A stretch of DNA of 50,842 nt, taken from a virus. The position numbers and the translations under genes were made by a program. Positions within the stretch are counted from its first letter, which is position 1. Each line of letters starts with the position of its first letter. Where the stretch lies: the IMG/VR virus record IMGVR_UViG_3300036770_007509, positions 1 through 50,842 of that record; one strand, 5' to 3'. The notes beneath the pieces are model-generated. The model was given only the letters and a program-made list of their open reading frames with translations. It did not search any database and had not been told where the DNA came from. Positions 1-50,842 of the stretch are shown here, piece after piece.

Positions 1-80
1 TGAGCACACAGATGGGCAAAGACGACGAAACTGGTGAGATCACACGCGGTCAGAGTTCTAGCATGGGCATGGGATCCTGA
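1..80 (+). CDS. C-terminal end of an unidentified protein (cut by window start)
   Basis: The frame is open from the first base to a TGA at 78-80. It encodes about 25 residues ending in a Ser/Gly/Met-rich tail (GQSSSMGMGS). Too little is present to name a family. An internal ATG at 12 could start a 22-residue peptide, but the frame being open to the window edge and the lack of a clear ribosome site favour the tail of a longer upstream gene. The next gene starts 22 bases later on the same strand. Confidence 0.45.
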   Translation, partial: STQMGKDDETGEITRGQSSSMGMGS

Positions 81-101
81 TCCAAAATACAAAGTTCTAT
101 C

Positions 102-311
102 ATGCGAGCCCAGGAATTCGTCCCGGAAAACTTCGCGGATGGCAAGGTCAAGGGTAAGAGCCGTCCGGGCAGGGTCAAGCGTGCCGGCGCTTCGTGCAAA
201 GGCAGTGTTACAGATCTACGTGCCCGTGCTCGAAAGTACGGTGGCGAGCGGGGCAAGATGTATCAGTGGTGCTCGAACATGAAGCGTGGTAAAGCACGAA
301 AGAATAAATAA
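102..311 (+). CDS. Small basic protein with MRAQEF N-terminus, possible internal capsid protein
   Basis: A 69-residue, very Lys/Arg-rich protein with two Cys (ASCKGS and QWCSNM). Its core resembles short basic proteins common in marine T4-like phages; no enzymatic domain is visible. The first residues, MRAQEFVPE, match the pattern of the T4 capsid-targeting peptide (MKTYQEFIAE) that sends internal proteins into the prohead and is removed by the gp21 protease. Two other genes nearby (5599, 5957) begin the same way. A DNA-binding or internal-head role is inference. Confidence 0.7.
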   Translation: MRAQEFVPENFADGKVKGKSRPGRVKRAGASCKGSVTDLRARARKYGGERGKMYQWCSNMKRGKARKNK

Positions 312-317
312 TACACT

Positions 318-1070
318 ATGAAAACATGTTGGATTTTTGGTGACAGCCACGCAGCCGGATCAGGCATTCTCAACAATGACCATGCCAAAGAATATCTAGA
401 GAGCTATCCTTGCCAGTTGGCTCGGGCCTTGGGATACAAAAACACTCTTAATCACAGCATCGGAGGCCACAGCAACGATGCCATATTCCGTTGGGTAACA
501 GAAAATGCCCACAACATCAAGGCCGATGACTTGGTGATCCTTTGTTGGACTGAATTGGCAAGATCAGAGATTTGGAGTGTTGGTGCTCAGCAGTGGTTGT
601 ATTTTGTGCGTACTGGAAACAATGATGAAACATATCGTCCTTGGAAATATCTGGTCAAAGCACCCAATGCACTACAAGGAATAATTGGCGGTGGACCTGA
701 CAATGATTTACCTTCTGTAATCGCAGATAAACACTTGGCGCTCTGGCGAGAATGGCAGACAAATTTAGCTTCTGACAAAGATCGCAAGACTATAAAACTC
801 AATTGGATCAAGAACGTTTTGGCCGCCAATCTGGTTTTGCATCAGCGTGGTGTGATGGCCATGAATATCTGCAGTGTATATGATGTTCATGCCTGCCTGG
901 ACAGGTTGCCTGATGAGCTAGCAAATCAATGGTGGCCAGTAGGAGCCACTGTGTTCCGCAATTGGGCCTTGGATCAAGGATTCAATGAAGACCAACGATA
1001 TCATCTACCCATGACAGCACACACAGCCTTTGCTGATCATGTGTACACACAAATCCGCAATACAAGATAA
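318..1070 (+). CDS. SGNH/GDSL-like hydrolase
   Basis: A 250-residue protein opening with WIFGDSHAAGSG, the block I nucleophile motif of SGNH/GDSL esterases (residues 6-17). A C-terminal HYHLPMTAHTAFADH segment offers the catalytic His. Members hydrolyse esters, often acetyl groups on glycans. The substrate is unknown; with the many sugar genes in this window, deacetylation of a surface glycan is plausible but inferred. It starts 6 bases after the previous gene, and an AT-rich box (303-310) overlaps that gene's end. A second SGNH-like protein lies at 34039. Confidence 0.65.
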   Translation: MKTCWIFGDSHAAGSGILNNDHAKEYLESYPCQLARALGYKNTLNHSIGGHSNDAIFRWVTENAHNIKADDLVILCWTELARSEIWSVGAQQWLYFVRTGNNDETYRPWKYLVKAPNALQGIIGGGPDNDLPSVIADKHLALWREWQTNLASDKDRKTIKLNWIKNVLAANLVLHQRGVMAMNICSVYDVHACLDRLPDELANQWWPVGATVFRNWALDQGFNEDQRYHLPMTAHTAFADHVYTQIRNTR

Positions 1071-1092
1071 CACCAGCGGTAAATATCGCACG

Positions 1093-1614
1093 ATGAATTA
1101 TATCAATACTGCTGCAAGTGTTGAATCTGTGCATTCCACTTTGTATACCACTCACAACGTCTTGTCCCAGGACGCCTTGTCCATGATTGACGGATATCTC
1201 GGTCATGGACATGTTTGGCTCATGGACCGGCCCATGGCCAGACTCAGTTTGCCGCCAGGCAACGACGAAGATCCTTTCCACGACATGGGACAGGAGATGG
1301 CAGCATGGGTATCACATGTTTTCAACCAAAAAGTGCAGTATCGCAAAGCCAAGTTGTTCTTGGACTTGCCGGGTTCGGAGGTGCCCTTGCACAAAGACGC
1401 AGACAACATTGATGTCATGAGCCAGATCTACCTCAGCCACAGCGATCATCCCATACCAGGCACCACATTCATGGAACCTTACCCGTTTACTGTGCCGTTC
1501 CGCTACAATTGCGGATATCTAAACGACAATCAAGATCGCAAAACCCACCGTAGCGGATTTTTGATCAACGGTTACCGGCTCAGTATCGGTTTCCAGTTTT
1601 ATTTTCCTAGATAG
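1093..1614 (+). CDS. 2OG-Fe(II) oxygenase-like protein
   Basis: A 173-residue protein with the double-stranded beta-helix signature of 2-oxoglutarate/Fe(II) dioxygenases: an HxD metal pair in VPLHKDADNIDVMSQIYLS and a distal H...R pair in KTHRSGFLINGYRLSIGF. Family members hydroxylate or demethylate proteins, sugars or nucleic acids; such genes are abundant in T4-like phages and their substrates are mostly unknown. The ATG at 1093 lies 7 bases after a GGTAAATA box. Its 3' end overlaps, by 16 bases, the convergent gene on the minus strand, which has the same fold. Confidence 0.7.
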   Translation: MNYINTAASVESVHSTLYTTHNVLSQDALSMIDGYLGHGHVWLMDRPMARLSLPPGNDEDPFHDMGQEMAAWVSHVFNQKVQYRKAKLFLDLPGSEVPLHKDADNIDVMSQIYLSHSDHPIPGTTFMEPYPFTVPFRYNCGYLNDNQDRKTHRSGFLINGYRLSIGFQFYFPR

Positions 1615-2123
1615 ATCCACACAGTTTGTTTGGCCCGCCCCGGACCTATCAAGCTGCTATAACCCCAGTGGAATCTAGGTTCATGATTATTGGGCACAAC
1701 CAAGGCCTGATTGCCCACAAAGGCATGATCTCGACCGGGATATCGTTGCTTGTCCCAGACGTAGTCCTCGGGATCATCAAAGCCTGCAGTCCATTCTCTC
1801 ATGGTCATTCCACCAAAATCTTCAGGACTCCATGAAATAACAGCACCAATGTTTGGGTGCGCTCGATGCATCATGAAATCACAGCATGCCAGTTCAACAC
1901 TGAGGAAAACCTGTTGCACTTCGCCACTGAGATGTAGATCATCAACCACCTGGTCGATCACTGATTGTAATCGTTGCTTGAGCCAGGCATGATGTTCGCT
2001 GCCAGTCATGAGCCTGTAACGATACTCCTGTCTAAACACGAGATTGCTTTCAGCCAGTTCCTGCAGGAAATTTTTATGGTCAGTGTCGGTCAACACTGAG
2101 TCTATGTGGTAGATTGTACGCAT
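1599..2123 (-). CDS. 2OG-Fe(II) oxygenase-like protein, only minus-strand gene
   Basis: A 174-residue protein. The segment MMHRAHPNIGAVISW followed by EPRFHWGYSSLIGPGRAKQTVWIYLG resembles the C-terminal jelly-roll of 2OG-Fe(II) oxygenase-like phage proteins, although a clean HxD pair is not obvious (HRAH in its place). It converges on and overlaps the oxygenase at 1093-1614. The fact that this is the single reverse gene in the window suggests separate acquisition or separate regulation. Its start lies about 40 bases from the divergent gene at 2165, so the two share a control region. Confidence 0.6.
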   Translation of the reverse strand: MRTIYHIDSVLTDTDHKNFLQELAESNLVFRQEYRYRLMTGSEHHAWLKQRLQSVIDQVVDDLHLSGEVQQVFLSVELACCDFMMHRAHPNIGAVISWSPEDFGGMTMREWTAGFDDPEDYVWDKQRYPGRDHAFVGNQALVVPNNHEPRFHWGYSSLIGPGRAKQTVWIYLGK

Positions 2124-2151
2124 AAACCTACTTATCTGGTTGGATTTCTAG

Positions 2152-2159
2152 CATAAATA
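2152..2159 (+). promoter_or_regulatory. Late-promoter-like box CATAAATA
   Basis: CATAAATA is one base off the T4 late consensus TATAAATA. It ends 5 bases before the ATG at 2165, so a transcript started at the usual distance would have almost no leader. No TTGACA-like -35 element is seen. Confidence 0.45.
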
Positions 2160-2164
2160 TAACC

Positions 2165-2359
2165 ATGCGCCTCAGCGAAATCAAATCCACCGAACTACGC
2201 ACATTTGCGTTGCGAGTGCGACTGCCGCAGCAGGGCTACAGCAACATCATCGATCTCACTGTGCAAGCAAGAACACCAGAAATGGCGCGACGTTTGATAC
2301 GAGCACAGTATGGCAACCGGCACGTGATCGTGAGCCAACCGCGAGCTATCAAAATATAG
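2165..2359 (+). CDS. Conserved small phage protein, unknown function
   Basis: A 64-residue protein starting MRLSEIKSTELRTF and ending KI. The middle (ARTPEMARRLIRAQYGNRHVIVSQPR) resembles short proteins found in many marine T4-like phages, where a single beta-alpha-beta unit is likely. No catalytic motif is seen. There is no clear Shine-Dalgarno sequence, and the ATG sits only 5 bases after a CATAAATA box. Function unknown. Confidence 0.65.
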   Translation: MRLSEIKSTELRTFALRVRLPQQGYSNIIDLTVQARTPEMARRLIRAQYGNRHVIVSQPRAIKI

Positions 2360-2362
2360 GTG

Positions 2363-2370
2363 TATAAATA
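2363..2370 (+). promoter_or_regulatory. Exact late-promoter box TATAAATA
   Basis: TATAAATA exactly matches the T4 late promoter -10 consensus and lies between the stop at 2359 and the ATG at 2376. The 5-base gap to the ATG predicts a start site at or next to the initiation codon. Confidence 0.55.
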
Positions 2371-2375
2371 TCCGC

Positions 2376-2666
2376 ATGGAACCAAAATTCGTGCGGATCA
2401 CCTTTGATCTCTACTGCGACTGGCAGGGGTTACCTCCAGTGTATAGGATATTGTTGTCAGGTGAACTCTTTGCCGAAAGAGAATGGCGATGGGAGGATAT
2501 TTATGTCACTGAATCTCTGCAGATCTTGGCACCACCAGGCAAATACAAATTTGAATTGCACAAAACTCTGCCCAGCGATGCGAAATTCTATGTGAAAAAT
2601 CATGCCGTGGCACAAGGACCTGCCGAATGGGTCAATCAACACGCAATACAAATCCTGGATAAATAA
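2376..2666 (+). CDS. Conserved small phage protein, probable beta-sandwich
   Basis: A 96-residue protein of alternating hydrophobic strands: FVRITFDLYCDWQGLPPVYR at the start and LAPPGKYKFELH in the middle. It resembles short beta-rich proteins common in T4-like environmental phages, with no known enzymatic motif. It lies directly upstream of the Dps-like gene. Start is the ATG 5 bases after the TATAAATA box, with no visible Shine-Dalgarno. Function unknown. Confidence 0.65.
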   Translation: MEPKFVRITFDLYCDWQGLPPVYRILLSGELFAEREWRWEDIYVTESLQILAPPGKYKFELHKTLPSDAKFYVKNHAVAQGPAEWVNQHAIQILDK

Positions 2667-2684
2667 CATCATAAGGTCATCATC

Positions 2685-3128
2685 ATGCTCAAAGACAATC
2701 TCAAATCTCTTCTGGCCACGCAATATGCATTCGTGATCAAGGCACAGTTCTTCCACTGGAACGTAGAAGGACCTGACTTCGCGCAACTGCACCGATTTTT
2801 TGGCAAGATCTACGAAGAAGTTTACGAAAACAGCATAGATCAGACCGCTGAGTTCATACGCATCTTGGACGATTACACACCAGGCAGCTGGGAGAGATTT
2901 GCTGAAATAAGCCTGATCACGGGTCAGATCAAGGTGCCGCGCGCTCGACTCATGATACAAGAACTCTTGGCCGATTCGCAGACTCTCATAGATCATCTCA
3001 ACATCACTTTTGATTCAGCCGAACAAGAAGATCAGCAGGGCATCATGGACTTTTTGGCGTCTAGGATCGATGCCATGGGCAAACATCGTTGGATGTTGCG
3101 CAGTTTCCTCAAAGAAGAACGAGCATGA
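2685..3128 (+). CDS. Dps/ferritin-like DNA-protection protein
   Basis: A 147-residue four-helix ferritin-like protein. The N-terminal helix carries the Dps signature FFHWNVEGPDFAQLHRFF followed by acidic residues in YEEVYENSIDQTAEFIR, which supply the ferroxidase-site His, Asp and Glu. Dps proteins form dodecamers that oxidise and store iron and can coat DNA. In a phage it may protect the genome or host DNA from oxidative damage. It is preceded by a GATAAATA box (2658-2665) and AAGG upstream of the ATG. Its stop overlaps the next start (ATGA at 3125). Confidence 0.85.
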   Translation: MLKDNLKSLLATQYAFVIKAQFFHWNVEGPDFAQLHRFFGKIYEEVYENSIDQTAEFIRILDDYTPGSWERFAEISLITGQIKVPRARLMIQELLADSQTLIDHLNITFDSAEQEDQQGIMDFLASRIDAMGKHRWMLRSFLKEERA

Positions 3129-5602
3129 GAATACGAGACGTCAAACAGTTACCGGCCCGCTTTCGACCTGCCAATACATCACCGCAACTGAGCGGTCCCT
3201 ATCCTGGTCGCAATGCCACGCGTGGTTATCTCGTGGGCGAAAGCCAGCTCACTGAAGCTGACATCAGCGCATGGTTACGGGCTCTACAGCGACTGGAATC
3301 TGGTGCCGAGCCCGCCAGCGACATCGAGATAGCACTCAAGATGAAACTGGATGGCGTAGATCGTCCACGTATAGGAGACCGAGAAAGATACGGCATCGAC
3401 CCCGCCAGATGGGGCAACATCTTCCGACTGATCAAGAATGCGCCGGATCTCGGTGACATCCGGCAAGCCGGCCGCCAACATGCCACGGATCAACTCACTC
3501 ATGAACTTGGTCTCAAGCAATTGATACAACAACACGAATTAGAACAGGCCGATGCACAGGCCTTGATCAAGATGGATGCTACGGCCCGCATGGCATTGAA
3601 GCAACAGATGCAGACCATGCAGTTGGAAGCGCGTGAGCGCCTGAGCCAGGTTGAAATCAATATACGCAACAGTCAGGAGCCCGAGGCCGAACGCCAATTT
3701 CAATTGCAGCGGGCTCGTGAAGGTTACAATCACGAGATGGCCATACTCAAGATCACCCAGGAAGGCGAATACAAAAAAGCCTTGTTGGAAACCAATTACC
3801 AGATACGCATCAAAGAACTTGAACTCATTGACAACCGTGAAGAGCGTCAGCAGCAATTAGACAAGCTCAATGCTGAAAAAGCACGCGAGCTTGCAGTGAT
3901 CAATGCCGAGACCCAGTCCAAGATCCAACTCCGACAAGCCGATGTGGATGCTGACATGCAGCGTGCGGCCATGGAATTGCAAGTTGAATACATGCAGGCA
4001 TTCAAACCCATCTGGACTCGCATGCTCGACAAGGCCAGTGAATACGGTCGCACTCTGTCGCAGCAGATAAGTTCGGTGGTGGGTGCCCTGGGACGACTGG
4101 CCAATGTCAGCGTTCCCCGGCCCGTGGAGGAACAAAACACTGCTCCTGGGCGCCGCATGCCGCAAAAAGGTGATATCATCCAATGGCAAACCATGCGAGA
4201 TCGATCTCCACAGACTGGTCGAGTGCTGGACGTAAAAGGCTTGAGTATCACTGTGCTACCCACAGGCGAGCAGGATCCATCACGTGCTATACCATTACCG
4301 TTAGGAAATAAATCAATTTCGTATAAGGTAATTCAGACACCCCCACCACCAGCCAAACCCGCAACTGCACCCCAATGGAGTGATGAGTTCAAAGATATCC
4401 GCAACGCAGAGGGCGAGTCGCGTAAGGAATTTGGAGACAAAATAAAGGCAGCAGGCGGCCAATTGAAATTCATCAGCAGGGGTCCTTTTGGACCAGACGC
4501 TTATGAGTTGAACGGCAAAGAAGTCAGATGGCAAGGTGTCAAAAAACCCGCGGGACATTTTGTTTATGTACCACCCTCTACACAGACCAGTGCTCCGGCA
4601 GCCGGGGTCAAAGAAGTTTATAATCCCTTGGACGACGAGCGCAGAGAACAAAGAGCCATGGACAGAGAACACCAACAATTCAAGCGCGACGAGCTGGAGT
4701 TTGAACTGCGTGGCGAAGAAGAACGCATGCGTGCTGCCAACGCAGGCACCTTCTATCTGCGCATCAACGGACGCATCTGGAGTAAATCAGGTCAGCCCGT
4801 GGCTTTCCCGAGTCGTGAGCGTGCAGTGCGAGCCGGACAGACCATCAAGGATCGCGATCCCCGGCGCGAAGTGGTAGTGACCAGGAATCCCAAAAACAGC
4901 GATACGGTGGCTGAATCGCGTGACACCACCTACGAAGACATCCTCACCAGTCTGCAGCGCAAGCTGGGCGATTATCTGCAAGACGTGGCCACGGCCGTGA
5001 AAAAAGATCCTGATCTCTTGGACCGAATACCAGACACCGCACAAGACGTACAAGCTGTCAAGACCATACGTACCGATGATGGACACGAGATCAAGATCCA
5101 CGGCAATGAAGATGACGGATTTCGTATATCGATCCGAAACCGAGATATCAAGACCAGTTTTCAGGATCTCGACGAAGCAGTGATGGCCTGTGAAATTTAT
5201 TGTGCCCGGAGACGCCACAAAGATTATCTCGACGAAAAATCTGTGACTGAATCATACAGCGAGCAAGAATATGCACAGGCCATGCAGGATTTCTTGGCAC
5301 GTGGTGGTAAAATTGAAAAAGGTGTGTACAAAGAACCCAAACTGGCCACGCGACTGCGTCGTCAAGGCAGCCGACACATTGGCCAAGGCAGCGAAAGCCG
5401 GGCCGGCCAACTGGCAGGACGAGGTGCCAACATAGGTGGCACAGGCAAGCCTGTGGTGTCAGTGGAAGAAACCAAAAAAGATGCCTGCTACAACAAAGTT
5501 AAATCGCGCTACAAAGTATGGCCATCGGCCTATGCATCGGGCGCCTTGGTACAGTGCCGCAAGCAAGGTGCTGCCAACTGGGGCAACAAAGGCAAAAAAT
5601 GA
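3125..5602 (+). CDS. Large coiled-coil phage protein with repeated C-terminal domains
   Basis: An 825-residue protein starting MRIRDVKQLPARFRP. About residues 125-310 form a long charged coiled coil rich in Gln, Glu, Arg and Ala. A Pro-rich linker follows, then a small beta domain (GTFYLRINGRIWSKSGQPVAF) of a type frequent in marine phage proteins, and a basic Cys-containing tail (DACYNKVKSRYKVWPSAYASG). The tail motif recurs in marine T4-like phages. A structural or internal-head role is plausible from its size, coiled coil and company; there is no direct homology to a named T4 protein that I can see. The ATG overlaps the Dps stop. The next gene overlaps by 4 bases. Confidence 0.65.
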   Translation: MRIRDVKQLPARFRPANTSPQLSGPYPGRNATRGYLVGESQLTEADISAWLRALQRLESGAEPASDIEIALKMKLDGVDRPRIGDRERYGIDPARWGNIFRLIKNAPDLGDIRQAGRQHATDQLTHELGLKQLIQQHELEQADAQALIKMDATARMALKQQMQTMQLEARERLSQVEINIRNSQEPEAERQFQLQRAREGYNHEMAILKITQEGEYKKALLETNYQIRIKELELIDNREERQQQLDKLNAEKARELAVINAETQSKIQLRQADVDADMQRAAMELQVEYMQAFKPIWTRMLDKASEYGRTLSQQISSVVGALGRLANVSVPRPVEEQNTAPGRRMPQKGDIIQWQTMRDRSPQTGRVLDVKGLSITVLPTGEQDPSRAIPLPLGNKSISYKVIQTPPPPAKPATAPQWSDEFKDIRNAEGESRKEFGDKIKAAGGQLKFISRGPFGPDAYELNGKEVRWQGVKKPAGHFVYVPPSTQTSAPAAGVKEVYNPLDDERREQRAMDREHQQFKRDELEFELRGEEERMRAANAGTFYLRINGRIWSKSGQPVAFPSRERAVRAGQTIKDRDPRREVVVTRNPKNSDTVAESRDTTYEDILTSLQRKLGDYLQDVATAVKKDPDLLDRIPDTAQDVQAVKTIRTDDGHEIKIHGNEDDGFRISIRNRDIKTSFQDLDEAVMACEIYCARRRHKDYLDEKSVTESYSEQEYAQAMQDFLARGGKIEKGVYKEPKLATRLRRQGSRHIGQGSESRAGQLAGRGANIGGTGKPVVSVEETKKDACYNKVKSRYKVWPSAYASGALVQCRKQGAANWGNKGKK

Positions 5603-5955
5603 GAGCCAAGGAATTCATTTCTGAGGCATGGAGCGAAAAATACAAACGCTCTATCAACTGCTCTAATCCCAAGGGGTTCAGCCAACGGGCTCACTGTGCT
5701 GGGCGCAAAAAGACCAACGAAAACCTCCGTAAATGGTTCAAAGAAAAATGGGTGAGATTTGGTCCGGACGGCAAGATACGTGGTAGCTGCGCTCGCGGCA
5801 GTGAGAAGGAAGGCAAACCCAAGTGCTTGCCGCAATCAAAGGCTCATGCTCTCGGCAAAAAAGGTCGCGCATCGGCTGCGGCTCGCAAGCGTAGACAAGA
5901 TCCCAATCCCGAACGTCGCGGTCCTGCCAAGAACGTGGATACCAAGAAAAAATAA
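5599..5955 (+). CDS. Basic DUF5872-like protein with capsid-targeting-like N-terminus
   Basis: A 118-residue, strongly basic protein. The core KWFKEKWVRFGPDGKIRGSC with KPKCLPQSKA and RASAAARKRRQDPNP resembles the DUF5872 family seen in large phages and viruses, which has four conserved Cys that may bind zinc. The N-terminus MRAKEFISEAW is close to the T4 capsid-targeting sequence MKTYQEFIAEA, including an I-x-E site of the kind cut by the gp21 prohead protease. It is translationally coupled to the large coiled-coil gene. Packaging inside the head is inference. Confidence 0.7.
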   Translation: MRAKEFISEAWSEKYKRSINCSNPKGFSQRAHCAGRKKTNENLRKWFKEKWVRFGPDGKIRGSCARGSEKEGKPKCLPQSKAHALGKKGRASAAARKRRQDPNPERRGPAKNVDTKKK

Positions 5956-5956
5956 C

Positions 5957-6118
5957 ATGAGATCCTACGAATTCTTACCCGAATCAACCACTACAGCATC
6001 TGTGGCCACTGTCGCTGTACCTCTAGGCCACACCATTGCACCAAATCTCATAAATAAAAAAACAAAGACCAAAGGAGCAGACCGTGTACGAATTCATGTT
6101 CAAAAAAACCAACGGTGA
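5957..6118 (+). CDS. Small protein with MRSYEFLPE N-terminus
   Basis: A 53-residue protein: MRSYEFLPESTT, a short Ala/Val/Thr-rich hydrophobic stretch (SVATVAVPLGHTIAP), and a basic tail (NKKTKTKGADRVRIH). It starts one base after the stop of the preceding gene. The N-terminus again fits a capsid-targeting peptide with an L-x-E cleavage site. No enzymatic domain. Short internal head proteins of this kind are usually fast-evolving; the exact role is unknown. Confidence 0.6.
   Translation: MRSYEFLPESTTTASVATVAVPLGHTIAPNLINKKTKTKGADRVRIHVQKNQR
6049..6056 (+). promoter_or_regulatory. Late-promoter-like box CATAAATA
   Basis: CATAAATA lies inside the end of the 5957 gene, about 28 bases before the GTG start at 6084, a normal distance for a late promoter followed by a leader with a good Shine-Dalgarno sequence. 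Confidence 0.4.
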
Positions 6119-6191
6119 GTGGATCAAGATAATGGCACGTAATTTTGCTGTGGCTGCGCACAAATTTAAAGCCATAGCAGTCGGGGCCTAG
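6084..6191 (+). CDS. Small basic protein, 35 residues
   Basis: A GTG at 6084 preceded by AAGGAG at 6072-6077 opens a 35-residue frame, VYEFMFKKTNG at the start and FAVAAHKFKAIAVGA at the end. It overlaps the 3' end of the preceding gene in another frame. The strong ribosome site and amphipathic basic sequence support a real gene; similar short 'YEFxF' proteins are frequent in T4-like environmental phages. Function unknown. Confidence 0.55.
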   Translation: MYEFMFKKTNGEWIKIMARNFAVAAHKFKAIAVGA

Positions 6192-6201
6192 TAAATACCA
6201 G

Positions 6202-6843
6202 GTGAGTCTCTACTTTCCTGATGCAGAACTAATATTTGTACACATACCCAAAACTGCCGGCAGCAGCTTCAAGAACTGGTGCAACCACAACGGCATAGAT
6301 TATCACAACGACCATTGCCACAGTACCTGGCTGATGGCACAACAACGATGGCCTACAGCACAGCACACCGTGACATTTGTCCGTAATCCCTATGACCGCA
6401 TGGTCAGCATGTTCATGTATGTGGGACAACGAGCCGAGCTGAGACAACACCGCCGAGCCCGCGGCAAAGGTAAGATCAAGAAAAACACCACGGCGGAACA
6501 AGATCAACTGTTGGTAGAAATCTACCAGCGCGGTTTTCGATCTTGGATACAGGATCTAGGTCGTGGCTTGAGCAGTGTCTACGATGTCAGTGGCGGCTGG
6601 TATGATCGAACCTATAATCAGCACAGTTGGTTAGAGGGCTGCGATCGATGCCATGTGATACGCATGGAAGAAATTGATCAGAGATTTGCCTGGCTGCAGT
6701 CAATACTGCGATGCCAACATCCATTGCCACAAGACAATTGCAGCGTGCACAGTCACTACCGTGAATATTATGATACCGAAACACGCGACATAGTGACCAG
6801 CATGTTTCAGCAAGACATTGAAAGGTTCGATTATGCATTCTAA
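6202..6843 (+). CDS. Sulfotransferase family 2-like protein
   Basis: A 213-residue protein with the two PAPS-binding signatures of the sulfotransferase family: VHIPKTAGSSF (5'-phosphosulfate loop, about residue 13) and VTFVRNPYDRMVSMF (3'-phosphate loop, about residue 60). Members transfer sulfate from PAPS to sugars, typically carbohydrate chains at surfaces. The start is a GTG shortly after a weak AGTAAATA box. A second sulfotransferase-like gene lies at 13131. With the glycosyltransferases in this window, sulfation of a phage or host glycan is a reasonable inference. Confidence 0.8.
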   Translation: MSLYFPDAELIFVHIPKTAGSSFKNWCNHNGIDYHNDHCHSTWLMAQQRWPTAQHTVTFVRNPYDRMVSMFMYVGQRAELRQHRRARGKGKIKKNTTAEQDQLLVEIYQRGFRSWIQDLGRGLSSVYDVSGGWYDRTYNQHSWLEGCDRCHVIRMEEIDQRFAWLQSILRCQHPLPQDNCSVHSHYREYYDTETRDIVTSMFQQDIERFDYAF

Positions 6844-7075
6844 CAGGTCAGAGTACCACTCGTGGATATATGAAAGTCCCGATGGTGGCGACACTGTCTA
6901 TAAACGCAAGATTGGCGACAAGGATCGGCAATTGGTAAGATCAGGGCCGCGACACCAGCAACTCATGCATCGCGAACTCTGGGATGACATTCATAGATCT
7001 GCCAAAATTGATGCTGTGCTACAAAACATGTTGGACAAGGTTGAAATATATCATCGTCTCAAGAACTTGCCTTAG
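6833..7075 (+). CDS. Conserved small phage protein, unknown function
   Basis: An 80-residue protein (MHSNRSEYHSWIYESPDGG...) with SPDGGDTVYKRKIG, a motif common in short proteins of marine T4-like phages located among replication genes. The ATG at 6833 overlaps the sulfotransferase stop by 11 bases, indicating coupling. No catalytic motif is recognised. Between it and the next gene (7076-7176) there is no gene, only short inverted repeats (for example GATTC/GAATC). Confidence 0.65.
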   Translation: MHSNRSEYHSWIYESPDGGDTVYKRKIGDKDRQLVRSGPRHQQLMHRELWDDIHRSAKIDAVLQNMLDKVEIYHRLKNLP

Positions 7076-7176
7076 GACCGTTAGCCCCTATGGCCAGTGG
7101 GCGGCTGCTGCCCCAGGTTCCGGATTCGCTACCCTAGAATCGAAAGTGAGCAGAAATTACATTAGATATATACTGT

Positions 7177-8061
7177 ATGATCATAAGATTCCACTTTGCC
7201 AAAAAACCCATGGATCTCCATGTGATTACCGTGGCCAGACCAGAAATACAGGATTTTATACATAGATTCAAATCCGCGACATTTACTGCACATCAACAGT
7301 GGCTTCCAATGGGACTTCAAATCGGCCATGACATGGATCGTGTTGCTGCCCAGGCCCTGTTGTATCAATTGCAAATTGAGATTTTAAAAATAGCTGTGCA
7401 GCATCGTCGCTATCATTGTCAAATTGATTTCCCCGACCCAGAAAACTTGGACCAGGCATGGTTAAATCAAGTGCATAGATGGTTTACTCACACATTCATA
7501 TTGCTCTACCGCGAAAAACCCAAAAGATGGGAAAAGACCGTGCCGGCCTTGCTCAAGGTCAACGATCTAGTGCACGATCTTGAACATTGTGTGATCAGCC
7601 CACAACGAGATATTTTTCCGGATAAAGTACTTTGGTTGAATATTGATCCAGATCCTGGATCGTCGAACACTGAGCGTGAGCCCGAAGATCAATCTTGGTT
7701 TGTACACATCAGTGAAGATTGGCGTACCACACACACTCAACAGCACTATGATGTTGTGTTGAGTCACGAGATCTTGGGCAAAACGGTATTACACAGCTAC
7801 ATGGACAACGATGATCCCAGCGACAGCGACACATCTGGTCACTGGATTACCCAAGGAGGGCTTGCTATCTTGCCACGCAATCAACGACAAGACATATACC
7901 GGAGCAAACATTTCCGATCCTGGGCCAAAGATCACGGAATCAAGAGTGGTGATCTAAAATGTGATCTTCCGATTGGCAATCTTGCCAATCCCGAATTGCT
8001 TGGCATTGTCCTGACAAGAATAGCCTTGGAAGGAGAAACACAGGTTTCCTATCTAGCATAA
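7177..8061 (+). CDS. Unrecognised 294-residue protein
   Basis: No family recognised. The protein starts MIIRFHFAKKPMDLHVITVARPE and contains many His, Trp and Asp residues. A C-terminal segment has SHEILGKTVLHSYMDNDDP and a well-ordered Ile/Leu pattern (GNLANPELLGIVLTRIALEG). It has no signal peptide or membrane segment. Length and codon use look like its neighbours. It stands alone between two non-coding gaps, upstream of the DsbA-like and polymerase genes. Confidence 0.6.
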   Translation: MIIRFHFAKKPMDLHVITVARPEIQDFIHRFKSATFTAHQQWLPMGLQIGHDMDRVAAQALLYQLQIEILKIAVQHRRYHCQIDFPDPENLDQAWLNQVHRWFTHTFILLYREKPKRWEKTVPALLKVNDLVHDLEHCVISPQRDIFPDKVLWLNIDPDPGSSNTEREPEDQSWFVHISEDWRTTHTQQHYDVVLSHEILGKTVLHSYMDNDDPSDSDTSGHWITQGGLAILPRNQRQDIYRSKHFRSWAKDHGIKSGDLKCDLPIGNLANPELLGIVLTRIALEGETQVSYLA

Positions 8062-8071
8062 CTCAAGATCC

Positions 8072-8111
8072 ATACCAATGTTTGACAGACTCAATGGTAT
8101 CCAATTTTTTT
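8072..8111 (+). terminator. Possible weak rho-independent terminator
   Basis: ATACCA (8072-8077) can pair with TGGTAT (8095-8100), followed after four bases by seven T (8105-8111). The stem is short and the loop 17 bases, so this is a weak candidate. Downstream, 8112-8210 holds further short inverted repeats (AACGCT/AGCGTT) and no gene. Confidence 0.35.
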
Positions 8112-8210
8112 GATCTGTTTATCGCTGGGTGGTATATCCACCTGCCGCCCAACGCTGCGATAGCGTTTGGGAACGATGTCTAGATCCATATTGATGTAAC
8201 CTAAAATCTC

Positions 8211-8239
8211 TTGACACATCGTATAAATCGTCATATACT
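8211..8239 (+). promoter_or_regulatory. Strong sigma70 promoter for the DsbA-like gene
   Basis: TTGACA (8211-8216), a 17-base spacer and TATACT (8234-8239) make a near-consensus host sigma70 promoter. It is followed by AAAAAAGGAG and the ATG at 8257, which indicates early expression. Confidence 0.85.
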
Positions 8240-8256
8240 AGAAAAAAGGAGATCCC

Positions 8257-8514
8257 ATGGACAAACAATTTTCCGCCGAACAAAAAGCCAAACTCACACA
8301 GATCATCAATGAAGGCATGCAGGTCATGCACGAGATCGAGACCCTTAATGGTGGCCTTTCGGACACCATTAAAGCTGTGGCAGAAGAATTGGAAATCAAA
8401 CCCAGTGTGCTGAAAAAAGCCATCCGACTGGCACACAAGGCCGAGTTTGGCAAGGAGCAACAAGATCATGCCCTGCTGGAAAACATTCTAACCACAGTGG
8501 GCAAGACCCTATAA
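8257..8514 (+). CDS. dsbA: DsbA-like dsDNA-binding / late-transcription accessory protein
   Basis: An 85-residue, all-helical charged protein. The segment IKAVAEELEIKPSVLKKAIRLAHKAEFGK resembles the helix-turn-helix core of T4 DsbA (89 residues), a small protein that binds double-stranded DNA at late promoters and helps RNA polymerase there. Expressed from a near-consensus early promoter with a strong ribosome site. Its stop overlaps an exact TATAAATA box that could serve the polymerase gene. The family call rests on pattern recognition and context. Confidence 0.7.
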   Translation: MDKQFSAEQKAKLTQIINEGMQVMHEIETLNGGLSDTIKAVAEELEIKPSVLKKAIRLAHKAEFGKEQQDHALLENILTTVGKTL

Positions 8515-8517
8515 ATA
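8510..8517 (+). promoter_or_regulatory. Exact late-promoter box TATAAATA upstream of DNA polymerase
   Basis: An exact T4-type late box overlapping the end of the DsbA-like gene. It lies about 60 bases upstream of the polymerase start. The leader in between contains the hairpin GCTGG/CCAGC (8528-8542, loop CGTGA), which could act as a translational operator like the one upstream of T4 gene 43; that role is inference. Confidence 0.45.
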
Positions 8518-8579
8518 TCGTGGAGTCGCTGGCGTGACCAGCATGCAGCAAGGTAAACCGGCCATAAACGGAGACAATC

Positions 8580-11240
8580 ATTTCATACATTGACGCACTT
8601 TTTGATCGCGAACGCGACCGTATACACATCGTGGGCCGCCGCGATGGAGAGCGTTACTACGAAGACTTCCCGGCCACCTACATCATGTACTATGATGATC
8701 CACGCGGCAAGTTTAGATCCATATACAACACGCCGGTGTCGCGTTTTTCCACACGCAACAGCAAGGAATTCCGCAAAGAACAAGCCATACAAAAAGGCAA
8801 GCGTATCTACGAAGCAGACATCAACCCGGTGTTCCGCTGTTTAGAAGAAAACTACAAGAATCAAGATGCTCCAAGGTTACACACAGCGTTCTTTGACATT
8901 GAAGTAGATTTCGATGCCGAAAGAGGGTTCAGTTCTCCCAGTGATCCATTCAATACCATCACTGCTATCACTGTTTATCTTGACTGGATAGATCGATTGG
9001 TGACCATGGTGGTACCACCCAGATCCATGAGCACTGAAACTGCCAAAGAAATTGCTGATGAATTTGAAAATTGCTACGTTTTTGTCACCGAAGCCGACCT
9101 ACTCAACACCTTCCTGGATATGATCCAAGATGCTGATGTACTGACTGGCTGGAACTCCGAGGGCTATGACATACCCTACACAGTTCAGCGTACCACTCGC
9201 GTGCTCAGTCGAGACGACACACGCAGATTTTGTCTGTGGGATCAACTGCCCAAGCAACGTACCTTCGAGCGATTTGGTGCAGAAAACCTCACGTTTGATC
9301 TCATAGGTCGTGTACACATGGACTACATGCAGTTGTATCGCAAATACACCTACGAAGAACGCCACAGCTACAGCCTCGATGCCATCCTAGAATACGAAGG
9401 CCTGGCAGGCAAGACCAAGTTTGAAGGTACCTTGGATCAGCTCTACAATCAAAACTTCAAGACATTTATCGAATACAACCGACAGGACGTGAATGGCCTG
9501 GCTGAGATTGATCGCAAATTGCGATTCCTGGATCTGGCCAACACTCTGGCGCATGAAAACACTGTGCTGCTGCCCACCACCATGGGTGCCGTGGCTGTCA
9601 CAGAGCAGGCCATCATCAACGAAGCACACGAGCGCGGCATGGTTGTACCCAATCGACGTCAGCAGCTCACCGACGAAGACACCCAGGCCGCCGGCGCTTA
9701 TGTGGCCTATCCCAAGAAGGGCATGCATGATTGGGTGGGATCCATTGACATAAATTCGCTCTATCCATCCACCATCCGTGCTCTGAACATGGGCGCCGAA
9801 ACCATCGTGGGCCAGCTCCGGCCCATCATGACTGACCGTTACATCGCCGAACAGCGTGGTCGGGGTGACTCATTCGCAGCAGCCTGGGAAGGCCTGTTTG
9901 GTACCTTGGAGTACACCGCCGTGATGGAACAACAACGTGGCACCGAGATCACCGTGGACTGGCAGGACGGCGAGGAATCAGTTCACTCGGCGGCCGAGAT
10001 ATGGAAGATGATCTTTGATTCAAATCAGCCCTGGATGCTCAGTGCCAACGGTACCATATTCACCTATGAAACAGAAGCAGTGATCCCAGGCCTGCTCAAG
10101 CGTTGGTATGCCGAACGCAAAGAAATGCAGAAACGGCTGAAAGATTGCACCACACCGGAAGATGAAGAATACTGGGACAAACGCCAGCTGGTCAAGAAAA
10201 TCAACCTCAACAGTCTCTACGGAGCCATTCTCAATCCTGGCTGTAGATTCTTTGACAAGAGGATCGGGCAATCAACCACGCTGACAGGTCGGGCCATTGC
10301 CCGACACATGGATGCTTATGTGAATGAATGTATTACCGGAAAGTATGATCATGTGGGCGAAGCCATCATCTACGGTGACACAGATTCGTGCTACTTTTCG
10401 GCCTGGACTGCGGTACAGGATCAAGTAGAATCAGGGGCACTGTCGTGGACCAAAGAGTCTGCGGTAGAACTGTACGATATCATCGCTGAACAAGTCAATG
10501 ACAGCTTTCCAGGATTCATGGAACGTGCATTCCACTGTCCCAGGGACATGGGTTCTGTGATACGCGGCGGTCGCGAAATCGTGGCCTCCAAGGGCTTGTT
10601 TATCACCAAGAAACGCTATGCCTTGCTCTACTACGACAAAGAAGGCAGGCGCTATGATGTGGATGGTAGATCCGGACGTGTCAAAGCCATGGGTCTGGAT
10701 CTCAAACGCAGTGACACTCCGCGAGTGATCCAGGAATTCCTGAGCGAGATCCTTGATGATGTGTTGACTGGTCAGACTCGTGACGCAGTGATAGAAAAAA
10801 TACGCGAATTCAAATATGCTTTCAAAGAACGTCCGGGCTGGGAAAAAGGTTCGCCCAAGCGAGCCAACAATATCACGCAATATGCCAAAAAAGAAGAACG
10901 CGAAGGTCGAGCCAACATGCCTGGACATGTGCGTGCCAGCCTGAACTGGAACACCATGCGCAGGATGAACAGCGATAATTACTCCATGCAGGTCGTGGAC
11001 GGCATGAAGGTTATTGTTTGCAAGCTCAAAGACAATCCATTGGGTTGGACCAGCATAGCCTATCCCACAGATGAACTACACTTGCCGCAGTGGTTCCGAG
11101 AACTGCCGTTTGATGACGCGGCCATGGAGTCCACAGTGATCGATGGCAAGCTCGACAACCTTCTTGGTGTGCTGGACTGGGACATAGCTTCGGCCACCAA
11201 CACCGAAAACACCTTCCAAACATTGTTTGAATTCCAATGA
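8580..11240 (+). CDS. 43: Family B DNA polymerase (T4 gp43-like) with 3'-5' exonuclease
   Basis: The full replicative polymerase, about 886 residues (T4 gp43 has 898). Exonuclease motifs: FFDIEVDF (Asp/Glu near residue 106), LTGWNSEGYDIPY and EYNRQDV. Polymerase motifs: DINSLYPSTIR (A), KKINLNSLYGAILN (B), IYGDTDSCY (C, near 600) and TKKRYAL. Protein similarity extends upstream of the first ATG/GTG (GTG 8631): the residues encoded from 8580 (ISYIDALFDRERDRIHIVG) align with the gp43 N-terminus. In that frame a TAA at 8565-8567 closes the reading, so initiation probably uses ATT at 8580, six bases after GGAG; ATC at 8577 is the alternative. It works with the clamp at 12398. Confidence 0.95.
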   Translation: MSYIDALFDRERDRIHIVGRRDGERYYEDFPATYIMYYDDPRGKFRSIYNTPVSRFSTRNSKEFRKEQAIQKGKRIYEADINPVFRCLEENYKNQDAPRLHTAFFDIEVDFDAERGFSSPSDPFNTITAITVYLDWIDRLVTMVVPPRSMSTETAKEIADEFENCYVFVTEADLLNTFLDMIQDADVLTGWNSEGYDIPYTVQRTTRVLSRDDTRRFCLWDQLPKQRTFERFGAENLTFDLIGRVHMDYMQLYRKYTYEERHSYSLDAILEYEGLAGKTKFEGTLDQLYNQNFKTFIEYNRQDVNGLAEIDRKLRFLDLANTLAHENTVLLPTTMGAVAVTEQAIINEAHERGMVVPNRRQQLTDEDTQAAGAYVAYPKKGMHDWVGSIDINSLYPSTIRALNMGAETIVGQLRPIMTDRYIAEQRGRGDSFAAAWEGLFGTLEYTAVMEQQRGTEITVDWQDGEESVHSAAEIWKMIFDSNQPWMLSANGTIFTYETEAVIPGLLKRWYAERKEMQKRLKDCTTPEDEEYWDKRQLVKKINLNSLYGAILNPGCRFFDKRIGQSTTLTGRAIARHMDAYVNECITGKYDHVGEAIIYGDTDSCYFSAWTAVQDQVESGALSWTKESAVELYDIIAEQVNDSFPGFMERAFHCPRDMGSVIRGGREIVASKGLFITKKRYALLYYDKEGRRYDVDGRSGRVKAMGLDLKRSDTPRVIQEFLSEILDDVLTGQTRDAVIEKIREFKYAFKERPGWEKGSPKRANNITQYAKKEEREGRANMPGHVRASLNWNTMRRMNSDNYSMQVVDGMKVIVCKLKDNPLGWTSIAYPTDELHLPQWFRELPFDDAAMESTVIDGKLDNLLGVLDWDIASATNTENTFQTLFEFQ

Positions 11241-12343
11241 ACCTCAGTGAAATAGTAGACCTTAGAAACAGGCTGAAATATTGGTCATCGCAGGATCTTG
11301 ATCAAGCCATCAACGAATTTGCTGATTCTGTGACATCAATCAGCACAGATCATCCTGCACGCGATCAACATGCTCACAACACTCTGATGTTGAGCCGAAA
11401 GCAGCTTGACTCCACTGTGGCGGCCTACAAACAAAGTGTGGAACAGTATGTTTTTTGTCTAGATCAACAGATCTCGGACATTGAATCCGCATATCTGGCC
11501 AAAAGCTATGACCTGTATGATCGTTTCATGCGTCGAGAGCAGCCAGATTACATACTGGATCGTAGGTTGAGCCTTTCTGATGAATCAATGTCTATCTGGC
11601 AGTCTCGATTGGCCAAATACAGCGACTGGAAATGGCCTGGCATGGTGATACGACCTGCACGAGAACAGTGGTTGCATCAGATGGTAGCCTTGGATCCGTT
11701 GTATGTGTTGGATCTCAACTACGAACTGCTGACCCCAGCGGTTTCTAAGTTCAGCGAAGTCTATCAGAACCGTTTGCGCAGATTGATTATCAATGAAAAC
11801 CATGAAACCAAATTCCTGCCAGACTTGCCCAGCCATCAGCTGGGTATCTGTGCTGTGTTCAATTTTTTCAACTACCGCCCATTTGAAGTGATCAAACGCT
11901 ATCTTGAAGAGATCATGCAAACACTGCGGCCCGGCGGCATTTTGTTGATGACCTACAATAACTGTGATCTCAGCGGTGCTGTGGCCTTGGTTGAAAAGGG
12001 ATTCATGTGCTATACACCCAAACGCTTGATACTTTCTTTGCTGGAAAGCGTGGGCTATGACATTGTGTTTTATCAGGATCTCGATGCTGCCTGTGCAATA
12101 GTGGAAGCCCAGCGACCTGGGAGACTTACCAGCATCCGCGGTGGGCAAACCTTGGCACAGCTCAACGCCATACCAGAACCACCCAGATCCACTAAAAAAA
12201 CTGCCAAAGAGCCGGAGCCAACTAATCCTGTGCCACCCGTGATAGAACAACCCAAGGGCCAGCTCACACGTCCACAGCCCGGTACCAAAACAAAGCCTCC
12301 GGGTGCATCTGGCATCACACGACCAAAAGCAGTTGGCAAATGA
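11237..12343 (+). CDS. SAM-dependent methyltransferase-like protein
   Basis: A 368-residue protein. The central part (residues 145-280) has a Rossmann methyltransferase pattern: VLDLNYELL, then LGICAVFNFFNYRP, then IMQTLRPGGILLMTYNNCD, the last being the post-motif strand typical of class I methyltransferases. The classical GxGxG motif is degenerate, so activity is uncertain. The N-terminal 120 residues form a helical coiled coil; the last 80 are Pro/Lys/Thr-rich and disordered. Similar proteins lie near polymerase and clamp genes in marine T4-like phages. It overlaps the polymerase stop (ATGA). Target unknown. Confidence 0.55.
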   Translation: MNLSEIVDLRNRLKYWSSQDLDQAINEFADSVTSISTDHPARDQHAHNTLMLSRKQLDSTVAAYKQSVEQYVFCLDQQISDIESAYLAKSYDLYDRFMRREQPDYILDRRLSLSDESMSIWQSRLAKYSDWKWPGMVIRPAREQWLHQMVALDPLYVLDLNYELLTPAVSKFSEVYQNRLRRLIINENHETKFLPDLPSHQLGICAVFNFFNYRPFEVIKRYLEEIMQTLRPGGILLMTYNNCDLSGAVALVEKGFMCYTPKRLILSLLESVGYDIVFYQDLDAACAIVEAQRPGRLTSIRGGQTLAQLNAIPEPPRSTKKTAKEPEPTNPVPPVIEQPKGQLTRPQPGTKTKPPGASGITRPKAVGK

Positions 12344-12361
12344 CATCAAATATCATATACT
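12333..12361 (+). promoter_or_regulatory. Sigma70-type promoter for the clamp gene
   Basis: TTGGCA (12333-12338), 17 bases, TATACT (12356-12361), then a TCTAAATA box (12373-12380) and AAAGGA before the ATG at 12398. The clamp can therefore be expressed early and independently of the polymerase. Confidence 0.75.
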
Positions 12362-12397
12362 AATCACATAGATCTAAATACCAACGAAAGGAAACAC

Positions 12398-13129
12398 ATG
12401 AGAGATTATCTATTAGACCTAGTTTCACATACCTACGATCTTGGCTGTATCAATCTTGTCAAGATCACCGGCACTGATGCAGACACATCCATTGATGGTC
12501 TTGCCGAAGATCGATCAGTGGTAGTACAAGGCAAGTATTCGGGCCCCATCGCTGATTTTATCGGTAGCTTTGGCATGCCCAATCTCGACAAACTCAAGAT
12601 TCTGTTGAATCTGCAAGAATATCGTGAGGATGCTGAAATCACAGTTCGTCGACAAGATCGCAACGGACAGGAAGTGCCTGTGGGCCTGCATTTTAAAAAT
12701 GCTGCCGGAGACTTCAAAAACGATTACCGATTCATGACATCAGAGGTAGTGGCCGAAAAATTAAAAACTGCCAAATTCCTTGGTGCCAAATGGAGCCTAG
12801 AATTCGAGCCCACAGTGGCTGCCATTGCTAGACTACGCATGCAGGCACAGGCCAACTCGGACATACCAAATTTCCGTGTAAAGACCGAAAACAATGAACT
12901 CAAGTTCCAGTTTGGTGATCAGAGCACACATGCCGGTGAGTTTGTGTTTCATTCTGGCGCGTCTGTCACACTCAAACATGCGTGGGCCTGGCCGGTACAG
13001 CAAGTGATCAATATATTGAGTCTGTCGGGAGACAAAGTCATGCGTATCAGCGACGAGGGCGCCATGCAGATCACTGTGAATTCTGGGTTGGCAGTCTATG
13101 ACTATATTTTACCCGCGCAAAGCAAGTGA
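12398..13129 (+). CDS. 45: DNA polymerase sliding clamp (T4 gp45-like)
   Basis: A 243-residue protein (T4 gp45 has 228) with the gp45 fold pattern. It starts MRDYLLDLVSHTYDLGCINL, has GKYSGPIADFIGSFGMPNLDKL in the first clamp domain and closes with LSLSGDKVMRISDEGAMQI and LAVYDYILPA. gp45 forms a trimeric ring that tethers the polymerase and, in T4, also activates late transcription with gp33 and gp55. That role matters here because late boxes are abundant. Good Shine-Dalgarno (AAAGGA) and its own promoter. No loader genes (gp44/62) are in the window. Confidence 0.85.
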   Translation: MRDYLLDLVSHTYDLGCINLVKITGTDADTSIDGLAEDRSVVVQGKYSGPIADFIGSFGMPNLDKLKILLNLQEYREDAEITVRRQDRNGQEVPVGLHFKNAAGDFKNDYRFMTSEVVAEKLKTAKFLGAKWSLEFEPTVAAIARLRMQAQANSDIPNFRVKTENNELKFQFGDQSTHAGEFVFHSGASVTLKHAWAWPVQQVINILSLSGDKVMRISDEGAMQITVNSGLAVYDYILPAQSK

Positions 13130-13130
13130 T

Positions 13131-13754
13131 GTGTGGCCTCGGCATCCGTACGGTTCAGCTGTGCGTATGCAAGACTGGATTTATGTGCCCATACCCAAAT
13201 GCGCCAGCACCTGGACCAAGGAACTGTGGAAACCTGGGTACGAATGCGACTTTGTGACCGAGCAACAGTCGGGAGCAGTGAGTCATGTGGTGATCCTGCG
13301 AGATCCCGTAGAACGCTGGATCTCGGGTTTTGCACAGTGCCAGGTTGGCAATGATCCGACCTGTAAAGATCACTGGCAACGTCTGGGCTGGGACTGGGTG
13401 TTTGACACCGTGATATTTGACAATCATACTGAACCACAGAGCAGTTTTTTGGCCGGCATCGAACTAGATCGCGTGACCTGGTTTCAATTCGGCCCGGATC
13501 TAGAAACCAATATGTTGGCCTGGTTCCGGGATCAACTGGGCATGCAACAAAACACAGCAGGCATTGATCGCTACCGTGCACAGGATCAGGCAGCACCGGT
13601 GTTCCGTAACGGCATGGTCGGCATATCTCAGACTGAGATCATGCATCTGGTACGACAGCAGCTTGATCAGCGGCCGGGGGCACGACAGCAGCTTCAAGAT
13701 TGCTATCAGGAAGATCAGGATCTTTTTGATTCTGTGACCTTCTACTCATGCTGA
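13131..13754 (+). CDS. Sulfotransferase-like protein
   Basis: About 207 residues, with two PAPS-binding motifs: YVPIPKCASTWTKELW near the N-terminus and HVVILRDPVERWISGFAQ near residue 60. The layout matches the shorter phage sulfotransferase at 6202, but sequence identity is low. GTG at 13131 directly follows the clamp stop; ATG at 13098 (overlapping the clamp by 32 bases) is the alternative. Its end overlaps the radical SAM gene at 13748. Sulfation of a glycan or protein is the family activity; the acceptor is unknown. Confidence 0.75.
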   Translation: MWPRHPYGSAVRMQDWIYVPIPKCASTWTKELWKPGYECDFVTEQQSGAVSHVVILRDPVERWISGFAQCQVGNDPTCKDHWQRLGWDWVFDTVIFDNHTEPQSSFLAGIELDRVTWFQFGPDLETNMLAWFRDQLGMQQNTAGIDRYRAQDQAAPVFRNGMVGISQTEIMHLVRQQLDQRPGARQQLQDCYQEDQDLFDSVTFYSC

Positions 13755-14779
13755 AACACATACCCATCTATCATCAAAGCAGCCGCCTGGATCGCCTACG
13801 TCGCAACAAAGACGCAGAGTTGATCATTGCCAATCATTGCCAAGCACCTTGGCGCTATCTCATCGTGGACTGGACCGGAGAGTGCTTTGTCTGCGCCTGC
13901 GAAGCCTGGCTGCCGGTCAGTGTAGGGCGCATCGAACAATTTGATGACTTGGGTGCGATATGGAGCAGTCCAGTGGCCCGAGAGGTGCAGCAGGACATCC
14001 TGGATCGACAGTTTTCTTGGTGTGCCATAGACATGTGTGGCATCCAGGATCATGACATCAGGTATGACAAGCACACCATCAGCATCAACATCGACGACAG
14101 TTGCAATCTCAGATGTCCCAGCTGCCGTTCCGAACTCAAGATGCTGACCGAGGGTCCGGTGTTTGAACAGCGTCGTTCACAGGTACTACATCTCATTGAT
14201 CTCCTGGAGCGGTTCCAAGAACCTTGCCACATCATCATGAGCGGCAACGGTGATGTGCTGGCCAGCAACATCATGCGCCCATTGTTGCATGAGTATCAGC
14301 CCAGGCCCGATCATACTTTCCGCTTGTTTACCAACGGACTGCTGCTGAAAAAACAACTGAGCCGCAGTCGTATCTTGCCCCAGACCACTCAATACCAGAT
14401 CAGCATCGATGCCGGCAGTGCCCAAGTGTACGAGCAGGTTAGATTGGGCGGCAAATGGTCGGTGTTGCAGGAAAATTTTGATTTCCTGTCTTCGGTGATC
14501 GCCGACACTGGTGCAGATGTATGGTTGATGTTTGTGGTGCAACAAACAAACTGGCATGACATGCGCAATTTTGCCGAGCTTTGTGTACAGCGTGGATGGC
14601 ATGGCAACATCACCAAACTGGTGGATTGGGGCACTTGGCAGGATTTTGATGCCAATGATGTGATCGGTAACACACAACATCCAGATCATTTGGCAGCCAT
14701 GCAAGAACTCATGTATATTGATCAGTTTAATCCAGGCTTGGTGCATCTCGACGACTATCTCAAAAATCTCATACAATGA
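13748..14779 (+). CDS. Radical SAM protein with N-terminal Cys-rich domain
   Basis: A 343-residue protein with the CX3CX2C iron-sulfur motif in DDSCNLRCPSCRSELK (about residues 117-129) followed by a TIM-barrel pattern (HIIMSGNGDVL, QISIDAGS, DVWLMFVV). The N-terminal part has CQAPWRYLIVDWTGECFVCACEAW and WCAIDMCG, placing auxiliary Cys before the core, as in SPASM/twitch proteins in permuted order. It lies directly before dpdA (4-base overlap), so a role in modifying a base or peptide linked to DpdA is possible but inferred. Substrate unknown. Confidence 0.8.
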   Translation: MLKHIPIYHQSSRLDRLRRNKDAELIIANHCQAPWRYLIVDWTGECFVCACEAWLPVSVGRIEQFDDLGAIWSSPVAREVQQDILDRQFSWCAIDMCGIQDHDIRYDKHTISINIDDSCNLRCPSCRSELKMLTEGPVFEQRRSQVLHLIDLLERFQEPCHIIMSGNGDVLASNIMRPLLHEYQPRPDHTFRLFTNGLLLKKQLSRSRILPQTTQYQISIDAGSAQVYEQVRLGGKWSVLQENFDFLSSVIADTGADVWLMFVVQQTNWHDMRNFAELCVQRGWHGNITKLVDWGTWQDFDANDVIGNTQHPDHLAAMQELMYIDQFNPGLVHLDDYLKNLIQ

Positions 14780-16296
14780 CCGAACAACACGATCTCACAG
14801 CAGCTCAGAATGACTATGCTATTTTTTTGCCGGCTGTTTCCAGTTTCTATGGCAGTTATATAGGTCAGCAAAGGCACAAACAGTACGTGGAGCCTGCTCG
14901 CATGCCTGTGGGCATACCCGACATGGAGCAGTTAAATTGGCTGAACCCTCAAAAGGCCTTGTTTCCTTACCGTTGGAGCCTATACTCGGCTGGACACGCC
15001 AACCTTGATCTCGCCAAGCATGCACCCAAAGAAGACATGATCCGTAATAGAGATCCCGGATCGTTGATGCTGGCTGACTCAGGCGGATTCCAGATAGCAA
15101 AAGGTGTATGGCCCGGTCGCTGGGCCGACCACACAGATCGCGCTGCTGAAAAGAAACGAGCACAGGTTCTGGATTGGCAGATGGGCATCGCTGACTATGC
15201 CATGACCATGGACATACCTACTTGGACCTATCGAGATCCCAAAGCTGCAGCAGCCTGTGGAATACACAGCTACGACGATGCAGTGAATGCCACTCTTTAC
15301 AACAACAATTACTGGGTGGCCAATCGATTCGGCTCCACGCGCATATTGAATGTGTTGCAAGGCGGCAACCATACCGAAGCCGACCATTGGTACGCTCTCA
15401 TGAAAGGATTCTGCGATCCTGCACAGCACAGCAGTCATTTCAATGGTTGGGGCATGGGCGGACAGAACATGTGTGATGTGCACCTGGTGCTGCGACGTCT
15501 GGTACATCTCATACACGACGGATTGTTGGAACCCGGAGTGCATGACTGGATGCACTTCTTGGGCACCTCCAAGCTGGAATGGGCAGTGTTATTGACCATT
15601 ATACAACGTGCAGTGCGGCAGTATCACAATCCCAGTTTCACTATCAGCTTTGACTGCGCCTCACCGTTCTTGGCCACTGCCAACGGACAGTTGTATCATT
15701 CGATCGTCACTGACCCCAGATCTAAATGGAGCTATCGCATGGATTCCACTGTAGATGACAAACGCTATGCTATAGATTCACGCTTGTTCGGCGATGCTGT
15801 GCGGCAAGACGGTATACATGCTCAGTTCGAAGATTCTCCTGTTTCCTCACGCTTGAAGATTTCCGACATCTGCATCTATCGACCCGGCGACAAGAACAAG
15901 ATCGGCAAAGAAGGAAAGACCAGTTGGGACAGCTTCAGTTATGCCTTGCTGATGGCGCACAATGTCTGGATGCACATCGAAGCTGTGCAGAGAGCCAATC
16001 GCTGTTTTGATTCTGGACAAGCACCATCCATGCTGGTGCACCCCAATGATCCCGGGTTCGATGCACGATTGGTGATCGATCAGATTTTCCGAGCACAGGA
16101 TCGCTCAAAGAGCTTGGCAATAATCGATGATCATGCTAGTATATGGGAAAGAGTCATAGGCACACGTGGATTCACCGGAAAACGAGCAGTAAACGCACAT
16201 ACCATGTTTGACAATCTTTTTTCCACAGCACAACAGGACTGTGAAACTGATGGATTTGATCAAACCAAACTAGACCAATTAGAGGAGCAATCATGA
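14776..16296 (+). CDS. dpdA: DpdA-like DNA 7-deazaguanine transglycosylase
   Basis: A 506-residue member of the tRNA-guanine transglycosylase superfamily. Signatures are LADSGGFQIAKG (Asp101, base-recognition acid), GWGMGGQN, and ISFDCASPF (catalytic Asp near residue 293). Phage DpdA proteins swap guanine in DNA for a 7-deazaguanine such as preQ0 or a derivative, blocking restriction enzymes. The length exceeds bacterial Tgt (about 375), as is usual for DpdA. Substrate synthesis genes folE (22799), queD (25615) and queE (31905) are in this window. ATG overlaps the upstream radical SAM stop. Confidence 0.85.
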   Translation: MTEQHDLTAAQNDYAIFLPAVSSFYGSYIGQQRHKQYVEPARMPVGIPDMEQLNWLNPQKALFPYRWSLYSAGHANLDLAKHAPKEDMIRNRDPGSLMLADSGGFQIAKGVWPGRWADHTDRAAEKKRAQVLDWQMGIADYAMTMDIPTWTYRDPKAAAACGIHSYDDAVNATLYNNNYWVANRFGSTRILNVLQGGNHTEADHWYALMKGFCDPAQHSSHFNGWGMGGQNMCDVHLVLRRLVHLIHDGLLEPGVHDWMHFLGTSKLEWAVLLTIIQRAVRQYHNPSFTISFDCASPFLATANGQLYHSIVTDPRSKWSYRMDSTVDDKRYAIDSRLFGDAVRQDGIHAQFEDSPVSSRLKISDICIYRPGDKNKIGKEGKTSWDSFSYALLMAHNVWMHIEAVQRANRCFDSGQAPSMLVHPNDPGFDARLVIDQIFRAQDRSKSLAIIDDHASIWERVIGTRGFTGKRAVNAHTMFDNLFSTAQQDCETDGFDQTKLDQLEEQS

Positions 16297-16472
16297 CCGA
16301 TCAAAACCTCATAGAACAGCTGGAGCAAGAACATCATGCCTTGAACAAACAGATCGCTGGACTTGAAAGCACCGGTAGATTCAGCGATCATCGCATGCAA
16401 GAACTGAAAAAACAAAAACTGCATCTACGAGATCGAATTGAACAGTTGAAAAAGGAAAATCAACATGGATAG
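16293..16472 (+). CDS. YdcH/DUF465-like small coiled-coil protein
   Basis: A 59-residue helical protein, MTDQNLIEQLEQEHHALNK at the start and LKKQKLHLRDRIEQLKKENQ at the end. The LExEHxxLxxxI...LKKxKLxLxDxI pattern is that of the DUF465/YdcH family, short helical hairpins of unknown function in proteobacteria. Overlaps dpdA (ATGA) and the following gene, so it is part of the dpdA operon. AGAGGAG precedes the ATG. Confidence 0.7.
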   Translation: MTDQNLIEQLEQEHHALNKQIAGLESTGRFSDHRMQELKKQKLHLRDRIEQLKKENQHG

Positions 16473-16971
16473 GCCCGGCTTCAGCGACACACAGTTTTTC
16501 TGGGGGCACGAAGTAGAACACACTCCGGCACTGGGCCTGCACACCCTGTTCGTGGTGGGATACCAAACGCAGGAGGCAATAGATCAGGAGCTAGAACGAC
16601 CCCTTGCTGCCGAGCACATATTTTTTGGTGCCAATGACAGCTTCCATCCTCGCGGTGCCGACCAACACCGAGCTTGGGAATCGGTAATCCGTACCTATCT
16701 CGATCGCGGCTTCTGGTGCAGCCTGGACATACCGTTTGATCAGGTGGCAGAGTTCAACGAAGGCGGCCTGTGCGAGCACGATCGGTTCATACCCATCATC
16801 AAGGTTCCCATCCCCTACATTGGGCTCTGGAACTACAACACCTGTGTGAAGATCGATGACCGAGACTTTGCCGCTACCAATCCCGGAGTATGGGTACACC
16901 AGCTCCATGACCTCAAACGCCGATCCAGATTTACCCCTTGGAGCGCATACGAAAAGGACAAGACAGTATGA
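16465..16971 (+). CDS. Conserved T4-like phage protein, unknown function
   Basis: A 168-residue protein, starting MDRPGFSDTQFFWGHEVEHTP and with a conserved end (YIGLWNYNTCVKIDDRDFA, TNPGVWVHQLHDL). This arrangement is widespread in marine T4-like phages with no assigned role. The protein is globular, without membrane segments, and its His/Asp pairs could bind metal. Operon member between DUF465 and the next small gene, overlapping both. Confidence 0.7.
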   Translation: MDRPGFSDTQFFWGHEVEHTPALGLHTLFVVGYQTQEAIDQELERPLAAEHIFFGANDSFHPRGADQHRAWESVIRTYLDRGFWCSLDIPFDQVAEFNEGGLCEHDRFIPIIKVPIPYIGLWNYNTCVKIDDRDFAATNPGVWVHQLHDLKRRSRFTPWSAYEKDKTV

Positions 16972-17282
16972 AATGGTTTGACCGGTGGTTCGCCCGCAAG
17001 TGGCGCTGGGCCTACGCCACTCGTGATGAGATAGAGTTGGTGGCCTTATCCGGTGCTAAAGCCGCTAGACCCGTCCCGCAGGACATCGCCACCGAAGACT
17101 GGGAAGATGGCCTGCGCATCACCATCAAGAAAATGATCGGCGGGTCTGTGGTGAGCTTCAGGACCTATGATCGCAGAACGGATAGATCAGAAAGCCGGCA
17201 CTACATCATTACCGACAACGAGGATTTCACCACCGAACTGGGCAAGATCATAACCATGGAATCCATGAGGCAAACTCTGTGA
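16968..17282 (+). CDS. Conserved small T4-like phage protein
   Basis: A 104-residue protein beginning MKWFDRWFARKWRWAYATRDE, an amphipathic basic helix, followed by a beta-rich part (GGSVVSFRTYDRRTDRSES, HYIITDNEDF) and a helix ending in MESMRQTL. Very similar layouts occur in many marine T4-like phages next to radical SAM genes. Function unknown. ATG at 16968 overlaps the previous stop (ATGA); GTG of the next gene overlaps its stop. Confidence 0.7.
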   Translation: MKWFDRWFARKWRWAYATRDEIELVALSGAKAARPVPQDIATEDWEDGLRITIKKMIGGSVVSFRTYDRRTDRSESRHYIITDNEDFTTELGKIITMESMRQTL

Positions 17283-18409
17283 TCGCTGTTGATAATCAAA
17301 ATTTCTGCCCGGCTCCGTGGCTGAGCCTGTATGTTGATCCCGATGGATCTGTGGACAACTGCTGTGTGGGCCGTAACAAAATCGGAAATATCAAAACCGA
17401 GGACATCAAAGACATAGTGTCAGGCGACAAAAATCGCGAAGTGCAACGACTCATGCTGGCCGATCAACCAGTGTCGGGCTGCTACTGGTGCAGGGATGGA
17501 AACAAACACAATCTGCAACAACACATGTTTAGAGTTTTTCCTGACCGCGAAGATCCATTGTACAATCAAGTCGGTAATTTCAGTCCACGCTATCTTGATC
17601 TACGCTGGAGCAACACCTGTAACTATGCCTGTGTGTATTGCGGTCCCATCTACAGCAGCCTACACGCTCAAGAGCAAAAAAAGCTGATAAACATCAAAAG
17701 AGACACTCGCAACAGTCTGCTTGATCATGTGCTGGAAAACATACGAGAGATCCGGCACATTTATCTCGCCGGCGGCGAACCCACCATGATGAAAGAAAAC
17801 GAAATAGTACTACAAGCTCTGTTGGACCATAATCCTGATGTAGAAATCATCACCAATACCAATCTCAGCGAAACCAAAAACAATCGCGTGTACGAACTGT
17901 TGATGCAGTTTCCAAAAAGTCGTTTCATGATCAGCGTTGATGACACCGATGACAGATACAACTACATCAGATGGCCCGGACACTGGCACACATTCACACA
18001 AAATCTCCAAGATCTTCGTGCTCGCAAACACAATGATTTCATAGCCTTCAATGTGGTAGTGATGAACATCAACGCGATTACCACCTGGGACTTGGTGGAT
18101 CGTTTGTTGAGCCAAGGACATGATGCTGTGGTCATCACTGTACAACTCTACAACAACGGTGTCGATCCTGGACCTTGGGACATCCGACACATGCCGGTCG
18201 CGTATCAAGAGCGTGTGCTGAAGAGAATGGATCAGGAGCGGTATCGCAAATGTAGAGGCTGGGACAACATACGCGATTACATAGCTCAACTCAAGACATC
18301 CGAGGATGCCAGCTCGTTGTGGCAACAACTGGATAGATTCGATCTCAAACACGGAGTTGACAGCCGGCAGATATTTCCGTTAATATATGAGTATCAGGAG
18401 AAATCATGA
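17279..18409 (+). CDS. Twitch-domain radical SAM protein
   Basis: A 376-residue protein with two Fe-S regions. The N-terminus CPAPWLSLYVDPDGSVDNCC plus GCYWCRDG forms a permuted twitch/SPASM-like Cys cluster. The core WSNTCNYACVYCGPIYSS (about residue 115) is the SAM-binding CX3CX2C motif, followed by IYLAGGEPTMM. 'Twitch domain radical SAM' proteins are recurrent in environmental phages; their substrate is unknown, with peptide or nucleotide modification possible. GTG start overlapping the preceding TGA. Second radical SAM gene of this operon. Confidence 0.8.
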   Translation: MIAVDNQNFCPAPWLSLYVDPDGSVDNCCVGRNKIGNIKTEDIKDIVSGDKNREVQRLMLADQPVSGCYWCRDGNKHNLQQHMFRVFPDREDPLYNQVGNFSPRYLDLRWSNTCNYACVYCGPIYSSLHAQEQKKLINIKRDTRNSLLDHVLENIREIRHIYLAGGEPTMMKENEIVLQALLDHNPDVEIITNTNLSETKNNRVYELLMQFPKSRFMISVDDTDDRYNYIRWPGHWHTFTQNLQDLRARKHNDFIAFNVVVMNINAITTWDLVDRLLSQGHDAVVITVQLYNNGVDPGPWDIRHMPVAYQERVLKRMDQERYRKCRGWDNIRDYIAQLKTSEDASSLWQQLDRFDLKHGVDSRQIFPLIYEYQEKS

Positions 18410-18849
18410 ACCAACAACAACGAATCACAGTAGAAAACATCAAGGCACGGGCTGATCGCAAGATCTGGGTGACATTCCGCAAAGAAGGCATGCATCGCTA
18501 TCCCGCGGCGGCCACTGATCCCGGTCTGGCCACGGGAGATGAATATGATGTCAGCTTCCTGGCCAATGCTCATCGACACATATTCCATTTCCGTGTGGCC
18601 ATAGATGTGTTCCACAATGATCGCGACATCGAATTCATCCAGTTCAAACGCTGGCTGGAAAATCTCTACAACACAAACGTGCTCGAACTGGACTTCAAAA
18701 GTTGTGAAATGATGGCAGACGATCTATATATACACATAGCAGATCGCTATCCCGATCGCACCGTGTGGATTGAAGTCAGCGAAGACGGTGAGAACGGCTG
18801 TGAGATCCGCTATGAAACACATCAACCCAACCTATCAATAAAAATCTAA
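18406..18849 (+). CDS. Conserved phage protein, unknown function
   Basis: A 147-residue protein with a highly ordered central part (FRKEGMHRYPAAATDP, AHRHIFHFRVAIDVFHNDRD, FIQFKRWLENLY) and FKSCEMMADDLYIHI. The His-rich HRHIFHF strand and the CEMMADDLY motif are shared by unassigned proteins of many T4-like environmental phages, and the fold resembles QueD/PTPS-like small alpha-beta proteins only loosely. Overlaps the radical SAM stop (ATGA) and precedes another small gene. Function unknown. Confidence 0.7.
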   Translation: MNQQQRITVENIKARADRKIWVTFRKEGMHRYPAAATDPGLATGDEYDVSFLANAHRHIFHFRVAIDVFHNDRDIEFIQFKRWLENLYNTNVLELDFKSCEMMADDLYIHIADRYPDRTVWIEVSEDGENGCEIRYETHQPNLSIKI

Positions 18850-18858
18850 GGAGGAATC

Positions 18859-19071
18859 ATGGGCCGGCCCCAGATCCGATCAAATCCCAAGACACAAGCA
18901 CTGTTTGACGATCTCGACGAATTTCTACGTTTCTGTCGAGAATTTGGATATCGTTATGACGAGCGAGAACTTTATAACTGGAAAAGCTATGCCTATCAAC
19001 AATTCAACAAGTTCTTGCAAGGAAAAACCGCCAAGGACATGTGGCTGATCGATAGCGCACGGAGGCGGTAG
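18859..19071 (+). CDS. Conserved small phage protein
   Basis: A 70-residue helical protein (MGRPQIRSNPKTQALFDDLDEF..., ending DSARRR) with many aromatic and charged residues (FCREFGYRYDERELYNWKSYAY). Preceded by AAGGAGGAATC, a strong ribosome site. Found beside radical SAM genes in similar phages. Function unknown. Last member of the operon that starts at the radical SAM/dpdA pair. Confidence 0.65.
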   Translation: MGRPQIRSNPKTQALFDDLDEFLRFCREFGYRYDERELYNWKSYAYQQFNKFLQGKTAKDMWLIDSARRR

Positions 19072-19962
19072 TTGATTCACATTTTTTTCGTGCCTGGTAT
19101 GCACGGAACTATGATTGAAATGGCCCTACTAGGCTGTACAAACATAGATAAAGATATAGAAGTTATTGTGAGTCCTGATGGGTCGTGCCACGAGTTTAAA
19201 AAACTCTCTCACATTACCGATGAAATAACTCTTGACCGAATGACATCAACCACAAATATTACTACTGTAATTTATCCATCGAGTGATCACAAACTTGATC
19301 AAATTTTAACACTTGTTGGCAATAAATCAATCAGTTGGGAATCTGACAGCAAAATACTGATTCATGCAAAGGACAGTAGATGGGCTGAAATAAACATGCT
19401 ATTCCAATATCATAAAATTAGTATAGGATTAGGAAAAACTCTTGATATTTTTGGAGGAAATATCAATGACATTGATATCAAAAACTGGAATCCGCAGTAT
19501 GATCATTACACTGATATGCAGCGATGGGAATATAGAGAATGGCTGAGCTTGTTTTATCCATTATGGATACAGGAATGGATTTTATCTCCCAGCCTTGTCA
19601 GTGATAATTTTTTATGTATTTCAAATCAAGATATAATTGAACATACTCAAAACACTTTAGAAACGATCATGGAATTTTGTGGACACCGACCTAAAACATC
19701 CATAACAGCTTTCTGCAAAGAATATAGAGCCAAGCAACAGTACATTTTGGATGAATACCACATGATCGAAGAGATTTTACAGTGTACACTTACACAACAA
19801 GATCGGAGCTGGGATCTATCCAAATTAAGCATAGTTGGAGAAGCTATTCTACAATCCAAATTTCGAGAGCTGGGATACGAATGGCGTTGTCACGATCTCG
19901 ATATATTGCCAACAACCAGTGTTGGTTTTGATAAAATTATTTTTGTACAGGAACAAAACTAA
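19072..19962 (+). CDS. Unrecognised AT-rich gene, 296 residues
   Basis: TTG start at 19072 with GGAGG six bases upstream, immediately after the previous stop. The protein starts MIHIFFVPGMHGTMIEMALLGC, reminiscent of nucleotide-binding or sulfotransferase-like entry strands (FFVPGMHGT), but the rest does not match a family I know. It is clearly richer in A/T and in Ile/Lys/Asn codons than the flanking genes, which suggests recent acquisition. It precedes the glycosyltransferase cluster and may take part in surface-sugar work; this is inference from position. Confidence 0.6.
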   Translation: MIHIFFVPGMHGTMIEMALLGCTNIDKDIEVIVSPDGSCHEFKKLSHITDEITLDRMTSTTNITTVIYPSSDHKLDQILTLVGNKSISWESDSKILIHAKDSRWAEINMLFQYHKISIGLGKTLDIFGGNINDIDIKNWNPQYDHYTDMQRWEYREWLSLFYPLWIQEWILSPSLVSDNFLCISNQDIIEHTQNTLETIMEFCGHRPKTSITAFCKEYRAKQQYILDEYHMIEEILQCTLTQQDRSWDLSKLSIVGEAILQSKFRELGYEWRCHDLDILPTTSVGFDKIIFVQEQN

Positions 19963-19963
19963 T

Positions 19964-21181
19964 ATGAAGAAACTATTCTACATGGGGCTCGAAAGCTATG
20001 AGTCACGCTACACCCTACAGCTCACAGAGTGGAATCGGCGTGTGTTTGAACGTCGGCGACTCGCAGTTACATATGTGCCCGGTGTAAATCTGGACAACAG
20101 CCAAAAAATATCTGTGGGTCAGGTTCTTGACGCACACGGTCGCAGTTATTTTGCCATGAGCCAGATGATGAATCTAGTGCAGCTGATGCAGCAAGGGGCA
20201 GTCACTGCGGAAGATGTTGTGTACTTTGAAGACATGTTCCAACCTGGCATCGAGAGCCTGCCCTACATCATGGATCAAATTCCACCGGATCAACGCCCAC
20301 GTGTGTTTGTGCGCTGTCTTGCACAGAGCATCGATCCCGACGATTTTGTGCATGTGTGGGACATGGCACGGTGGATGGGCCTGTATGAAAAAATGGTGTG
20401 TGAGCTGGTGCGAAAATCAGGCGGTGCTGTGCTGGCCACCAACGAAGAGATGGTGGCACACATGAAAATTGCTGGCTGGGACTGTGACATCTACAACATT
20501 TCAGGACTTGCGTTCGGCAAGGAGGAAGTGCAGGAACGCATCGGTGGTGCAGACCAAATTCGGCCGTTTGATCAGCGGCGCATGAGAGTGGTGTTTGCTG
20601 CCAGATGGGATCAAGAAAAGCAACCGGATTTCTTCATGGATCTCGTGGAGATGTATCGCAACCAGGGCCGTCATAAGAACGTAGAGTTTGCGATACTGCA
20701 GGGAGGACCCCTGCGTTCGAACCGGCCAGAATATGTGGATCAGGCCCGAGACCTGGCCAACGTTGGTGCACTCACCATCTATGAGAATCTCACAAAAAAT
20801 GATTACTATGCTCTGCTAAATGACAGTCGCGTGCTGTTTAATTGCGCCCTTCAAGATTGGGTTTCCAACACAGTGAGTGAGGCAGATGCTCTCGGCTGCA
20901 ATGTTCTATACCCTGCTTATCGCAGTTTCCCTGAGACTTTTAGTGATGATCCTAACCGTCTCTACGTTCCTTGGAGCATAGACGATGCATTCCACAAGCT
21001 GGAAAATCTCTTGATGGAGCCGCATCACAATCAAGGCTTGATATCGGACTGGACCAACGGCACCGTTGATCGTGTCGTGGACATCATGACAGGGCAAGGA
21101 GGTCAGTGGTTGAGGACCGGTGCTCGCTATCGAGATCATGTTGCACACGAAAAATATCAAGTCGTTAAAATCGAGGATTGA
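19964..21181 (+). CDS. GT-B fold glycosyltransferase
   Basis: A 405-residue protein. The C-terminal half has the GT-B donor-site pattern: VVFAARWDQEKQPDFFMDLVE, FAILQGGPLRSN, YYALLNDSRVLFNCALQDWVSNTVSEADALGC. The first segment corresponds to the typical 'R-E-K-x-p' region and the last to the E-rich family 4-like nucleotide-sugar site. It would transfer a sugar to a glycan or protein. ATG at 19964 lies two bases after the previous stop. Followed by a GalE-like gene, giving a sugar-making and sugar-transferring pair. Confidence 0.75.
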   Translation: MKKLFYMGLESYESRYTLQLTEWNRRVFERRRLAVTYVPGVNLDNSQKISVGQVLDAHGRSYFAMSQMMNLVQLMQQGAVTAEDVVYFEDMFQPGIESLPYIMDQIPPDQRPRVFVRCLAQSIDPDDFVHVWDMARWMGLYEKMVCELVRKSGGAVLATNEEMVAHMKIAGWDCDIYNISGLAFGKEEVQERIGGADQIRPFDQRRMRVVFAARWDQEKQPDFFMDLVEMYRNQGRHKNVEFAILQGGPLRSNRPEYVDQARDLANVGALTIYENLTKNDYYALLNDSRVLFNCALQDWVSNTVSEADALGCNVLYPAYRSFPETFSDDPNRLYVPWSIDDAFHKLENLLMEPHHNQGLISDWTNGTVDRVVDIMTGQGGQWLRTGARYRDHVAHEKYQVVKIED

Positions 21182-21182
21182 T

Positions 21183-22157
21183 GTGTCTAAAACCAAAGAA
21201 ACTGTGTTGTCAAATTCGGTAGCTGTCACAGGTGCTGCCGGCTTCATTGGTGGTCAAACCATGATAGCACTCCGAGCTGCCGGCTACAAGGTGTTGGGCA
21301 TTGACAAGGCTAGATTGCCTGCCAATCTCAAAGACTATGCTGACTACTTCATGCAGGAAGATTATGCCAGCAGCTATGCCTTGGATGCCATCTACCGGCA
21401 TCAACCCTTGGCCATCATACACTGCGGCGGAACCAGCCTGGTTGGCCCCAGCATGAAAGACCCTGCCGGTTATTATCACAACAACTTTGTCAAGACCAAG
21501 ACTCTCTTGGATCACGTCGTGAAGCAACGTCTCAAGAGCAAGATCATTTTTTCCAGCTCAGCTGCTGTGTACGGTGAACCTGATCATGTGCCGTGTGCAG
21601 AATCAGACGTGCCGGCGCCGGTGAGCCCTTACGGTGACAGCAAATTCATGATTGAAATGATGCTGCGCAGCTATGGTCGAGCCTATGGTCTCAGCTGGAA
21701 CGCGTTCCGTTATTTCAACGTGTGCGGTGCCGATCCCAAGGCACAACACGGACAGCGGGATGGCGCCACACACATCATAGCCCGGATATTAGAGAGCATC
21801 CGGGACGGTCGGGAATTTGTTCTCAACGGCGACGACTACGACACCGAGGATGGCTCGTGTATAAGAGATTATGTGCATGTGGCCGATGTGGCCGCAGTGC
21901 ATGTACGGGCACTCAACACAGACTTTGTGAACGGTGTCTACAATGTTGGCATCAATCAAGGCATCAGCAATCGTGAGATAATGGATGCTACCGAACGTAT
22001 CACTGGTCAGAAACTCAAGATCACTGTGGGTCCCAGACGCCCCGGTGATCCTGCACGGCTCCAAGCCGATGCTGGACAACTAGAAGCGCAAGGATGGCAG
22101 GCACAGCATGGTCTTGATGACATGGTCACGCATGCCTGGAAATGGTATGTTCGATAA
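21183..22157 (+). CDS. galE: NAD-dependent sugar epimerase (GalE-like)
   Basis: A 324-residue extended short-chain dehydrogenase. GAAGFIGGQT (glycine-rich NAD site), SSSAAVYGEP, YGDSKFMIE (catalytic Tyr and Lys) and RYFNVCGADP fit UDP-glucose 4-epimerase and relatives. It interconverts UDP-hexoses for glycan synthesis. GTG at 21183 begins one base after the glycosyltransferase stop. The exact substrate cannot be told from sequence; GalE itself is the nearest pattern. Confidence 0.85.
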   Translation: MSKTKETVLSNSVAVTGAAGFIGGQTMIALRAAGYKVLGIDKARLPANLKDYADYFMQEDYASSYALDAIYRHQPLAIIHCGGTSLVGPSMKDPAGYYHNNFVKTKTLLDHVVKQRLKSKIIFSSSAAVYGEPDHVPCAESDVPAPVSPYGDSKFMIEMMLRSYGRAYGLSWNAFRYFNVCGADPKAQHGQRDGATHIIARILESIRDGREFVLNGDDYDTEDGSCIRDYVHVADVAAVHVRALNTDFVNGVYNVGINQGISNREIMDATERITGQKLKITVGPRRPGDPARLQADAGQLEAQGWQAQHGLDDMVTHAWKWYVR

Positions 22158-22731
22158 GATACTAGAATTCGAACGGGCTCTGGCGGCATATACTGGAGCA
22201 CGCTATGCTGTGATGACCGATTGTTGTACACATGCCATCGAGCTTTGTCTAAGACACGATCGAATAGCAGCCACACGTTTCACTGCCTTCACTTATCTGA
22301 GCATACCAATGACCATGCACAAACTGGGCATCGAGTACGAGCTCATCGATGAAGATTGGCAAGGCGAATATGCTTTCCATGGCACACGTATCTGGGATTC
22401 TGCGCGCAGACTGGAACCAAACATGTATCGGCCAGGACAACTGCAGTGTTTGAGCTTTGGTTTTTCAAAACCCATGGCCACATCAACTGGCCGCGGTGGA
22501 GCAGTTTTGCTGGACGATGTGCTGACTTATCAGTGCTTGCTGAAGATGAGATACGATGGGCGCGATCTCGAGATATCTCCTTGGCAGTCGCAGCGAGAGT
22601 TCGTGCTGGGCTATCATTATCGCCCAACCATCGAAGAAGCACAATCAGCCATGGATGCCTTGATCAGAGTTCAACCCCAAAGCCAAAAAGTAGCCTATCC
22701 AGATTGCCGCAAAATCACCATCAGAAGTTGA
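22147..22731 (+). CDS. Miniature DegT/DnrJ-like aminotransferase homologue
   Basis: A 194-residue protein with parts of the DegT/DnrJ/EryC1/StrS sugar aminotransferase fold: MTDCCTHAIELCLR (cofactor phosphate loop), WDSARRLEP (Asp of the PLP ring) and SFGFSKPMATSTGRGG (the PLP Lys region). Ordinary members have about 370 residues, so the small C-terminal domain and part of the large one are absent. Short forms like this recur in T4-like phages, so it is probably a stable lineage and not simple decay. It overlaps galE. Activity uncertain. Confidence 0.7.
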   Translation: MFDKILEFERALAAYTGARYAVMTDCCTHAIELCLRHDRIAATRFTAFTYLSIPMTMHKLGIEYELIDEDWQGEYAFHGTRIWDSARRLEPNMYRPGQLQCLSFGFSKPMATSTGRGGAVLLDDVLTYQCLLKMRYDGRDLEISPWQSQREFVLGYHYRPTIEEAQSAMDALIRVQPQSQKVAYPDCRKITIRS

Positions 22732-22756
22732 CTTTGACCTAAATATCAGCTACAAT
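22728..22756 (+). promoter_or_regulatory. Sigma70-type promoter for folE
   Basis: TTGACT (22728-22733), 17 bases, TACAAT (22751-22756). A CCTAAATA box overlaps the spacer. The transcript would lead to the ribosome site CGGAG and ATG at 22799. Confidence 0.7.
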
Positions 22757-22798
22757 CAACACATGGTGATCCACCACCCTTAACTCGGAGAACAATTG

Positions 22799-23497
22799 AT
22801 GCAAAAGGGCAAATACCTCAGCGACATCTTGCGCAAGCGCATGCAAGATGACGGAAAAAGATTCTGGGCTGGAGACAACATCTCGGACTATGTGCGTGAC
22901 ACAGACATACCGTTCCTGATTGATGAAGCCACTGAAGCATTCGAGCTGATGCTGGATCGGCTCTTGATCGACAGAGAGACTGACCCCAACAGTAAAGGCA
23001 CAGCACGCAGGCTGGCCAAGATGTACTACAACGAGATCATGGCAGGTAGGTATGACTCTGCTCCAGATTGCACAGCTTTTCCAAACAACTCGGAGGATCG
23101 CTACGAAGGTATGTTGGTGGTGCGCAGTGAGATTAGATCGATGTGCAGCCACCATCATCAACCTGTGGTAGGTGTGGCCTACATCGGTATCTTGGCAGCA
23201 GAAAAATTGATAGGACTCAGCAAGTATACTCGTATCGCACAGTGGTGTGCTCGTAGAGGCACCTTGCAGGAAGAGCTTTGCAATGATATCGCCAGAGAGA
23301 TCATGCGAGCCACAGATTCCAAAGATGTTGGTGTGTATATCCAGGCCACGCACGGTTGCTGTGAAAATCGCGGCATCATGGCACACAGCTCACTCACACA
23401 GACCACAGTGTTGCACGGTGCTTTCCGGACGGATCCTGCTGTGAAAAAAGAGTTTACTGATAATATCAAGCTACAGCAAGATTTCGCTCCAAGGTAA
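22799..23497 (+). CDS. folE: GTP cyclohydrolase I
   Basis: A 232-residue enzyme, with SMCSHHHQPVVGVAYIGI (zinc Cys/His pair) and HGCCENRGIMAHSSLTQT (second zinc Cys and GTP-binding region). It converts GTP to dihydroneopterin triphosphate, the first step of both folate and 7-deazaguanine synthesis. Here, with QueD, QueE and DpdA, the 7-deazaguanine route is the likely use. ATG at 22799 follows CGGAG by 8 bases; TTG at 22796 is less likely. Own promoter upstream. Confidence 0.92.
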   Translation: MQKGKYLSDILRKRMQDDGKRFWAGDNISDYVRDTDIPFLIDEATEAFELMLDRLLIDRETDPNSKGTARRLAKMYYNEIMAGRYDSAPDCTAFPNNSEDRYEGMLVVRSEIRSMCSHHHQPVVGVAYIGILAAEKLIGLSKYTRIAQWCARRGTLQEELCNDIAREIMRATDSKDVGVYIQATHGCCENRGIMAHSSLTQTTVLHGAFRTDPAVKKEFTDNIKLQQDFAPR

Positions 23498-23517
23498 GTG
23501 ATAGTTAAACCGTTGGA

Positions 23518-23546
23518 TTGACCAATTAATCATGTTTGTGTAAAAT
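23518..23546 (+). promoter_or_regulatory. Sigma70-type promoter for the FG-GAP lipoprotein gene
   Basis: TTGACC (23518-23523), 17 bases, TAAAAT (23541-23546), with TG immediately before the -10. The GTG start at 23579 follows with CAGGAG. The TTGACCA -35 recurs at 37090, 48095 and 50456. Confidence 0.7.
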
Positions 23547-23578
23547 CAAGACTCAATTATCAAACCCAGGAGAAATCT

Positions 23579-25153
23579 GTGCTGGAGCCATCATTACAAA
23601 GCATACTGATATCATTTGATGCAGTTGACGATCAGATCAAAATCGACCATCTTGCTATAACTTCGCAAAAATCAGAAAAACCAAAAGGTACCAGCGGGCC
23701 GTTTTCTAATCTATCAATCGGTACTGTAGCGTTGCCGGCATTGTTGGCGGCCTGCGGTGGCGGTAACAACGTGCCGGTGTCCCAAGACATCGATTTTGTC
23801 AATCAGCTACAAGGTCCGGCATACATCAATGAATCACTGAGTAAATCCTATGCCTGGGGTAGATTGGTGGGCAATGTCTACGGTGATGTCGACCATGACG
23901 GGGACATTGATATAATCACCTTTCCCAGCAACTATACCACACCGGTGCCGATCCCGGCCATCGTCTGGATCAATCAAAATGGACGATTCGTTCCCAATGA
24001 TCAAGCCATCAATGCGGCTCGTGATTTCCAGTATGTCAGAGACAGCATCGCTGGTGATTTCAACAATGACGGCCGCATGGATTTCATGCTGGTCGATCAA
24101 GGATGGGAATTGAACAATCGAAACACTGCCTATTTCAAGGGAGCAGCACCAATATTGTTGGAAGCCAGCGACTACGGATTGACCTGGAAAGACAGCTCGC
24201 AATGGTTGGACACCCAGGGCCGAACCATTGATGCTTTCCATCACGTCGGGGCTGCCAGCGATTTTGATCAGGACGGTGATTTAGATATCGTGATAGCTTC
24301 GTTCAATGGTGGTCTGCGTCTTTTTGTCAATGATGGTGATGGTACTTTTACATGGCGCAAAGAGCTGATAGACTCGGCATGGAGCAATCAAGACCCAACG
24401 TACCCGGCCAGCGGAGCAGGTTGGGTGAAATCAGCAACCACGGGCTCGATGGCTATCGTGGCCGGACAATTTAGATGGTGGACACAATCCGACAACATCG
24501 GAGGTCCTGCAGTGCTGCAGTTCATCGATGGCAAATTCACAGAAACTCAGCGATTGGAACGTCCTTTTGCAGATGGCATAGGCAGGAACTATGGAGCTGT
24601 TGACAGCTACAATGTTGATGTCAACGGTGATGGTTTTGAAGATATCGTGATGCTGTGGGAAACCGAAAACACCAACGGCATCGACGATGGCATCAGTGAT
24701 CTTTCAGGTCGCCCCGGTGAAAATCGCTATCAAGATTGGAGCAATGCATTGTTCACTGTTTATCAACAGCAAAAGGACGGTTCTTTCGTGTTGACCAGCA
24801 CCCAGAGTACCAATGGCAAAGGGGGCGCCAGCCAATTATATCTCAAAGATCTGGACCAAGACGGAGACATAGATTTTTGGCAGAACAGTTTTGGTGTGCA
24901 TCCAGCTCGGGCCAATGAAATGATTTGGCTTAACAATGGCACCGGATATTTTGCCAATCCTGCCCCATTTGTTTTGTCTGGTCAAAATTTTCCCGAATGG
25001 TATCTGGGACAACCGATTTTCCTAGATGCCAACACAGACGGGCGAGTTGACATGGTTCTCTTGGACACTATCTATAGCAAGGATTCCAGTTTCAGTATAG
25101 GCGAACAGATATCCACTTGGATAAATCAATCAAATTTGGAGGTTTGGCCTTGA
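23579..25153 (+). CDS. FG-GAP/VCBS repeat lipoprotein
   Basis: A 524-residue protein. A hydrophobic stretch ends in the lipobox LAAC (Cys59) followed by GGGN, typical of outer-membrane or periplasmic lipoproteins, though the N-region before it is unusually long. The rest has six calcium-binding DxDxDGDxD-type repeats (for example DVDHDGDIDII and DFDQDGDLDIV), as in FG-GAP/integrin-like beta-propellers. These repeats bind calcium and mediate surface adhesion. GTG start with CAGGAG. Such a bacterial-style surface protein on a phage is unexpected: it might change host surface properties or superinfection. The start could be downstream (the lipobox argues for a later start). Confidence 0.8.
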   Translation: MLEPSLQSILISFDAVDDQIKIDHLAITSQKSEKPKGTSGPFSNLSIGTVALPALLAACGGGNNVPVSQDIDFVNQLQGPAYINESLSKSYAWGRLVGNVYGDVDHDGDIDIITFPSNYTTPVPIPAIVWINQNGRFVPNDQAINAARDFQYVRDSIAGDFNNDGRMDFMLVDQGWELNNRNTAYFKGAAPILLEASDYGLTWKDSSQWLDTQGRTIDAFHHVGAASDFDQDGDLDIVIASFNGGLRLFVNDGDGTFTWRKELIDSAWSNQDPTYPASGAGWVKSATTGSMAIVAGQFRWWTQSDNIGGPAVLQFIDGKFTETQRLERPFADGIGRNYGAVDSYNVDVNGDGFEDIVMLWETENTNGIDDGISDLSGRPGENRYQDWSNALFTVYQQQKDGSFVLTSTQSTNGKGGASQLYLKDLDQDGDIDFWQNSFGVHPARANEMIWLNNGTGYFANPAPFVLSGQNFPEWYLGQPIFLDANTDGRVDMVLLDTIYSKDSSFSIGEQISTWINQSNLEVWP

Positions 25154-25533
25154 AATTATCTGATGCTCAACAGAAAAACATAGCACCCTGGGATGATCTG
25201 GTCTGGAACAACGATCATGTCACTGTGTTCCGAGATCGTTATCCTGTCACGCCCGGACACATGCTGTTTGTGCCCAACTCTGATGAACCTTGCATGATTC
25301 ATCTGGCCATGACAGAAGCTCAATTAGAAGGCGACCGCTTGGTCGACAGCGGTGACTGCGATGGGTACAACATCGGATTCAACCAGGGTAAATCAGCCGG
25401 ACAGACCGTGATGTATCCACACATACATCTCATACCGCGACGTTCGGGCGATTGCTCGGACCCCACAGGTGGCGTGCGTGGAGTGATACCTGACCGACAA
25501 AATTACAAAACCAACACATATCAACAACCATAA
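25150..25533 (+). CDS. HIT-family hydrolase
   Basis: A 127-residue protein with the histidine triad VMYPHIHLIPRR near residue 100 (H-x-H-x-h) and a preceding NIGFNQGKSAGQT that matches the HIT phosphate site. HIT proteins hydrolyse or transfer nucleotidyl groups, such as adenosine-5'-phosphoramidate or dinucleotide polyphosphates. TTG start at 25150 with GGAGG before it; overlaps the lipoprotein stop. Possible role: nucleotide or NAD-related clean-up. Substrate unknown. Confidence 0.85.
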   Translation: MKLSDAQQKNIAPWDDLVWNNDHVTVFRDRYPVTPGHMLFVPNSDEPCMIHLAMTEAQLEGDRLVDSGDCDGYNIGFNQGKSAGQTVMYPHIHLIPRRSGDCSDPTGGVRGVIPDRQNYKTNTYQQP

Positions 25534-25614
25534 GTATGGATTCTTAGTGGACTCTTCTGACATTCATCCCACTTTAAAAATTCTGCATGTCATCTTTCTA
25601 TAGGAAAAATTGAG

Positions 25615-26196
25615 ATGGCAAAATATCTTTCAACAAAAACATACGGCAATGACCGCGGATTTTCTTGCTGTTTCCGTCAATGGCCCAGCACGCACAGCCA
25701 TTGCAGTCTGCTTCATGGATACAGTATCGGTATCCGATTGACATTCGAAAGCGAGACACTGGATGACCGTAACTGGGTCATGGATTTTGGCGGTCTCAAA
25801 GCATTCAAGGCCTGGGCCGAACACATGTTTGATCACACCATGTTGGTGGCCCAAGACGACCCATTTCTATACGAATTCCAACGACTCAGTCATCTTGGCC
25901 ATTCGGTGGCATCGGGCACAGGATCTATCACAGATGTGGCACCCAATGAACGCGGCGCTGTGTGTGATCTACGCATAGTAGAAGCTGTGGGCTGTGAAAA
26001 ATTTGCCGAATTGGCCTATCACAAGATGCAGGAGATGCTGGATGCCTGGCAATCTGGCACAGCTTGGTGCTTCACCGACACGCGTGGTGGCCGGCATAGT
26101 TTTGATGCCAGGTATCCCGTAGGACAAGGTGTGAGACTCCAATCTGTGGAAGTTTTCGAACATCTTGGAAATTCTGCTATCTATCAAGGAATCTAA
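25615..26196 (+). CDS. queD: 6-carboxytetrahydropterin synthase (QueD-like)
   Basis: A 193-residue member of the QueD/PTPS family. The zinc region is CFRQWPSTHSHCSLLHGY, the family's Cys and His pair in a form seen in phages, with HGY in place of HGH; VMDFGGLK and FDHTMLV are the fold's signature strands. It converts dihydroneopterin triphosphate to 6-carboxytetrahydropterin, the second 7-deazaguanine step after FolE. A gap of 81 bases (25534-25614) precedes it with no strong promoter. Catalytic Cys and the late His/Asp/Glu residues appear present (SITDVAP, VEAVGCEKFAE). Confidence 0.88.
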   Translation: MAKYLSTKTYGNDRGFSCCFRQWPSTHSHCSLLHGYSIGIRLTFESETLDDRNWVMDFGGLKAFKAWAEHMFDHTMLVAQDDPFLYEFQRLSHLGHSVASGTGSITDVAPNERGAVCDLRIVEAVGCEKFAELAYHKMQEMLDAWQSGTAWCFTDTRGGRHSFDARYPVGQGVRLQSVEVFEHLGNSAIYQGI

Positions 26197-26201
26197 CAGT
26201 T

Positions 26202-27026
26202 TTGGAAACCAAACACAAGGATGACATAATCAGTATTTTGTTGCCCACTCGGGGCCGCACTGATGCATTAAAAACCAGTCTTGACAGCTTGTTTGATCTC
26301 GCCGATGATGTGGGCAAGCTCGAGCTTTTGTTGGGCATGGATGACGATGATGCTGCCAGTTCGCAATGGGTACAAGAAAATCTGCTTCCGGATCTAGACG
26401 CACGAGGCCTTGATTACACCTTGCTGCATTTTGAACCGTTGGGTTATGCCCGACTCAATGTCTATGTAAACGCACTGGCTCGACACAGTAGCGGAGACTG
26501 GTTTTTCTTCTGGAACGACGATGCTGTGATGTTGACGCCGGGCTGGGACACTCGCGTGCGAGAAAAAACTTCAGAATTTTGCTGCATACGCATCCCCACG
26601 CACAATTGTCATCCTTATGCTATATTCCCTATTATTCCACGGGCATGGCTGGACATCTGTGGTTATCTCAGCGATCACCAACTCAATGATGCATGGATCA
26701 GCCAGATCAGCTACATATTAGACATCATGGTCAATGTAGACATCGATGTAAGACACGATCGATTTGATCTCACTGGTGCCAATCAGGATGATACCTATCA
26801 ACGGCGTGTGATGTTTGAATTTGATCCCAGTGACCCCAGGGATTTCAACTATCCCTCAAGACGGCAACAACGCATGCAGGATGCGGTCAAGATCAGCAAC
26901 TTTCTAACTGCCCAAGGCAGAGACATGACCTGGTTCGGTCGGGTGCTGAAAGGTCAGCAAGATCCCTGGGCCAAAATGACCGGCCCTGAGTACGATCCCA
27001 ACAAACAGATCAAACAATGGAAATGA
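26202..27026 (+). CDS. GT-A family glycosyltransferase-like protein
   Basis: A 274-residue protein starting with a nucleotide-sugar strand (DIISILLPTRGRTDALKTSL), followed by LLLGMDDDDAA and WNDDAVML, which contain the acidic metal-binding motif of GT-A (family 2) enzymes. TTG start at 26202, five bases after queD. It would add a sugar using a nucleotide donor; acceptor unknown. It belongs to the glycan block with the RmlB-like and C-methyltransferase genes downstream. Confidence 0.75.
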   Translation: METKHKDDIISILLPTRGRTDALKTSLDSLFDLADDVGKLELLLGMDDDDAASSQWVQENLLPDLDARGLDYTLLHFEPLGYARLNVYVNALARHSSGDWFFFWNDDAVMLTPGWDTRVREKTSEFCCIRIPTHNCHPYAIFPIIPRAWLDICGYLSDHQLNDAWISQISYILDIMVNVDIDVRHDRFDLTGANQDDTYQRRVMFEFDPSDPRDFNYPSRRQQRMQDAVKISNFLTAQGRDMTWFGRVLKGQQDPWAKMTGPEYDPNKQIKQWK

Positions 27027-27079
27027 GTTGCGCCACTGTGTCACGTACTCGTGCACTCCAGCAGCCAACCCAGCATTTT

Positions 27080-27107
27080 TTGTCCAACGTTGATGACAAC
27101 TTATAAG
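27080..27107 (+). promoter_or_regulatory. Possible promoter of the RmlB-like gene
   Basis: TTGTCC (27080-27085), 16 bases, TATAAG (27102-27107), followed by GTAGGAG and the ATG at 27126. The -35 is poor and the spacer short, so this is tentative. Confidence 0.4.
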
Positions 27108-27125
27108 GTAGGAGATTCCAACTTA

Positions 27126-28169
27126 ATGAACAAACAAACCGTGATGGTCACTGGTGGTGCTGGATTTATTGGGCACCATATGATACGCCGATTGCTCAAG
27201 CACCCTGAGTACAATATTATTTCTCTGGATCGATTAGACTTTTCCGGTAATCTCAATCGACTTGCCGAACTTGCACAAGAATTTGGACCTGATGAGATGC
27301 GTAGATTGCGTGTGATATATCACGATCTTCGTGCAGAAATCAATCCACAATTGGCAGCCCAGATTGGTGGAGTCGACTATGTGATCCACATGGCCGCAGG
27401 CAGTCATGTCACACGCAGCATCGAAAACCCCATGTTGTTTGTGCAAGACAATGTGGTGGGTACATGTAACTTGTTGGACTACACTCGTAGATATTTGCCC
27501 GGTATCAAGAAGTTTATAAATTTTGGCACCGACGAAGTGTTTGGATCTGCACCTGACGGTGTTGAATACCGAGAATATGATCGCTACAACAGTCGCAGTC
27601 CTTATTCAGCCACCAAAGCTGGTGCCGAGGAACTGTGCGTGGCTTACGAAAACACATTTGGCATGCCTATCTACTGCACCCATACCATGAATGTTTTTGG
27701 AGAGCGGCAATTGCCAGAAAAGTTCCTGGGTTTGGTCATGCGCAAGGTACTGGACGATCAAGAAGTGACCATCCACTGTGATGAAAAAACTGGCACCGAA
27801 AGTGGCCTGCGTCATTGGGTACATGCTGCCGATGTGGCTGATGCAACCATGTTTATCATGAACTTGCCGCACAAGGGATTTGCATTGCCTGCTGATTTCG
27901 GCGGTGCCACTTGTCCCAAGTTCAATATTGTGGGGCAGCGAGAAATCAGCAATCTCGAAGTGGCACAACATGTTGCAAAGATAATGGGGCGTGGTCTCCG
28001 CTATGTCATGGTGGGATATGATACCCAACGCCCGGGACACGACTTTCGTTATGCACTCAGTGGCGAATACATGAAGAGTCTAGGATGGGAGCCCAAGTAC
28101 GACTTTGATACTCGCTTGGAACAAATGGTGAACTGGACTCTTAAAAACTCTCGCTGGTTGATGCTATGA
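27126..28169 (+). CDS. rmlB: NDP-sugar 4,6-dehydratase-like (RmlB-type)
   Basis: A 347-residue extended short-chain dehydrogenase. VTGGAGFIGHHMI (NAD site), FGTDEVFGSAP (the T-D-E motif of 4,6-dehydratases), YSATKAGAEEL (Tyr/Lys). The TDE triad is diagnostic of dTDP-glucose 4,6-dehydratase-type enzymes, which make 4-keto-6-deoxy sugars. ATG at 27126 follows TAGGAG by 11 bases. Next gene is a C-methyltransferase that acts on such keto sugars, overlapping by 4 bases. Confidence 0.85.
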   Translation: MNKQTVMVTGGAGFIGHHMIRRLLKHPEYNIISLDRLDFSGNLNRLAELAQEFGPDEMRRLRVIYHDLRAEINPQLAAQIGGVDYVIHMAAGSHVTRSIENPMLFVQDNVVGTCNLLDYTRRYLPGIKKFINFGTDEVFGSAPDGVEYREYDRYNSRSPYSATKAGAEELCVAYENTFGMPIYCTHTMNVFGERQLPEKFLGLVMRKVLDDQEVTIHCDEKTGTESGLRHWVHAADVADATMFIMNLPHKGFALPADFGGATCPKFNIVGQREISNLEVAQHVAKIMGRGLRYVMVGYDTQRPGHDFRYALSGEYMKSLGWEPKYDFDTRLEQMVNWTLKNSRWLML

Positions 28170-29374
28170 ATCATGTACATGAAAACACGCAATGTCTGGC
28201 GTGTGGCAGCCACGACATTCAAACAGCACTGGATCTAGGAGTCCAGCCTCTGGCCAATGCCTATAAAACAGCAGCCAGTGATGCCGAAAATCGTTATCCT
28301 TTGGCAGTGAGGCTTTGCCACGACTGCTATCATCTGCAGTTGAGTCATACCGTTGATCCAGGAATTATCTACAAGAATTACTTGTATGCCACTGGCACCA
28401 ACAAGACCATCCGAGAATACTCACAGTGGTTTGCTAATTTTTGTTTGGAATATCTTCCTGGATCATCCAGTGTGCTTGATATTGGGTGCAACGATGGCAC
28501 CCAATTAGACTATTTCAAGCAATTGGGATTGAAAACCCATGGTATTGATCCGGCTGAAAATTTGCACCAACGCAGCAGCGCCAATCACAGTGTGGTGTGT
28601 GACTTCTTTGGTCCGTCGGCAGTGGCTCAGCTGGGCCACAACGACTACAACATAATCACCGCACAGAATGTTTGCGCGCACAATCCTGATCCTTTGGGAT
28701 TTTTGCAGTCGTGCCGCGATCTCATGCGTGATCATACACTGTTGTTTGTGCAAACCAGCCAAGCTGACATGGTGTTGCACAACGAGTTTGATACCATCTA
28801 TCATGAGCATGTGAACTTCTTCAATGCCAACAGCATGTTTAAATTGGCGCAGCGTGCCGGACTGCACTTGATTGATGTTGTTAAAACTCCCATACACGGC
28901 AACAGCTACATCTTTGTGTTGAGTTTGCACCCTAGTCGTCGGCATCATGTGCAGAACATCCTTGCCATGGAAGCATCACTGCTTGAAATCAGCACCTATC
29001 AACAATGGCGTGATACTGTAGAATCAAACATGACAGCGTTGAAAGTGTTGGTTGAGCAGTATCGCACACAAGGATACCTGTTGGTGGGCTATGGAGCTGC
29101 AGCCAAAGGCAATACCTTGTTGAACTATGCCGAGCTTGATCTAGATTTTATTGTGGATGACAATCCTCTCAAACAAGGATTGTACACACCTGGACGTGCT
29201 GTTGCCATAGTGGGCATTGGACGCCTACAAGACTTGGATCAACATGTCCGTGTGTTGTTTGTTCCACTGGCATGGAATTTCTTTGATGAGATTCGACAAC
29301 GCATCCTTGCTGTGCGTAACCACGAGCGTGATGAATTTTTACGATATTTTCCCAAGGTAGAATTGGTGAGATGA
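28166..29374 (+). CDS. Sugar C-methyltransferase (three-domain type)
   Basis: A 402-residue protein with an N-terminal zinc domain (CLACGSHDIQTALDLGVQPLANAY, later CHDCYH), a class I methyltransferase core (SSVLDIGCNDGTQLDYF) and a C-terminal domain (LVGYGAAAKGNTLLNY, VDDNPLKQG). This architecture is that of NDP-hexose C-methyltransferases, which methylate keto-deoxy sugars. It directly follows and overlaps the RmlB-like gene, so the pair probably makes a branched methylated deoxysugar. Confidence 0.85.
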   Translation: MNHVHENTQCLACGSHDIQTALDLGVQPLANAYKTAASDAENRYPLAVRLCHDCYHLQLSHTVDPGIIYKNYLYATGTNKTIREYSQWFANFCLEYLPGSSSVLDIGCNDGTQLDYFKQLGLKTHGIDPAENLHQRSSANHSVVCDFFGPSAVAQLGHNDYNIITAQNVCAHNPDPLGFLQSCRDLMRDHTLLFVQTSQADMVLHNEFDTIYHEHVNFFNANSMFKLAQRAGLHLIDVVKTPIHGNSYIFVLSLHPSRRHHVQNILAMEASLLEISTYQQWRDTVESNMTALKVLVEQYRTQGYLLVGYGAAAKGNTLLNYAELDLDFIVDDNPLKQGLYTPGRAVAIVGIGRLQDLDQHVRVLFVPLAWNFFDEIRQRILAVRNHERDEFLRYFPKVELVR

Positions 29375-30138
29375 AGAACTATCTAATCAAGGGCCTACAC
29401 AAAATTGGCAGCACCAAATGGTGGCCCGGCAGTGATCGCAGTTGGGAAGGTGATCTGTACCCCATGTACGAGAAGATGAATGAACTCAGCGAACAAAGTT
29501 TTTTCCATTTCTTAGAAGATGACTGGGAACTGATCAATCTTGTGAGCTCGGCCACAGATGTGAACCATGTGTTTAGGCAACAGTTTCAGTCTATATGGGA
29601 AATTTGGCAACGTGAGCCCTGCAATATTTTTTATTGCGGTTCTGATACCCAGATGATCAAGCCCACCCGGGTATTTGATCAATATCAACACTTTCTATTG
29701 TTCAACTACACTGACCCAAAAAGTTTTGGTCCATGTGTGCACTTTCTCAATGCTGACATTAGATACTATCCAAATACCATGAGCCGAGACATGTGGACCT
29801 GGGCATTGGCACAAACCAAAACACTTGACTGGTGGAACAGCGATCAGTTACTATACAATCAGATGGTATGGAGTCAAGGGATTGGGGCAGAAAAAGTCAT
29901 CGATCCTCGCATGGCCTATCAGGGGTTCATGTTGCCCGGTGATGATCGAAAACGTGCCATGTCCGACAAATGGAACAATTGTAGGATCGAGGATGCAAAT
30001 ATCATTCACTGGCATGGCAGTCGTGGCGCACAAGCAAAGCTGGAATTGATGCAGAACATCAACTCTCAATTGGGTGTGCCTTCTACTGCGATCCGTGACA
30101 TTACCCGACAAGTCATCGATATTTCTCATATCGCATAG
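29371..30138 (+). CDS. Glycosyltransferase-like protein, unassigned family
   Basis: A 255-residue protein with a GT-A-like pattern (IFYCGSDTQMIKP, FLNADIRYYPNT, SDQLLYNQMVW, IIHWHGSRGAQAK). The SDQ and H-x-H-G motifs resemble retaining glycosyltransferases that act on polysaccharides, but I cannot name a family. Its start overlaps the C-methyltransferase stop (ATGA). Followed by a cupin. Confidence 0.55.
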   Translation: MKNYLIKGLHKIGSTKWWPGSDRSWEGDLYPMYEKMNELSEQSFFHFLEDDWELINLVSSATDVNHVFRQQFQSIWEIWQREPCNIFYCGSDTQMIKPTRVFDQYQHFLLFNYTDPKSFGPCVHFLNADIRYYPNTMSRDMWTWALAQTKTLDWWNSDQLLYNQMVWSQGIGAEKVIDPRMAYQGFMLPGDDRKRAMSDKWNNCRIEDANIIHWHGSRGAQAKLELMQNINSQLGVPSTAIRDITRQVIDISHIA

Positions 30139-30156
30139 AGGCATCTACACAACGCC

Positions 30157-30507
30157 ATGATCGCAGGAAAAGTATGGGGCCACACCCAATTACTGGAAGC
30201 CAATGGTGTGTTGGAATTCCATAGGATTGAAGCCAGAGCAGGCGGAGTTTGTAGCAAACACAAACACAGACACAAATGGAACGGGTTTTTTGTAGAGTCA
30301 GGAAAGATGATTGTACGTGTGTGGAAGAACGATTATGATCTAGTGGACGAAACTGTGCTGACTGCAGGACAATATACCAAAGTTGCTCCTGGAGAATATC
30401 ACCAGTTTGAAGCAGTTGAAGATACCATTGCTTTTGAATTGTACTGGGCAGAATTTGATCATAACGATATAGAAAGAGAAACTGTGGGATTTTCCAAAGA
30501 ATCTTAG
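30157..30507 (+). CDS. Cupin-domain protein
   Basis: A 116-residue cupin with first motif CSKHKHRHKWNGFFVESGK (three metal His) and second motif PGEYHQFEAVED. Single-domain cupins of this size act as sugar ketoisomerases, epimerases or binding proteins. Next to RmlB- and C-methyltransferase-like genes, an isomerase acting on the keto sugar is plausible. No clear Shine-Dalgarno. Substrate unknown. Confidence 0.75.
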   Translation: MIAGKVWGHTQLLEANGVLEFHRIEARAGGVCSKHKHRHKWNGFFVESGKMIVRVWKNDYDLVDETVLTAGQYTKVAPGEYHQFEAVEDTIAFELYWAEFDHNDIERETVGFSKES

Positions 30508-30516
30508 GAGGATTGT

Positions 30517-31110
30517 TTGAAAAAAATATATGTAAGCTGGAATGACATACAACGCCAGACACAAGAATTGGTGAGACAAATGTGGTTGGATCAATGGGTT
30601 CCTGACTATATCGTGGGCATCACTCGAGGCGGTCTGACTCCGGCCGTGCTTATCAGTCAGTATCTGGATCGACCCATGTACACATTGAAAGTGAGCTTGC
30701 AACAACAAACACCTGACTGCGAAAGTCATGTGTGGATGAGTGAAGATGCGTTTGGATACCATCGTCTTGACCTAGACTCTGGTATCTCTCAAACCGATCT
30801 CAGTAATTCTGCTCTCCGCAAGAACATATTGATTGTCGACGACATCAATGATCAAGGTTCCACATTGAACTGGATCAAAAATGATTGGCAGACAAATTGT
30901 TTGCCAGCCAACCCAGACTGGAAGGATGTCTGGAACAGCAATGTGCGCATAGCCGTGCTGTATCACAACGAAGCTAGCCACAGCGAAATAGATCCTGACT
31001 ACTATGCAGAGTCGATCAACAAGATAGAAGATCCAAGTTGGGTGGTTTTCCCCTGGGAAGAATGGTGGCGTCGATGGAACCCCAATGAACAGCACAAGGA
31101 GATGACATGA
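30517..31110 (+). CDS. Type I phosphoribosyltransferase
   Basis: A 197-residue protein with IVGITRGGLTPAVLIS and the PRPP-binding loop NILIVDDINDQGST, as in hypoxanthine/xanthine-guanine phosphoribosyltransferases. It would salvage purine bases or act on a related base. TTG start at 30517 with GGAGG. Downstream genes are MazG, a glycosylase, QueE and NadE, so nucleotide metabolism is the common theme. Exact base specificity is not readable. Confidence 0.8.
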   Translation: MKKIYVSWNDIQRQTQELVRQMWLDQWVPDYIVGITRGGLTPAVLISQYLDRPMYTLKVSLQQQTPDCESHVWMSEDAFGYHRLDLDSGISQTDLSNSALRKNILIVDDINDQGSTLNWIKNDWQTNCLPANPDWKDVWNSNVRIAVLYHNEASHSEIDPDYYAESINKIEDPSWVVFPWEEWWRRWNPNEQHKEMT

Positions 31111-31475
31111 GCAATCCTTTTTTAGATCAATCACAGTTTATGCGAGCTTGCGGACAGACTGTGGGTGAACGAAACAATGCCCAGTTCATGATGTACTACA
31201 CTCTAATCAAAGAAGAGATGGCTGAACTCATGGCCGCATATCAGCTTGATGATCGTACCGAACAACTGGACGCACTCATCGACATCTTGGTTGTTACCAT
31301 TGGTGCCCTGCACTCCATAGGCTGTGATCCACAAGATGCCTGGAACGAAGTCATGCGCACAAATATTGCCAAGATAGATCCCGTCACAGGTCGAGTAAAC
31401 CGCAGAGAAGATGGCAAGATACTCAAGCCCGATGGATGGCAAGCTCCACAACTGGCAAGGCATCTCCGTGATTGA
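31107..31475 (+). CDS. mazG: MazG-like nucleotide pyrophosphohydrolase
   Basis: A 122-residue all-helical protein. EEMAELMAAYQ and LDALIDILVVTIGALHSIG carry the E-x-x-E and D pairs for magnesium. It hydrolyses nucleoside triphosphates to monophosphates; phage MazG may alter (p)ppGpp or dNTP levels. Overlaps the phosphoribosyltransferase (ATGA) and the glycosylase-like gene. Confidence 0.85.
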   Translation: MSNPFLDQSQFMRACGQTVGERNNAQFMMYYTLIKEEMAELMAAYQLDDRTEQLDALIDILVVTIGALHSIGCDPQDAWNEVMRTNIAKIDPVTGRVNRREDGKILKPDGWQAPQLARHLRD

Positions 31476-31896
31476 GCCCTTGCGTGATGATCTCATGGTG
31501 CAACAGCAGTTGGGCGGTCGCACTCGGCGCGATCGGATCTGGCAACACATGGTGGCCGTGATCATGCTGAACCAGACTGGCCGCAAGCCTGTGAAAACTG
31601 TGTTTCCCGTCTTTGTGGATCGTTGGCCCGAGCCCGTAGCATTTTTACATGCCGACGTGGACGAGGTGCGCGACGTGATCTGGCCCTTGGGCATGGTGAA
31701 CGTGAGAACCACGAGACTGAAGAGGATGACCGCAGACTACTTGACCTGGGACTTTGAAGATGCTACAATGCTGTATGGCATTGGCAAGTACGGATCCGAT
31801 TCATACGAGATATTTTTCAATCACAACTATTCAGTAGATCCCACTGACAAAGAATTGAAACGCTATTTACAAGAAGAAATTTTTACTGCGACCTAA
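31411..31896 (+). CDS. HhH-GPD DNA glycosylase-like protein
   Basis: Up to 161 residues. MVAVIMLNQTGRKPVKTVFP, DVIWPLGMVNVRTTRLKRM and LYGIGKYGSDSYEIFF match the helix-hairpin-helix and catalytic Asp region of MBD4/MutY-type base-excision glycosylases. It overlaps the MazG gene by 65 bases if the ATG at 31411 is used; a later start (GTG 31468) would shorten this. It precedes queE by eight bases. A repair or base-processing role on modified DNA is possible. Confidence 0.65.
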   Translation: MARYSSPMDGKLHNWQGISVIEPLRDDLMVQQQLGGRTRRDRIWQHMVAVIMLNQTGRKPVKTVFPVFVDRWPEPVAFLHADVDEVRDVIWPLGMVNVRTTRLKRMTADYLTWDFEDATMLYGIGKYGSDSYEIFFNHNYSVDPTDKELKRYLQEEIFTAT

Positions 31897-31899
31897 ATA
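31892..31899 (+). promoter_or_regulatory. AT-rich late-like box CCTAAATA before queE
   Basis: CCTAAATA ends five bases before the ATG at 31905 and overlaps the previous stop codon. Only two positions differ from TATAAATA, and the spacing is the same as at 2152 and 2363. Confidence 0.3.
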
Positions 31900-31904
31900 A
31901 AAAC

Positions 31905-32798
31905 ATGGAAAAAATAACCTACACTGAAATATTCTATAGCTTGCAGGGCGAGGGCCGTTGGACCGGAGTACCTTCGGTGTTCTTCCGCACATTTGGTTGT
32001 AACTTCCGATGTCGCAAGTTCGGTCGAGATCGTAACGACGTAATCACAGGACACAATCCCGAAGTCTCGGAGATAATCAAGCTAGTAGAACAGGATCCCG
32101 ATAGATATCGTGAATTCCGAGATCTGCCATTAGTCACAACAGGTTGCGACACCTATGCATCAATCTATCCAGAATTCAAAAGATTCAATCATCAGGCCGA
32201 TGTTTACACGATAGCAGACGAAATACATCAACTACTGCCGGAGAATAGATGGGATATCAACGACCTCGATCCCATACACTTCATCATCACAGGCGGCGAA
32301 CCTTTGCTGGCCTATCAACAGCTTTATCCTGAACTCTTGGATATGCTGTGTCAGCGAGGTCTACGCGACCTAACCATCGAAACCAATGGCACACAAGAAC
32401 TCTATGCAGACGTTGTCAAATATCTCGTTGAAGATTTTACACGCATGGGCCGTGACCGAGACCGACTCACGTTCTCGGTAAGCCCAAAACTGCCAGGATC
32501 TGGAGAATCCTGGGACTCGGCCATAAGACCCAACACAGTCAAGAGCTATGAGATGATAGGTTTTACCTATCTCAAGTTTGTGGTGGCGACACAGCAAGAT
32601 GTAGAAGATGCTGAAAGAGCTGTGGCCGAATATCGCGACGCAGGATTTGGTGGACCGGTGTATCTCATGCCCACAGGCGGAGTTCCTGAAGTCTACAATC
32701 TCAATGTACGTGAAATAGCACAGGCTGCCTTGCACCGTGGTTGGAGATACAGTCCACGCTTGCAGGTAGATATCTGGCGCAACGAATGGGGAACCTAA
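31905..32798 (+). CDS. queE: 7-carboxy-7-deazaguanine synthase (QueE-like)
   Basis: A 297-residue radical SAM enzyme. It starts ITYTEIFYSLQGEG, the diagnostic QueE strand; FIITGGEPLLAYQQLYP binds SAM. The iron-sulfur motif is unusual: C32 and C36 are present (GCNFRCRKFG) but the third Cys is Phe39; a Cys at 81 (VTTGCDTYAS) is the nearest alternative. Long insertions like this occur in phage QueE forms. It converts 6-carboxytetrahydropterin to 7-carboxy-7-deazaguanine. Followed by nadE one base after its stop. Confidence 0.88.
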   Translation: MEKITYTEIFYSLQGEGRWTGVPSVFFRTFGCNFRCRKFGRDRNDVITGHNPEVSEIIKLVEQDPDRYREFRDLPLVTTGCDTYASIYPEFKRFNHQADVYTIADEIHQLLPENRWDINDLDPIHFIITGGEPLLAYQQLYPELLDMLCQRGLRDLTIETNGTQELYADVVKYLVEDFTRMGRDRDRLTFSVSPKLPGSGESWDSAIRPNTVKSYEMIGFTYLKFVVATQQDVEDAERAVAEYRDAGFGGPVYLMPTGGVPEVYNLNVREIAQAALHRGWRYSPRLQVDIWRNEWGT

Positions 32799-32799
32799 C

Positions 32800-33558
32800 A
32801 TGATCGATCTTGCAACACAAATTTCAAAATGGATTCGTAACTATGCCGAAGACAGCGGGCACGATACTTTGGTAATAGGAGTATCAGGCGGAGTTGACTC
32901 GGCCACTGTGAGTACCTTGTGTGCTCGTACAGGTCTAAACACCATCGCTGTGTCGATGCCGATACGTCAGCGCCCTGAGCAAAATGAACTCAGCCTTGCG
33001 CATTGTGCATGGTTAGACAGCAATTTTGCCAATGTAGAAACACGGGTGTTTGATCTCACAGAAGTTTTTGAACTCTTTGAAAAAAGCATGTCTCCCTTTG
33101 TTGATACATTGGCTTTTGCCAACAGTCGCAGCAGGCTCAGGATGGTGACACTGTATCAGATAGCACAGAGCAGCGGCGGTCTAGTGGTAGGTACAGGAAA
33201 CAAAGTTGAAGATTTTGGAGTGGGATTTTATACCAAATACGGTGACGGTGGAGTAGATATAGGGCCCATCGGCGATCTCACAAAGACCGAGGTGTGGGCC
33301 ATGGCCAGAGATCTTGGCATCGACAGCCGCATCATCGATGCTCCGCCCACTGATGGATTATGGGACGATGGGCGCAACGATCAAGATCAGCTGGGTGGCC
33401 TATCTTATGCTGAATTAGAAAGAGCCATGGACATCGACGAAGGCCGTATCACACGAGCATCTGATGCAGACAATACCTTGGTAGAACAGTACCGTGTGAT
33501 CCGAAAACGGAGTCTTCACAAGATGAATCCCATACCCATCTTCCGAAAGTCTCACTGA
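32800..33558 (+). CDS. nadE: NAD synthase (NadE-like)
   Basis: A 252-residue PP-loop enzyme (E. coli NadE has 275). VIGVSGGVDSATVSTL is the ATP pyrophosphatase loop; MVTLYQIAQSSGGLVVGTGNKVEDFGVGF and DIGPIGDLTKTEVWA with APPTDGLWDDGRNDQDQLGG are NadE-specific. It amidates nicotinic acid adenine dinucleotide to NAD. In the same run as queE, so one transcript. It may refill NAD depleted by phage growth or by host defence; role inferred. Confidence 0.9.
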   Translation: MIDLATQISKWIRNYAEDSGHDTLVIGVSGGVDSATVSTLCARTGLNTIAVSMPIRQRPEQNELSLAHCAWLDSNFANVETRVFDLTEVFELFEKSMSPFVDTLAFANSRSRLRMVTLYQIAQSSGGLVVGTGNKVEDFGVGFYTKYGDGGVDIGPIGDLTKTEVWAMARDLGIDSRIIDAPPTDGLWDDGRNDQDQLGGLSYAELERAMDIDEGRITRASDADNTLVEQYRVIRKRSLHKMNPIPIFRKSH

Positions 33559-33983
33559 TGGGATGGATACAACGATTCGGTAACAAAATCTTGCAGAAAC
33601 CGGAAAAGATCGACAAAAAAACGCAAGAGAAAACAAAACCTGACAGTGCCACAAAAAAGACTACAAAAAATAACACTGACAAAGAATTGGCCACCAAACA
33701 AGGCGAGCCTTATGTGGCCATAATCGGGCTTGATGTCAATCCCGAAAATCTACATGAGGGAGCGTTTGAGCTTGACTGGAATGACAAATTCATAGCCAAT
33801 CTAGTACGTGCTGGATACCAGATGCAGGCAAATGAGCCGGAGAATGTCATAGTAGATCGTTGGTTCCAGAACATCTGCCGGCATGTGGTCATGGAAAGTT
33901 GGGAGCAAGAACAGGCCATAAATCCACAACCGAGATTTACCCAAACACGTGACATCGGCGGTGGACGCAAGGAAGTTTCGTGA
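33558..33983 (+). CDS. Conserved T4-like phage protein, unknown function
   Basis: A 141-residue protein: a Lys/Thr-rich disordered N-terminus (to about residue 45) and a conserved alpha-beta part (GEPYVAIIGLDVNPENLHEG, FELDWNDKFIANLVRAGY, WFQNICRHVVMES). Similar proteins with the same block are widespread in marine T4-like phages with no role assigned. Overlaps the nadE stop. Function unknown. Confidence 0.7.
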   Translation: MGWIQRFGNKILQKPEKIDKKTQEKTKPDSATKKTTKNNTDKELATKQGEPYVAIIGLDVNPENLHEGAFELDWNDKFIANLVRAGYQMQANEPENVIVDRWFQNICRHVVMESWEQEQAINPQPRFTQTRDIGGGRKEVS

Positions 33984-34038
33984 TCGACAGTGATTTTTGG
34001 CTTCACTTCTCTATATACCTTGATCAGTCAGGAACCCC

Positions 34039-34749
34039 ATGAAACTGTTCGTAAACGGTGACAGCCATACAGCAGCCGCTGAAGCAGTAAATCCGCATGC
34101 TTTTGCCGAAGACGACGGAAGATACAACTATCTTGGACGTGTGCCGCATCCGGCCAATCTCCGTGTGAGTTGGGGCAAACGCCTGAGCGAAACCCTCAAA
34201 TATGGTTTTTATTGTGCTGCTGAATCTGCATCCAGCAATCATCGCATCCGTCGCACCACTCGTGAATGGCTACAACAAAATCCGCAGTCCACCACAGAAA
34301 GCCTGGTGATCATACAGTGGAGCACCTGGGAGCGACAGGAATGGTTGATCGACGGCATGTATTACCAGGTCACTGCTTCTGGCATCGACGATGTGCCATC
34401 CGGGCACCAGGATCGATATCGCAGATATATCGCTGATCTAGACTGGAAGGCAGTGACCGAATACGAACACCGTGAGATCTGGCAACTGCATCAAGAACTG
34501 GCAGATCTATCAGTGCCGCATGTGTTTTTCAATGGCAACAACCATTTCGATTGCATACCAGAAGATCAGCGTAGAGACTGGGGAGCCAGCTACATCGCCC
34601 CTTATGATCCGGAATCTACCTATCATCAGTGGCTTTTGGCACACGGATTCCAGACAGTTTCTCCAGATTCCTATCATTTTGGGACCGAAGCCCACGGTGC
34701 ATGGAGTGTTTTTATGTTACAATATGTTATCAAAAACCAGATGGTATGA
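34039..34749 (+). CDS. SGNH/GDSL-like hydrolase
   Basis: A 236-residue protein with LFVNGDSHTAAA (block I Ser motif), NGNNHFD and a C-terminal SYHFGTEAHGAWSVFM that supplies the active-site Asp/His. Same family as the gene at 318, with different length. It could deacylate a surface polysaccharide. CAGGAA precedes the ATG. Substrate unknown. Confidence 0.65.
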   Translation: MKLFVNGDSHTAAAEAVNPHAFAEDDGRYNYLGRVPHPANLRVSWGKRLSETLKYGFYCAAESASSNHRIRRTTREWLQQNPQSTTESLVIIQWSTWERQEWLIDGMYYQVTASGIDDVPSGHQDRYRRYIADLDWKAVTEYEHREIWQLHQELADLSVPHVFFNGNNHFDCIPEDQRRDWGASYIAPYDPESTYHQWLLAHGFQTVSPDSYHFGTEAHGAWSVFMLQYVIKNQMV

Positions 34750-34758
34750 ACACACTCC

Positions 34759-35766
34759 ATGAAATATCTACTGATAGACACTGCCAACATGTTCTTCCGA
34801 GCCCGACATGCGGCCTTCCGTGCAGCTGATGCTGCTGAAAAAATTGGGTATGCTTTACACATAACGCTCAGCAGCATCAACAAGGTCACGCAAAGATTTG
34901 GTGCTGATCATGTCATGTTTGCCTTGGAAGGGCGCAGCTGGCGCAAGGATTTTTATCCTAAATACAAACGCAATCGCACAGACCTGCGGCAGGCAGCCAG
35001 CCCAGCAGAACAAGAAGAAGATCGCCTGTTTTGGGAAACCTATGATGCTTTGACTAAATACTTGGCTGAAAGTACCAACTGTTCAGTAATCCGACACCCC
35101 AACGCCGAAGCCGATGATGTGATCGCAAGATGGATCGACCTCCATCCCTGTGACGAGCATATCATAGTCAGCAGTGACACTGATTTTGTCCAACTGTTGG
35201 ACAAACATGTCATGCAGTACAACGGAATATCCGATGAACTGATCACTGTGAACGGCGTGCTAGACAAAAACCACAAGCCTGTGATTGACAAAAAAACCAA
35301 ATCGCCAAAAACTGTTCCAGACCCTGATTGGTTGCTGTTCCTTAAATGCATGCGTGGAGATCCCACTGACAATGTGTTTTCCGCTTATCCTGGAGTACGT
35401 GTCAAAGGTTCGAAAAACAAGATTGGTCTCACTGAAGCCTATGAGGATCGGCATCAACGAGGATTTGCCTGGAACAACCTCATGCTGAGTCGTTGGGTTG
35501 ATGCTGACGGAGTGGAACATCGTGTGCTCGACGACTACATGCGCAATCGCTCATTGATCGATCTCAGAGCCCAGCCCGAGGAAATCAAACAAGCAGTAGA
35601 TTCGGCCATAAACGAGCAAATCAGTCACAGGGCGGTGTCCCAGGTTGGTGTCAAGTTCATGCGTTTCTGCGGTGTGCATGATCTGGTACGACTCAGCGAA
35701 CAAGCCGAGCAATATGCAAGATGGTTGAATCAACCCTATCAAGGAGAACTAGATGATAAAAGCTAA
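34759..35766 (+). CDS. rnh: 5'-3' exonuclease / RNase H (T4 Rnh-like)
   Basis: A 335-residue FEN-type nuclease (T4 RNase H has 305). KYLLIDTANMFFRARHA (acidic first site), WRKDFYPKYKRNR, NAEADDVIARW, SSDTDFVQLL and GDPTDNVFSAYPG carry the metal-binding Asp residues. In T4 this enzyme removes RNA primers on lagging-strand DNA. Starts nine bases after the SGNH gene. Followed by a conserved small gene with overlapping start. Confidence 0.85.
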   Translation: MKYLLIDTANMFFRARHAAFRAADAAEKIGYALHITLSSINKVTQRFGADHVMFALEGRSWRKDFYPKYKRNRTDLRQAASPAEQEEDRLFWETYDALTKYLAESTNCSVIRHPNAEADDVIARWIDLHPCDEHIIVSSDTDFVQLLDKHVMQYNGISDELITVNGVLDKNHKPVIDKKTKSPKTVPDPDWLLFLKCMRGDPTDNVFSAYPGVRVKGSKNKIGLTEAYEDRHQRGFAWNNLMLSRWVDADGVEHRVLDDYMRNRSLIDLRAQPEEIKQAVDSAINEQISHRAVSQVGVKFMRFCGVHDLVRLSEQAEQYARWLNQPYQGELDDKS

Positions 35767-36202
35767 ACCTGTGGTGCCCGACCGATATTGGATACTGCGT
35801 GATCAGGATCGAAAGATCGGCAACATAACCGTCACAGATCATGGTTACGCTGTCAAAATTGGTGACCATATAGATACCTACAAAAATCTGCGCAGTCTCA
35901 AGCGCAAGATATCAGTGGACTTTGAAACACCACCGTCACAGACTTCTAGCAAGGAAAAAAACGAAGTCTATGGTTATCCTGTGGATTGCCAGATCTACAA
36001 TCCTATGTTTGATGTCAAATCCCAGTTGCCTTTGTTTACCAAGGAACCCAACAGCCGTAGCTGGTTCGCGGCTGGTTATTATCGGATACAACATCACAGT
36101 CGATACCAGATAGTTTTCTGTCCCAAGCTGATATTACTACAAAGATATCAATATCAAGGGCCTTTTGCCACCGATGGCATCAATGAGCTTACACATAGCT
36201 AA
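35753..36202 (+). CDS. Conserved phage protein, unknown function
   Basis: A 149-residue protein with VVPDRYWILRDQDRKIGNI near the N-terminus and GYPVDCQIYNPMFDVKSQ and LPLFTKEPNSRSWFAAGYY later. Proteins of this type follow the exonuclease gene in several T4-like phages. Beta-rich, no catalytic motif. Overlaps the exonuclease end and the next gene start. Function unknown. Confidence 0.7.
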   Translation: MIKAKPVVPDRYWILRDQDRKIGNITVTDHGYAVKIGDHIDTYKNLRSLKRKISVDFETPPSQTSSKEKNEVYGYPVDCQIYNPMFDVKSQLPLFTKEPNSRSWFAAGYYRIQHHSRYQIVFCPKLILLQRYQYQGPFATDGINELTHS

Positions 36203-36389
36203 ATTCATCGATCGTCTCCGGTCAGCCGAAGACCGCGGACATCGAGATGTGATCATCCCGGTATCAGAAGCACGCATGCTTCATGCCGACATCACAAGAT
36301 TGCTGTTGCTGCTGGAAAATTCGGCGCATCAAACACCACCGTCTACATCTGTGCAAGTTGAACTCAAGGGACGGCCATTCAACTCCTAG
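36183..36389 (+). CDS. Small helical protein
   Basis: A 68-residue helical protein (MSLHIAKFIDRLRSAEDRG..., LHADITRLLLLLENSA) with a possible leucine-zipper-like run. Overlaps the previous gene by 20 bases and precedes a GATAAATA box. ATG at 36183 or 36174. Function unknown; similar small helical proteins are common in T4-like phages. Confidence 0.6.
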   Translation: MSLHIAKFIDRLRSAEDRGHRDVIIPVSEARMLHADITRLLLLLENSAHQTPPSTSVQVELKGRPFNS

Positions 36390-36395
36390 TTTTTG

Positions 36396-36403
36396 ATAAA
36401 TAA
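36396..36403 (+). promoter_or_regulatory. Late-promoter-like box GATAAATA
   Basis: GATAAATA is followed by GGGAG and an ATG at 36418, spacing that allows a short leader with a Shine-Dalgarno sequence. Confidence 0.45.
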
Positions 36404-36417
36404 TCTGGGAGTTTAAT

Positions 36418-36723
36418 ATGAGCCGACCTAAACCAACTGTGATACTGGAAATTACCGATAAAAAAACCTACAAGACTGAACAGGTGCTGGCAGCCCGTGG
36501 CATATGGGCTGTGTTCTACGATGATGCTCCCATCAATCTCAAAAGCAGCAATCTCCTGGTGCAATATCCCGGCCCCAAATATCGCAAAGTCAGTTTCAGT
36601 AATCAAGGACATGCTGTTAATCTAGCCAAAAAACTCAATCAACATTTTCGCACCGACAAGTTTGCAGTGGTTCTGTTGACACAAGGGCAACAGATTTACC
36701 CCAATGCCAAATCTCAAACATGA
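36418..36723 (+). CDS. Conserved small phage protein
   Basis: A 101-residue protein: PTVILEITDKKTYKTEQVLA, then AVFYDDAPINLKSSN, and a basic end with FAVVLLTQGQQIYP. Short alpha-beta pattern with a WAVFYDD motif shared by small T4-like phage proteins. Its 3' end overlaps the next gene by 20 bases. Function unknown. Confidence 0.65.
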   Translation: MSRPKPTVILEITDKKTYKTEQVLAARGIWAVFYDDAPINLKSSNLLVQYPGPKYRKVSFSNQGHAVNLAKKLNQHFRTDKFAVVLLTQGQQIYPNAKSQT

Positions 36724-37066
36724 TATAACCCAGTATCTGATTGCTGAACTCAATGATGCAGATCTGGCCTCTACCAGCAGCACCTGGTGGTACAACATCC
36801 GTGCCAATGGAGGCCTAAGACTCACTGAACAAGGCAATCAAATCTTGGGTGAAAAACTCAAGCTGGAACACTGGCAATGGGTTTACACCAACAAAAACAC
36901 GGTGGACAAAAACAATCTTCTGAAATTGGATCGATTGGTAGCTTTTCCCTATTTTATTGACAAACGCAATCGCAAGATAACTTTCTATAGCAGCCAGGAA
37001 GCCATGATGTTGAATCTCTACGGAGATCTCACTGCCTGGCTGGCCAGTTTGCAAAATACAAAGTAA
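36704..37066 (+). CDS. Conserved phage protein, unknown function
   Basis: A 120-residue protein; the block WWYNIRANGGLRLTEQGNQI and VAFPYFIDKRNRKITFYSSQ resembles small proteins in many marine T4-like phages (a winged-helix-like layout with the LRLTxQG motif). Might bind nucleic acid; no evidence beyond the pattern. Last gene before a strong promoter (37090). Confidence 0.65.
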   Translation: MPNLKHDITQYLIAELNDADLASTSSTWWYNIRANGGLRLTEQGNQILGEKLKLEHWQWVYTNKNTVDKNNLLKLDRLVAFPYFIDKRNRKITFYSSQEAMMLNLYGDLTAWLASLQNTK

Positions 37067-37089
37067 GTTAGCAATAACTAACCTAGCGG

Positions 37090-37118
37090 TTGACCAGAAA
37101 TTCGCCATTCCGTATACT
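37090..37118 (+). promoter_or_regulatory. Strong sigma70-type promoter for the GIY-YIG gene
   Basis: TTGACC (37090-37095), 17 bases, TATACT (37113-37118). The ATG at 37125 falls on the expected transcription start, predicting a leaderless mRNA. Confidence 0.8.
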
Positions 37119-37124
37119 ATGAGA

Positions 37125-37463
37125 ATGGAGCATACAAAAACATCACGACGCAAGCGACAGGATCGCACACACATCGTGTACCAGATACAGTCGGGTTCGG
37201 ACTTCTATATCGGAGTCACTGCCCGCACCGAGTCAACGGTGCTGAAATCAGTGCGAACACGCATGAACAAGCATCTCTATCGCAGCCGTAGCGAAGACCG
37301 GTCGTGGCGGCTCTACGAAGCCCTGCGCGAGCGTGGACCCGCGGCTTTTGTGTATTCAATCCTGGCCGTGGTGCGTGGCAAGCGCGAAGCTCATGGCGTC
37401 GAACGCGGCTTGATCCGCGAACTGCAGCCCACGCTGAACACTGATGTGAGGATCGCACAATGA
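37125..37463 (+). CDS. GIY-YIG nuclease-domain protein
   Basis: A 112-residue protein with the GIY-YIG core: HIVYQIQSGSDFYIGVTAR, then SVRTRMNKHLYRS, then AHGVERGLIRELQP containing the catalytic Glu. The Y-Q-I/Y-I-G pair replaces the usual GIY and YIG. Short stand-alone forms act as homing or restriction-like nucleases. The alternative start (ATG 37119) lies inside the -10 element, so 37125 is preferred. Followed by two tiny overlapping genes. Confidence 0.8.
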   Translation: MEHTKTSRRKRQDRTHIVYQIQSGSDFYIGVTARTESTVLKSVRTRMNKHLYRSRSEDRSWRLYEALRERGPAAFVYSILAVVRGKREAHGVERGLIRELQPTLNTDVRIAQ

Positions 37464-37603
37464 CCAAGATCAAAAAAACTGCGAGACAGCGAAACTGGGT
37501 GGCCAAGCACAATTTCAATCGGCCGGCGCGGCATCGTGATCGCAACCAGTACCAGCGCCGAGAAAAACATCAGCATCAGGCGGCCGCATGTTGTGGTTCC
37601 TGA
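37460..37603 (+). CDS. Tiny basic protein (47 residues)
   Basis: ATG at 37460 overlaps the GIY-YIG stop. The product is 47 residues, very basic and His/Gln-rich (MTKIKKTARQRNWVAKHNFN, ending QAAACCGS). The core RQRNWVAKHNxN resembles short basic proteins of marine phages. Possibly RNA- or DNA-binding. The short length and biased composition keep confidence moderate. Confidence 0.5.
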   Translation: MTKIKKTARQRNWVAKHNFNRPARHRDRNQYQRREKHQHQAAACCGS

Positions 37604-37746
37604 CCGGCGCAGTGATGTTTTTTGTCATAAACTTTGCTTTGACCCTGGCGTTCCGGCGCTGGGGACTTACTCTATATTCTTACTCTGATCCGTGGGATCG
37701 CGATCTCGGACTCCGTGCCAAAAAAGTCATCTTGAACTCGCTATGA
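37588..37746 (+). CDS. Small membrane protein (52 residues)
   Basis: ATG at 37588 overlaps the preceding gene by 16 bases. The 52-residue product has one transmembrane segment (MLWFLTGAVMFFVINFALTL) followed by a polar tail (YSDPWDRDLGLRAKK). Directly precedes the TctA gene. It is not long enough for TctB, which has four membrane helices. Could be a holin-like or unknown membrane protein. Confidence 0.5.
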   Translation: MLWFLTGAVMFFVINFALTLAFRRWGLTLYSYSDPWDRDLGLRAKKVILNSL

Positions 37747-37758
37747 TTGTTTGATGTC

Positions 37759-39249
37759 ATGGAAAATTTGTATCTAGGTTTTGAAACAGCCCTTACGCTT
37801 ACAAATCTTGCCTTGTGTTTGTTGGGAGTCACGTTAGGCACCTTGATAGGTGTGCTGCCTGGACTGGGTCCCATGACCACAATATCTCTGTTGTTGCCTT
37901 TCACCTATGGTGTGGGTGATCCCACTGGCAGTTTGATTTTCTTGGCAGGTATTTATTATGGTAGCCAGTATGGGGGCAGCATCACAGCTATCCTGTTGAG
38001 ACTGCCCGGTGAATCATCTAGCACCGTGACAGTGCTTGATGGATATGCTATGACACAACGTGGCCAGGGCGGTGCGGCATTGACAATTACAGCATTGGCC
38101 AGTTTCATGGGCGGCACAGTTTCCACCGTTGTTATTGCAGTCTTGGCTGCTCCGCTGAGTGAAATAGCATTTTGGTTTGGTCCAGCTGAGTATGCCAGTC
38201 TAATGCTGTTAGGCATGTTGGCTTCTATTTCGATTACGGAAGGTGGTTTTTTACGCGGGTTGAGCATGATAGGATTAGGAGCGTTTTTAGGCTTAGTTGG
38301 CACAAATATCAACACCGGACAGACAAGATTCACAGCAGATATCGTGTATCTTGTTGACGGTATTTCTTTTCCGATCATGGCGATAGGCATATTTGGTGTG
38401 GGGGAAATATTGTACAACATGTTGCGCCGGGACCCGACGCCATCGTGTCCGGCTGCGGTATCTTCGTTGTATCCCACGATTGACCAATGCCGTCAAGCTA
38501 TAGCGCCAGCAGGTCGTGGAACATTGGTGGGCACTGTTCTCGGGCTATTACCGGGAGGAGGCGCCACGCTCAGTAGCTTTTTGAGTTATGCTTTGGAACG
38601 ACGTATCAGTAGAGAACCACATACTTTTGGCAAAGGTGCCATGGCTGGATTGGCAGGGCCCGAAGCTGCCAACAACGCCAGTGCGCAAAGTCAATTTCTT
38701 CCGACCTTGATGTTGGGTCTGCCGATTACACCAGTCATGTCTATGATGATCGCTGTGTTGATTATCAACGGCATACAACCTGGACCCAACGTGATCAGCA
38801 ACACACCCTCTTTGTTTTGGGGCTTGATTGCCAGCATGTGGATTGGGAATGTAATTTTGGTAATATTGAATATACCATTGATCGGTGTATGGGTGACTGT
38901 ATTGAAAACCCCAAAATGGATTTTGAATCCGTTGATTTTGGTGATAGCAGTGTTCGGCGCGTATAGCATCAACAACAGTTGGTTTGATATTTTGCTTTTG
39001 GCTATTTTTGGCGTGCTAGGATTTGGTATGCGTTGGTTACGATTTGAACCAGCGCCTTTGGCTTTGACTTTTATAGTAGCACCACTTTTTGAGGAATATC
39101 TCAATCGTGCCTTGCTCATCAGCAATGGAGACTGGATAACTTTTATAGAAAAACCAATCTCTCTGATGCTGATCATTGTGTCCTTGATCACCGTGATCAC
39201 CAGCATTGTGATCAAGAGCAAATCACGATTGAATTGTCTGGATAACTAG
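37759..39249 (+). CDS. tctA: Tripartite tricarboxylate transporter, large membrane subunit TctA
   Basis: A 496-residue membrane protein, full length for TctA. Signature blocks are GTLIGVLPGLGPMTTISLLLP near residue 30, GIYYGSQYGGSITAILLRLPGESS (residues 62-90) and PGGGATLSSFLSYALERR with GKGAMAGLAGPEAANNASAQ further on. TctA moves carboxylic acids such as citrate together with TctB and the periplasmic protein TctC. Start ATG at 37759; TTG at 37747 is an alternative. No TctB is seen; TctC lies 8 kb downstream. A transporter gene is unusual in a phage. Confidence 0.92.
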   Translation: MENLYLGFETALTLTNLALCLLGVTLGTLIGVLPGLGPMTTISLLLPFTYGVGDPTGSLIFLAGIYYGSQYGGSITAILLRLPGESSSTVTVLDGYAMTQRGQGGAALTITALASFMGGTVSTVVIAVLAAPLSEIAFWFGPAEYASLMLLGMLASISITEGGFLRGLSMIGLGAFLGLVGTNINTGQTRFTADIVYLVDGISFPIMAIGIFGVGEILYNMLRRDPTPSCPAAVSSLYPTIDQCRQAIAPAGRGTLVGTVLGLLPGGGATLSSFLSYALERRISREPHTFGKGAMAGLAGPEAANNASAQSQFLPTLMLGLPITPVMSMMIAVLIINGIQPGPNVISNTPSLFWGLIASMWIGNVILVILNIPLIGVWVTVLKTPKWILNPLILVIAVFGAYSINNSWFDILLLAIFGVLGFGMRWLRFEPAPLALTFIVAPLFEEYLNRALLISNGDWITFIEKPISLMLIIVSLITVITSIVIKSKSRLNCLDN

Positions 39250-39297
39250 TAGGAAAAACCGGTGCGGTGAGCGTGTCTTTTGAAAGGAATAAACACT

Positions 39298-39384
39298 GTG
39301 AATATTGAAGAAATAATACTTTGGTCGTTGTTAATTTACATGTCACTTTTGGCTATTTTTGGAGATAATTATGATCAAGATTGA
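39298..39384 (+). CDS. Possible 28-residue membrane peptide
   Basis: GTG at 39298 preceded by GAAAGGAA opens a 28-codon frame with a hydrophobic stretch (LWSLLIYMSLLAIF). It overlaps the next gene by 14 bases. It could be a small membrane protein accompanying TctA, or a leader for the next gene. Low certainty because of its size. Confidence 0.3.
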   Translation: MNIEEIILWSLLIYMSLLAIFGDNYDQD

Positions 39385-39604
39385 AGGACTCACGCCCTTG
39401 CAGATAGAAATCCTGGAACGCATCTGGAGCATGGATTCGCAGGCCGAAGTCATGACCTGGTTTGACACGCTACCGCGCAATCTCCGACAGACTGCTCATG
39501 CCATGCTGATGCTGGTGGTGATTGAAATGATCGACGAAGAGCCCTGTGATGATCTTGACCTGGCTCGGGCCGTGATTGACCGCGTGAGGTGGGGCCATGC
39601 TTGA
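39371..39604 (+). CDS. Conserved small phage protein
   Basis: A 77-residue helical protein (MIKIEGLTPLQIEILERIWS) with EVMTWFDTLPRNLRQTAHAML in the middle. Acidic helical proteins with the LTxxQxxILxxxW start are frequent in T4-like environmental phages. GGAG lies five bases before the ATG. Function unknown. Confidence 0.7.
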   Translation: MIKIEGLTPLQIEILERIWSMDSQAEVMTWFDTLPRNLRQTAHAMLMLVVIEMIDEEPCDDLDLARAVIDRVRWGHA

Positions 39605-40295
39605 GATCCAAAACATACACGCCTACAATGATGCCGGTGAGCGACTGCGGCGCAGATATTACTCATGGATCTCGGACAATGCCAACGAAGCCCGTCGTAC
39701 TGATACCTTGACCCAGTTCACGTTCCGCACTCATGCCTTGTTGGACAGCAGTGCCAATCTCGAAAACCTCTTGGAACTGGGTCGCACATCAGGCTTGAGC
39801 CTGCTGATATTCAAACCCCGCACCGTGCAGTTCGTGGCTCCTGCCGATGCTGTCACAGCGGCCTGGTACTCGGTATTTTCCGAAAGCCAATTGCAGGAGT
39901 GGGAACAGACGTTGGCCACCCGGAGCAACAATGGCTATTACAGCACCTTTGCTACCTGGCGCGACAACACCGATGCAGGCAGTGCCAGTTCAGTCACGCA
40001 CTACCAGGCGCCGTTTGGCGTGAAAGAGCATGCCGGTGTGTATGACTGTGAGACCGGCGACAGGATCACTGACCGGCGAGCAGTGGTCCAGCGAGTGTGG
40101 GATCTAGGTTTTGCCTGCCGGCGCGGACGCCCACTCACTGTGGCTCGCACAGCCTGGTCGGGCAGTCGTGAAGATCTTGTACGAACCGAAGAAATTTACA
40201 ATGAATTCCGGAACAAGAACACAGATCCTGCTCGTAAACTTTGCTCAGTGTACAACAGCGCGACCCGACATTATGCCTGGCCCGGGGCTTGGTAA
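39597..40295 (+). CDS. Unrecognised 232-residue protein
   Basis: No family recognised. The protein starts MLEIQNIHAYNDAGERLRRR and contains SGLSLLIFKPRTVQFVAP, a Trp/Tyr-rich centre and a basic end. It overlaps the preceding gene by 8 bases. G+C is higher than that of the tctA gene. It is the last protein gene before the tRNA array. Confidence 0.6.
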   Translation: MLEIQNIHAYNDAGERLRRRYYSWISDNANEARRTDTLTQFTFRTHALLDSSANLENLLELGRTSGLSLLIFKPRTVQFVAPADAVTAAWYSVFSESQLQEWEQTLATRSNNGYYSTFATWRDNTDAGSASSVTHYQAPFGVKEHAGVYDCETGDRITDRRAVVQRVWDLGFACRRGRPLTVARTAWSGSREDLVRTEEIYNEFRNKNTDPARKLCSVYNSATRHYAWPGAW

Positions 40296-40305
40296 GCGAT
40301 CAAGA

Positions 40306-40334
40306 TTGACAGCAAGTCCAAGATCGTGTAATGT
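40306..40334 (+). promoter_or_regulatory. Promoter-like elements before the tRNA array
   Basis: TTGACA (40306-40311), 17 bases, TAATGT (40329-40334), followed 11 bases later by the first tRNA. The -35 is perfect; the -10 is weak. Confidence 0.5.
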
Positions 40335-40344
40335 ATAAAGTATT

Positions 40345-40421
40345 GCTCCGGTAGCTCAGCGGTTAGTAGCAGGCGACTCATAATCGCTTGGTCGGGGGTT
40401 CGAATCCCTCCCGGAGCACCA
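40345..40421 (+). tRNA. tRNA-Met (anticodon CAT), elongator type
   Basis: Full cloverleaf: acceptor GCTCCGG/CCGGAGC, anticodon loop CTCATAA, T-loop TTCGAAT and encoded CCA. The first base pair is G1-C72, so it is an elongator or isoleucine (lysidine) tRNA. Six T follow the CCA. Confidence 0.93.
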
Positions 40422-40448
40422 TTTTTTGTTTGTTAGGCCACATCACGG

Positions 40449-40477
40449 TTGACAAGATATAAATAAACTCATACAAT
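40449..40477 (+). promoter_or_regulatory. Promoter of a short leader ORF
   Basis: TTGACA (40449-40454), 17 bases, TACAAT (40472-40477). An exact TATAAATA late box (40458-40465) lies in the spacer, so this site may be read by either polymerase form. The start falls near the ATG at 40485. Confidence 0.65.
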
Positions 40478-40484
40478 AGCTACT

Positions 40485-40613
40485 ATGATGACTCAAACGC
40501 AATCACTCGTAAACAAAATGCACGCATGTCCCAAATTGGGTGGCCTGTCAACATGGCCGCAGATTGGTTATACCCGTGTGATTGAGAACGGTGATAGTGG
40601 AGGGTCCAGGTAG
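40485..40613 (+). CDS. 42-residue ORF in an attenuator-like leader
   Basis: A 42-residue frame (MMTQTQSLVNKMHACPKL at the start, ending GDSGGSR) placed directly after the promoter, leaderless by spacing. Its TAG (40611-40613) lies inside the first arm of a hairpin that competes with a terminator. No homologue recognised. It might be a regulatory leader peptide; a plain small gene is the alternative. Confidence 0.4.
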   Translation: MMTQTQSLVNKMHACPKLGGLSTWPQIGYTRVIENGDSGGSR

Positions 40614-40648
40614 ATCTAGCAACAAGCAACATCAAGCTACCGGACCCT
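40601..40648 (+). promoter_or_regulatory. Antiterminator-like hairpin overlapping the terminator
   Basis: Bases 40601-40613 pair with 40637-40648 (12 pairs, one bulged A at 40608), around a 23-base loop. The 3' arm shares 40645-40648 with the terminator stem, so the two structures exclude each other. The ORF stop codon sits in the 5' arm, where a terminating ribosome would block this hairpin. Confidence 0.5.
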
Positions 40649-40673
40649 GGACTTAGACACTCCAGGGTTTTTT
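40645..40673 (+). terminator. Rho-independent terminator
   Basis: Stem CCCTGGA (40645-40651) and TCCAGGG (40661-40667) with a 9-base loop, followed by six T (40668-40673). A textbook terminator located between the 42-residue ORF and the structured RNA region. Confidence 0.8.
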
Positions 40674-40841
40674 GTTTTGTACGCCAGGCAACGAGGGCCA
40701 GTCAGCGTAAAATAAAAAGACGAACGGGCGGAGTCTGGGATGACCTCTGTGGCGAGAACACAGACAGTAAGATCAGCAGGTGGGAGACGGTCCCACTGTG
40801 GTTGACCACAAAATACACTTGCTGTACTCGGTGTTTTGTGG

Positions 40842-40860
40842 CACCATATCGAAGCACATT
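40842..40860 (+). repeat. Direct repeat copy 1 (second copy 41031-41049)
   Basis: 19 bases, CACCATATCGAAGCACATT, match 41031-41049 at 17 positions (two adjacent mismatches). Both copies are complementary to the middle strand 40935-40953, so the middle strand can pair with either. Confidence 0.75.
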
Positions 40861-41030
40861 ACCGAGGCCTCTGCGAAGTGTCCCGGGCACACAGTAGCAA
40901 TCAATACCGAAGGCAGCAGATGGGTTCGCTGCATGTAATGTGTTTCGATATGGCGATGCGGTTTGTATCGCAAGTGGAGGAGTTTGCGAGAAGGCTCAGC
41001 ACAAGGTGAGACAGCTGGACTCACAACCGC

Positions 41031-41049
41031 CACCATATCTCAGCACATT
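41031..41049 (+). repeat. Direct repeat copy 2
   Basis: CACCATATCTCAGCACATT; partner of the copy at 40842. It can instead fold locally (TATCTC/GAGATA) or pair with GATATGG at 41101-41107, which includes the first bases of tRNA-Tyr. Confidence 0.7.
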
Positions 41050-41105
41050 GGAGATAAGCAGGAACGGTTCCGGAACCGGTCGCCTCGTCCAGTGTGTTGG
41101 GATAT

Positions 41106-41191
41106 GGGTAGCGAGCAGAACAGGTTACTGCACTGGACTGTAAATCCAGCGCCTTGCGGCATACGGGGTTCGAGGCCCTGGCTACCCACCA
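41106..41191 (+). tRNA. tRNA-Tyr (anticodon GTA)
   Basis: Class II tRNA with a long variable arm. Acceptor GGGTAGC/GCTACCC, anticodon arm CTGGA-CTGTAAA-TCCAG, T-loop TTCGAGG, encoded CCA. Confidence 0.93.
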
Positions 41192-41196
41192 TACCA

Positions 41197-41272
41197 GCAC
41201 CCATCGTCTAGAGGCCTAGGACATCACCCTTTCACGGTGAGTACACCGGTTCGAATCCGGTTGGGTGTGCCA
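41197..41272 (+). tRNA. tRNA-Glu (anticodon TTC)
   Basis: Acceptor GCACCCA/TGGGTGT (G1-U72 wobble), anticodon arm TCACC-CTTTCAC-GGTGA, T-loop TTCGAAT, discriminator G, encoded CCA. The following 100 bases (41273-41373) hold inverted repeats CCTAGC/GCTAGG and AAGCGGGA/TCCCGCTT but no gene. Confidence 0.92.
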
Positions 41273-41373
41273 AAAACACAAGTCCTAGCGACAGTGCTCA
41301 ACTGGCGCGCAAGCCGACCGATCTGGCTAGGCCAAGCGGGACCAGCAACCTCCCGCTTGATGAGAAAAAAATT

Positions 41374-41448
41374 GGTGCCAAAGTGTTCATGGACGCACAT
41401 CAGCCTGTCACGCTGAAAGAAGGGGATCGTTACCCCTTGGTACCGCCA
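41374..41448 (+). tRNA. tRNA-Asp (anticodon GTC) with unusual T-loop
   Basis: Acceptor GGTGCCA/TGGTACC, anticodon arm TCAGC-CTGTCAC-GCTGA, T-stem AGGGG/CCCCT, encoded CCA. T-loop is ATCGTTA, with A at 54 and T at 58 in place of the standard T54 and A58. Confidence 0.85.
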
Positions 41449-41454
41449 AGTCAT

Positions 41455-41529
41455 GCCCTTGTAGCTCAGTGGTAGAGCTCTCGCCTTGTAAGCGAGGGGT
41501 CGGGAGTTCGAATCTCTCCGGGGGCACCA
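41455..41529 (+). tRNA. tRNA-Thr (anticodon TGT)
   Basis: Acceptor GCCCTTG/CGGGGGC (two G-U pairs), anticodon arm CTCGC-CTTGTAA-GCGAG, standard T-loop TTCGAAT, encoded CCA. Confidence 0.93.
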
Positions 41530-41534
41530 ATTAT

Positions 41535-41610
41535 TGTCCAGTAGCTCAGTAGGTAGAGCAACGGTCTGTTAAACCGTGGGTCGCTAGTTCGAGCCTAGCC
41601 TGGACAGCCA
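41535..41610 (+). tRNA. tRNA-Asn (anticodon GTT)
   Basis: Acceptor TGTCCAG/CTGGACA, anticodon arm ACGGT-CTGTTAA-ACCGT, T-loop TTCGAGC, discriminator G, encoded CCA. Confidence 0.93.
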
Positions 41611-41616
41611 AAATAT

Positions 41617-41692
41617 TCCCCGCTAGTTCATGTTGGCAGAACGTCGGTCTCCAAAACCGAAGAGGGCGGATCGTCACCGTCGCGGGGAGCCA
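41617..41692 (+). tRNA. tRNA-Trp (anticodon CCA) with unusual T-loop
   Basis: Acceptor TCCCCGC/GCGGGGA, anticodon arm TCGGT-CTCCAAA-ACCGA, discriminator G, encoded CCA. T-stem GGCGG/CCGTC closes the loop ATCGTCA, again A54 and T58. Confidence 0.87.
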
Positions 41693-41707
41693 ATTACGCA
41701 AGATCAT

Positions 41708-41784
41708 AGTGAGGTGGCCGAGTGGTCCAAGGCCGCTGCCTGCAAAGCAGATGTTCGTGGGTTCGAATCCCACCCTCACTTCCA
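41708..41784 (+). tRNA. tRNA-Cys (anticodon GCA)
   Basis: Acceptor AGTGAGG/CCTCACT with discriminator T, a tRNA-Cys hallmark; anticodon arm GCTGC-CTGCAAA-GCAGA, T-loop TTCGAAT, encoded CCA. Confidence 0.9.
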
Positions 41785-41788
41785 CCTC

Positions 41789-41862
41789 GGGGGATTAGTT
41801 AAATGGGATAACATTGGCTTTGCAAGCCGAGATTGAGAGTTCGATTCTCTCATCCTCCACCA
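41789..41862 (+). tRNA. tRNA-Ala (anticodon TGC)
   Basis: Acceptor GGGGGAT/ATCCTCC (one G-U), anticodon arm TTGGC-TTTGCAA-GCCGA, T-loop TTCGATT, encoded CCA. The last 11 bases (ATCCTCCACCA) recur at the end of the degenerate tRNA at 42306. Confidence 0.92.
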
Positions 41863-41904
41863 TATTTTTGTAGAGTGATGCTAAATACAGCAGAGGTCTA
41901 CAAA

Positions 41905-42291
41905 ATGGAAATATTTACATGTTTATCGTGCGGTAAAGAAAATGAAATGAAAAGAAATCATTTCAACAAGTATTGCAATAACCAATGCCAAAACGATCAT
42001 AGGTTAATAGCAGAAACTTTACCAAAGTTTGAAAGTGGTGCTCTTTCTAATAGACGGACTCTGCACAGGGTATTAAAATATCTACATGGATATAGATGTG
42101 TTGTATGTGGAAATCCAGGCGAGTATAATAACAAACCTTTGGCACTACAATTAGATCATATCGACGGTAATGCTGGCAATAATATTCCTGAAAACTTAAG
42201 ATTGTTATGTCCTAACTGCCATAGCCAAACAGATACTTTTGTTGCAAAGAATAAAGGCAACGGTAGACAGGCAAGAGGTTTAGCACGATAA
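41905..42291 (+). CDS. HNH homing endonuclease
   Basis: A 128-residue protein with two zinc-binding Cys pairs at the N-terminus (FTCLSCGKENE; CNNQCQND), then CVVCGNPG, LQLDHIDGNAGNNIPENLRLL and CPNCHSQTD, the HNH nuclease core. Free-standing HNH genes spread by cutting cognate DNA lacking them. ATG at 41905 follows CAGAGG; an upstream ATG at 41878 is in frame. It is AT-rich relative to flanks and lies between two tRNA genes, so it is likely an inserted mobile gene. Confidence 0.88.
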   Translation: MEIFTCLSCGKENEMKRNHFNKYCNNQCQNDHRLIAETLPKFESGALSNRRTLHRVLKYLHGYRCVVCGNPGEYNNKPLALQLDHIDGNAGNNIPENLRLLCPNCHSQTDTFVAKNKGNGRQARGLAR

Positions 42292-42305
42292 TACCACCAA
42301 AATCT

Positions 42306-42379
42306 GCGGGTATGATGTAATGGTAGCCTACTTGCTTGCCATGCAAGATGCGCCGGTTCGACCCCGATATCCTCCACCA
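42306..42379 (+). pseudogene. Degenerate or chimeric tRNA-Gly (anticodon GCC)
   Basis: 5' half like tRNA-Gly: acceptor strand GCGGGTA, anticodon arm CTTGC-TTGCCAT-GCAAG. The 3' acceptor strand is ATCCTCC plus ACCA, which does not pair with the 5' strand (three mismatches), and the T-stem also has one mismatch. The 3' end is identical to that of tRNA-Ala at 41789. Probably a recombinant pseudogene next to the HNH gene; an intact tRNA-Gly(GCC) exists at 42705. Confidence 0.65.
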
Positions 42380-42384
42380 TTCTA

Positions 42385-42460
42385 CTCGGATTGGGATAAT
42401 AGGGAGTCCACCTCGTTTGGGGCGAGGAAGGTGCAGGTTCGAGTCCTGTGTCCGAGACCA
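42385..42460 (+). tRNA. tRNA-Pro (anticodon TGG)
   Basis: Acceptor CTCGGAT/GTCCGAG, anticodon arm CCTCG-TTTGGGG-CGAGG, T-loop TTCGAGT, encoded CCA. The 86 bases after it hold hairpins GCCAG/CTGGC and ACCCGCC/GGCGGGT and no gene. Confidence 0.92.
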
Positions 42461-42546
42461 ATTGCACAGCAACGCAGACACGGCATTGTAGGCCAGGCCT
42501 CTTGCTGGCAAGCTGATACCCGCCCTGCACCGGCGGGTCACTCGGC

Positions 42547-42621
42547 ATCACCGTGGTGAAATGAAGATCACACAGCCCTGCGAGGGCTGAGTACCAGGTT
42601 TGATTCCTGGCGGTGGTACCA
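42547..42621 (+). tRNA. tRNA-Arg (anticodon GCG)
   Basis: Acceptor ATCACCG/CGGTGGT, anticodon arm CAGCC-CTGCGAG-GGCTG, T-arm CCAGG-TTTGATT-CCTGG, encoded CCA. GCG is a rare anticodon for CGC/CGU, as most bacteria use ACG modified to ICG. Confidence 0.8.
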
Positions 42622-42625
42622 CCCG

Positions 42626-42699
42626 GCCCGATTAGCTCAATGGTAGAGCTCGCGACCGATAATCGCGTGACGGTGGATCGTAACCATCATCGGATACCA
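42626..42699 (+). tRNA. tRNA-Ile (anticodon GAT), atypical
   Basis: Acceptor GCCCGAT/ATCGGAT with a C2-A71 mismatch and G1-U72, anticodon arm CGCGA-CCGATAA-TCGCG in which the near-universal U33 is C, and T-loop ATCGTAA (A54, U58). Encoded CCA. It may be functional or degenerating. Confidence 0.7.
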
Positions 42700-42704
42700 C
42701 ACCA

Positions 42705-42779
42705 GCGGGTGTAGCTCAGAGGCAGAGCGCGACATTGCCAATGTCGAGGTCGAGATTTCGAAATTCTTCACCCGCTCCA
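42705..42779 (+). tRNA. tRNA-Gly (anticodon GCC)
   Basis: Acceptor GCGGGTG/CACCCGC, anticodon arm CGACA-TTGCCAA-TGTCG, T-loop TTCGAAA, discriminator T, encoded CCA. T-stem has one T-T mismatch. Confidence 0.88.
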
Positions 42780-42792
42780 GATTCAAAAGGCC

Positions 42793-42821
42793 TTGACCTC
42801 TAGTGGAGATCACTGTAACAT
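42793..42821 (+). promoter_or_regulatory. Promoter-like elements before tRNA-Gly(TCC)
   Basis: TTGACC (42793-42798), 17 bases, TAACAT (42816-42821). Good -35, modest -10. It would start a transcript 15-20 bases upstream of the tRNA at 42845. Confidence 0.5.
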
Positions 42822-42844
42822 ATAGACACAACGTCAAGGTTGTC

Positions 42845-42918
42845 GCGGCGGTAGTTCAATGGTAGAATCAGAGCCTTCCAAGCTCCGGACGCGGGTTCGA
42901 TTCCCGCTCGCCGCTCCA
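42845..42918 (+). tRNA. tRNA-Gly (anticodon TCC)
   Basis: Acceptor GCGGCGG/TCGCCGC, anticodon arm AGAGC-CTTCCAA-GCTCC, T-arm GCGGG-TTCGATT-CCCGC, discriminator T, encoded CCA. It is followed by a small gene with AAGAGGA. Confidence 0.92.
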
Positions 42919-42933
42919 TCTCAAGAGGACAAT

Positions 42934-43098
42934 ATGCAAGAAAAGCAAAGTTTTTTAGATATGATCAAGGCAGCACAGGCCAAGAAGAAAGCGTCTCTGG
43001 CACCGGATGCCAAGGAATTGGAATCTGTCAAGGCCAAATTTTCTAATGGTCCTGTGGTCAATCGGCCCATGAAGAAATCTTCAGGTAGAGGCAGATAG
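42934..43098 (+). CDS. Conserved small basic phage protein (54 residues)
   Basis: MQEKQSFLDMIKAAQAKKKA at the start and NRPMKKSSGRGR at the end. The SFLDxxKxAQ start and KxSSGRGR end are typical of a small protein found in many marine T4-like phages. Basic and probably disordered at the tail. The ATG follows AGAGGACAAT. Function unknown. Confidence 0.7.
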   Translation: MQEKQSFLDMIKAAQAKKKASLAPDAKELESVKAKFSNGPVVNRPMKKSSGRGR

Positions 43099-43121
43099 TT
43101 TTGTTCCGGATACTCAAGACA

Positions 43122-43326
43122 TATATCATGGGCTAAGGCGTGAGCGAAAGAATGCCAACCCCAACTGCCAGGGGAGGACACCACCCTGCACCGCTGCTAC
43201 CCTAGATCGGGCGCTGGACCGTGGCTGGTCTGGTTTGAGCATGTTGCAGGGGACATCGACGCTGGGCCCATAGCCCAGAGAATGGTCGGGTCTCAAACAC
43301 CAGGGCAGTGCCTTAGCCCATGATAT
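43122..43326 (+). ncRNA. Putative structured RNA abutting tRNA-Arg(TCT)
   Basis: A perfect 17-base inverted repeat (43123-43139 with 43310-43326; two further G-U pairs extend it to 19) encloses 166 bases with no gene. Inside are CCCC/GGGG (43159-43174), CTGGGC/GCCCAG (43262-43278), CCCTGCA/TGCAGGG (43184-43190 with 43245-43251), and a 10-pair helix between 43230-43239 and 43292-43303. The last two would cross, forming a pseudoknot. The 3' arm ends on the base immediately before the tRNA, so RNase P processing of the tRNA would free the RNA 3' end. No known family could be assigned. Confidence 0.6.
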
Positions 43327-43401
43327 CTGGCCGTCGTTCAACGGACAGGACAGCAGTCTTCTAAACTGCGAATGGGGGTTCGATTCCCTCCGGCCGGGCC
43401 A
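43327..43401 (+). tRNA. tRNA-Arg (anticodon TCT)
   Basis: Acceptor CTGGCCG/CGGCCGG, anticodon arm GCAGT-CTTCTAA-ACTGC, T-loop TTCGATT, discriminator G, encoded CCA. It directly abuts the structured RNA upstream. Confidence 0.92.
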
Positions 43402-43444
43402 GTAATAACCTTATTGCTAAAAGTGCATACAGATTTGTCACGAT

Positions 43445-43455
43445 TGTGATATAAT
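43445..43455 (+). promoter_or_regulatory. Extended -10 promoter
   Basis: TGATATAAT is an extended -10 (TGn plus TATAAT at 43450-43455); no -35 is at standard spacing. The next ATG (43461) is six bases downstream, so its mRNA would be leaderless. Confidence 0.55.
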
Positions 43456-43460
43456 ACTGT

Positions 43461-43598
43461 ATGGATACAAAATCAACCCGTTTACAATTCTGTTGCAGCC
43501 TAGGCTGCCTGGTGCTCTTGGCCGTGGCACTCGTAGTCACGGGAGAAGTATTAGAATGCGTCATGTTTGTTAATCCCCACGAGACATGGTGTGATTAA
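43461..43598 (+). CDS. Small membrane protein (45 residues)
   Basis: A 45-residue product: basic start (MDTKSTRLQF), one hydrophobic helix (SLGCLVLLAVALVVTGEVL) and a short polar tail (NPHETWCD). Four Cys lie at or near the helix. The ATG lies six bases after a perfect TATAAT. It could be a holin-like, antiholin-like or superinfection-exclusion membrane peptide; no homologue recognised. Confidence 0.5.
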   Translation: MDTKSTRLQFCCSLGCLVLLAVALVVTGEVLECVMFVNPHETWCD

Positions 43599-43600
43599 AT

Positions 43601-43678
43601 TCGGCGGTGTAGCATGGTGGATCTAATGCAGCCGCTTCATACGCGGAAAATCGGAACTCGAACCCGATACCCTAGAGC
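43601..43678 (+). pseudogene. Degenerate tRNA-like sequence (CAT anticodon loop)
   Basis: CCGC-TTCATAC-GCGG forms an anticodon-like arm with CAT, and ATCGG/CCGAT a T-stem-like pair around a 9-base loop. No pairing acceptor stem or CCA is present. Probably a decayed tRNA on the left edge of the oxygenase gene; alternatively chance structure. Confidence 0.4.
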
Positions 43679-44365
43679 ATGTATAAGTATATGAGAGGTT
43701 TGATGGCACCAATTACAAACCAGTTGGTCCGGGTCGGTCGCTTGACTCCAAAATTTCAAGGAATAAAAGTGGAAATTATTGTACATAATTCAAAGTCACT
43801 TTCATCGCCCAACGATGTATACGACCTCTTTACTGTCCCTCTTTGGGAAGTTGAAATAGTATCACCTGTATTGATTGATCCTGACTTCAACAAGGCACTG
43901 GAAGTCGATGCTGACTATGAAATTAATCATGGACATGGAAATCACTTGCGTTCTAAATACACAGGTGAGAGTATCGTTAGAAGTTTTTCGAATGTATCTC
44001 AAAAGGATCGTTTGCTTGAGATTGCGCTGCAGCATCCGTTTGCAAAGCGGAGATTTTTTCATCCAATCTCATATTATCAAGAACACGCAAGTTGGTTTTC
44101 GGCGATACTTAAAGATGAGCCCGGCTTTAGGATGGCGCCTCATATTGACAACAGTCACATTATGATTCAAATGATAGTGAATCTGTTACAGGACAACGAT
44201 ACATCAACTGTTTTTTTTAATATTTTTGATCAACAGCAACCAGTATATCAGGCCCCGAGGAAACAAAATCATGGTATAGTGTTTTTGAATACACCAGGTT
44301 CAATACATACTATCACCAGCGTTACAAAAAAACGGTACATATGGTATGCAGGAGTTTTGATCTAA
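43679..44365 (+). CDS. 2OG-Fe(II) oxygenase-like protein inserted among tRNAs
   Basis: A 228-residue AT-rich gene. FRMAPHIDNSHIMIQMIVNL has the HxD metal pair; GIVFLNTPGSIHTITSVTKK gives the distal His and the 2OG-binding basic residue, with YIWYAGVLI as final strand, all as in prolyl-hydroxylase-like 2OG oxygenases. It stands in the tRNA array between a tRNA remnant (43601-43678) and a tRNA 3' fragment (44366-44414). Its base composition differs from the tRNA flanks, suggesting it moved in. Start ATG 43679; ATG 43691 and 43703 also fit. Confidence 0.8.
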   Translation: MYKYMRGLMAPITNQLVRVGRLTPKFQGIKVEIIVHNSKSLSSPNDVYDLFTVPLWEVEIVSPVLIDPDFNKALEVDADYEINHGHGNHLRSKYTGESIVRSFSNVSQKDRLLEIALQHPFAKRRFFHPISYYQEHASWFSAILKDEPGFRMAPHIDNSHIMIQMIVNLLQDNDTSTVFFNIFDQQQPVYQAPRKQNHGIVFLNTPGSIHTITSVTKKRYIWYAGVLI

Positions 44366-44414
44366 GGAGGCAAGGCACAGAGATGCGGGGATTCGATTCC
44401 TCCGTATTCCACCA
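44366..44414 (+). pseudogene. 3' fragment of a tRNA
   Basis: A T-arm-like CGGGG/CTCCG with ATTCGATTC loop, then a TATTCC acceptor strand and ACCA. No matching 5' half (GGAATA) lies upstream; the oxygenase stop codon directly precedes it. It looks like a tRNA cut by insertion of the oxygenase gene or by deletion. Confidence 0.5.
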
Positions 44415-44420
44415 TGTAAC

Positions 44421-44508
44421 GGAAGGGTCCCATAATGGTATTGGAGCAGATTGCTAATCTGTCGGCTGTGCAAACGGCTTCTGGGTTCGAGTCCCAGTCC
44501 TTCCACCA
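44421..44508 (+). tRNA. tRNA-Ser (anticodon GCT)
   Basis: Class II tRNA: acceptor GGAAGGG/TCCTTCC, anticodon arm GCAGA-TTGCTAA-TCTGT, long variable arm, T-loop TTCGAGT, encoded CCA. Confidence 0.92.
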
Positions 44509-44537
44509 AGAGCTGATTAAATACACCGGGGGGTATC

Positions 44538-45011
44538 ATGGCTCGCATCAATCTCAACCAAGTGGTAGACTACATTAACTCTACCGGTCCGGCCACCCGT
44601 ATCTATTTGGGTGCGGATTCCATCCGCTACAAGGTCAACCGCGAGTGGTGGGCCGAGTACACGGTGGCTGTGGTGGTGCACCTGGATGGCCGACATGGAT
44701 GCAGGATATTTGGTGATGTCACACAGGAACGCGACTATGACCAACGTGCGGATCGTCCCACCCTGCGGCTCATGAACGAAGTGTATCGTGTATCGGAAAT
44801 GTACTTGGCCCTGGCACCACGTGTGCTGGACCGCGAAATCGAAGTGCATCTTGACATCAATCCCGCAGAAATGGCCGGCTCCAGCTGTGTGATCTCACAG
44901 GCCATTGGCTATATACGCGGTACCTGCAATGTGGTTCCGTTCGTGAAACCGGACGCTTTTGCGGCATCGTACGCGGCAGACCGTATCGCACGCTACGGTA
45001 CCACTGATTGA
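44538..45011 (+). CDS. YkuK/DUF458-like RNase H-fold protein
   Basis: A 157-residue protein with RIYLGADSIRYKVN, VAVVVHLDGRHGCRIFGDVTQERDYD and EIEVHLDINPAEM, three strands each ending in Asp or Glu as in the RNase H-like DUF458/YkuK family. Activity is not established for the family. Starts 15 bases after an ATTAAATA box. Downstream gene is a phosphoesterase. Confidence 0.75.
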   Translation: MARINLNQVVDYINSTGPATRIYLGADSIRYKVNREWWAEYTVAVVVHLDGRHGCRIFGDVTQERDYDQRADRPTLRLMNEVYRVSEMYLALAPRVLDREIEVHLDINPAEMAGSSCVISQAIGYIRGTCNVVPFVKPDAFAASYAADRIARYGTTD

Positions 45012-45057
45012 TCAGAAACTCACAGGTTGTTATTATACAAAATAAAGAAAGGAGGCG

Positions 45058-45663
45058 ATGATGCCCGCAGTATTTCTAGTATCAGACACGCATTTTGGAC
45101 ACGCTGGCGTTTGCCGCTTCACTCGCGCGGACGGTGTTACCAAACTAAGACCTTGGGACGATGCCCAGGAGATGGACGAAGCCATGATCTCTGCCTGGAA
45201 CGACCGTGTGAGGCCCAACGACAAAGTGTATCACCTCGGCGATGTAGTAATCAATCGCAAGGCCTTGAGTACACTTGCCCGCCTCAACGGCGACAAGGTC
45301 TTGATCCGTGGCAATCATGATATTTTCCGTGACACTGAGTACGGACAGTACTTTCGTGAATTGCGGGCCTACCATGTCATGAACGGACTTATTTTAAGCC
45401 ATATTCCCGTCCACGAAGCAAGTCTTGGTAGGTTTGGTTGTAATATACACGGACACTTACACGCCAACAGAGTTATGAAGGCGAGAGGTGTTGATGCTAG
45501 AACTGGTGAAATCTTATATAGCGATGAGATAGATCCGAGATACTGGTGTGCCTGTGTTGAACAAACAGATTTCGCTCCTATCCTTTTTGAAGATGCTTTA
45601 AAGAGGATAGCGGAACAAGGTGGCACCGTAGGCTTTAAGAATGGAAACGGTCCCACTATGTAA
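45058..45663 (+). CDS. Metallophosphoesterase
   Basis: A 201-residue calcineurin-like phosphoesterase. Motifs in order: LVSDTHFGHAG (DxH), VYHLGDVVINRK (GDxxx), IRGNHDIFRD (GNHD), LSHIPVHEA and NIHGHLHANRV (GHxH). All five metal-binding blocks are present. Could hydrolyse phosphodiesters or nucleotides, or trim RNA ends. Strong Shine-Dalgarno (AAAGGAGG); ATG at 45058 or 45061. Confidence 0.9.
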   Translation: MMPAVFLVSDTHFGHAGVCRFTRADGVTKLRPWDDAQEMDEAMISAWNDRVRPNDKVYHLGDVVINRKALSTLARLNGDKVLIRGNHDIFRDTEYGQYFRELRAYHVMNGLILSHIPVHEASLGRFGCNIHGHLHANRVMKARGVDARTGEILYSDEIDPRYWCACVEQTDFAPILFEDALKRIAEQGGTVGFKNGNGPTM

Positions 45664-45698
45664 TGTTTTACATTTTGGGCCGTGAAAGATAAGCCATG

Positions 45699-45706
45699 GA
45701 TAAATA
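45699..45706 (+). promoter_or_regulatory. Late-promoter-like box GATAAATA
   Basis: GATAAATA lies in the gap after the phosphoesterase, 46 bases upstream of the sigma70-type promoter of the TctC operon. Confidence 0.35.
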
Positions 45707-45751
45707 TTTTTGCAACGCCGGGTTCTTCCGACGTCGGAGTAAAATAGACGC

Positions 45752-45788
45752 TTGACATAGAGATGTCTTTACTAGTATAATATACTAG
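45752..45788 (+). promoter_or_regulatory. Promoter with overlapping palindromic operator
   Basis: TTGACA (45752-45757), 18 bases, TATAAT (45776-45781). The -10 lies inside a perfect 17-base inverted repeat, CTAGTATA-A-TATACTAG (45772-45788), a classical repressor or activator site. A second palindrome (45804-45819, TGTGGAT/ATCCACA) is downstream. It drives the 40-residue ORF, the PP-loop protein and TctC. A possible 18-residue ORF starts at 45790. Confidence 0.65.
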
Positions 45789-45850
45789 AATGCCTACCGT
45801 ATATGTGGATTCATCCACAAGCACTTATAAATTTCACCTTTGGTAAATGT

Positions 45851-45973
45851 ATGTCTTTTTTATTTAAAACGATAGAGTCCCTACCTGTACCTCCTCTTGA
45901 AATTAGTTTTGAAGACAACCCCTGGGATAACGACAATGCAATCAAAAAATCAGCAGGACACTATTCTCGATGA
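45851..45973 (+). CDS. 40-residue protein upstream of the PP-loop gene
   Basis: ATG at 45851 gives 40 residues (MSFLFKTIESLPVPPLEIS, then EDNPWDNDNAIKKSAGHYSR). Its TGA overlaps the next ATG (ATGA at 45970), typical of real coupled genes here. AT-rich. No homologue recognised. No Shine-Dalgarno is evident. Confidence 0.45.
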   Translation: MSFLFKTIESLPVPPLEISFEDNPWDNDNAIKKSAGHYSR

Positions 45974-47103
45974 ACACCAAATTTGGTTTTTATAAAATAG
46001 GAGATTTTGTTACCTTGAGTAAGATAGAAGCTATTGAATTACACAGGCGAACAAAAATACATCCACAATGGATTTTCAACGATGAAGCATTTTCTGCATG
46101 TGATTGGTCAGTTGAACCTTCCGTGTCACTCGAAGAAATTTACAAACGCCGTGCATTGCAGTTGAGAGAAAAGTATGATTATATTGTGTTGTTTTTTAGT
46201 GGTGGAGCCGACAGCACTAATGTCTTACATAGTTTTATAAACAATAACATCCATGTAGATGAGTTGTTATGTTATCATACCAAATCAGTTGCGGGCGAAC
46301 ACGGAGTTGGCGAGCAAGAAATATTTCGAGTCGCCGTGCCTACGGCCAAAAGAGCACAAGAAATTAATCCCAATATCAAAATTAGAGAAATAGATTTAAC
46401 AAAAAATATTTTAGAATTTTATCAAGATAAAAAAAATAAATTTGATCTGCTGTATGACAAAAATGATTATTGGAGTCCAAATCATATGGGATTGACCTCA
46501 TTGAGTGACCATATCCCCGAATGGAAACAGTTGGCGGATAAGGGAAAACGCATTTGCCTTTTGCGCGGAGCCGATAAACCACAGATTTTTTATGATGACC
46601 AAGGTTGGCATGTAAAATTTCTCGATATTCTAGTCGGCAATTCTATAGACATCAAAAGTGTAAGGGAAAAAAATCTCTGGTTTGATCACGAATTTTTTTA
46701 TTGGACTCCAGACCTGCCAGATGTTATTATTAAGCAAGCCCATGTTGTTAAACACTTTCTACAAACAGCCAAGTCTACTAGTCCAGGATTGTCTTTGCAA
46801 CCCAGTTTTTTTCAAGCAAAAACAATCAATGGAAAAAAATACTATATGACTTGTGACCAGTTACATCGACTGATTTACCCAACCTGGGATATCAACACCT
46901 TTACCATGGGTAAACACTCGACTCCGCTGGCCAGTCCCAGAGATTCATGGTTTTTTAGTAAAACTGAATTTGCAAAAGAGTCTGAAATCGCAAGAATGAA
47001 CTTGCAGGCTGTCAAACAGATCGTGGGTGATTATTGGTTAAATGACCGCGATCATATCACTGCTGGTCTCAAAGGCATGTGGTCAAAATCTTATTATTTC
47101 TAA
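45970..47103 (+). CDS. PP-loop ATPase-like protein
   Basis: A 377-residue protein with the PP-loop ATP pyrophosphatase motif FFSGGADSTNVL (Ser77-Ser82), as in NadE, QueC, asparagine synthetase and tRNA sulfurtransferase families. The rest (GVGEQEIFRVAV, SPNHMGLTSLSDHIPEWK, LLRGADKPQIFYDDQGWHVK) is not one of those families by sight; there is no QueC zinc Cys cluster. It probably adenylates a carboxyl or carbonyl group, then amidates or thiolates it. It shares an operon with TctC and is AT-rich. Substrate unknown. Confidence 0.7.
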   Translation: MNTKFGFYKIGDFVTLSKIEAIELHRRTKIHPQWIFNDEAFSACDWSVEPSVSLEEIYKRRALQLREKYDYIVLFFSGGADSTNVLHSFINNNIHVDELLCYHTKSVAGEHGVGEQEIFRVAVPTAKRAQEINPNIKIREIDLTKNILEFYQDKKNKFDLLYDKNDYWSPNHMGLTSLSDHIPEWKQLADKGKRICLLRGADKPQIFYDDQGWHVKFLDILVGNSIDIKSVREKNLWFDHEFFYWTPDLPDVIIKQAHVVKHFLQTAKSTSPGLSLQPSFFQAKTINGKKYYMTCDQLHRLIYPTWDINTFTMGKHSTPLASPRDSWFFSKTEFAKESEIARMNLQAVKQIVGDYWLNDRDHITAGLKGMWSKSYYF

Positions 47104-47112
47104 GGGGAAAAA

Positions 47113-48036
47113 ATGTTCAAACAAATTGTTTTATCTATTTTATTATCTGTAGCTTGTTACTCAGCAGCAGCCACAGACTTGATCCGTATGATTGTGCCTA
47201 CTCCTCCTGGAGGGGCAACTGACATCTTGGCCAAGGCTTGGTCTGAACAACTTAATCAAGTCTTGCACAAAGACAAAATCAAAATTGTTTTAGAACACAG
47301 GCCAGGTGCCGGTGGGGCAGTGGCTGCTCGACATGTGGCCGACAGCGATCCTGATCAACTAGTTTTGCTCCTGACAAGTAATTCTATAGTTATCAATAGT
47401 GTGGTTACTAAACCTGGTTGGGTCTTGCATCGTGATTTAACTGCGATTGGTTATGCCGGAACAACTCCAATGCTGGTTATCACAGGAATAAACAACAATA
47501 ATGTATTTGGTTACAAGGACATCTTGGATAAATCTAAAAAACTCACAATGGCTCATTCTGGAGCCGGGTCTGGCAACTGGTTGGCTGCTGTTTCACTAAG
47601 GGAAAAAACAAAAGCCGCATACAACCTGATCGGATACAAAGGAAATGCCCCAGCATTGATTGATGTGATGGGCAATCATGTTGACATGAGCGTAGATTTT
47701 TATACCACTAGTTTTGATTTGATAAAAAGCAGTAAAATCCGACCTGTATTAACGTTGACTGATCAAAGACTGGATAATTTGCCTGATGTGCCTGCTTATG
47801 GTGAACTAGGTCTTGGTCCTTTTCCTACTCCCATATGGTGGGGTATATTTTCCAACAATGGCAAAAAACACAGACACTTAGAAAAAATTTATCAAGCGAT
47901 TAATGTTAGTTATGACAACCCCGAGTTCTTGTTGACTCTAAGTGACCGTGGATTCCAACTACGGAAAAAAGATTTCAGATCCTATGTAGATAAACAGATT
48001 AAAATCTTACAGGGCATGGGATTACAACATGAATAG
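47113..48036 (+). CDS. tctC: Tripartite tricarboxylate transporter substrate-binding protein TctC
   Basis: A 307-residue Bug/TctC family protein. A Sec signal peptide (MFKQIVLSILLSVACYSAAA) precedes TDLIRMIVPTPPGGATDILA. KIVLEHRPGAGGAVAARHVA and NLPDVPAYGELGLG are family blocks. It binds a carboxylic acid in the periplasm and delivers it to TctA/B. Preceded by AAGGGGAA. The gene is AT-rich and follows the PP-loop gene by nine bases. It pairs with TctA at 37759. Confidence 0.93.
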   Translation: MFKQIVLSILLSVACYSAAATDLIRMIVPTPPGGATDILAKAWSEQLNQVLHKDKIKIVLEHRPGAGGAVAARHVADSDPDQLVLLLTSNSIVINSVVTKPGWVLHRDLTAIGYAGTTPMLVITGINNNNVFGYKDILDKSKKLTMAHSGAGSGNWLAAVSLREKTKAAYNLIGYKGNAPALIDVMGNHVDMSVDFYTTSFDLIKSSKIRPVLTLTDQRLDNLPDVPAYGELGLGPFPTPIWWGIFSNNGKKHRHLEKIYQAINVSYDNPEFLLTLSDRGFQLRKKDFRSYVDKQIKILQGMGLQHE

Positions 48037-48039
48037 ATA

Positions 48040-48083
48040 CCTTGTGGATTTATAATGCACAAGGATTCTTGTATAACACAAGG
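48040..48083 (+). other. Inverted repeats after tctC
   Basis: CCTTGTG (48040-48046) can pair with CACAAGG at 48058-48064 or with CACAAGG at 48077-48083. No T-run follows, so this is not a standard terminator; it may protect mRNA ends or switch between two folds. Confidence 0.4.
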
Positions 48084-48094
48084 TTCCTGCTTGG

Positions 48095-48123
48095 TTGACC
48101 ACTAACTCCTTTTCAGCTATAGT
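48095..48123 (+). promoter_or_regulatory. Sigma70-type promoter for the second tRNA locus
   Basis: TTGACC (48095-48100), 17 bases, TATAGT (48118-48123), 14 bases before the tRNA. Shares the GGTTGACCAC -35 with 50456. Confidence 0.75.
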
Positions 48124-48137
48124 AGTCATATGACAGT

Positions 48138-48211
48138 CGCGGGATGTTGAAATGGCATCATGTAGGTCTCATAAGCCTTCGTTCCTGGTTCGAATCCAGG
48201 TCCCGCTACCA
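48138..48211 (+). tRNA. Initiator-like tRNA-Met (anticodon CAT) with C1-U72 mismatch
   Basis: Acceptor strands CGCGGGA and TCCCGCT pair at six of seven positions; the first is a C-T (C1-U72) mismatch. Initiator tRNAs are marked by an unpaired 1-72 (C1-A72 in E. coli), which is needed for formylation. Anticodon arm TAGGT-CTCATAA-GCCTT, T-arm CCTGG-TTCGAAT-CCAGG, encoded CCA. The three G-C pairs of the initiator anticodon stem are only partly present, so initiator identity is likely but not certain. Confidence 0.85.
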
Positions 48212-48318
48212 AACCCGCCAGGGTAACGTCTGGCTAGTCTGACCCGGACGAAGGAGAAATGAGTTCGTCACTCATGGGTGGTTCCCCCGCGGATAAGCGG
48301 GCACGGAAACGTGGGTTT
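48211..48318 (+). ncRNA. Putative four-way-junction RNA after the initiator-like tRNA
   Basis: AAACCC (48211-48216) pairs with GGGTTT (48313-48318), enclosing three hairpins: GCCAG/CTGGC (48217-48234), ATGAGT/ACTCAT (48259-48274) and CCCGC/GCGGG (48286-48301). No ORF fits. The first base is the last A of the tRNA CCA. From 48319 to 48454 nothing gene-like was found except the leader of the next gene. Confidence 0.5.
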
Positions 48319-48454
48319 AACCTAACCGGCGCTGGCGATGCGATAATCCTCCCTGGTCGGGAAGCGGGTGGAGGGCGTGTGTGATGGAACTGGGACTACC
48401 TGGTTCTTGATGCGCTACAATTACCGCCGCAGGGAGGAAGCACCCTATATACAC

Positions 48455-48991
48455 ATGAGCAAAGACCACAACATACCCACCAGCCCAGACCGTCACACAT
48501 TTCAAGCGGAACGGTATCTCCAACGACGGCATGAAAGCAACGAACCCGTGGACAATGAGTTTATGAGTCTCATGGCAGAGATCCGCGACAGCCACCGACA
48601 CAGATTTGATGATCCGGCCCGCCGTGAAAACAACATGGAGTGGGATCTTGTGAATGCGGACTGGCTGATCGCCAAGGTGCGCGCGAGCGATCGCTATGCT
48701 CAGAATCTCTATGCGGCCATGTGCAACCGGGAATTCATACGCAACGAAGTCTGGCAACAGCTCCAGGGCGAGCCCCGGTGGCGATGCTCGTGGCGCTATG
48801 CCGGCGGCATCATTGCAGACCTGCGCGAACAAGGTGACTACATAGACTGGTACTGCTCGGGCATACGCGGCGATGAGCCCGATGTGTCCAAGCCGCTCGA
48901 GCACGGTTACGTGAGCGAAAGTGTAATCACTGAAGAGATCCGTGAGGACCTATTTAGGTTGGGCTGGGTGGTGATAGATGACGATCAGTGA
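48455..48991 (+). CDS. Conserved T4-like phage protein, unknown function
   Basis: A 178-residue protein (MSKDHNIPTSPDRHTFQAER...). The block DNEFMSLMAEIRDSHRHRFD and DWYCSGIRG are hallmarks of a protein widespread in marine T4-like phages. A conserved SWRYAGGIIADLREQGDYID stretch suggests an alpha-beta fold; no catalytic motif is known. ATG at 48455 has no close Shine-Dalgarno (AGGGAGG is 17 bases upstream). Overlaps the next gene. Confidence 0.75.
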   Translation: MSKDHNIPTSPDRHTFQAERYLQRRHESNEPVDNEFMSLMAEIRDSHRHRFDDPARRENNMEWDLVNADWLIAKVRASDRYAQNLYAAMCNREFIRNEVWQQLQGEPRWRCSWRYAGGIIADLREQGDYIDWYCSGIRGDEPDVSKPLEHGYVSESVITEEIREDLFRLGWVVIDDDQ

Positions 48992-49382
48992 CGACGAACT
49001 CATAGAACATCTACGCGGCATACGCAAGGTAGTGATCAACGCCTGCCATGGTGGATTCAGCCTCAGCCACGAAGCCATACTGCTGTATCACCGCTACACC
49101 GGCACCCCGATATACTGGCGCGATCTCGAACCCAAGTCCAGTTGGAGTCCGCGCATGTACTATCTCGATGCCGAATGCACTGACTCACACTCGTGGAGTG
49201 AAACTGACCTCCTGCGTGATGATCCGGTGCTGGTACGAGTGATAGAAGAACTGGGCGGCGAAGAGGCCGGTGGGTCAGCAGCGGTGTTGAAAGTGGTGCG
49301 CGTGCCGGCAGACGTGAATTGGTGCATAAAAGAATACGACGGCCAGGAGTGGGTGGCCGAACAACACAGGACTTGGTCATGA
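48978..49382 (+). CDS. Conserved phage protein, unknown function
   Basis: A 134-residue protein. KVVINACHGGFSLSHEAIL and the end WCIKEYDGQEWVAEQHRTW are well conserved in related phages, where it follows the previous gene in the same order. Its residues suggest a small alpha-beta protein; no known activity. Overlaps its neighbours by 14 and 4 bases, so one operon. Confidence 0.72.
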   Translation: MTISDDELIEHLRGIRKVVINACHGGFSLSHEAILLYHRYTGTPIYWRDLEPKSSWSPRMYYLDAECTDSHSWSETDLLRDDPVLVRVIEELGGEEAGGSAAVLKVVRVPADVNWCIKEYDGQEWVAEQHRTWS

Positions 49383-50218
49383 TCAAAAAGCTATTATGGT
49401 GTTTGTGTTTTATCAGTGTGTCGGCGCAGGCCAACCGGGCACCCAGCACTGTGATCTACGATGTCAAGAACGACACAGTGATACAAGGCAACAATCTCAA
49501 TGTAACACGACCCATTGCCAGTCTCACCAAGATCATGACCGCATTGGTGGCCATACAACACGATGCCAATCTAGATCGTGCTGTGCGAGTGCCCAGCCAC
49601 AGTCGACTGCCAGCCGGCACAGTCACACGGCGTGATTTGTTTTCTGCCATGTTGGTCCGGAGCGATAACGCCGCAGCCACGGCCTTGGCCGCAGACTTTC
49701 CCGGCGGTGTCGACGAGTTTGTGAAAGCCATGAATCGCCGAGCCCGTGAACTAGGCATGACCAGTACCAGATTCATGGATGCTTCTGGATTGAGCGCTGG
49801 TAACATGGCCACGGTGAGCGACGTCATCATCATGCTGTTGAGAGCCAGTCGTGAACCGGACATCGCCAAACTTTCCATCTTGCCTCGGCTGGAGTATCAA
49901 AGGAAAAATTACACGGTGGTGTTGGAAAACACCAATCGGTTTCTTTTGGCCGACCATGATCAGATACGCTTGAGCAAGACCGGATATACTCGATCAGCTG
50001 GATGGAGCGTGGGCATGGTGCTACAACATCACGAGCGTAGATTCGTGGTGGTGATACTGGGTGCTGCTACCAAGGAAGAAAGATACCGTCTGGCCACTCA
50101 GTTGACCACAAAACAGCTGGCGTTGATAGACATGGTGACCAACACCATGCCTGAATTGAGTGTATGGCGTCGAGCTGTGGATTCGATCATAAATGTCCGA
50201 CGAGAGGACCTGCCTTGA
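49379..50218 (+). CDS. D-alanyl-D-alanine carboxypeptidase-like protein (S11 family)
   Basis: A 279-residue penicillin-binding-protein-like peptidase. A signal peptide (LLWCLCFISVSAQA) is followed by IASLTKIMTALVA (SxxK), VRSDNAAATALA (SxN) and LSKTGYT (KTG), the complete S11 active site. Such enzymes trim or cut peptidoglycan stem peptides (PBP5/PbpG-like). It may weaken or remodel the wall for lysis or superinfection exclusion. ATG at 49379 overlaps the previous gene. Unusual in phages. Confidence 0.88.
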   Translation: MIKKLLWCLCFISVSAQANRAPSTVIYDVKNDTVIQGNNLNVTRPIASLTKIMTALVAIQHDANLDRAVRVPSHSRLPAGTVTRRDLFSAMLVRSDNAAATALAADFPGGVDEFVKAMNRRARELGMTSTRFMDASGLSAGNMATVSDVIIMLLRASREPDIAKLSILPRLEYQRKNYTVVLENTNRFLLADHDQIRLSKTGYTRSAGWSVGMVLQHHERRFVVVILGAATKEERYRLATQLTTKQLALIDMVTNTMPELSVWRRAVDSIINVRREDLP

Positions 50219-50439
50219 TGTCAGAACTGGATCGAGTGCTGGAGCGATGGAACATGATCGCGGAACTCAGTGACCTGGTGCGACCCACTGACACCGGCCA
50301 TATCCGCACTGCCATCAATGTCATGATGGACGTGACACGCGAGCACGAGCAACGACTCAGCGGCCAGCATCAGGTGGCCTTGGAACTGATACGGCCGGAT
50401 CGCTGGCAACAGGACTGGCTGAAATCAACCAAGTTCTAA
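50218..50439 (+). CDS. Small helical protein, unknown function
   Basis: A 73-residue helical protein (MSELDRVLERWNMIAELSDL...WQQDWLKSTKF). The ATG overlaps the carboxypeptidase TGA by one base (TGATG), so it is coupled to it. No homologue recognised. Confidence 0.6.
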   Translation: MSELDRVLERWNMIAELSDLVRPTDTGHIRTAINVMMDVTREHEQRLSGQHQVALELIRPDRWQQDWLKSTKF

Positions 50440-50455
50440 GCTCGACTGTTTCAGG

Positions 50456-50484
50456 TTGACCACCAATCAGTTCTGCGGCATAAT
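50456..50484 (+). promoter_or_regulatory. Sigma70-type promoter
   Basis: TTGACC (50456-50461), 17 bases, CATAAT (50479-50484), leading to AAAGGA and the ATG at 50517. Confidence 0.72.
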
Positions 50485-50516
50485 AGCAACATCAACTCTC
50501 AATGAAAGGAATAAGC

Positions 50517-50741
50517 ATGACTTTACGACAACGTGCTCTTCTCAACACTGTTAAGACTGTTTTGGGTGTCACTGTCATAGGTTTCCTAGGCGGTTTCATC
50601 AGCACATTCATGACCCAGATTCAATTCTTGGCTCTGTTCACCGCGATTTTATTTGGGTTTTTTTGCTACATCGTGTACACATGGAATGTCACCAGCCTGG
50701 AAATGGACGAGCGTATTGAATCACGACGCCGGGAGCAATAA
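50517..50741 (+). CDS. Small two-helix membrane protein
   Basis: A 74-residue protein with two hydrophobic segments (TVLGVTVIGFLGGFISTF and LALFTAILFGFFCYIVY) and a charged C-terminus. AAAGGA seven bases before the ATG. Possible holin or inhibitor-like membrane protein; with the carboxypeptidase nearby a lysis-related role is possible but unproven. Confidence 0.6.
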   Translation: MTLRQRALLNTVKTVLGVTVIGFLGGFISTFMTQIQFLALFTAILFGFFCYIVYTWNVTSLEMDERIESRRREQ

Positions 50742-50842
50742 ATGGCCACAGCTGACGAAAAGCAAGAGTTAGTAGACGCACTCAAATTCACACCGCGCGA
50801 TGTTCGCATCCAGGTCTGGGGCTACGGTGGTGAAATCGTGAT
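50742..50842 (+). CDS. N-terminal fragment of an unidentified protein (cut by window end)
   Basis: ATG at 50742 follows the previous stop directly. The first 33 residues (MATADEKQELVDALKFTPRD, then IQVWGYGGEIV) run off the window. The QVWGYGGE motif looks conserved but cannot be assigned on this length. Confidence 0.5.
   Translation, partial: MATADEKQELVDALKFTPRDVRIQVWGYGGEIV

Follow-up and report, generated by a model that had tools for sequence, protein, structure and literature searches.

At the head of phage tRNA arrays we found a compact pseudoknotted RNA, here called B, which almost certainly represents a family absent from Rfam and not described before; both the family and its position at the array head can be regarded as secure. 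In the window (the whole stretch of DNA that was analysed, a 50.8-kb IMG/VR virus record encoding a phage DNA polymerase, a jumbo-phage-related exonuclease and a tRNA array) B occupies positions 40680-40779 of the plus strand, and the array, identified by a tRNA search and starting with tRNA-Tyr, extends from 41106 to 48211 on the same strand. The proteins of the window have their relatives on contigs from metagenomes, among which several measure 100-364 kb. An earlier note on this DNA had suggested that 40679-41105 contains a large structured RNA beside the tRNAs and that no gene explains the stretch. Both suggestions were borne out: the RNA is conserved in homologues, the fold energy of 40679-41105 has a z value of -5.2 with none of 100 shuffled sequences being equally stable, the minus-strand frames are broken in the homologous locus L109, and coding was rejected on either strand. 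Three things escaped the note: the core with its pseudoknot (40680-40779), the fixed place of this core at the head of the array, and the attenuator-like switch at 40449-40673.

The assignment of B rests on a covariance model (R1) built from 32 sequences with the window excluded, on covariation and on tests of the pseudoknot. The order of its elements is as follows: the 5' strand of S1 (AGTG-like), the P2 hairpin GGN-AACGAGG-NCC, the 5' strand of S2, the 3' strand of S1 (CACT-like), an A-rich loop, the 3' strand of S2, AACGGGCGGA, P3, an internal loop, and P4 with the 7-nt loop GCGRYAA. On the plus strand of the window, P1/S1 is formed by 40680-84 and 40705-09, P2 by 40687-89 and 40697-99 enclosing the loop AACGAGG (40690-96), and the pseudoknot S2 by 40701-03 and 40719-21; the invariant linker ACGGGCGGA lies at 40724-32, and it is followed by two stacked stems, P3 (approximately 40735-37/40777-79) and P4 (40746-51/40759-64, loop GCGAGAA). 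Many of the invariant bases of B are unpaired. The complementarity of one stretch, ACGGGCGG, to the 16S decoding region was considered and dropped, because by simple counting chance alone should give roughly one 8-nt match to 16S among the conserved unpaired stretches. Two further plus-strand hairpins follow the core. P5 (GTGGGA/TCCCAC, 40780-40796) was seen in the fold of the window, and many B loci have a GTTGGGG..CCCCAAC version of it. P6 (CCACAAAATAC/GTGTTTTGTGG, 40806-40841) is replaced in some relatives by a promoter-like TTGACC-17-TATAAT, as read from the sequences of the window, L109, L264, L023 and L099.

Homologous loci of the region were found by blastn. The signature AACGAGGNCC...ACGGGCGGA (40690-40732 in the window) was present in 17 loci collected early, two of which are the window itself, and in at least 120 IMG/VR stretches. 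In the window, R1 scored 62.7 bits (E ~2e-11) over 40686-40778. It gave a single match per locus and also recovered B from loci that the signature scan had not supplied and that were fetched through similarity of their proteins alone (L107, L053, L155, L079, L066, L133 and L159). In total, about 105 distinct phage loci carry B. The earlier note had named a lack of compensatory changes in homologues as grounds for abandoning the structure; such changes proved abundant in B as well as in the long hairpins described below. In 86 distinct aligned rows, 571 cells of B were double-compensated, as compared with 171 after shuffling and 68-96 after sliding, 91% of the cells were paired (56% shuffled, 33-38% slid), and the covariation score was 0.726 against 0.161 for shuffled data, figures which are inflated because the alignment was fitted to the model's own structure. 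The strand-swap test of S2 and a MAFFT alignment are independent of the structure-fitted alignment. In the swap test, which is unbiased, the S2 strands of the same locus scored 10.5 and strands combined from different loci 2.8; S2 occurs as 46 different strand pairs, and that of the window has only 3 bp. The same test applied to S1 gave 12.5 for own and 11.4 for swapped strands, thus S1 alone is weakly informative, since its sequence hardly varies. The third pair of P2 is kept paired in 81 of 81 sequences, as AT, TA, CG, GC or GT, and P3 is found as CAGGA/TCCTG, CTAGT/ACTAG, CCGGA/TCCGG, CTGTA/TACAG and other variants.

The covariance search against Rfam that the earlier note had called for yielded only tRNAs when the window was scored at gathering thresholds. 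At E<=10 the leader (40296-41110) gave no credible match, and with the relatives included nothing credible besides tRNA and tmRNA was among the matches listed. Copies of B appear to be confined to metagenomic phages, as judged by blastn of the window or the B consensus against 50,697 records of isolated phages, a search which found no match and is weak for so short an RNA. A pattern search of bacterial genomes gave no real B among the at least 119 matches listed, and the literature searched, mostly papers outside subscription journals, holds no description of it. The locus L116, a relative that lacks B, encodes a tmRNA of the betaproteobacterial type, which is a hint at the host.

The position of B was surveyed in 54 loci in which B is flanked on either side by 1.5 kb or more. 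A tRNA gene on the same strand lies within 1.5 kb downstream in all 54, at a median distance of 296 nt from the start of B, and at least four tRNAs are located within 5 kb in 53 of them, whereas 39 have no tRNA within 3 kb upstream. Summed over the 54 loci, there are 763 tRNAs downstream (5 kb) and 27 upstream (3 kb), and the opposite strand has none. As first tRNA of the array, 17 different isotypes occur, which indicates that the content of the arrays is reshuffled while B stays first. Exactly one copy of B was found in each whole record that holds it (20 of the 25 records searched, plus 6 of 8). Several tRNA-rich relatives lack B, for example the records of L163 (20 tRNAs) and L139 (26 tRNAs), thus B is not essential. 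Within the array of the window, a free-standing HNH endonuclease ORF of 152 aa (41833-42291) is situated between tRNA genes, and a tRNA-like gene at 42306-42375 was accepted by Rfam (31 bits) without being called by ARAGORN.

Between B and the first tRNA the window contains two long plus-strand hairpins, referred to as H. H1 is the 19-bp helix described in the earlier note (40844-40862/40935-40953, 5' arm CCATATCGAAGCACATTAC); it has one G.U pair, closes a 72-nt domain and covaries in homologues. H2, also of 19 bp, is formed by 41033-41051 and 41089-41107, and its last two G residues are the first two nucleotides of tRNA-Tyr. The near-copy of the helix arm reported at 41031-41049 does exist, 2 nt further downstream as the 5' arm of H2, and its predicted pairing over the start of tRNA-Tyr does reach the first two nucleotides of that gene, although the partner is the full 19-nt arm 41089-41107 and not a short motif. 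The note had proposed that the middle strand (40935-40953) can pair with either copy and thereby act as a strand-exchange switch. The exchanged pairing with 41033-41051 is possible, with a duplex energy of -19.0 kcal/mol, but the hairpins that the two copies form on their own are about 10 kcal/mol better (-29.0 for H1 and -30.4 for H2, likewise duplex energies), both are present as separate hairpins in the lowest-energy fold, and homologues often have a single H or independent, self-paired ones. We therefore consider such a switch very improbable.

An H hairpin follows B in 76 of 80 B loci, with arms of 15-29 nt and mostly within about 200 nt. When double changes were counted (excluding 17 loci whose arm lacks the anchor motif), 208 were found, compared with 54 in shuffled data (maximum 77), and 92.8% of positions were paired against 72.7%. 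Amid this otherwise compensating sequence the stretch AARCAC/GTGYTT is nearly constant. The 3' arm of H ends between -6 and +12 nt from the first tRNA in 17 of 71 loci. H hairpins are found between tRNAs as well. Their outer end can then coincide with the CCA of the tRNA before (L196 4197-4306, L280) or with the first GG of the tRNA after (L422). The interior of H1 is 77-78% identical to the between-tRNA hairpins of L196 and L280, and H2 shares 83% identity with one of the H type that is located after tRNA-Tyr in L105. By these resemblances the H hairpins look like movable modules which may have been duplicated in the window, and such a duplication would account for the near-copy of the helix arm. 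The 79-nt stretch between H1 and H2 (40954-41032) has no homologue in any fetched locus; it ends with GCCACCA leading into H2, resembling a decayed tRNA 3' end. Some H interiors (L245 1-130, minus strand; L065 3570-3670; L422 220-345) resemble a tRNA in decay whose T-arm (GGTTCGAATCC) is still intact and whose acceptor stem is greatly lengthened. A conserved, apparently structured stretch of about 200-250 nt separates H from tRNA-Lys in L065 (3690-3920) and L023 (3760-4000); the L065 stretch has no Rfam match in that locus, and it has a likely paralogue after tRNA-Met (L065 4205-4410). In L116 (8100-8560 and 17079-17432) the array head has two H hairpins and an inverted repeat of about 22 bp enclosing some 170 nt, besides the tmRNA of this locus mentioned above. 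The anticodon region of a tRNA-Lys-like gene in L421 (385-635, minus strand) carries an insertion of about 230 nt, a candidate group I intron.

A search for a promoter at constant spacing ahead of B found none; the place is taken by a small ORF or a terminator. In the window, the plus-strand sequence at 40449-40673 appears to constitute an attenuator-like switch. It begins with a sigma-70-type promoter (TTGACA at 40449-40454, a 17-nt spacer with TATAAATA, TACAAT at 40472-40477), which places the start of transcription approximately at the ATG (40485) of a 42-aa leader ORF (40485-40613), thus the ORF is apparently leaderless; many homologous loci show the layout TTGAC-TAAATA-TAYAAT-ATG ahead of their leader ORF. 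Region 1 (AGGGTCC, 40601-40607), in the last codons of the ORF, can pair with region 2 (GGACCCT, 40642-40648), which, by pairing scores and energies, is common to the antiterminator and to the intrinsic terminator (CCCTGGA 40645-40651/TCCAGGG 40661-40667 followed by TTTTTT, altogether 40645-40673). The two hairpins are mutually exclusive and nearly equal in stability (-20.5 kcal/mol for the antiterminator state and -21.7 for the terminator state in the window), and until the 3' arm of the terminator is made only the antiterminator can form. The terminator hairpin is present in 58 loci. Of 74 loci, 61 have a leader ORF of about 30-60 aa (class II) that ends about 50 nt ahead of a T-run terminator, and all 61 of these ORFs encode a Trp, which is also present in the ORF of the window. 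Pairing of the ORF end with the 5' arm of the terminator scored 17.5 for the terminator of the same locus, 13.5 for those of other loci and 5.8 for shuffled sequences, and exceeded the 95th percentile of shuffles in 39 of 60 cases. The coding signature of class II is weak (472/452/557 differences at the three codon positions, a slight third-position excess), thus part of its conservation may be at the RNA level. The arrangement recalls the leader-peptide attenuators of the trp and his type, which likewise combine a short ORF, base pairing between the end of this ORF and the first strand of an intrinsic terminator, and alternative structures. The differences are that a phage tRNA array would be controlled here, that the ORF is apparently leaderless, that each class II ORF has one conserved Trp and no run of Trp codons, and that the switch has two states, not four regions.

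A second kind of ORF (class I, about 50-58 aa, HxLTxEQxxxLIxxKxxRA; for example L251 3903-4076) stops 14-36 nt upstream of the loop AACGAGG in some 45 loci and is absent from the window. A coding signature is seen in it (274/237/508), and the protein is predicted to form two helices (pLDDT 88.7). Comparison with Pfam, PHROG and PDB revealed no family of weight, and no convincing relatives were found in isolated phages.

How could B act? There is about an even chance, in our judgement, that B-H is a cis-acting leader which lets transcription and processing pass through the long untranslated tRNA array. Transcription would start at the sigma-70-type promoter and proceed through the short ORF. 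A ribosome at the end of the ORF would cover or hide region 1, and the terminator would form; if translation stalled or failed, regions 1 and 2 would pair and the polymerase would read on. The read-through transcript would yield B and then the H hairpin or hairpins, with the 3' arm reaching up to the first tRNA, and B-H would equip the transcription complex (by antitermination or protection from Rho) and/or the processing machinery for a kilobases-long tRNA precursor, much as the rrn leader does in cis for rRNA. The structure, its conservation, the single copy, the position at the array head and the alternative pairings of the leader were established in silico; that the RNA is transcribed, that translation attenuates it and that B-H acts on the array in cis is what we infer from them. 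The cis role is favoured by two considerations, namely that B stays first while the array content is reshuffled, and that a multi-kb untranslated transcript needs protection from termination. In rrn operons such protection is provided through boxA. L116, which has no B, carries at its array head a sigma-70 promoter and, after it, an rrn boxA of consensus sequence (GCTCTTTAACAA). Since just 2 of 88 array heads have a boxA, not above the number expected by chance, the L116 case is an anecdote and no proof, and a general substitution of B by rrn boxA was rejected. B itself contains no boxA and resembles no known antiterminator.

The single copy and the compact, self-contained fold of B also suit a trans-acting RNA, and this explanation fits nearly as well as the cis leader. 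B-H would then be a processed, stable non-coding RNA merely sharing the transcript of the tRNAs, perhaps acting with the protein of about 50 aa encoded just upstream in most relatives; the 3' end of B-H would be released when RNase P cuts the first tRNA, and protection would come from the H helix. The many invariant unpaired bases, the end of the H 3' arm close to the first tRNA and the conserved two-helix protein ending shortly before the AACGAGG loop all agree with this. The gene of such an RNA could however sit anywhere in the array or outside it, yet B is almost always first, and the window keeps B though the gene of the partner protein is absent. We hold the trans role to be a serious possibility with a probability well short of even. 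A riboswitch-like element, sensing a ligand or tRNA and controlling the array, would explain the compact pseudoknot, the invariant loops and the location upstream of a regulated operon, but B is followed by no switchable terminator or start site and the terminator lies upstream of it, which makes this reading improbable. We give slightly less credit still to a self-cleaving ribozyme separating the mRNA part of the transcript from the tRNA part. A pseudoknot adjoining phage tRNAs is suggestive, and the theta ribozymes of gut phages, pseudoknotted small RNAs beside phage tRNAs, provide a precedent (PMC10879173). These are located at the 3' ends of tRNAs, whereas B is 5' of the first tRNA; their HDV-like nested double pseudoknot, with cleavage at the tRNA 3' end, has the order P1a-P2a-P3-P1b-P4-P2b, unlike that of B (S1a-P2 hairpin-S2a-S1b-S2b), where a hairpin precedes the second pseudoknot strand, and no Rfam ribozyme family matched.

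The earlier note also saw a resemblance to GOLLD and ROOL, large structured non-coding RNAs of phages often found near tRNA islands (PMC12286853). B shares with them the structure and the proximity to phage tRNAs. This is where the likeness ends: no sequence or covariance-model match to them was found in the window or the leader, nor among the matches listed for 12 related loci (the best 150 of 222 rows), the fold is different and fixed at the array head, and the conserved core is about 100 nt followed by variable hairpins, whereas GOLLD members often exceed 800 nt. The several hundred nucleotides with a universally conserved 3' domain that characterize GOLLD were not found in B, and membership of this type seems to us extremely unlikely.

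Parallels are found also among cis-acting leaders. Like an rrn leader, the region has a sigma-70 promoter, stands at the head of a long untranslated stable-RNA operon and has a long helix before the first mature RNA. Unlike an rrn leader, the region has a leader ORF and a terminator after its promoter, the B pseudoknot is unrelated to boxB-boxA-boxC, and boxA (TGCTCTTTAACA) had no match with three or fewer mismatches between 40422 and 41105. The put RNAs of phage HK022 and the EAR antiterminator RNA are structured RNAs which act in cis from the beginning of a transcript requiring elongation over a long distance. B-H is likewise structured and located at the start of a transcript to be elongated far, and would likewise act in cis, but its fold is different, and no Rfam match of this kind was obtained at E<=10 in 40296-41110. 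The way in which B works may resemble that of rrn leaders or put/EAR elements, but on the features compared B belongs to neither class.

Although phages have been known for decades to carry tRNA arrays, what these are for is still debated. In the literature searched, again mostly outside subscription journals, we found no study on how phages turn these arrays on. According to a recent proposal, the arrays make up for tRNAs of the host that defence nucleases have destroyed (PMC10264068). It is tempting to combine this with our findings: as a new cis-acting RNA class of large phages, dedicated to stable-RNA (tRNA) operons and joined to a translation-sensing attenuator, B and the switch could be a sensor of tRNA depletion, an idea which we put forward tentatively and think rather less probable than the trans role. 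When host translation falters, for example because defence nucleases destroy host tRNAs, the leader ORF would remain unfinished, the terminator would be bypassed, and B would license the whole phage tRNA set.

In about 100 large freshwater phage sequences, then, an RNA class absent from Rfam and an attenuator-like switch head the tRNA operons. B adds a structured RNA family whose pseudoknot and invariant unpaired motifs allow the partner to be sought. The RNA and the switch at the array head make the control that a phage exerts over its own tRNA supply directly testable and offer a first handle on it. If the sensor interpretation is true, the tRNA set of the phage would be switched on by tRNA depletion.
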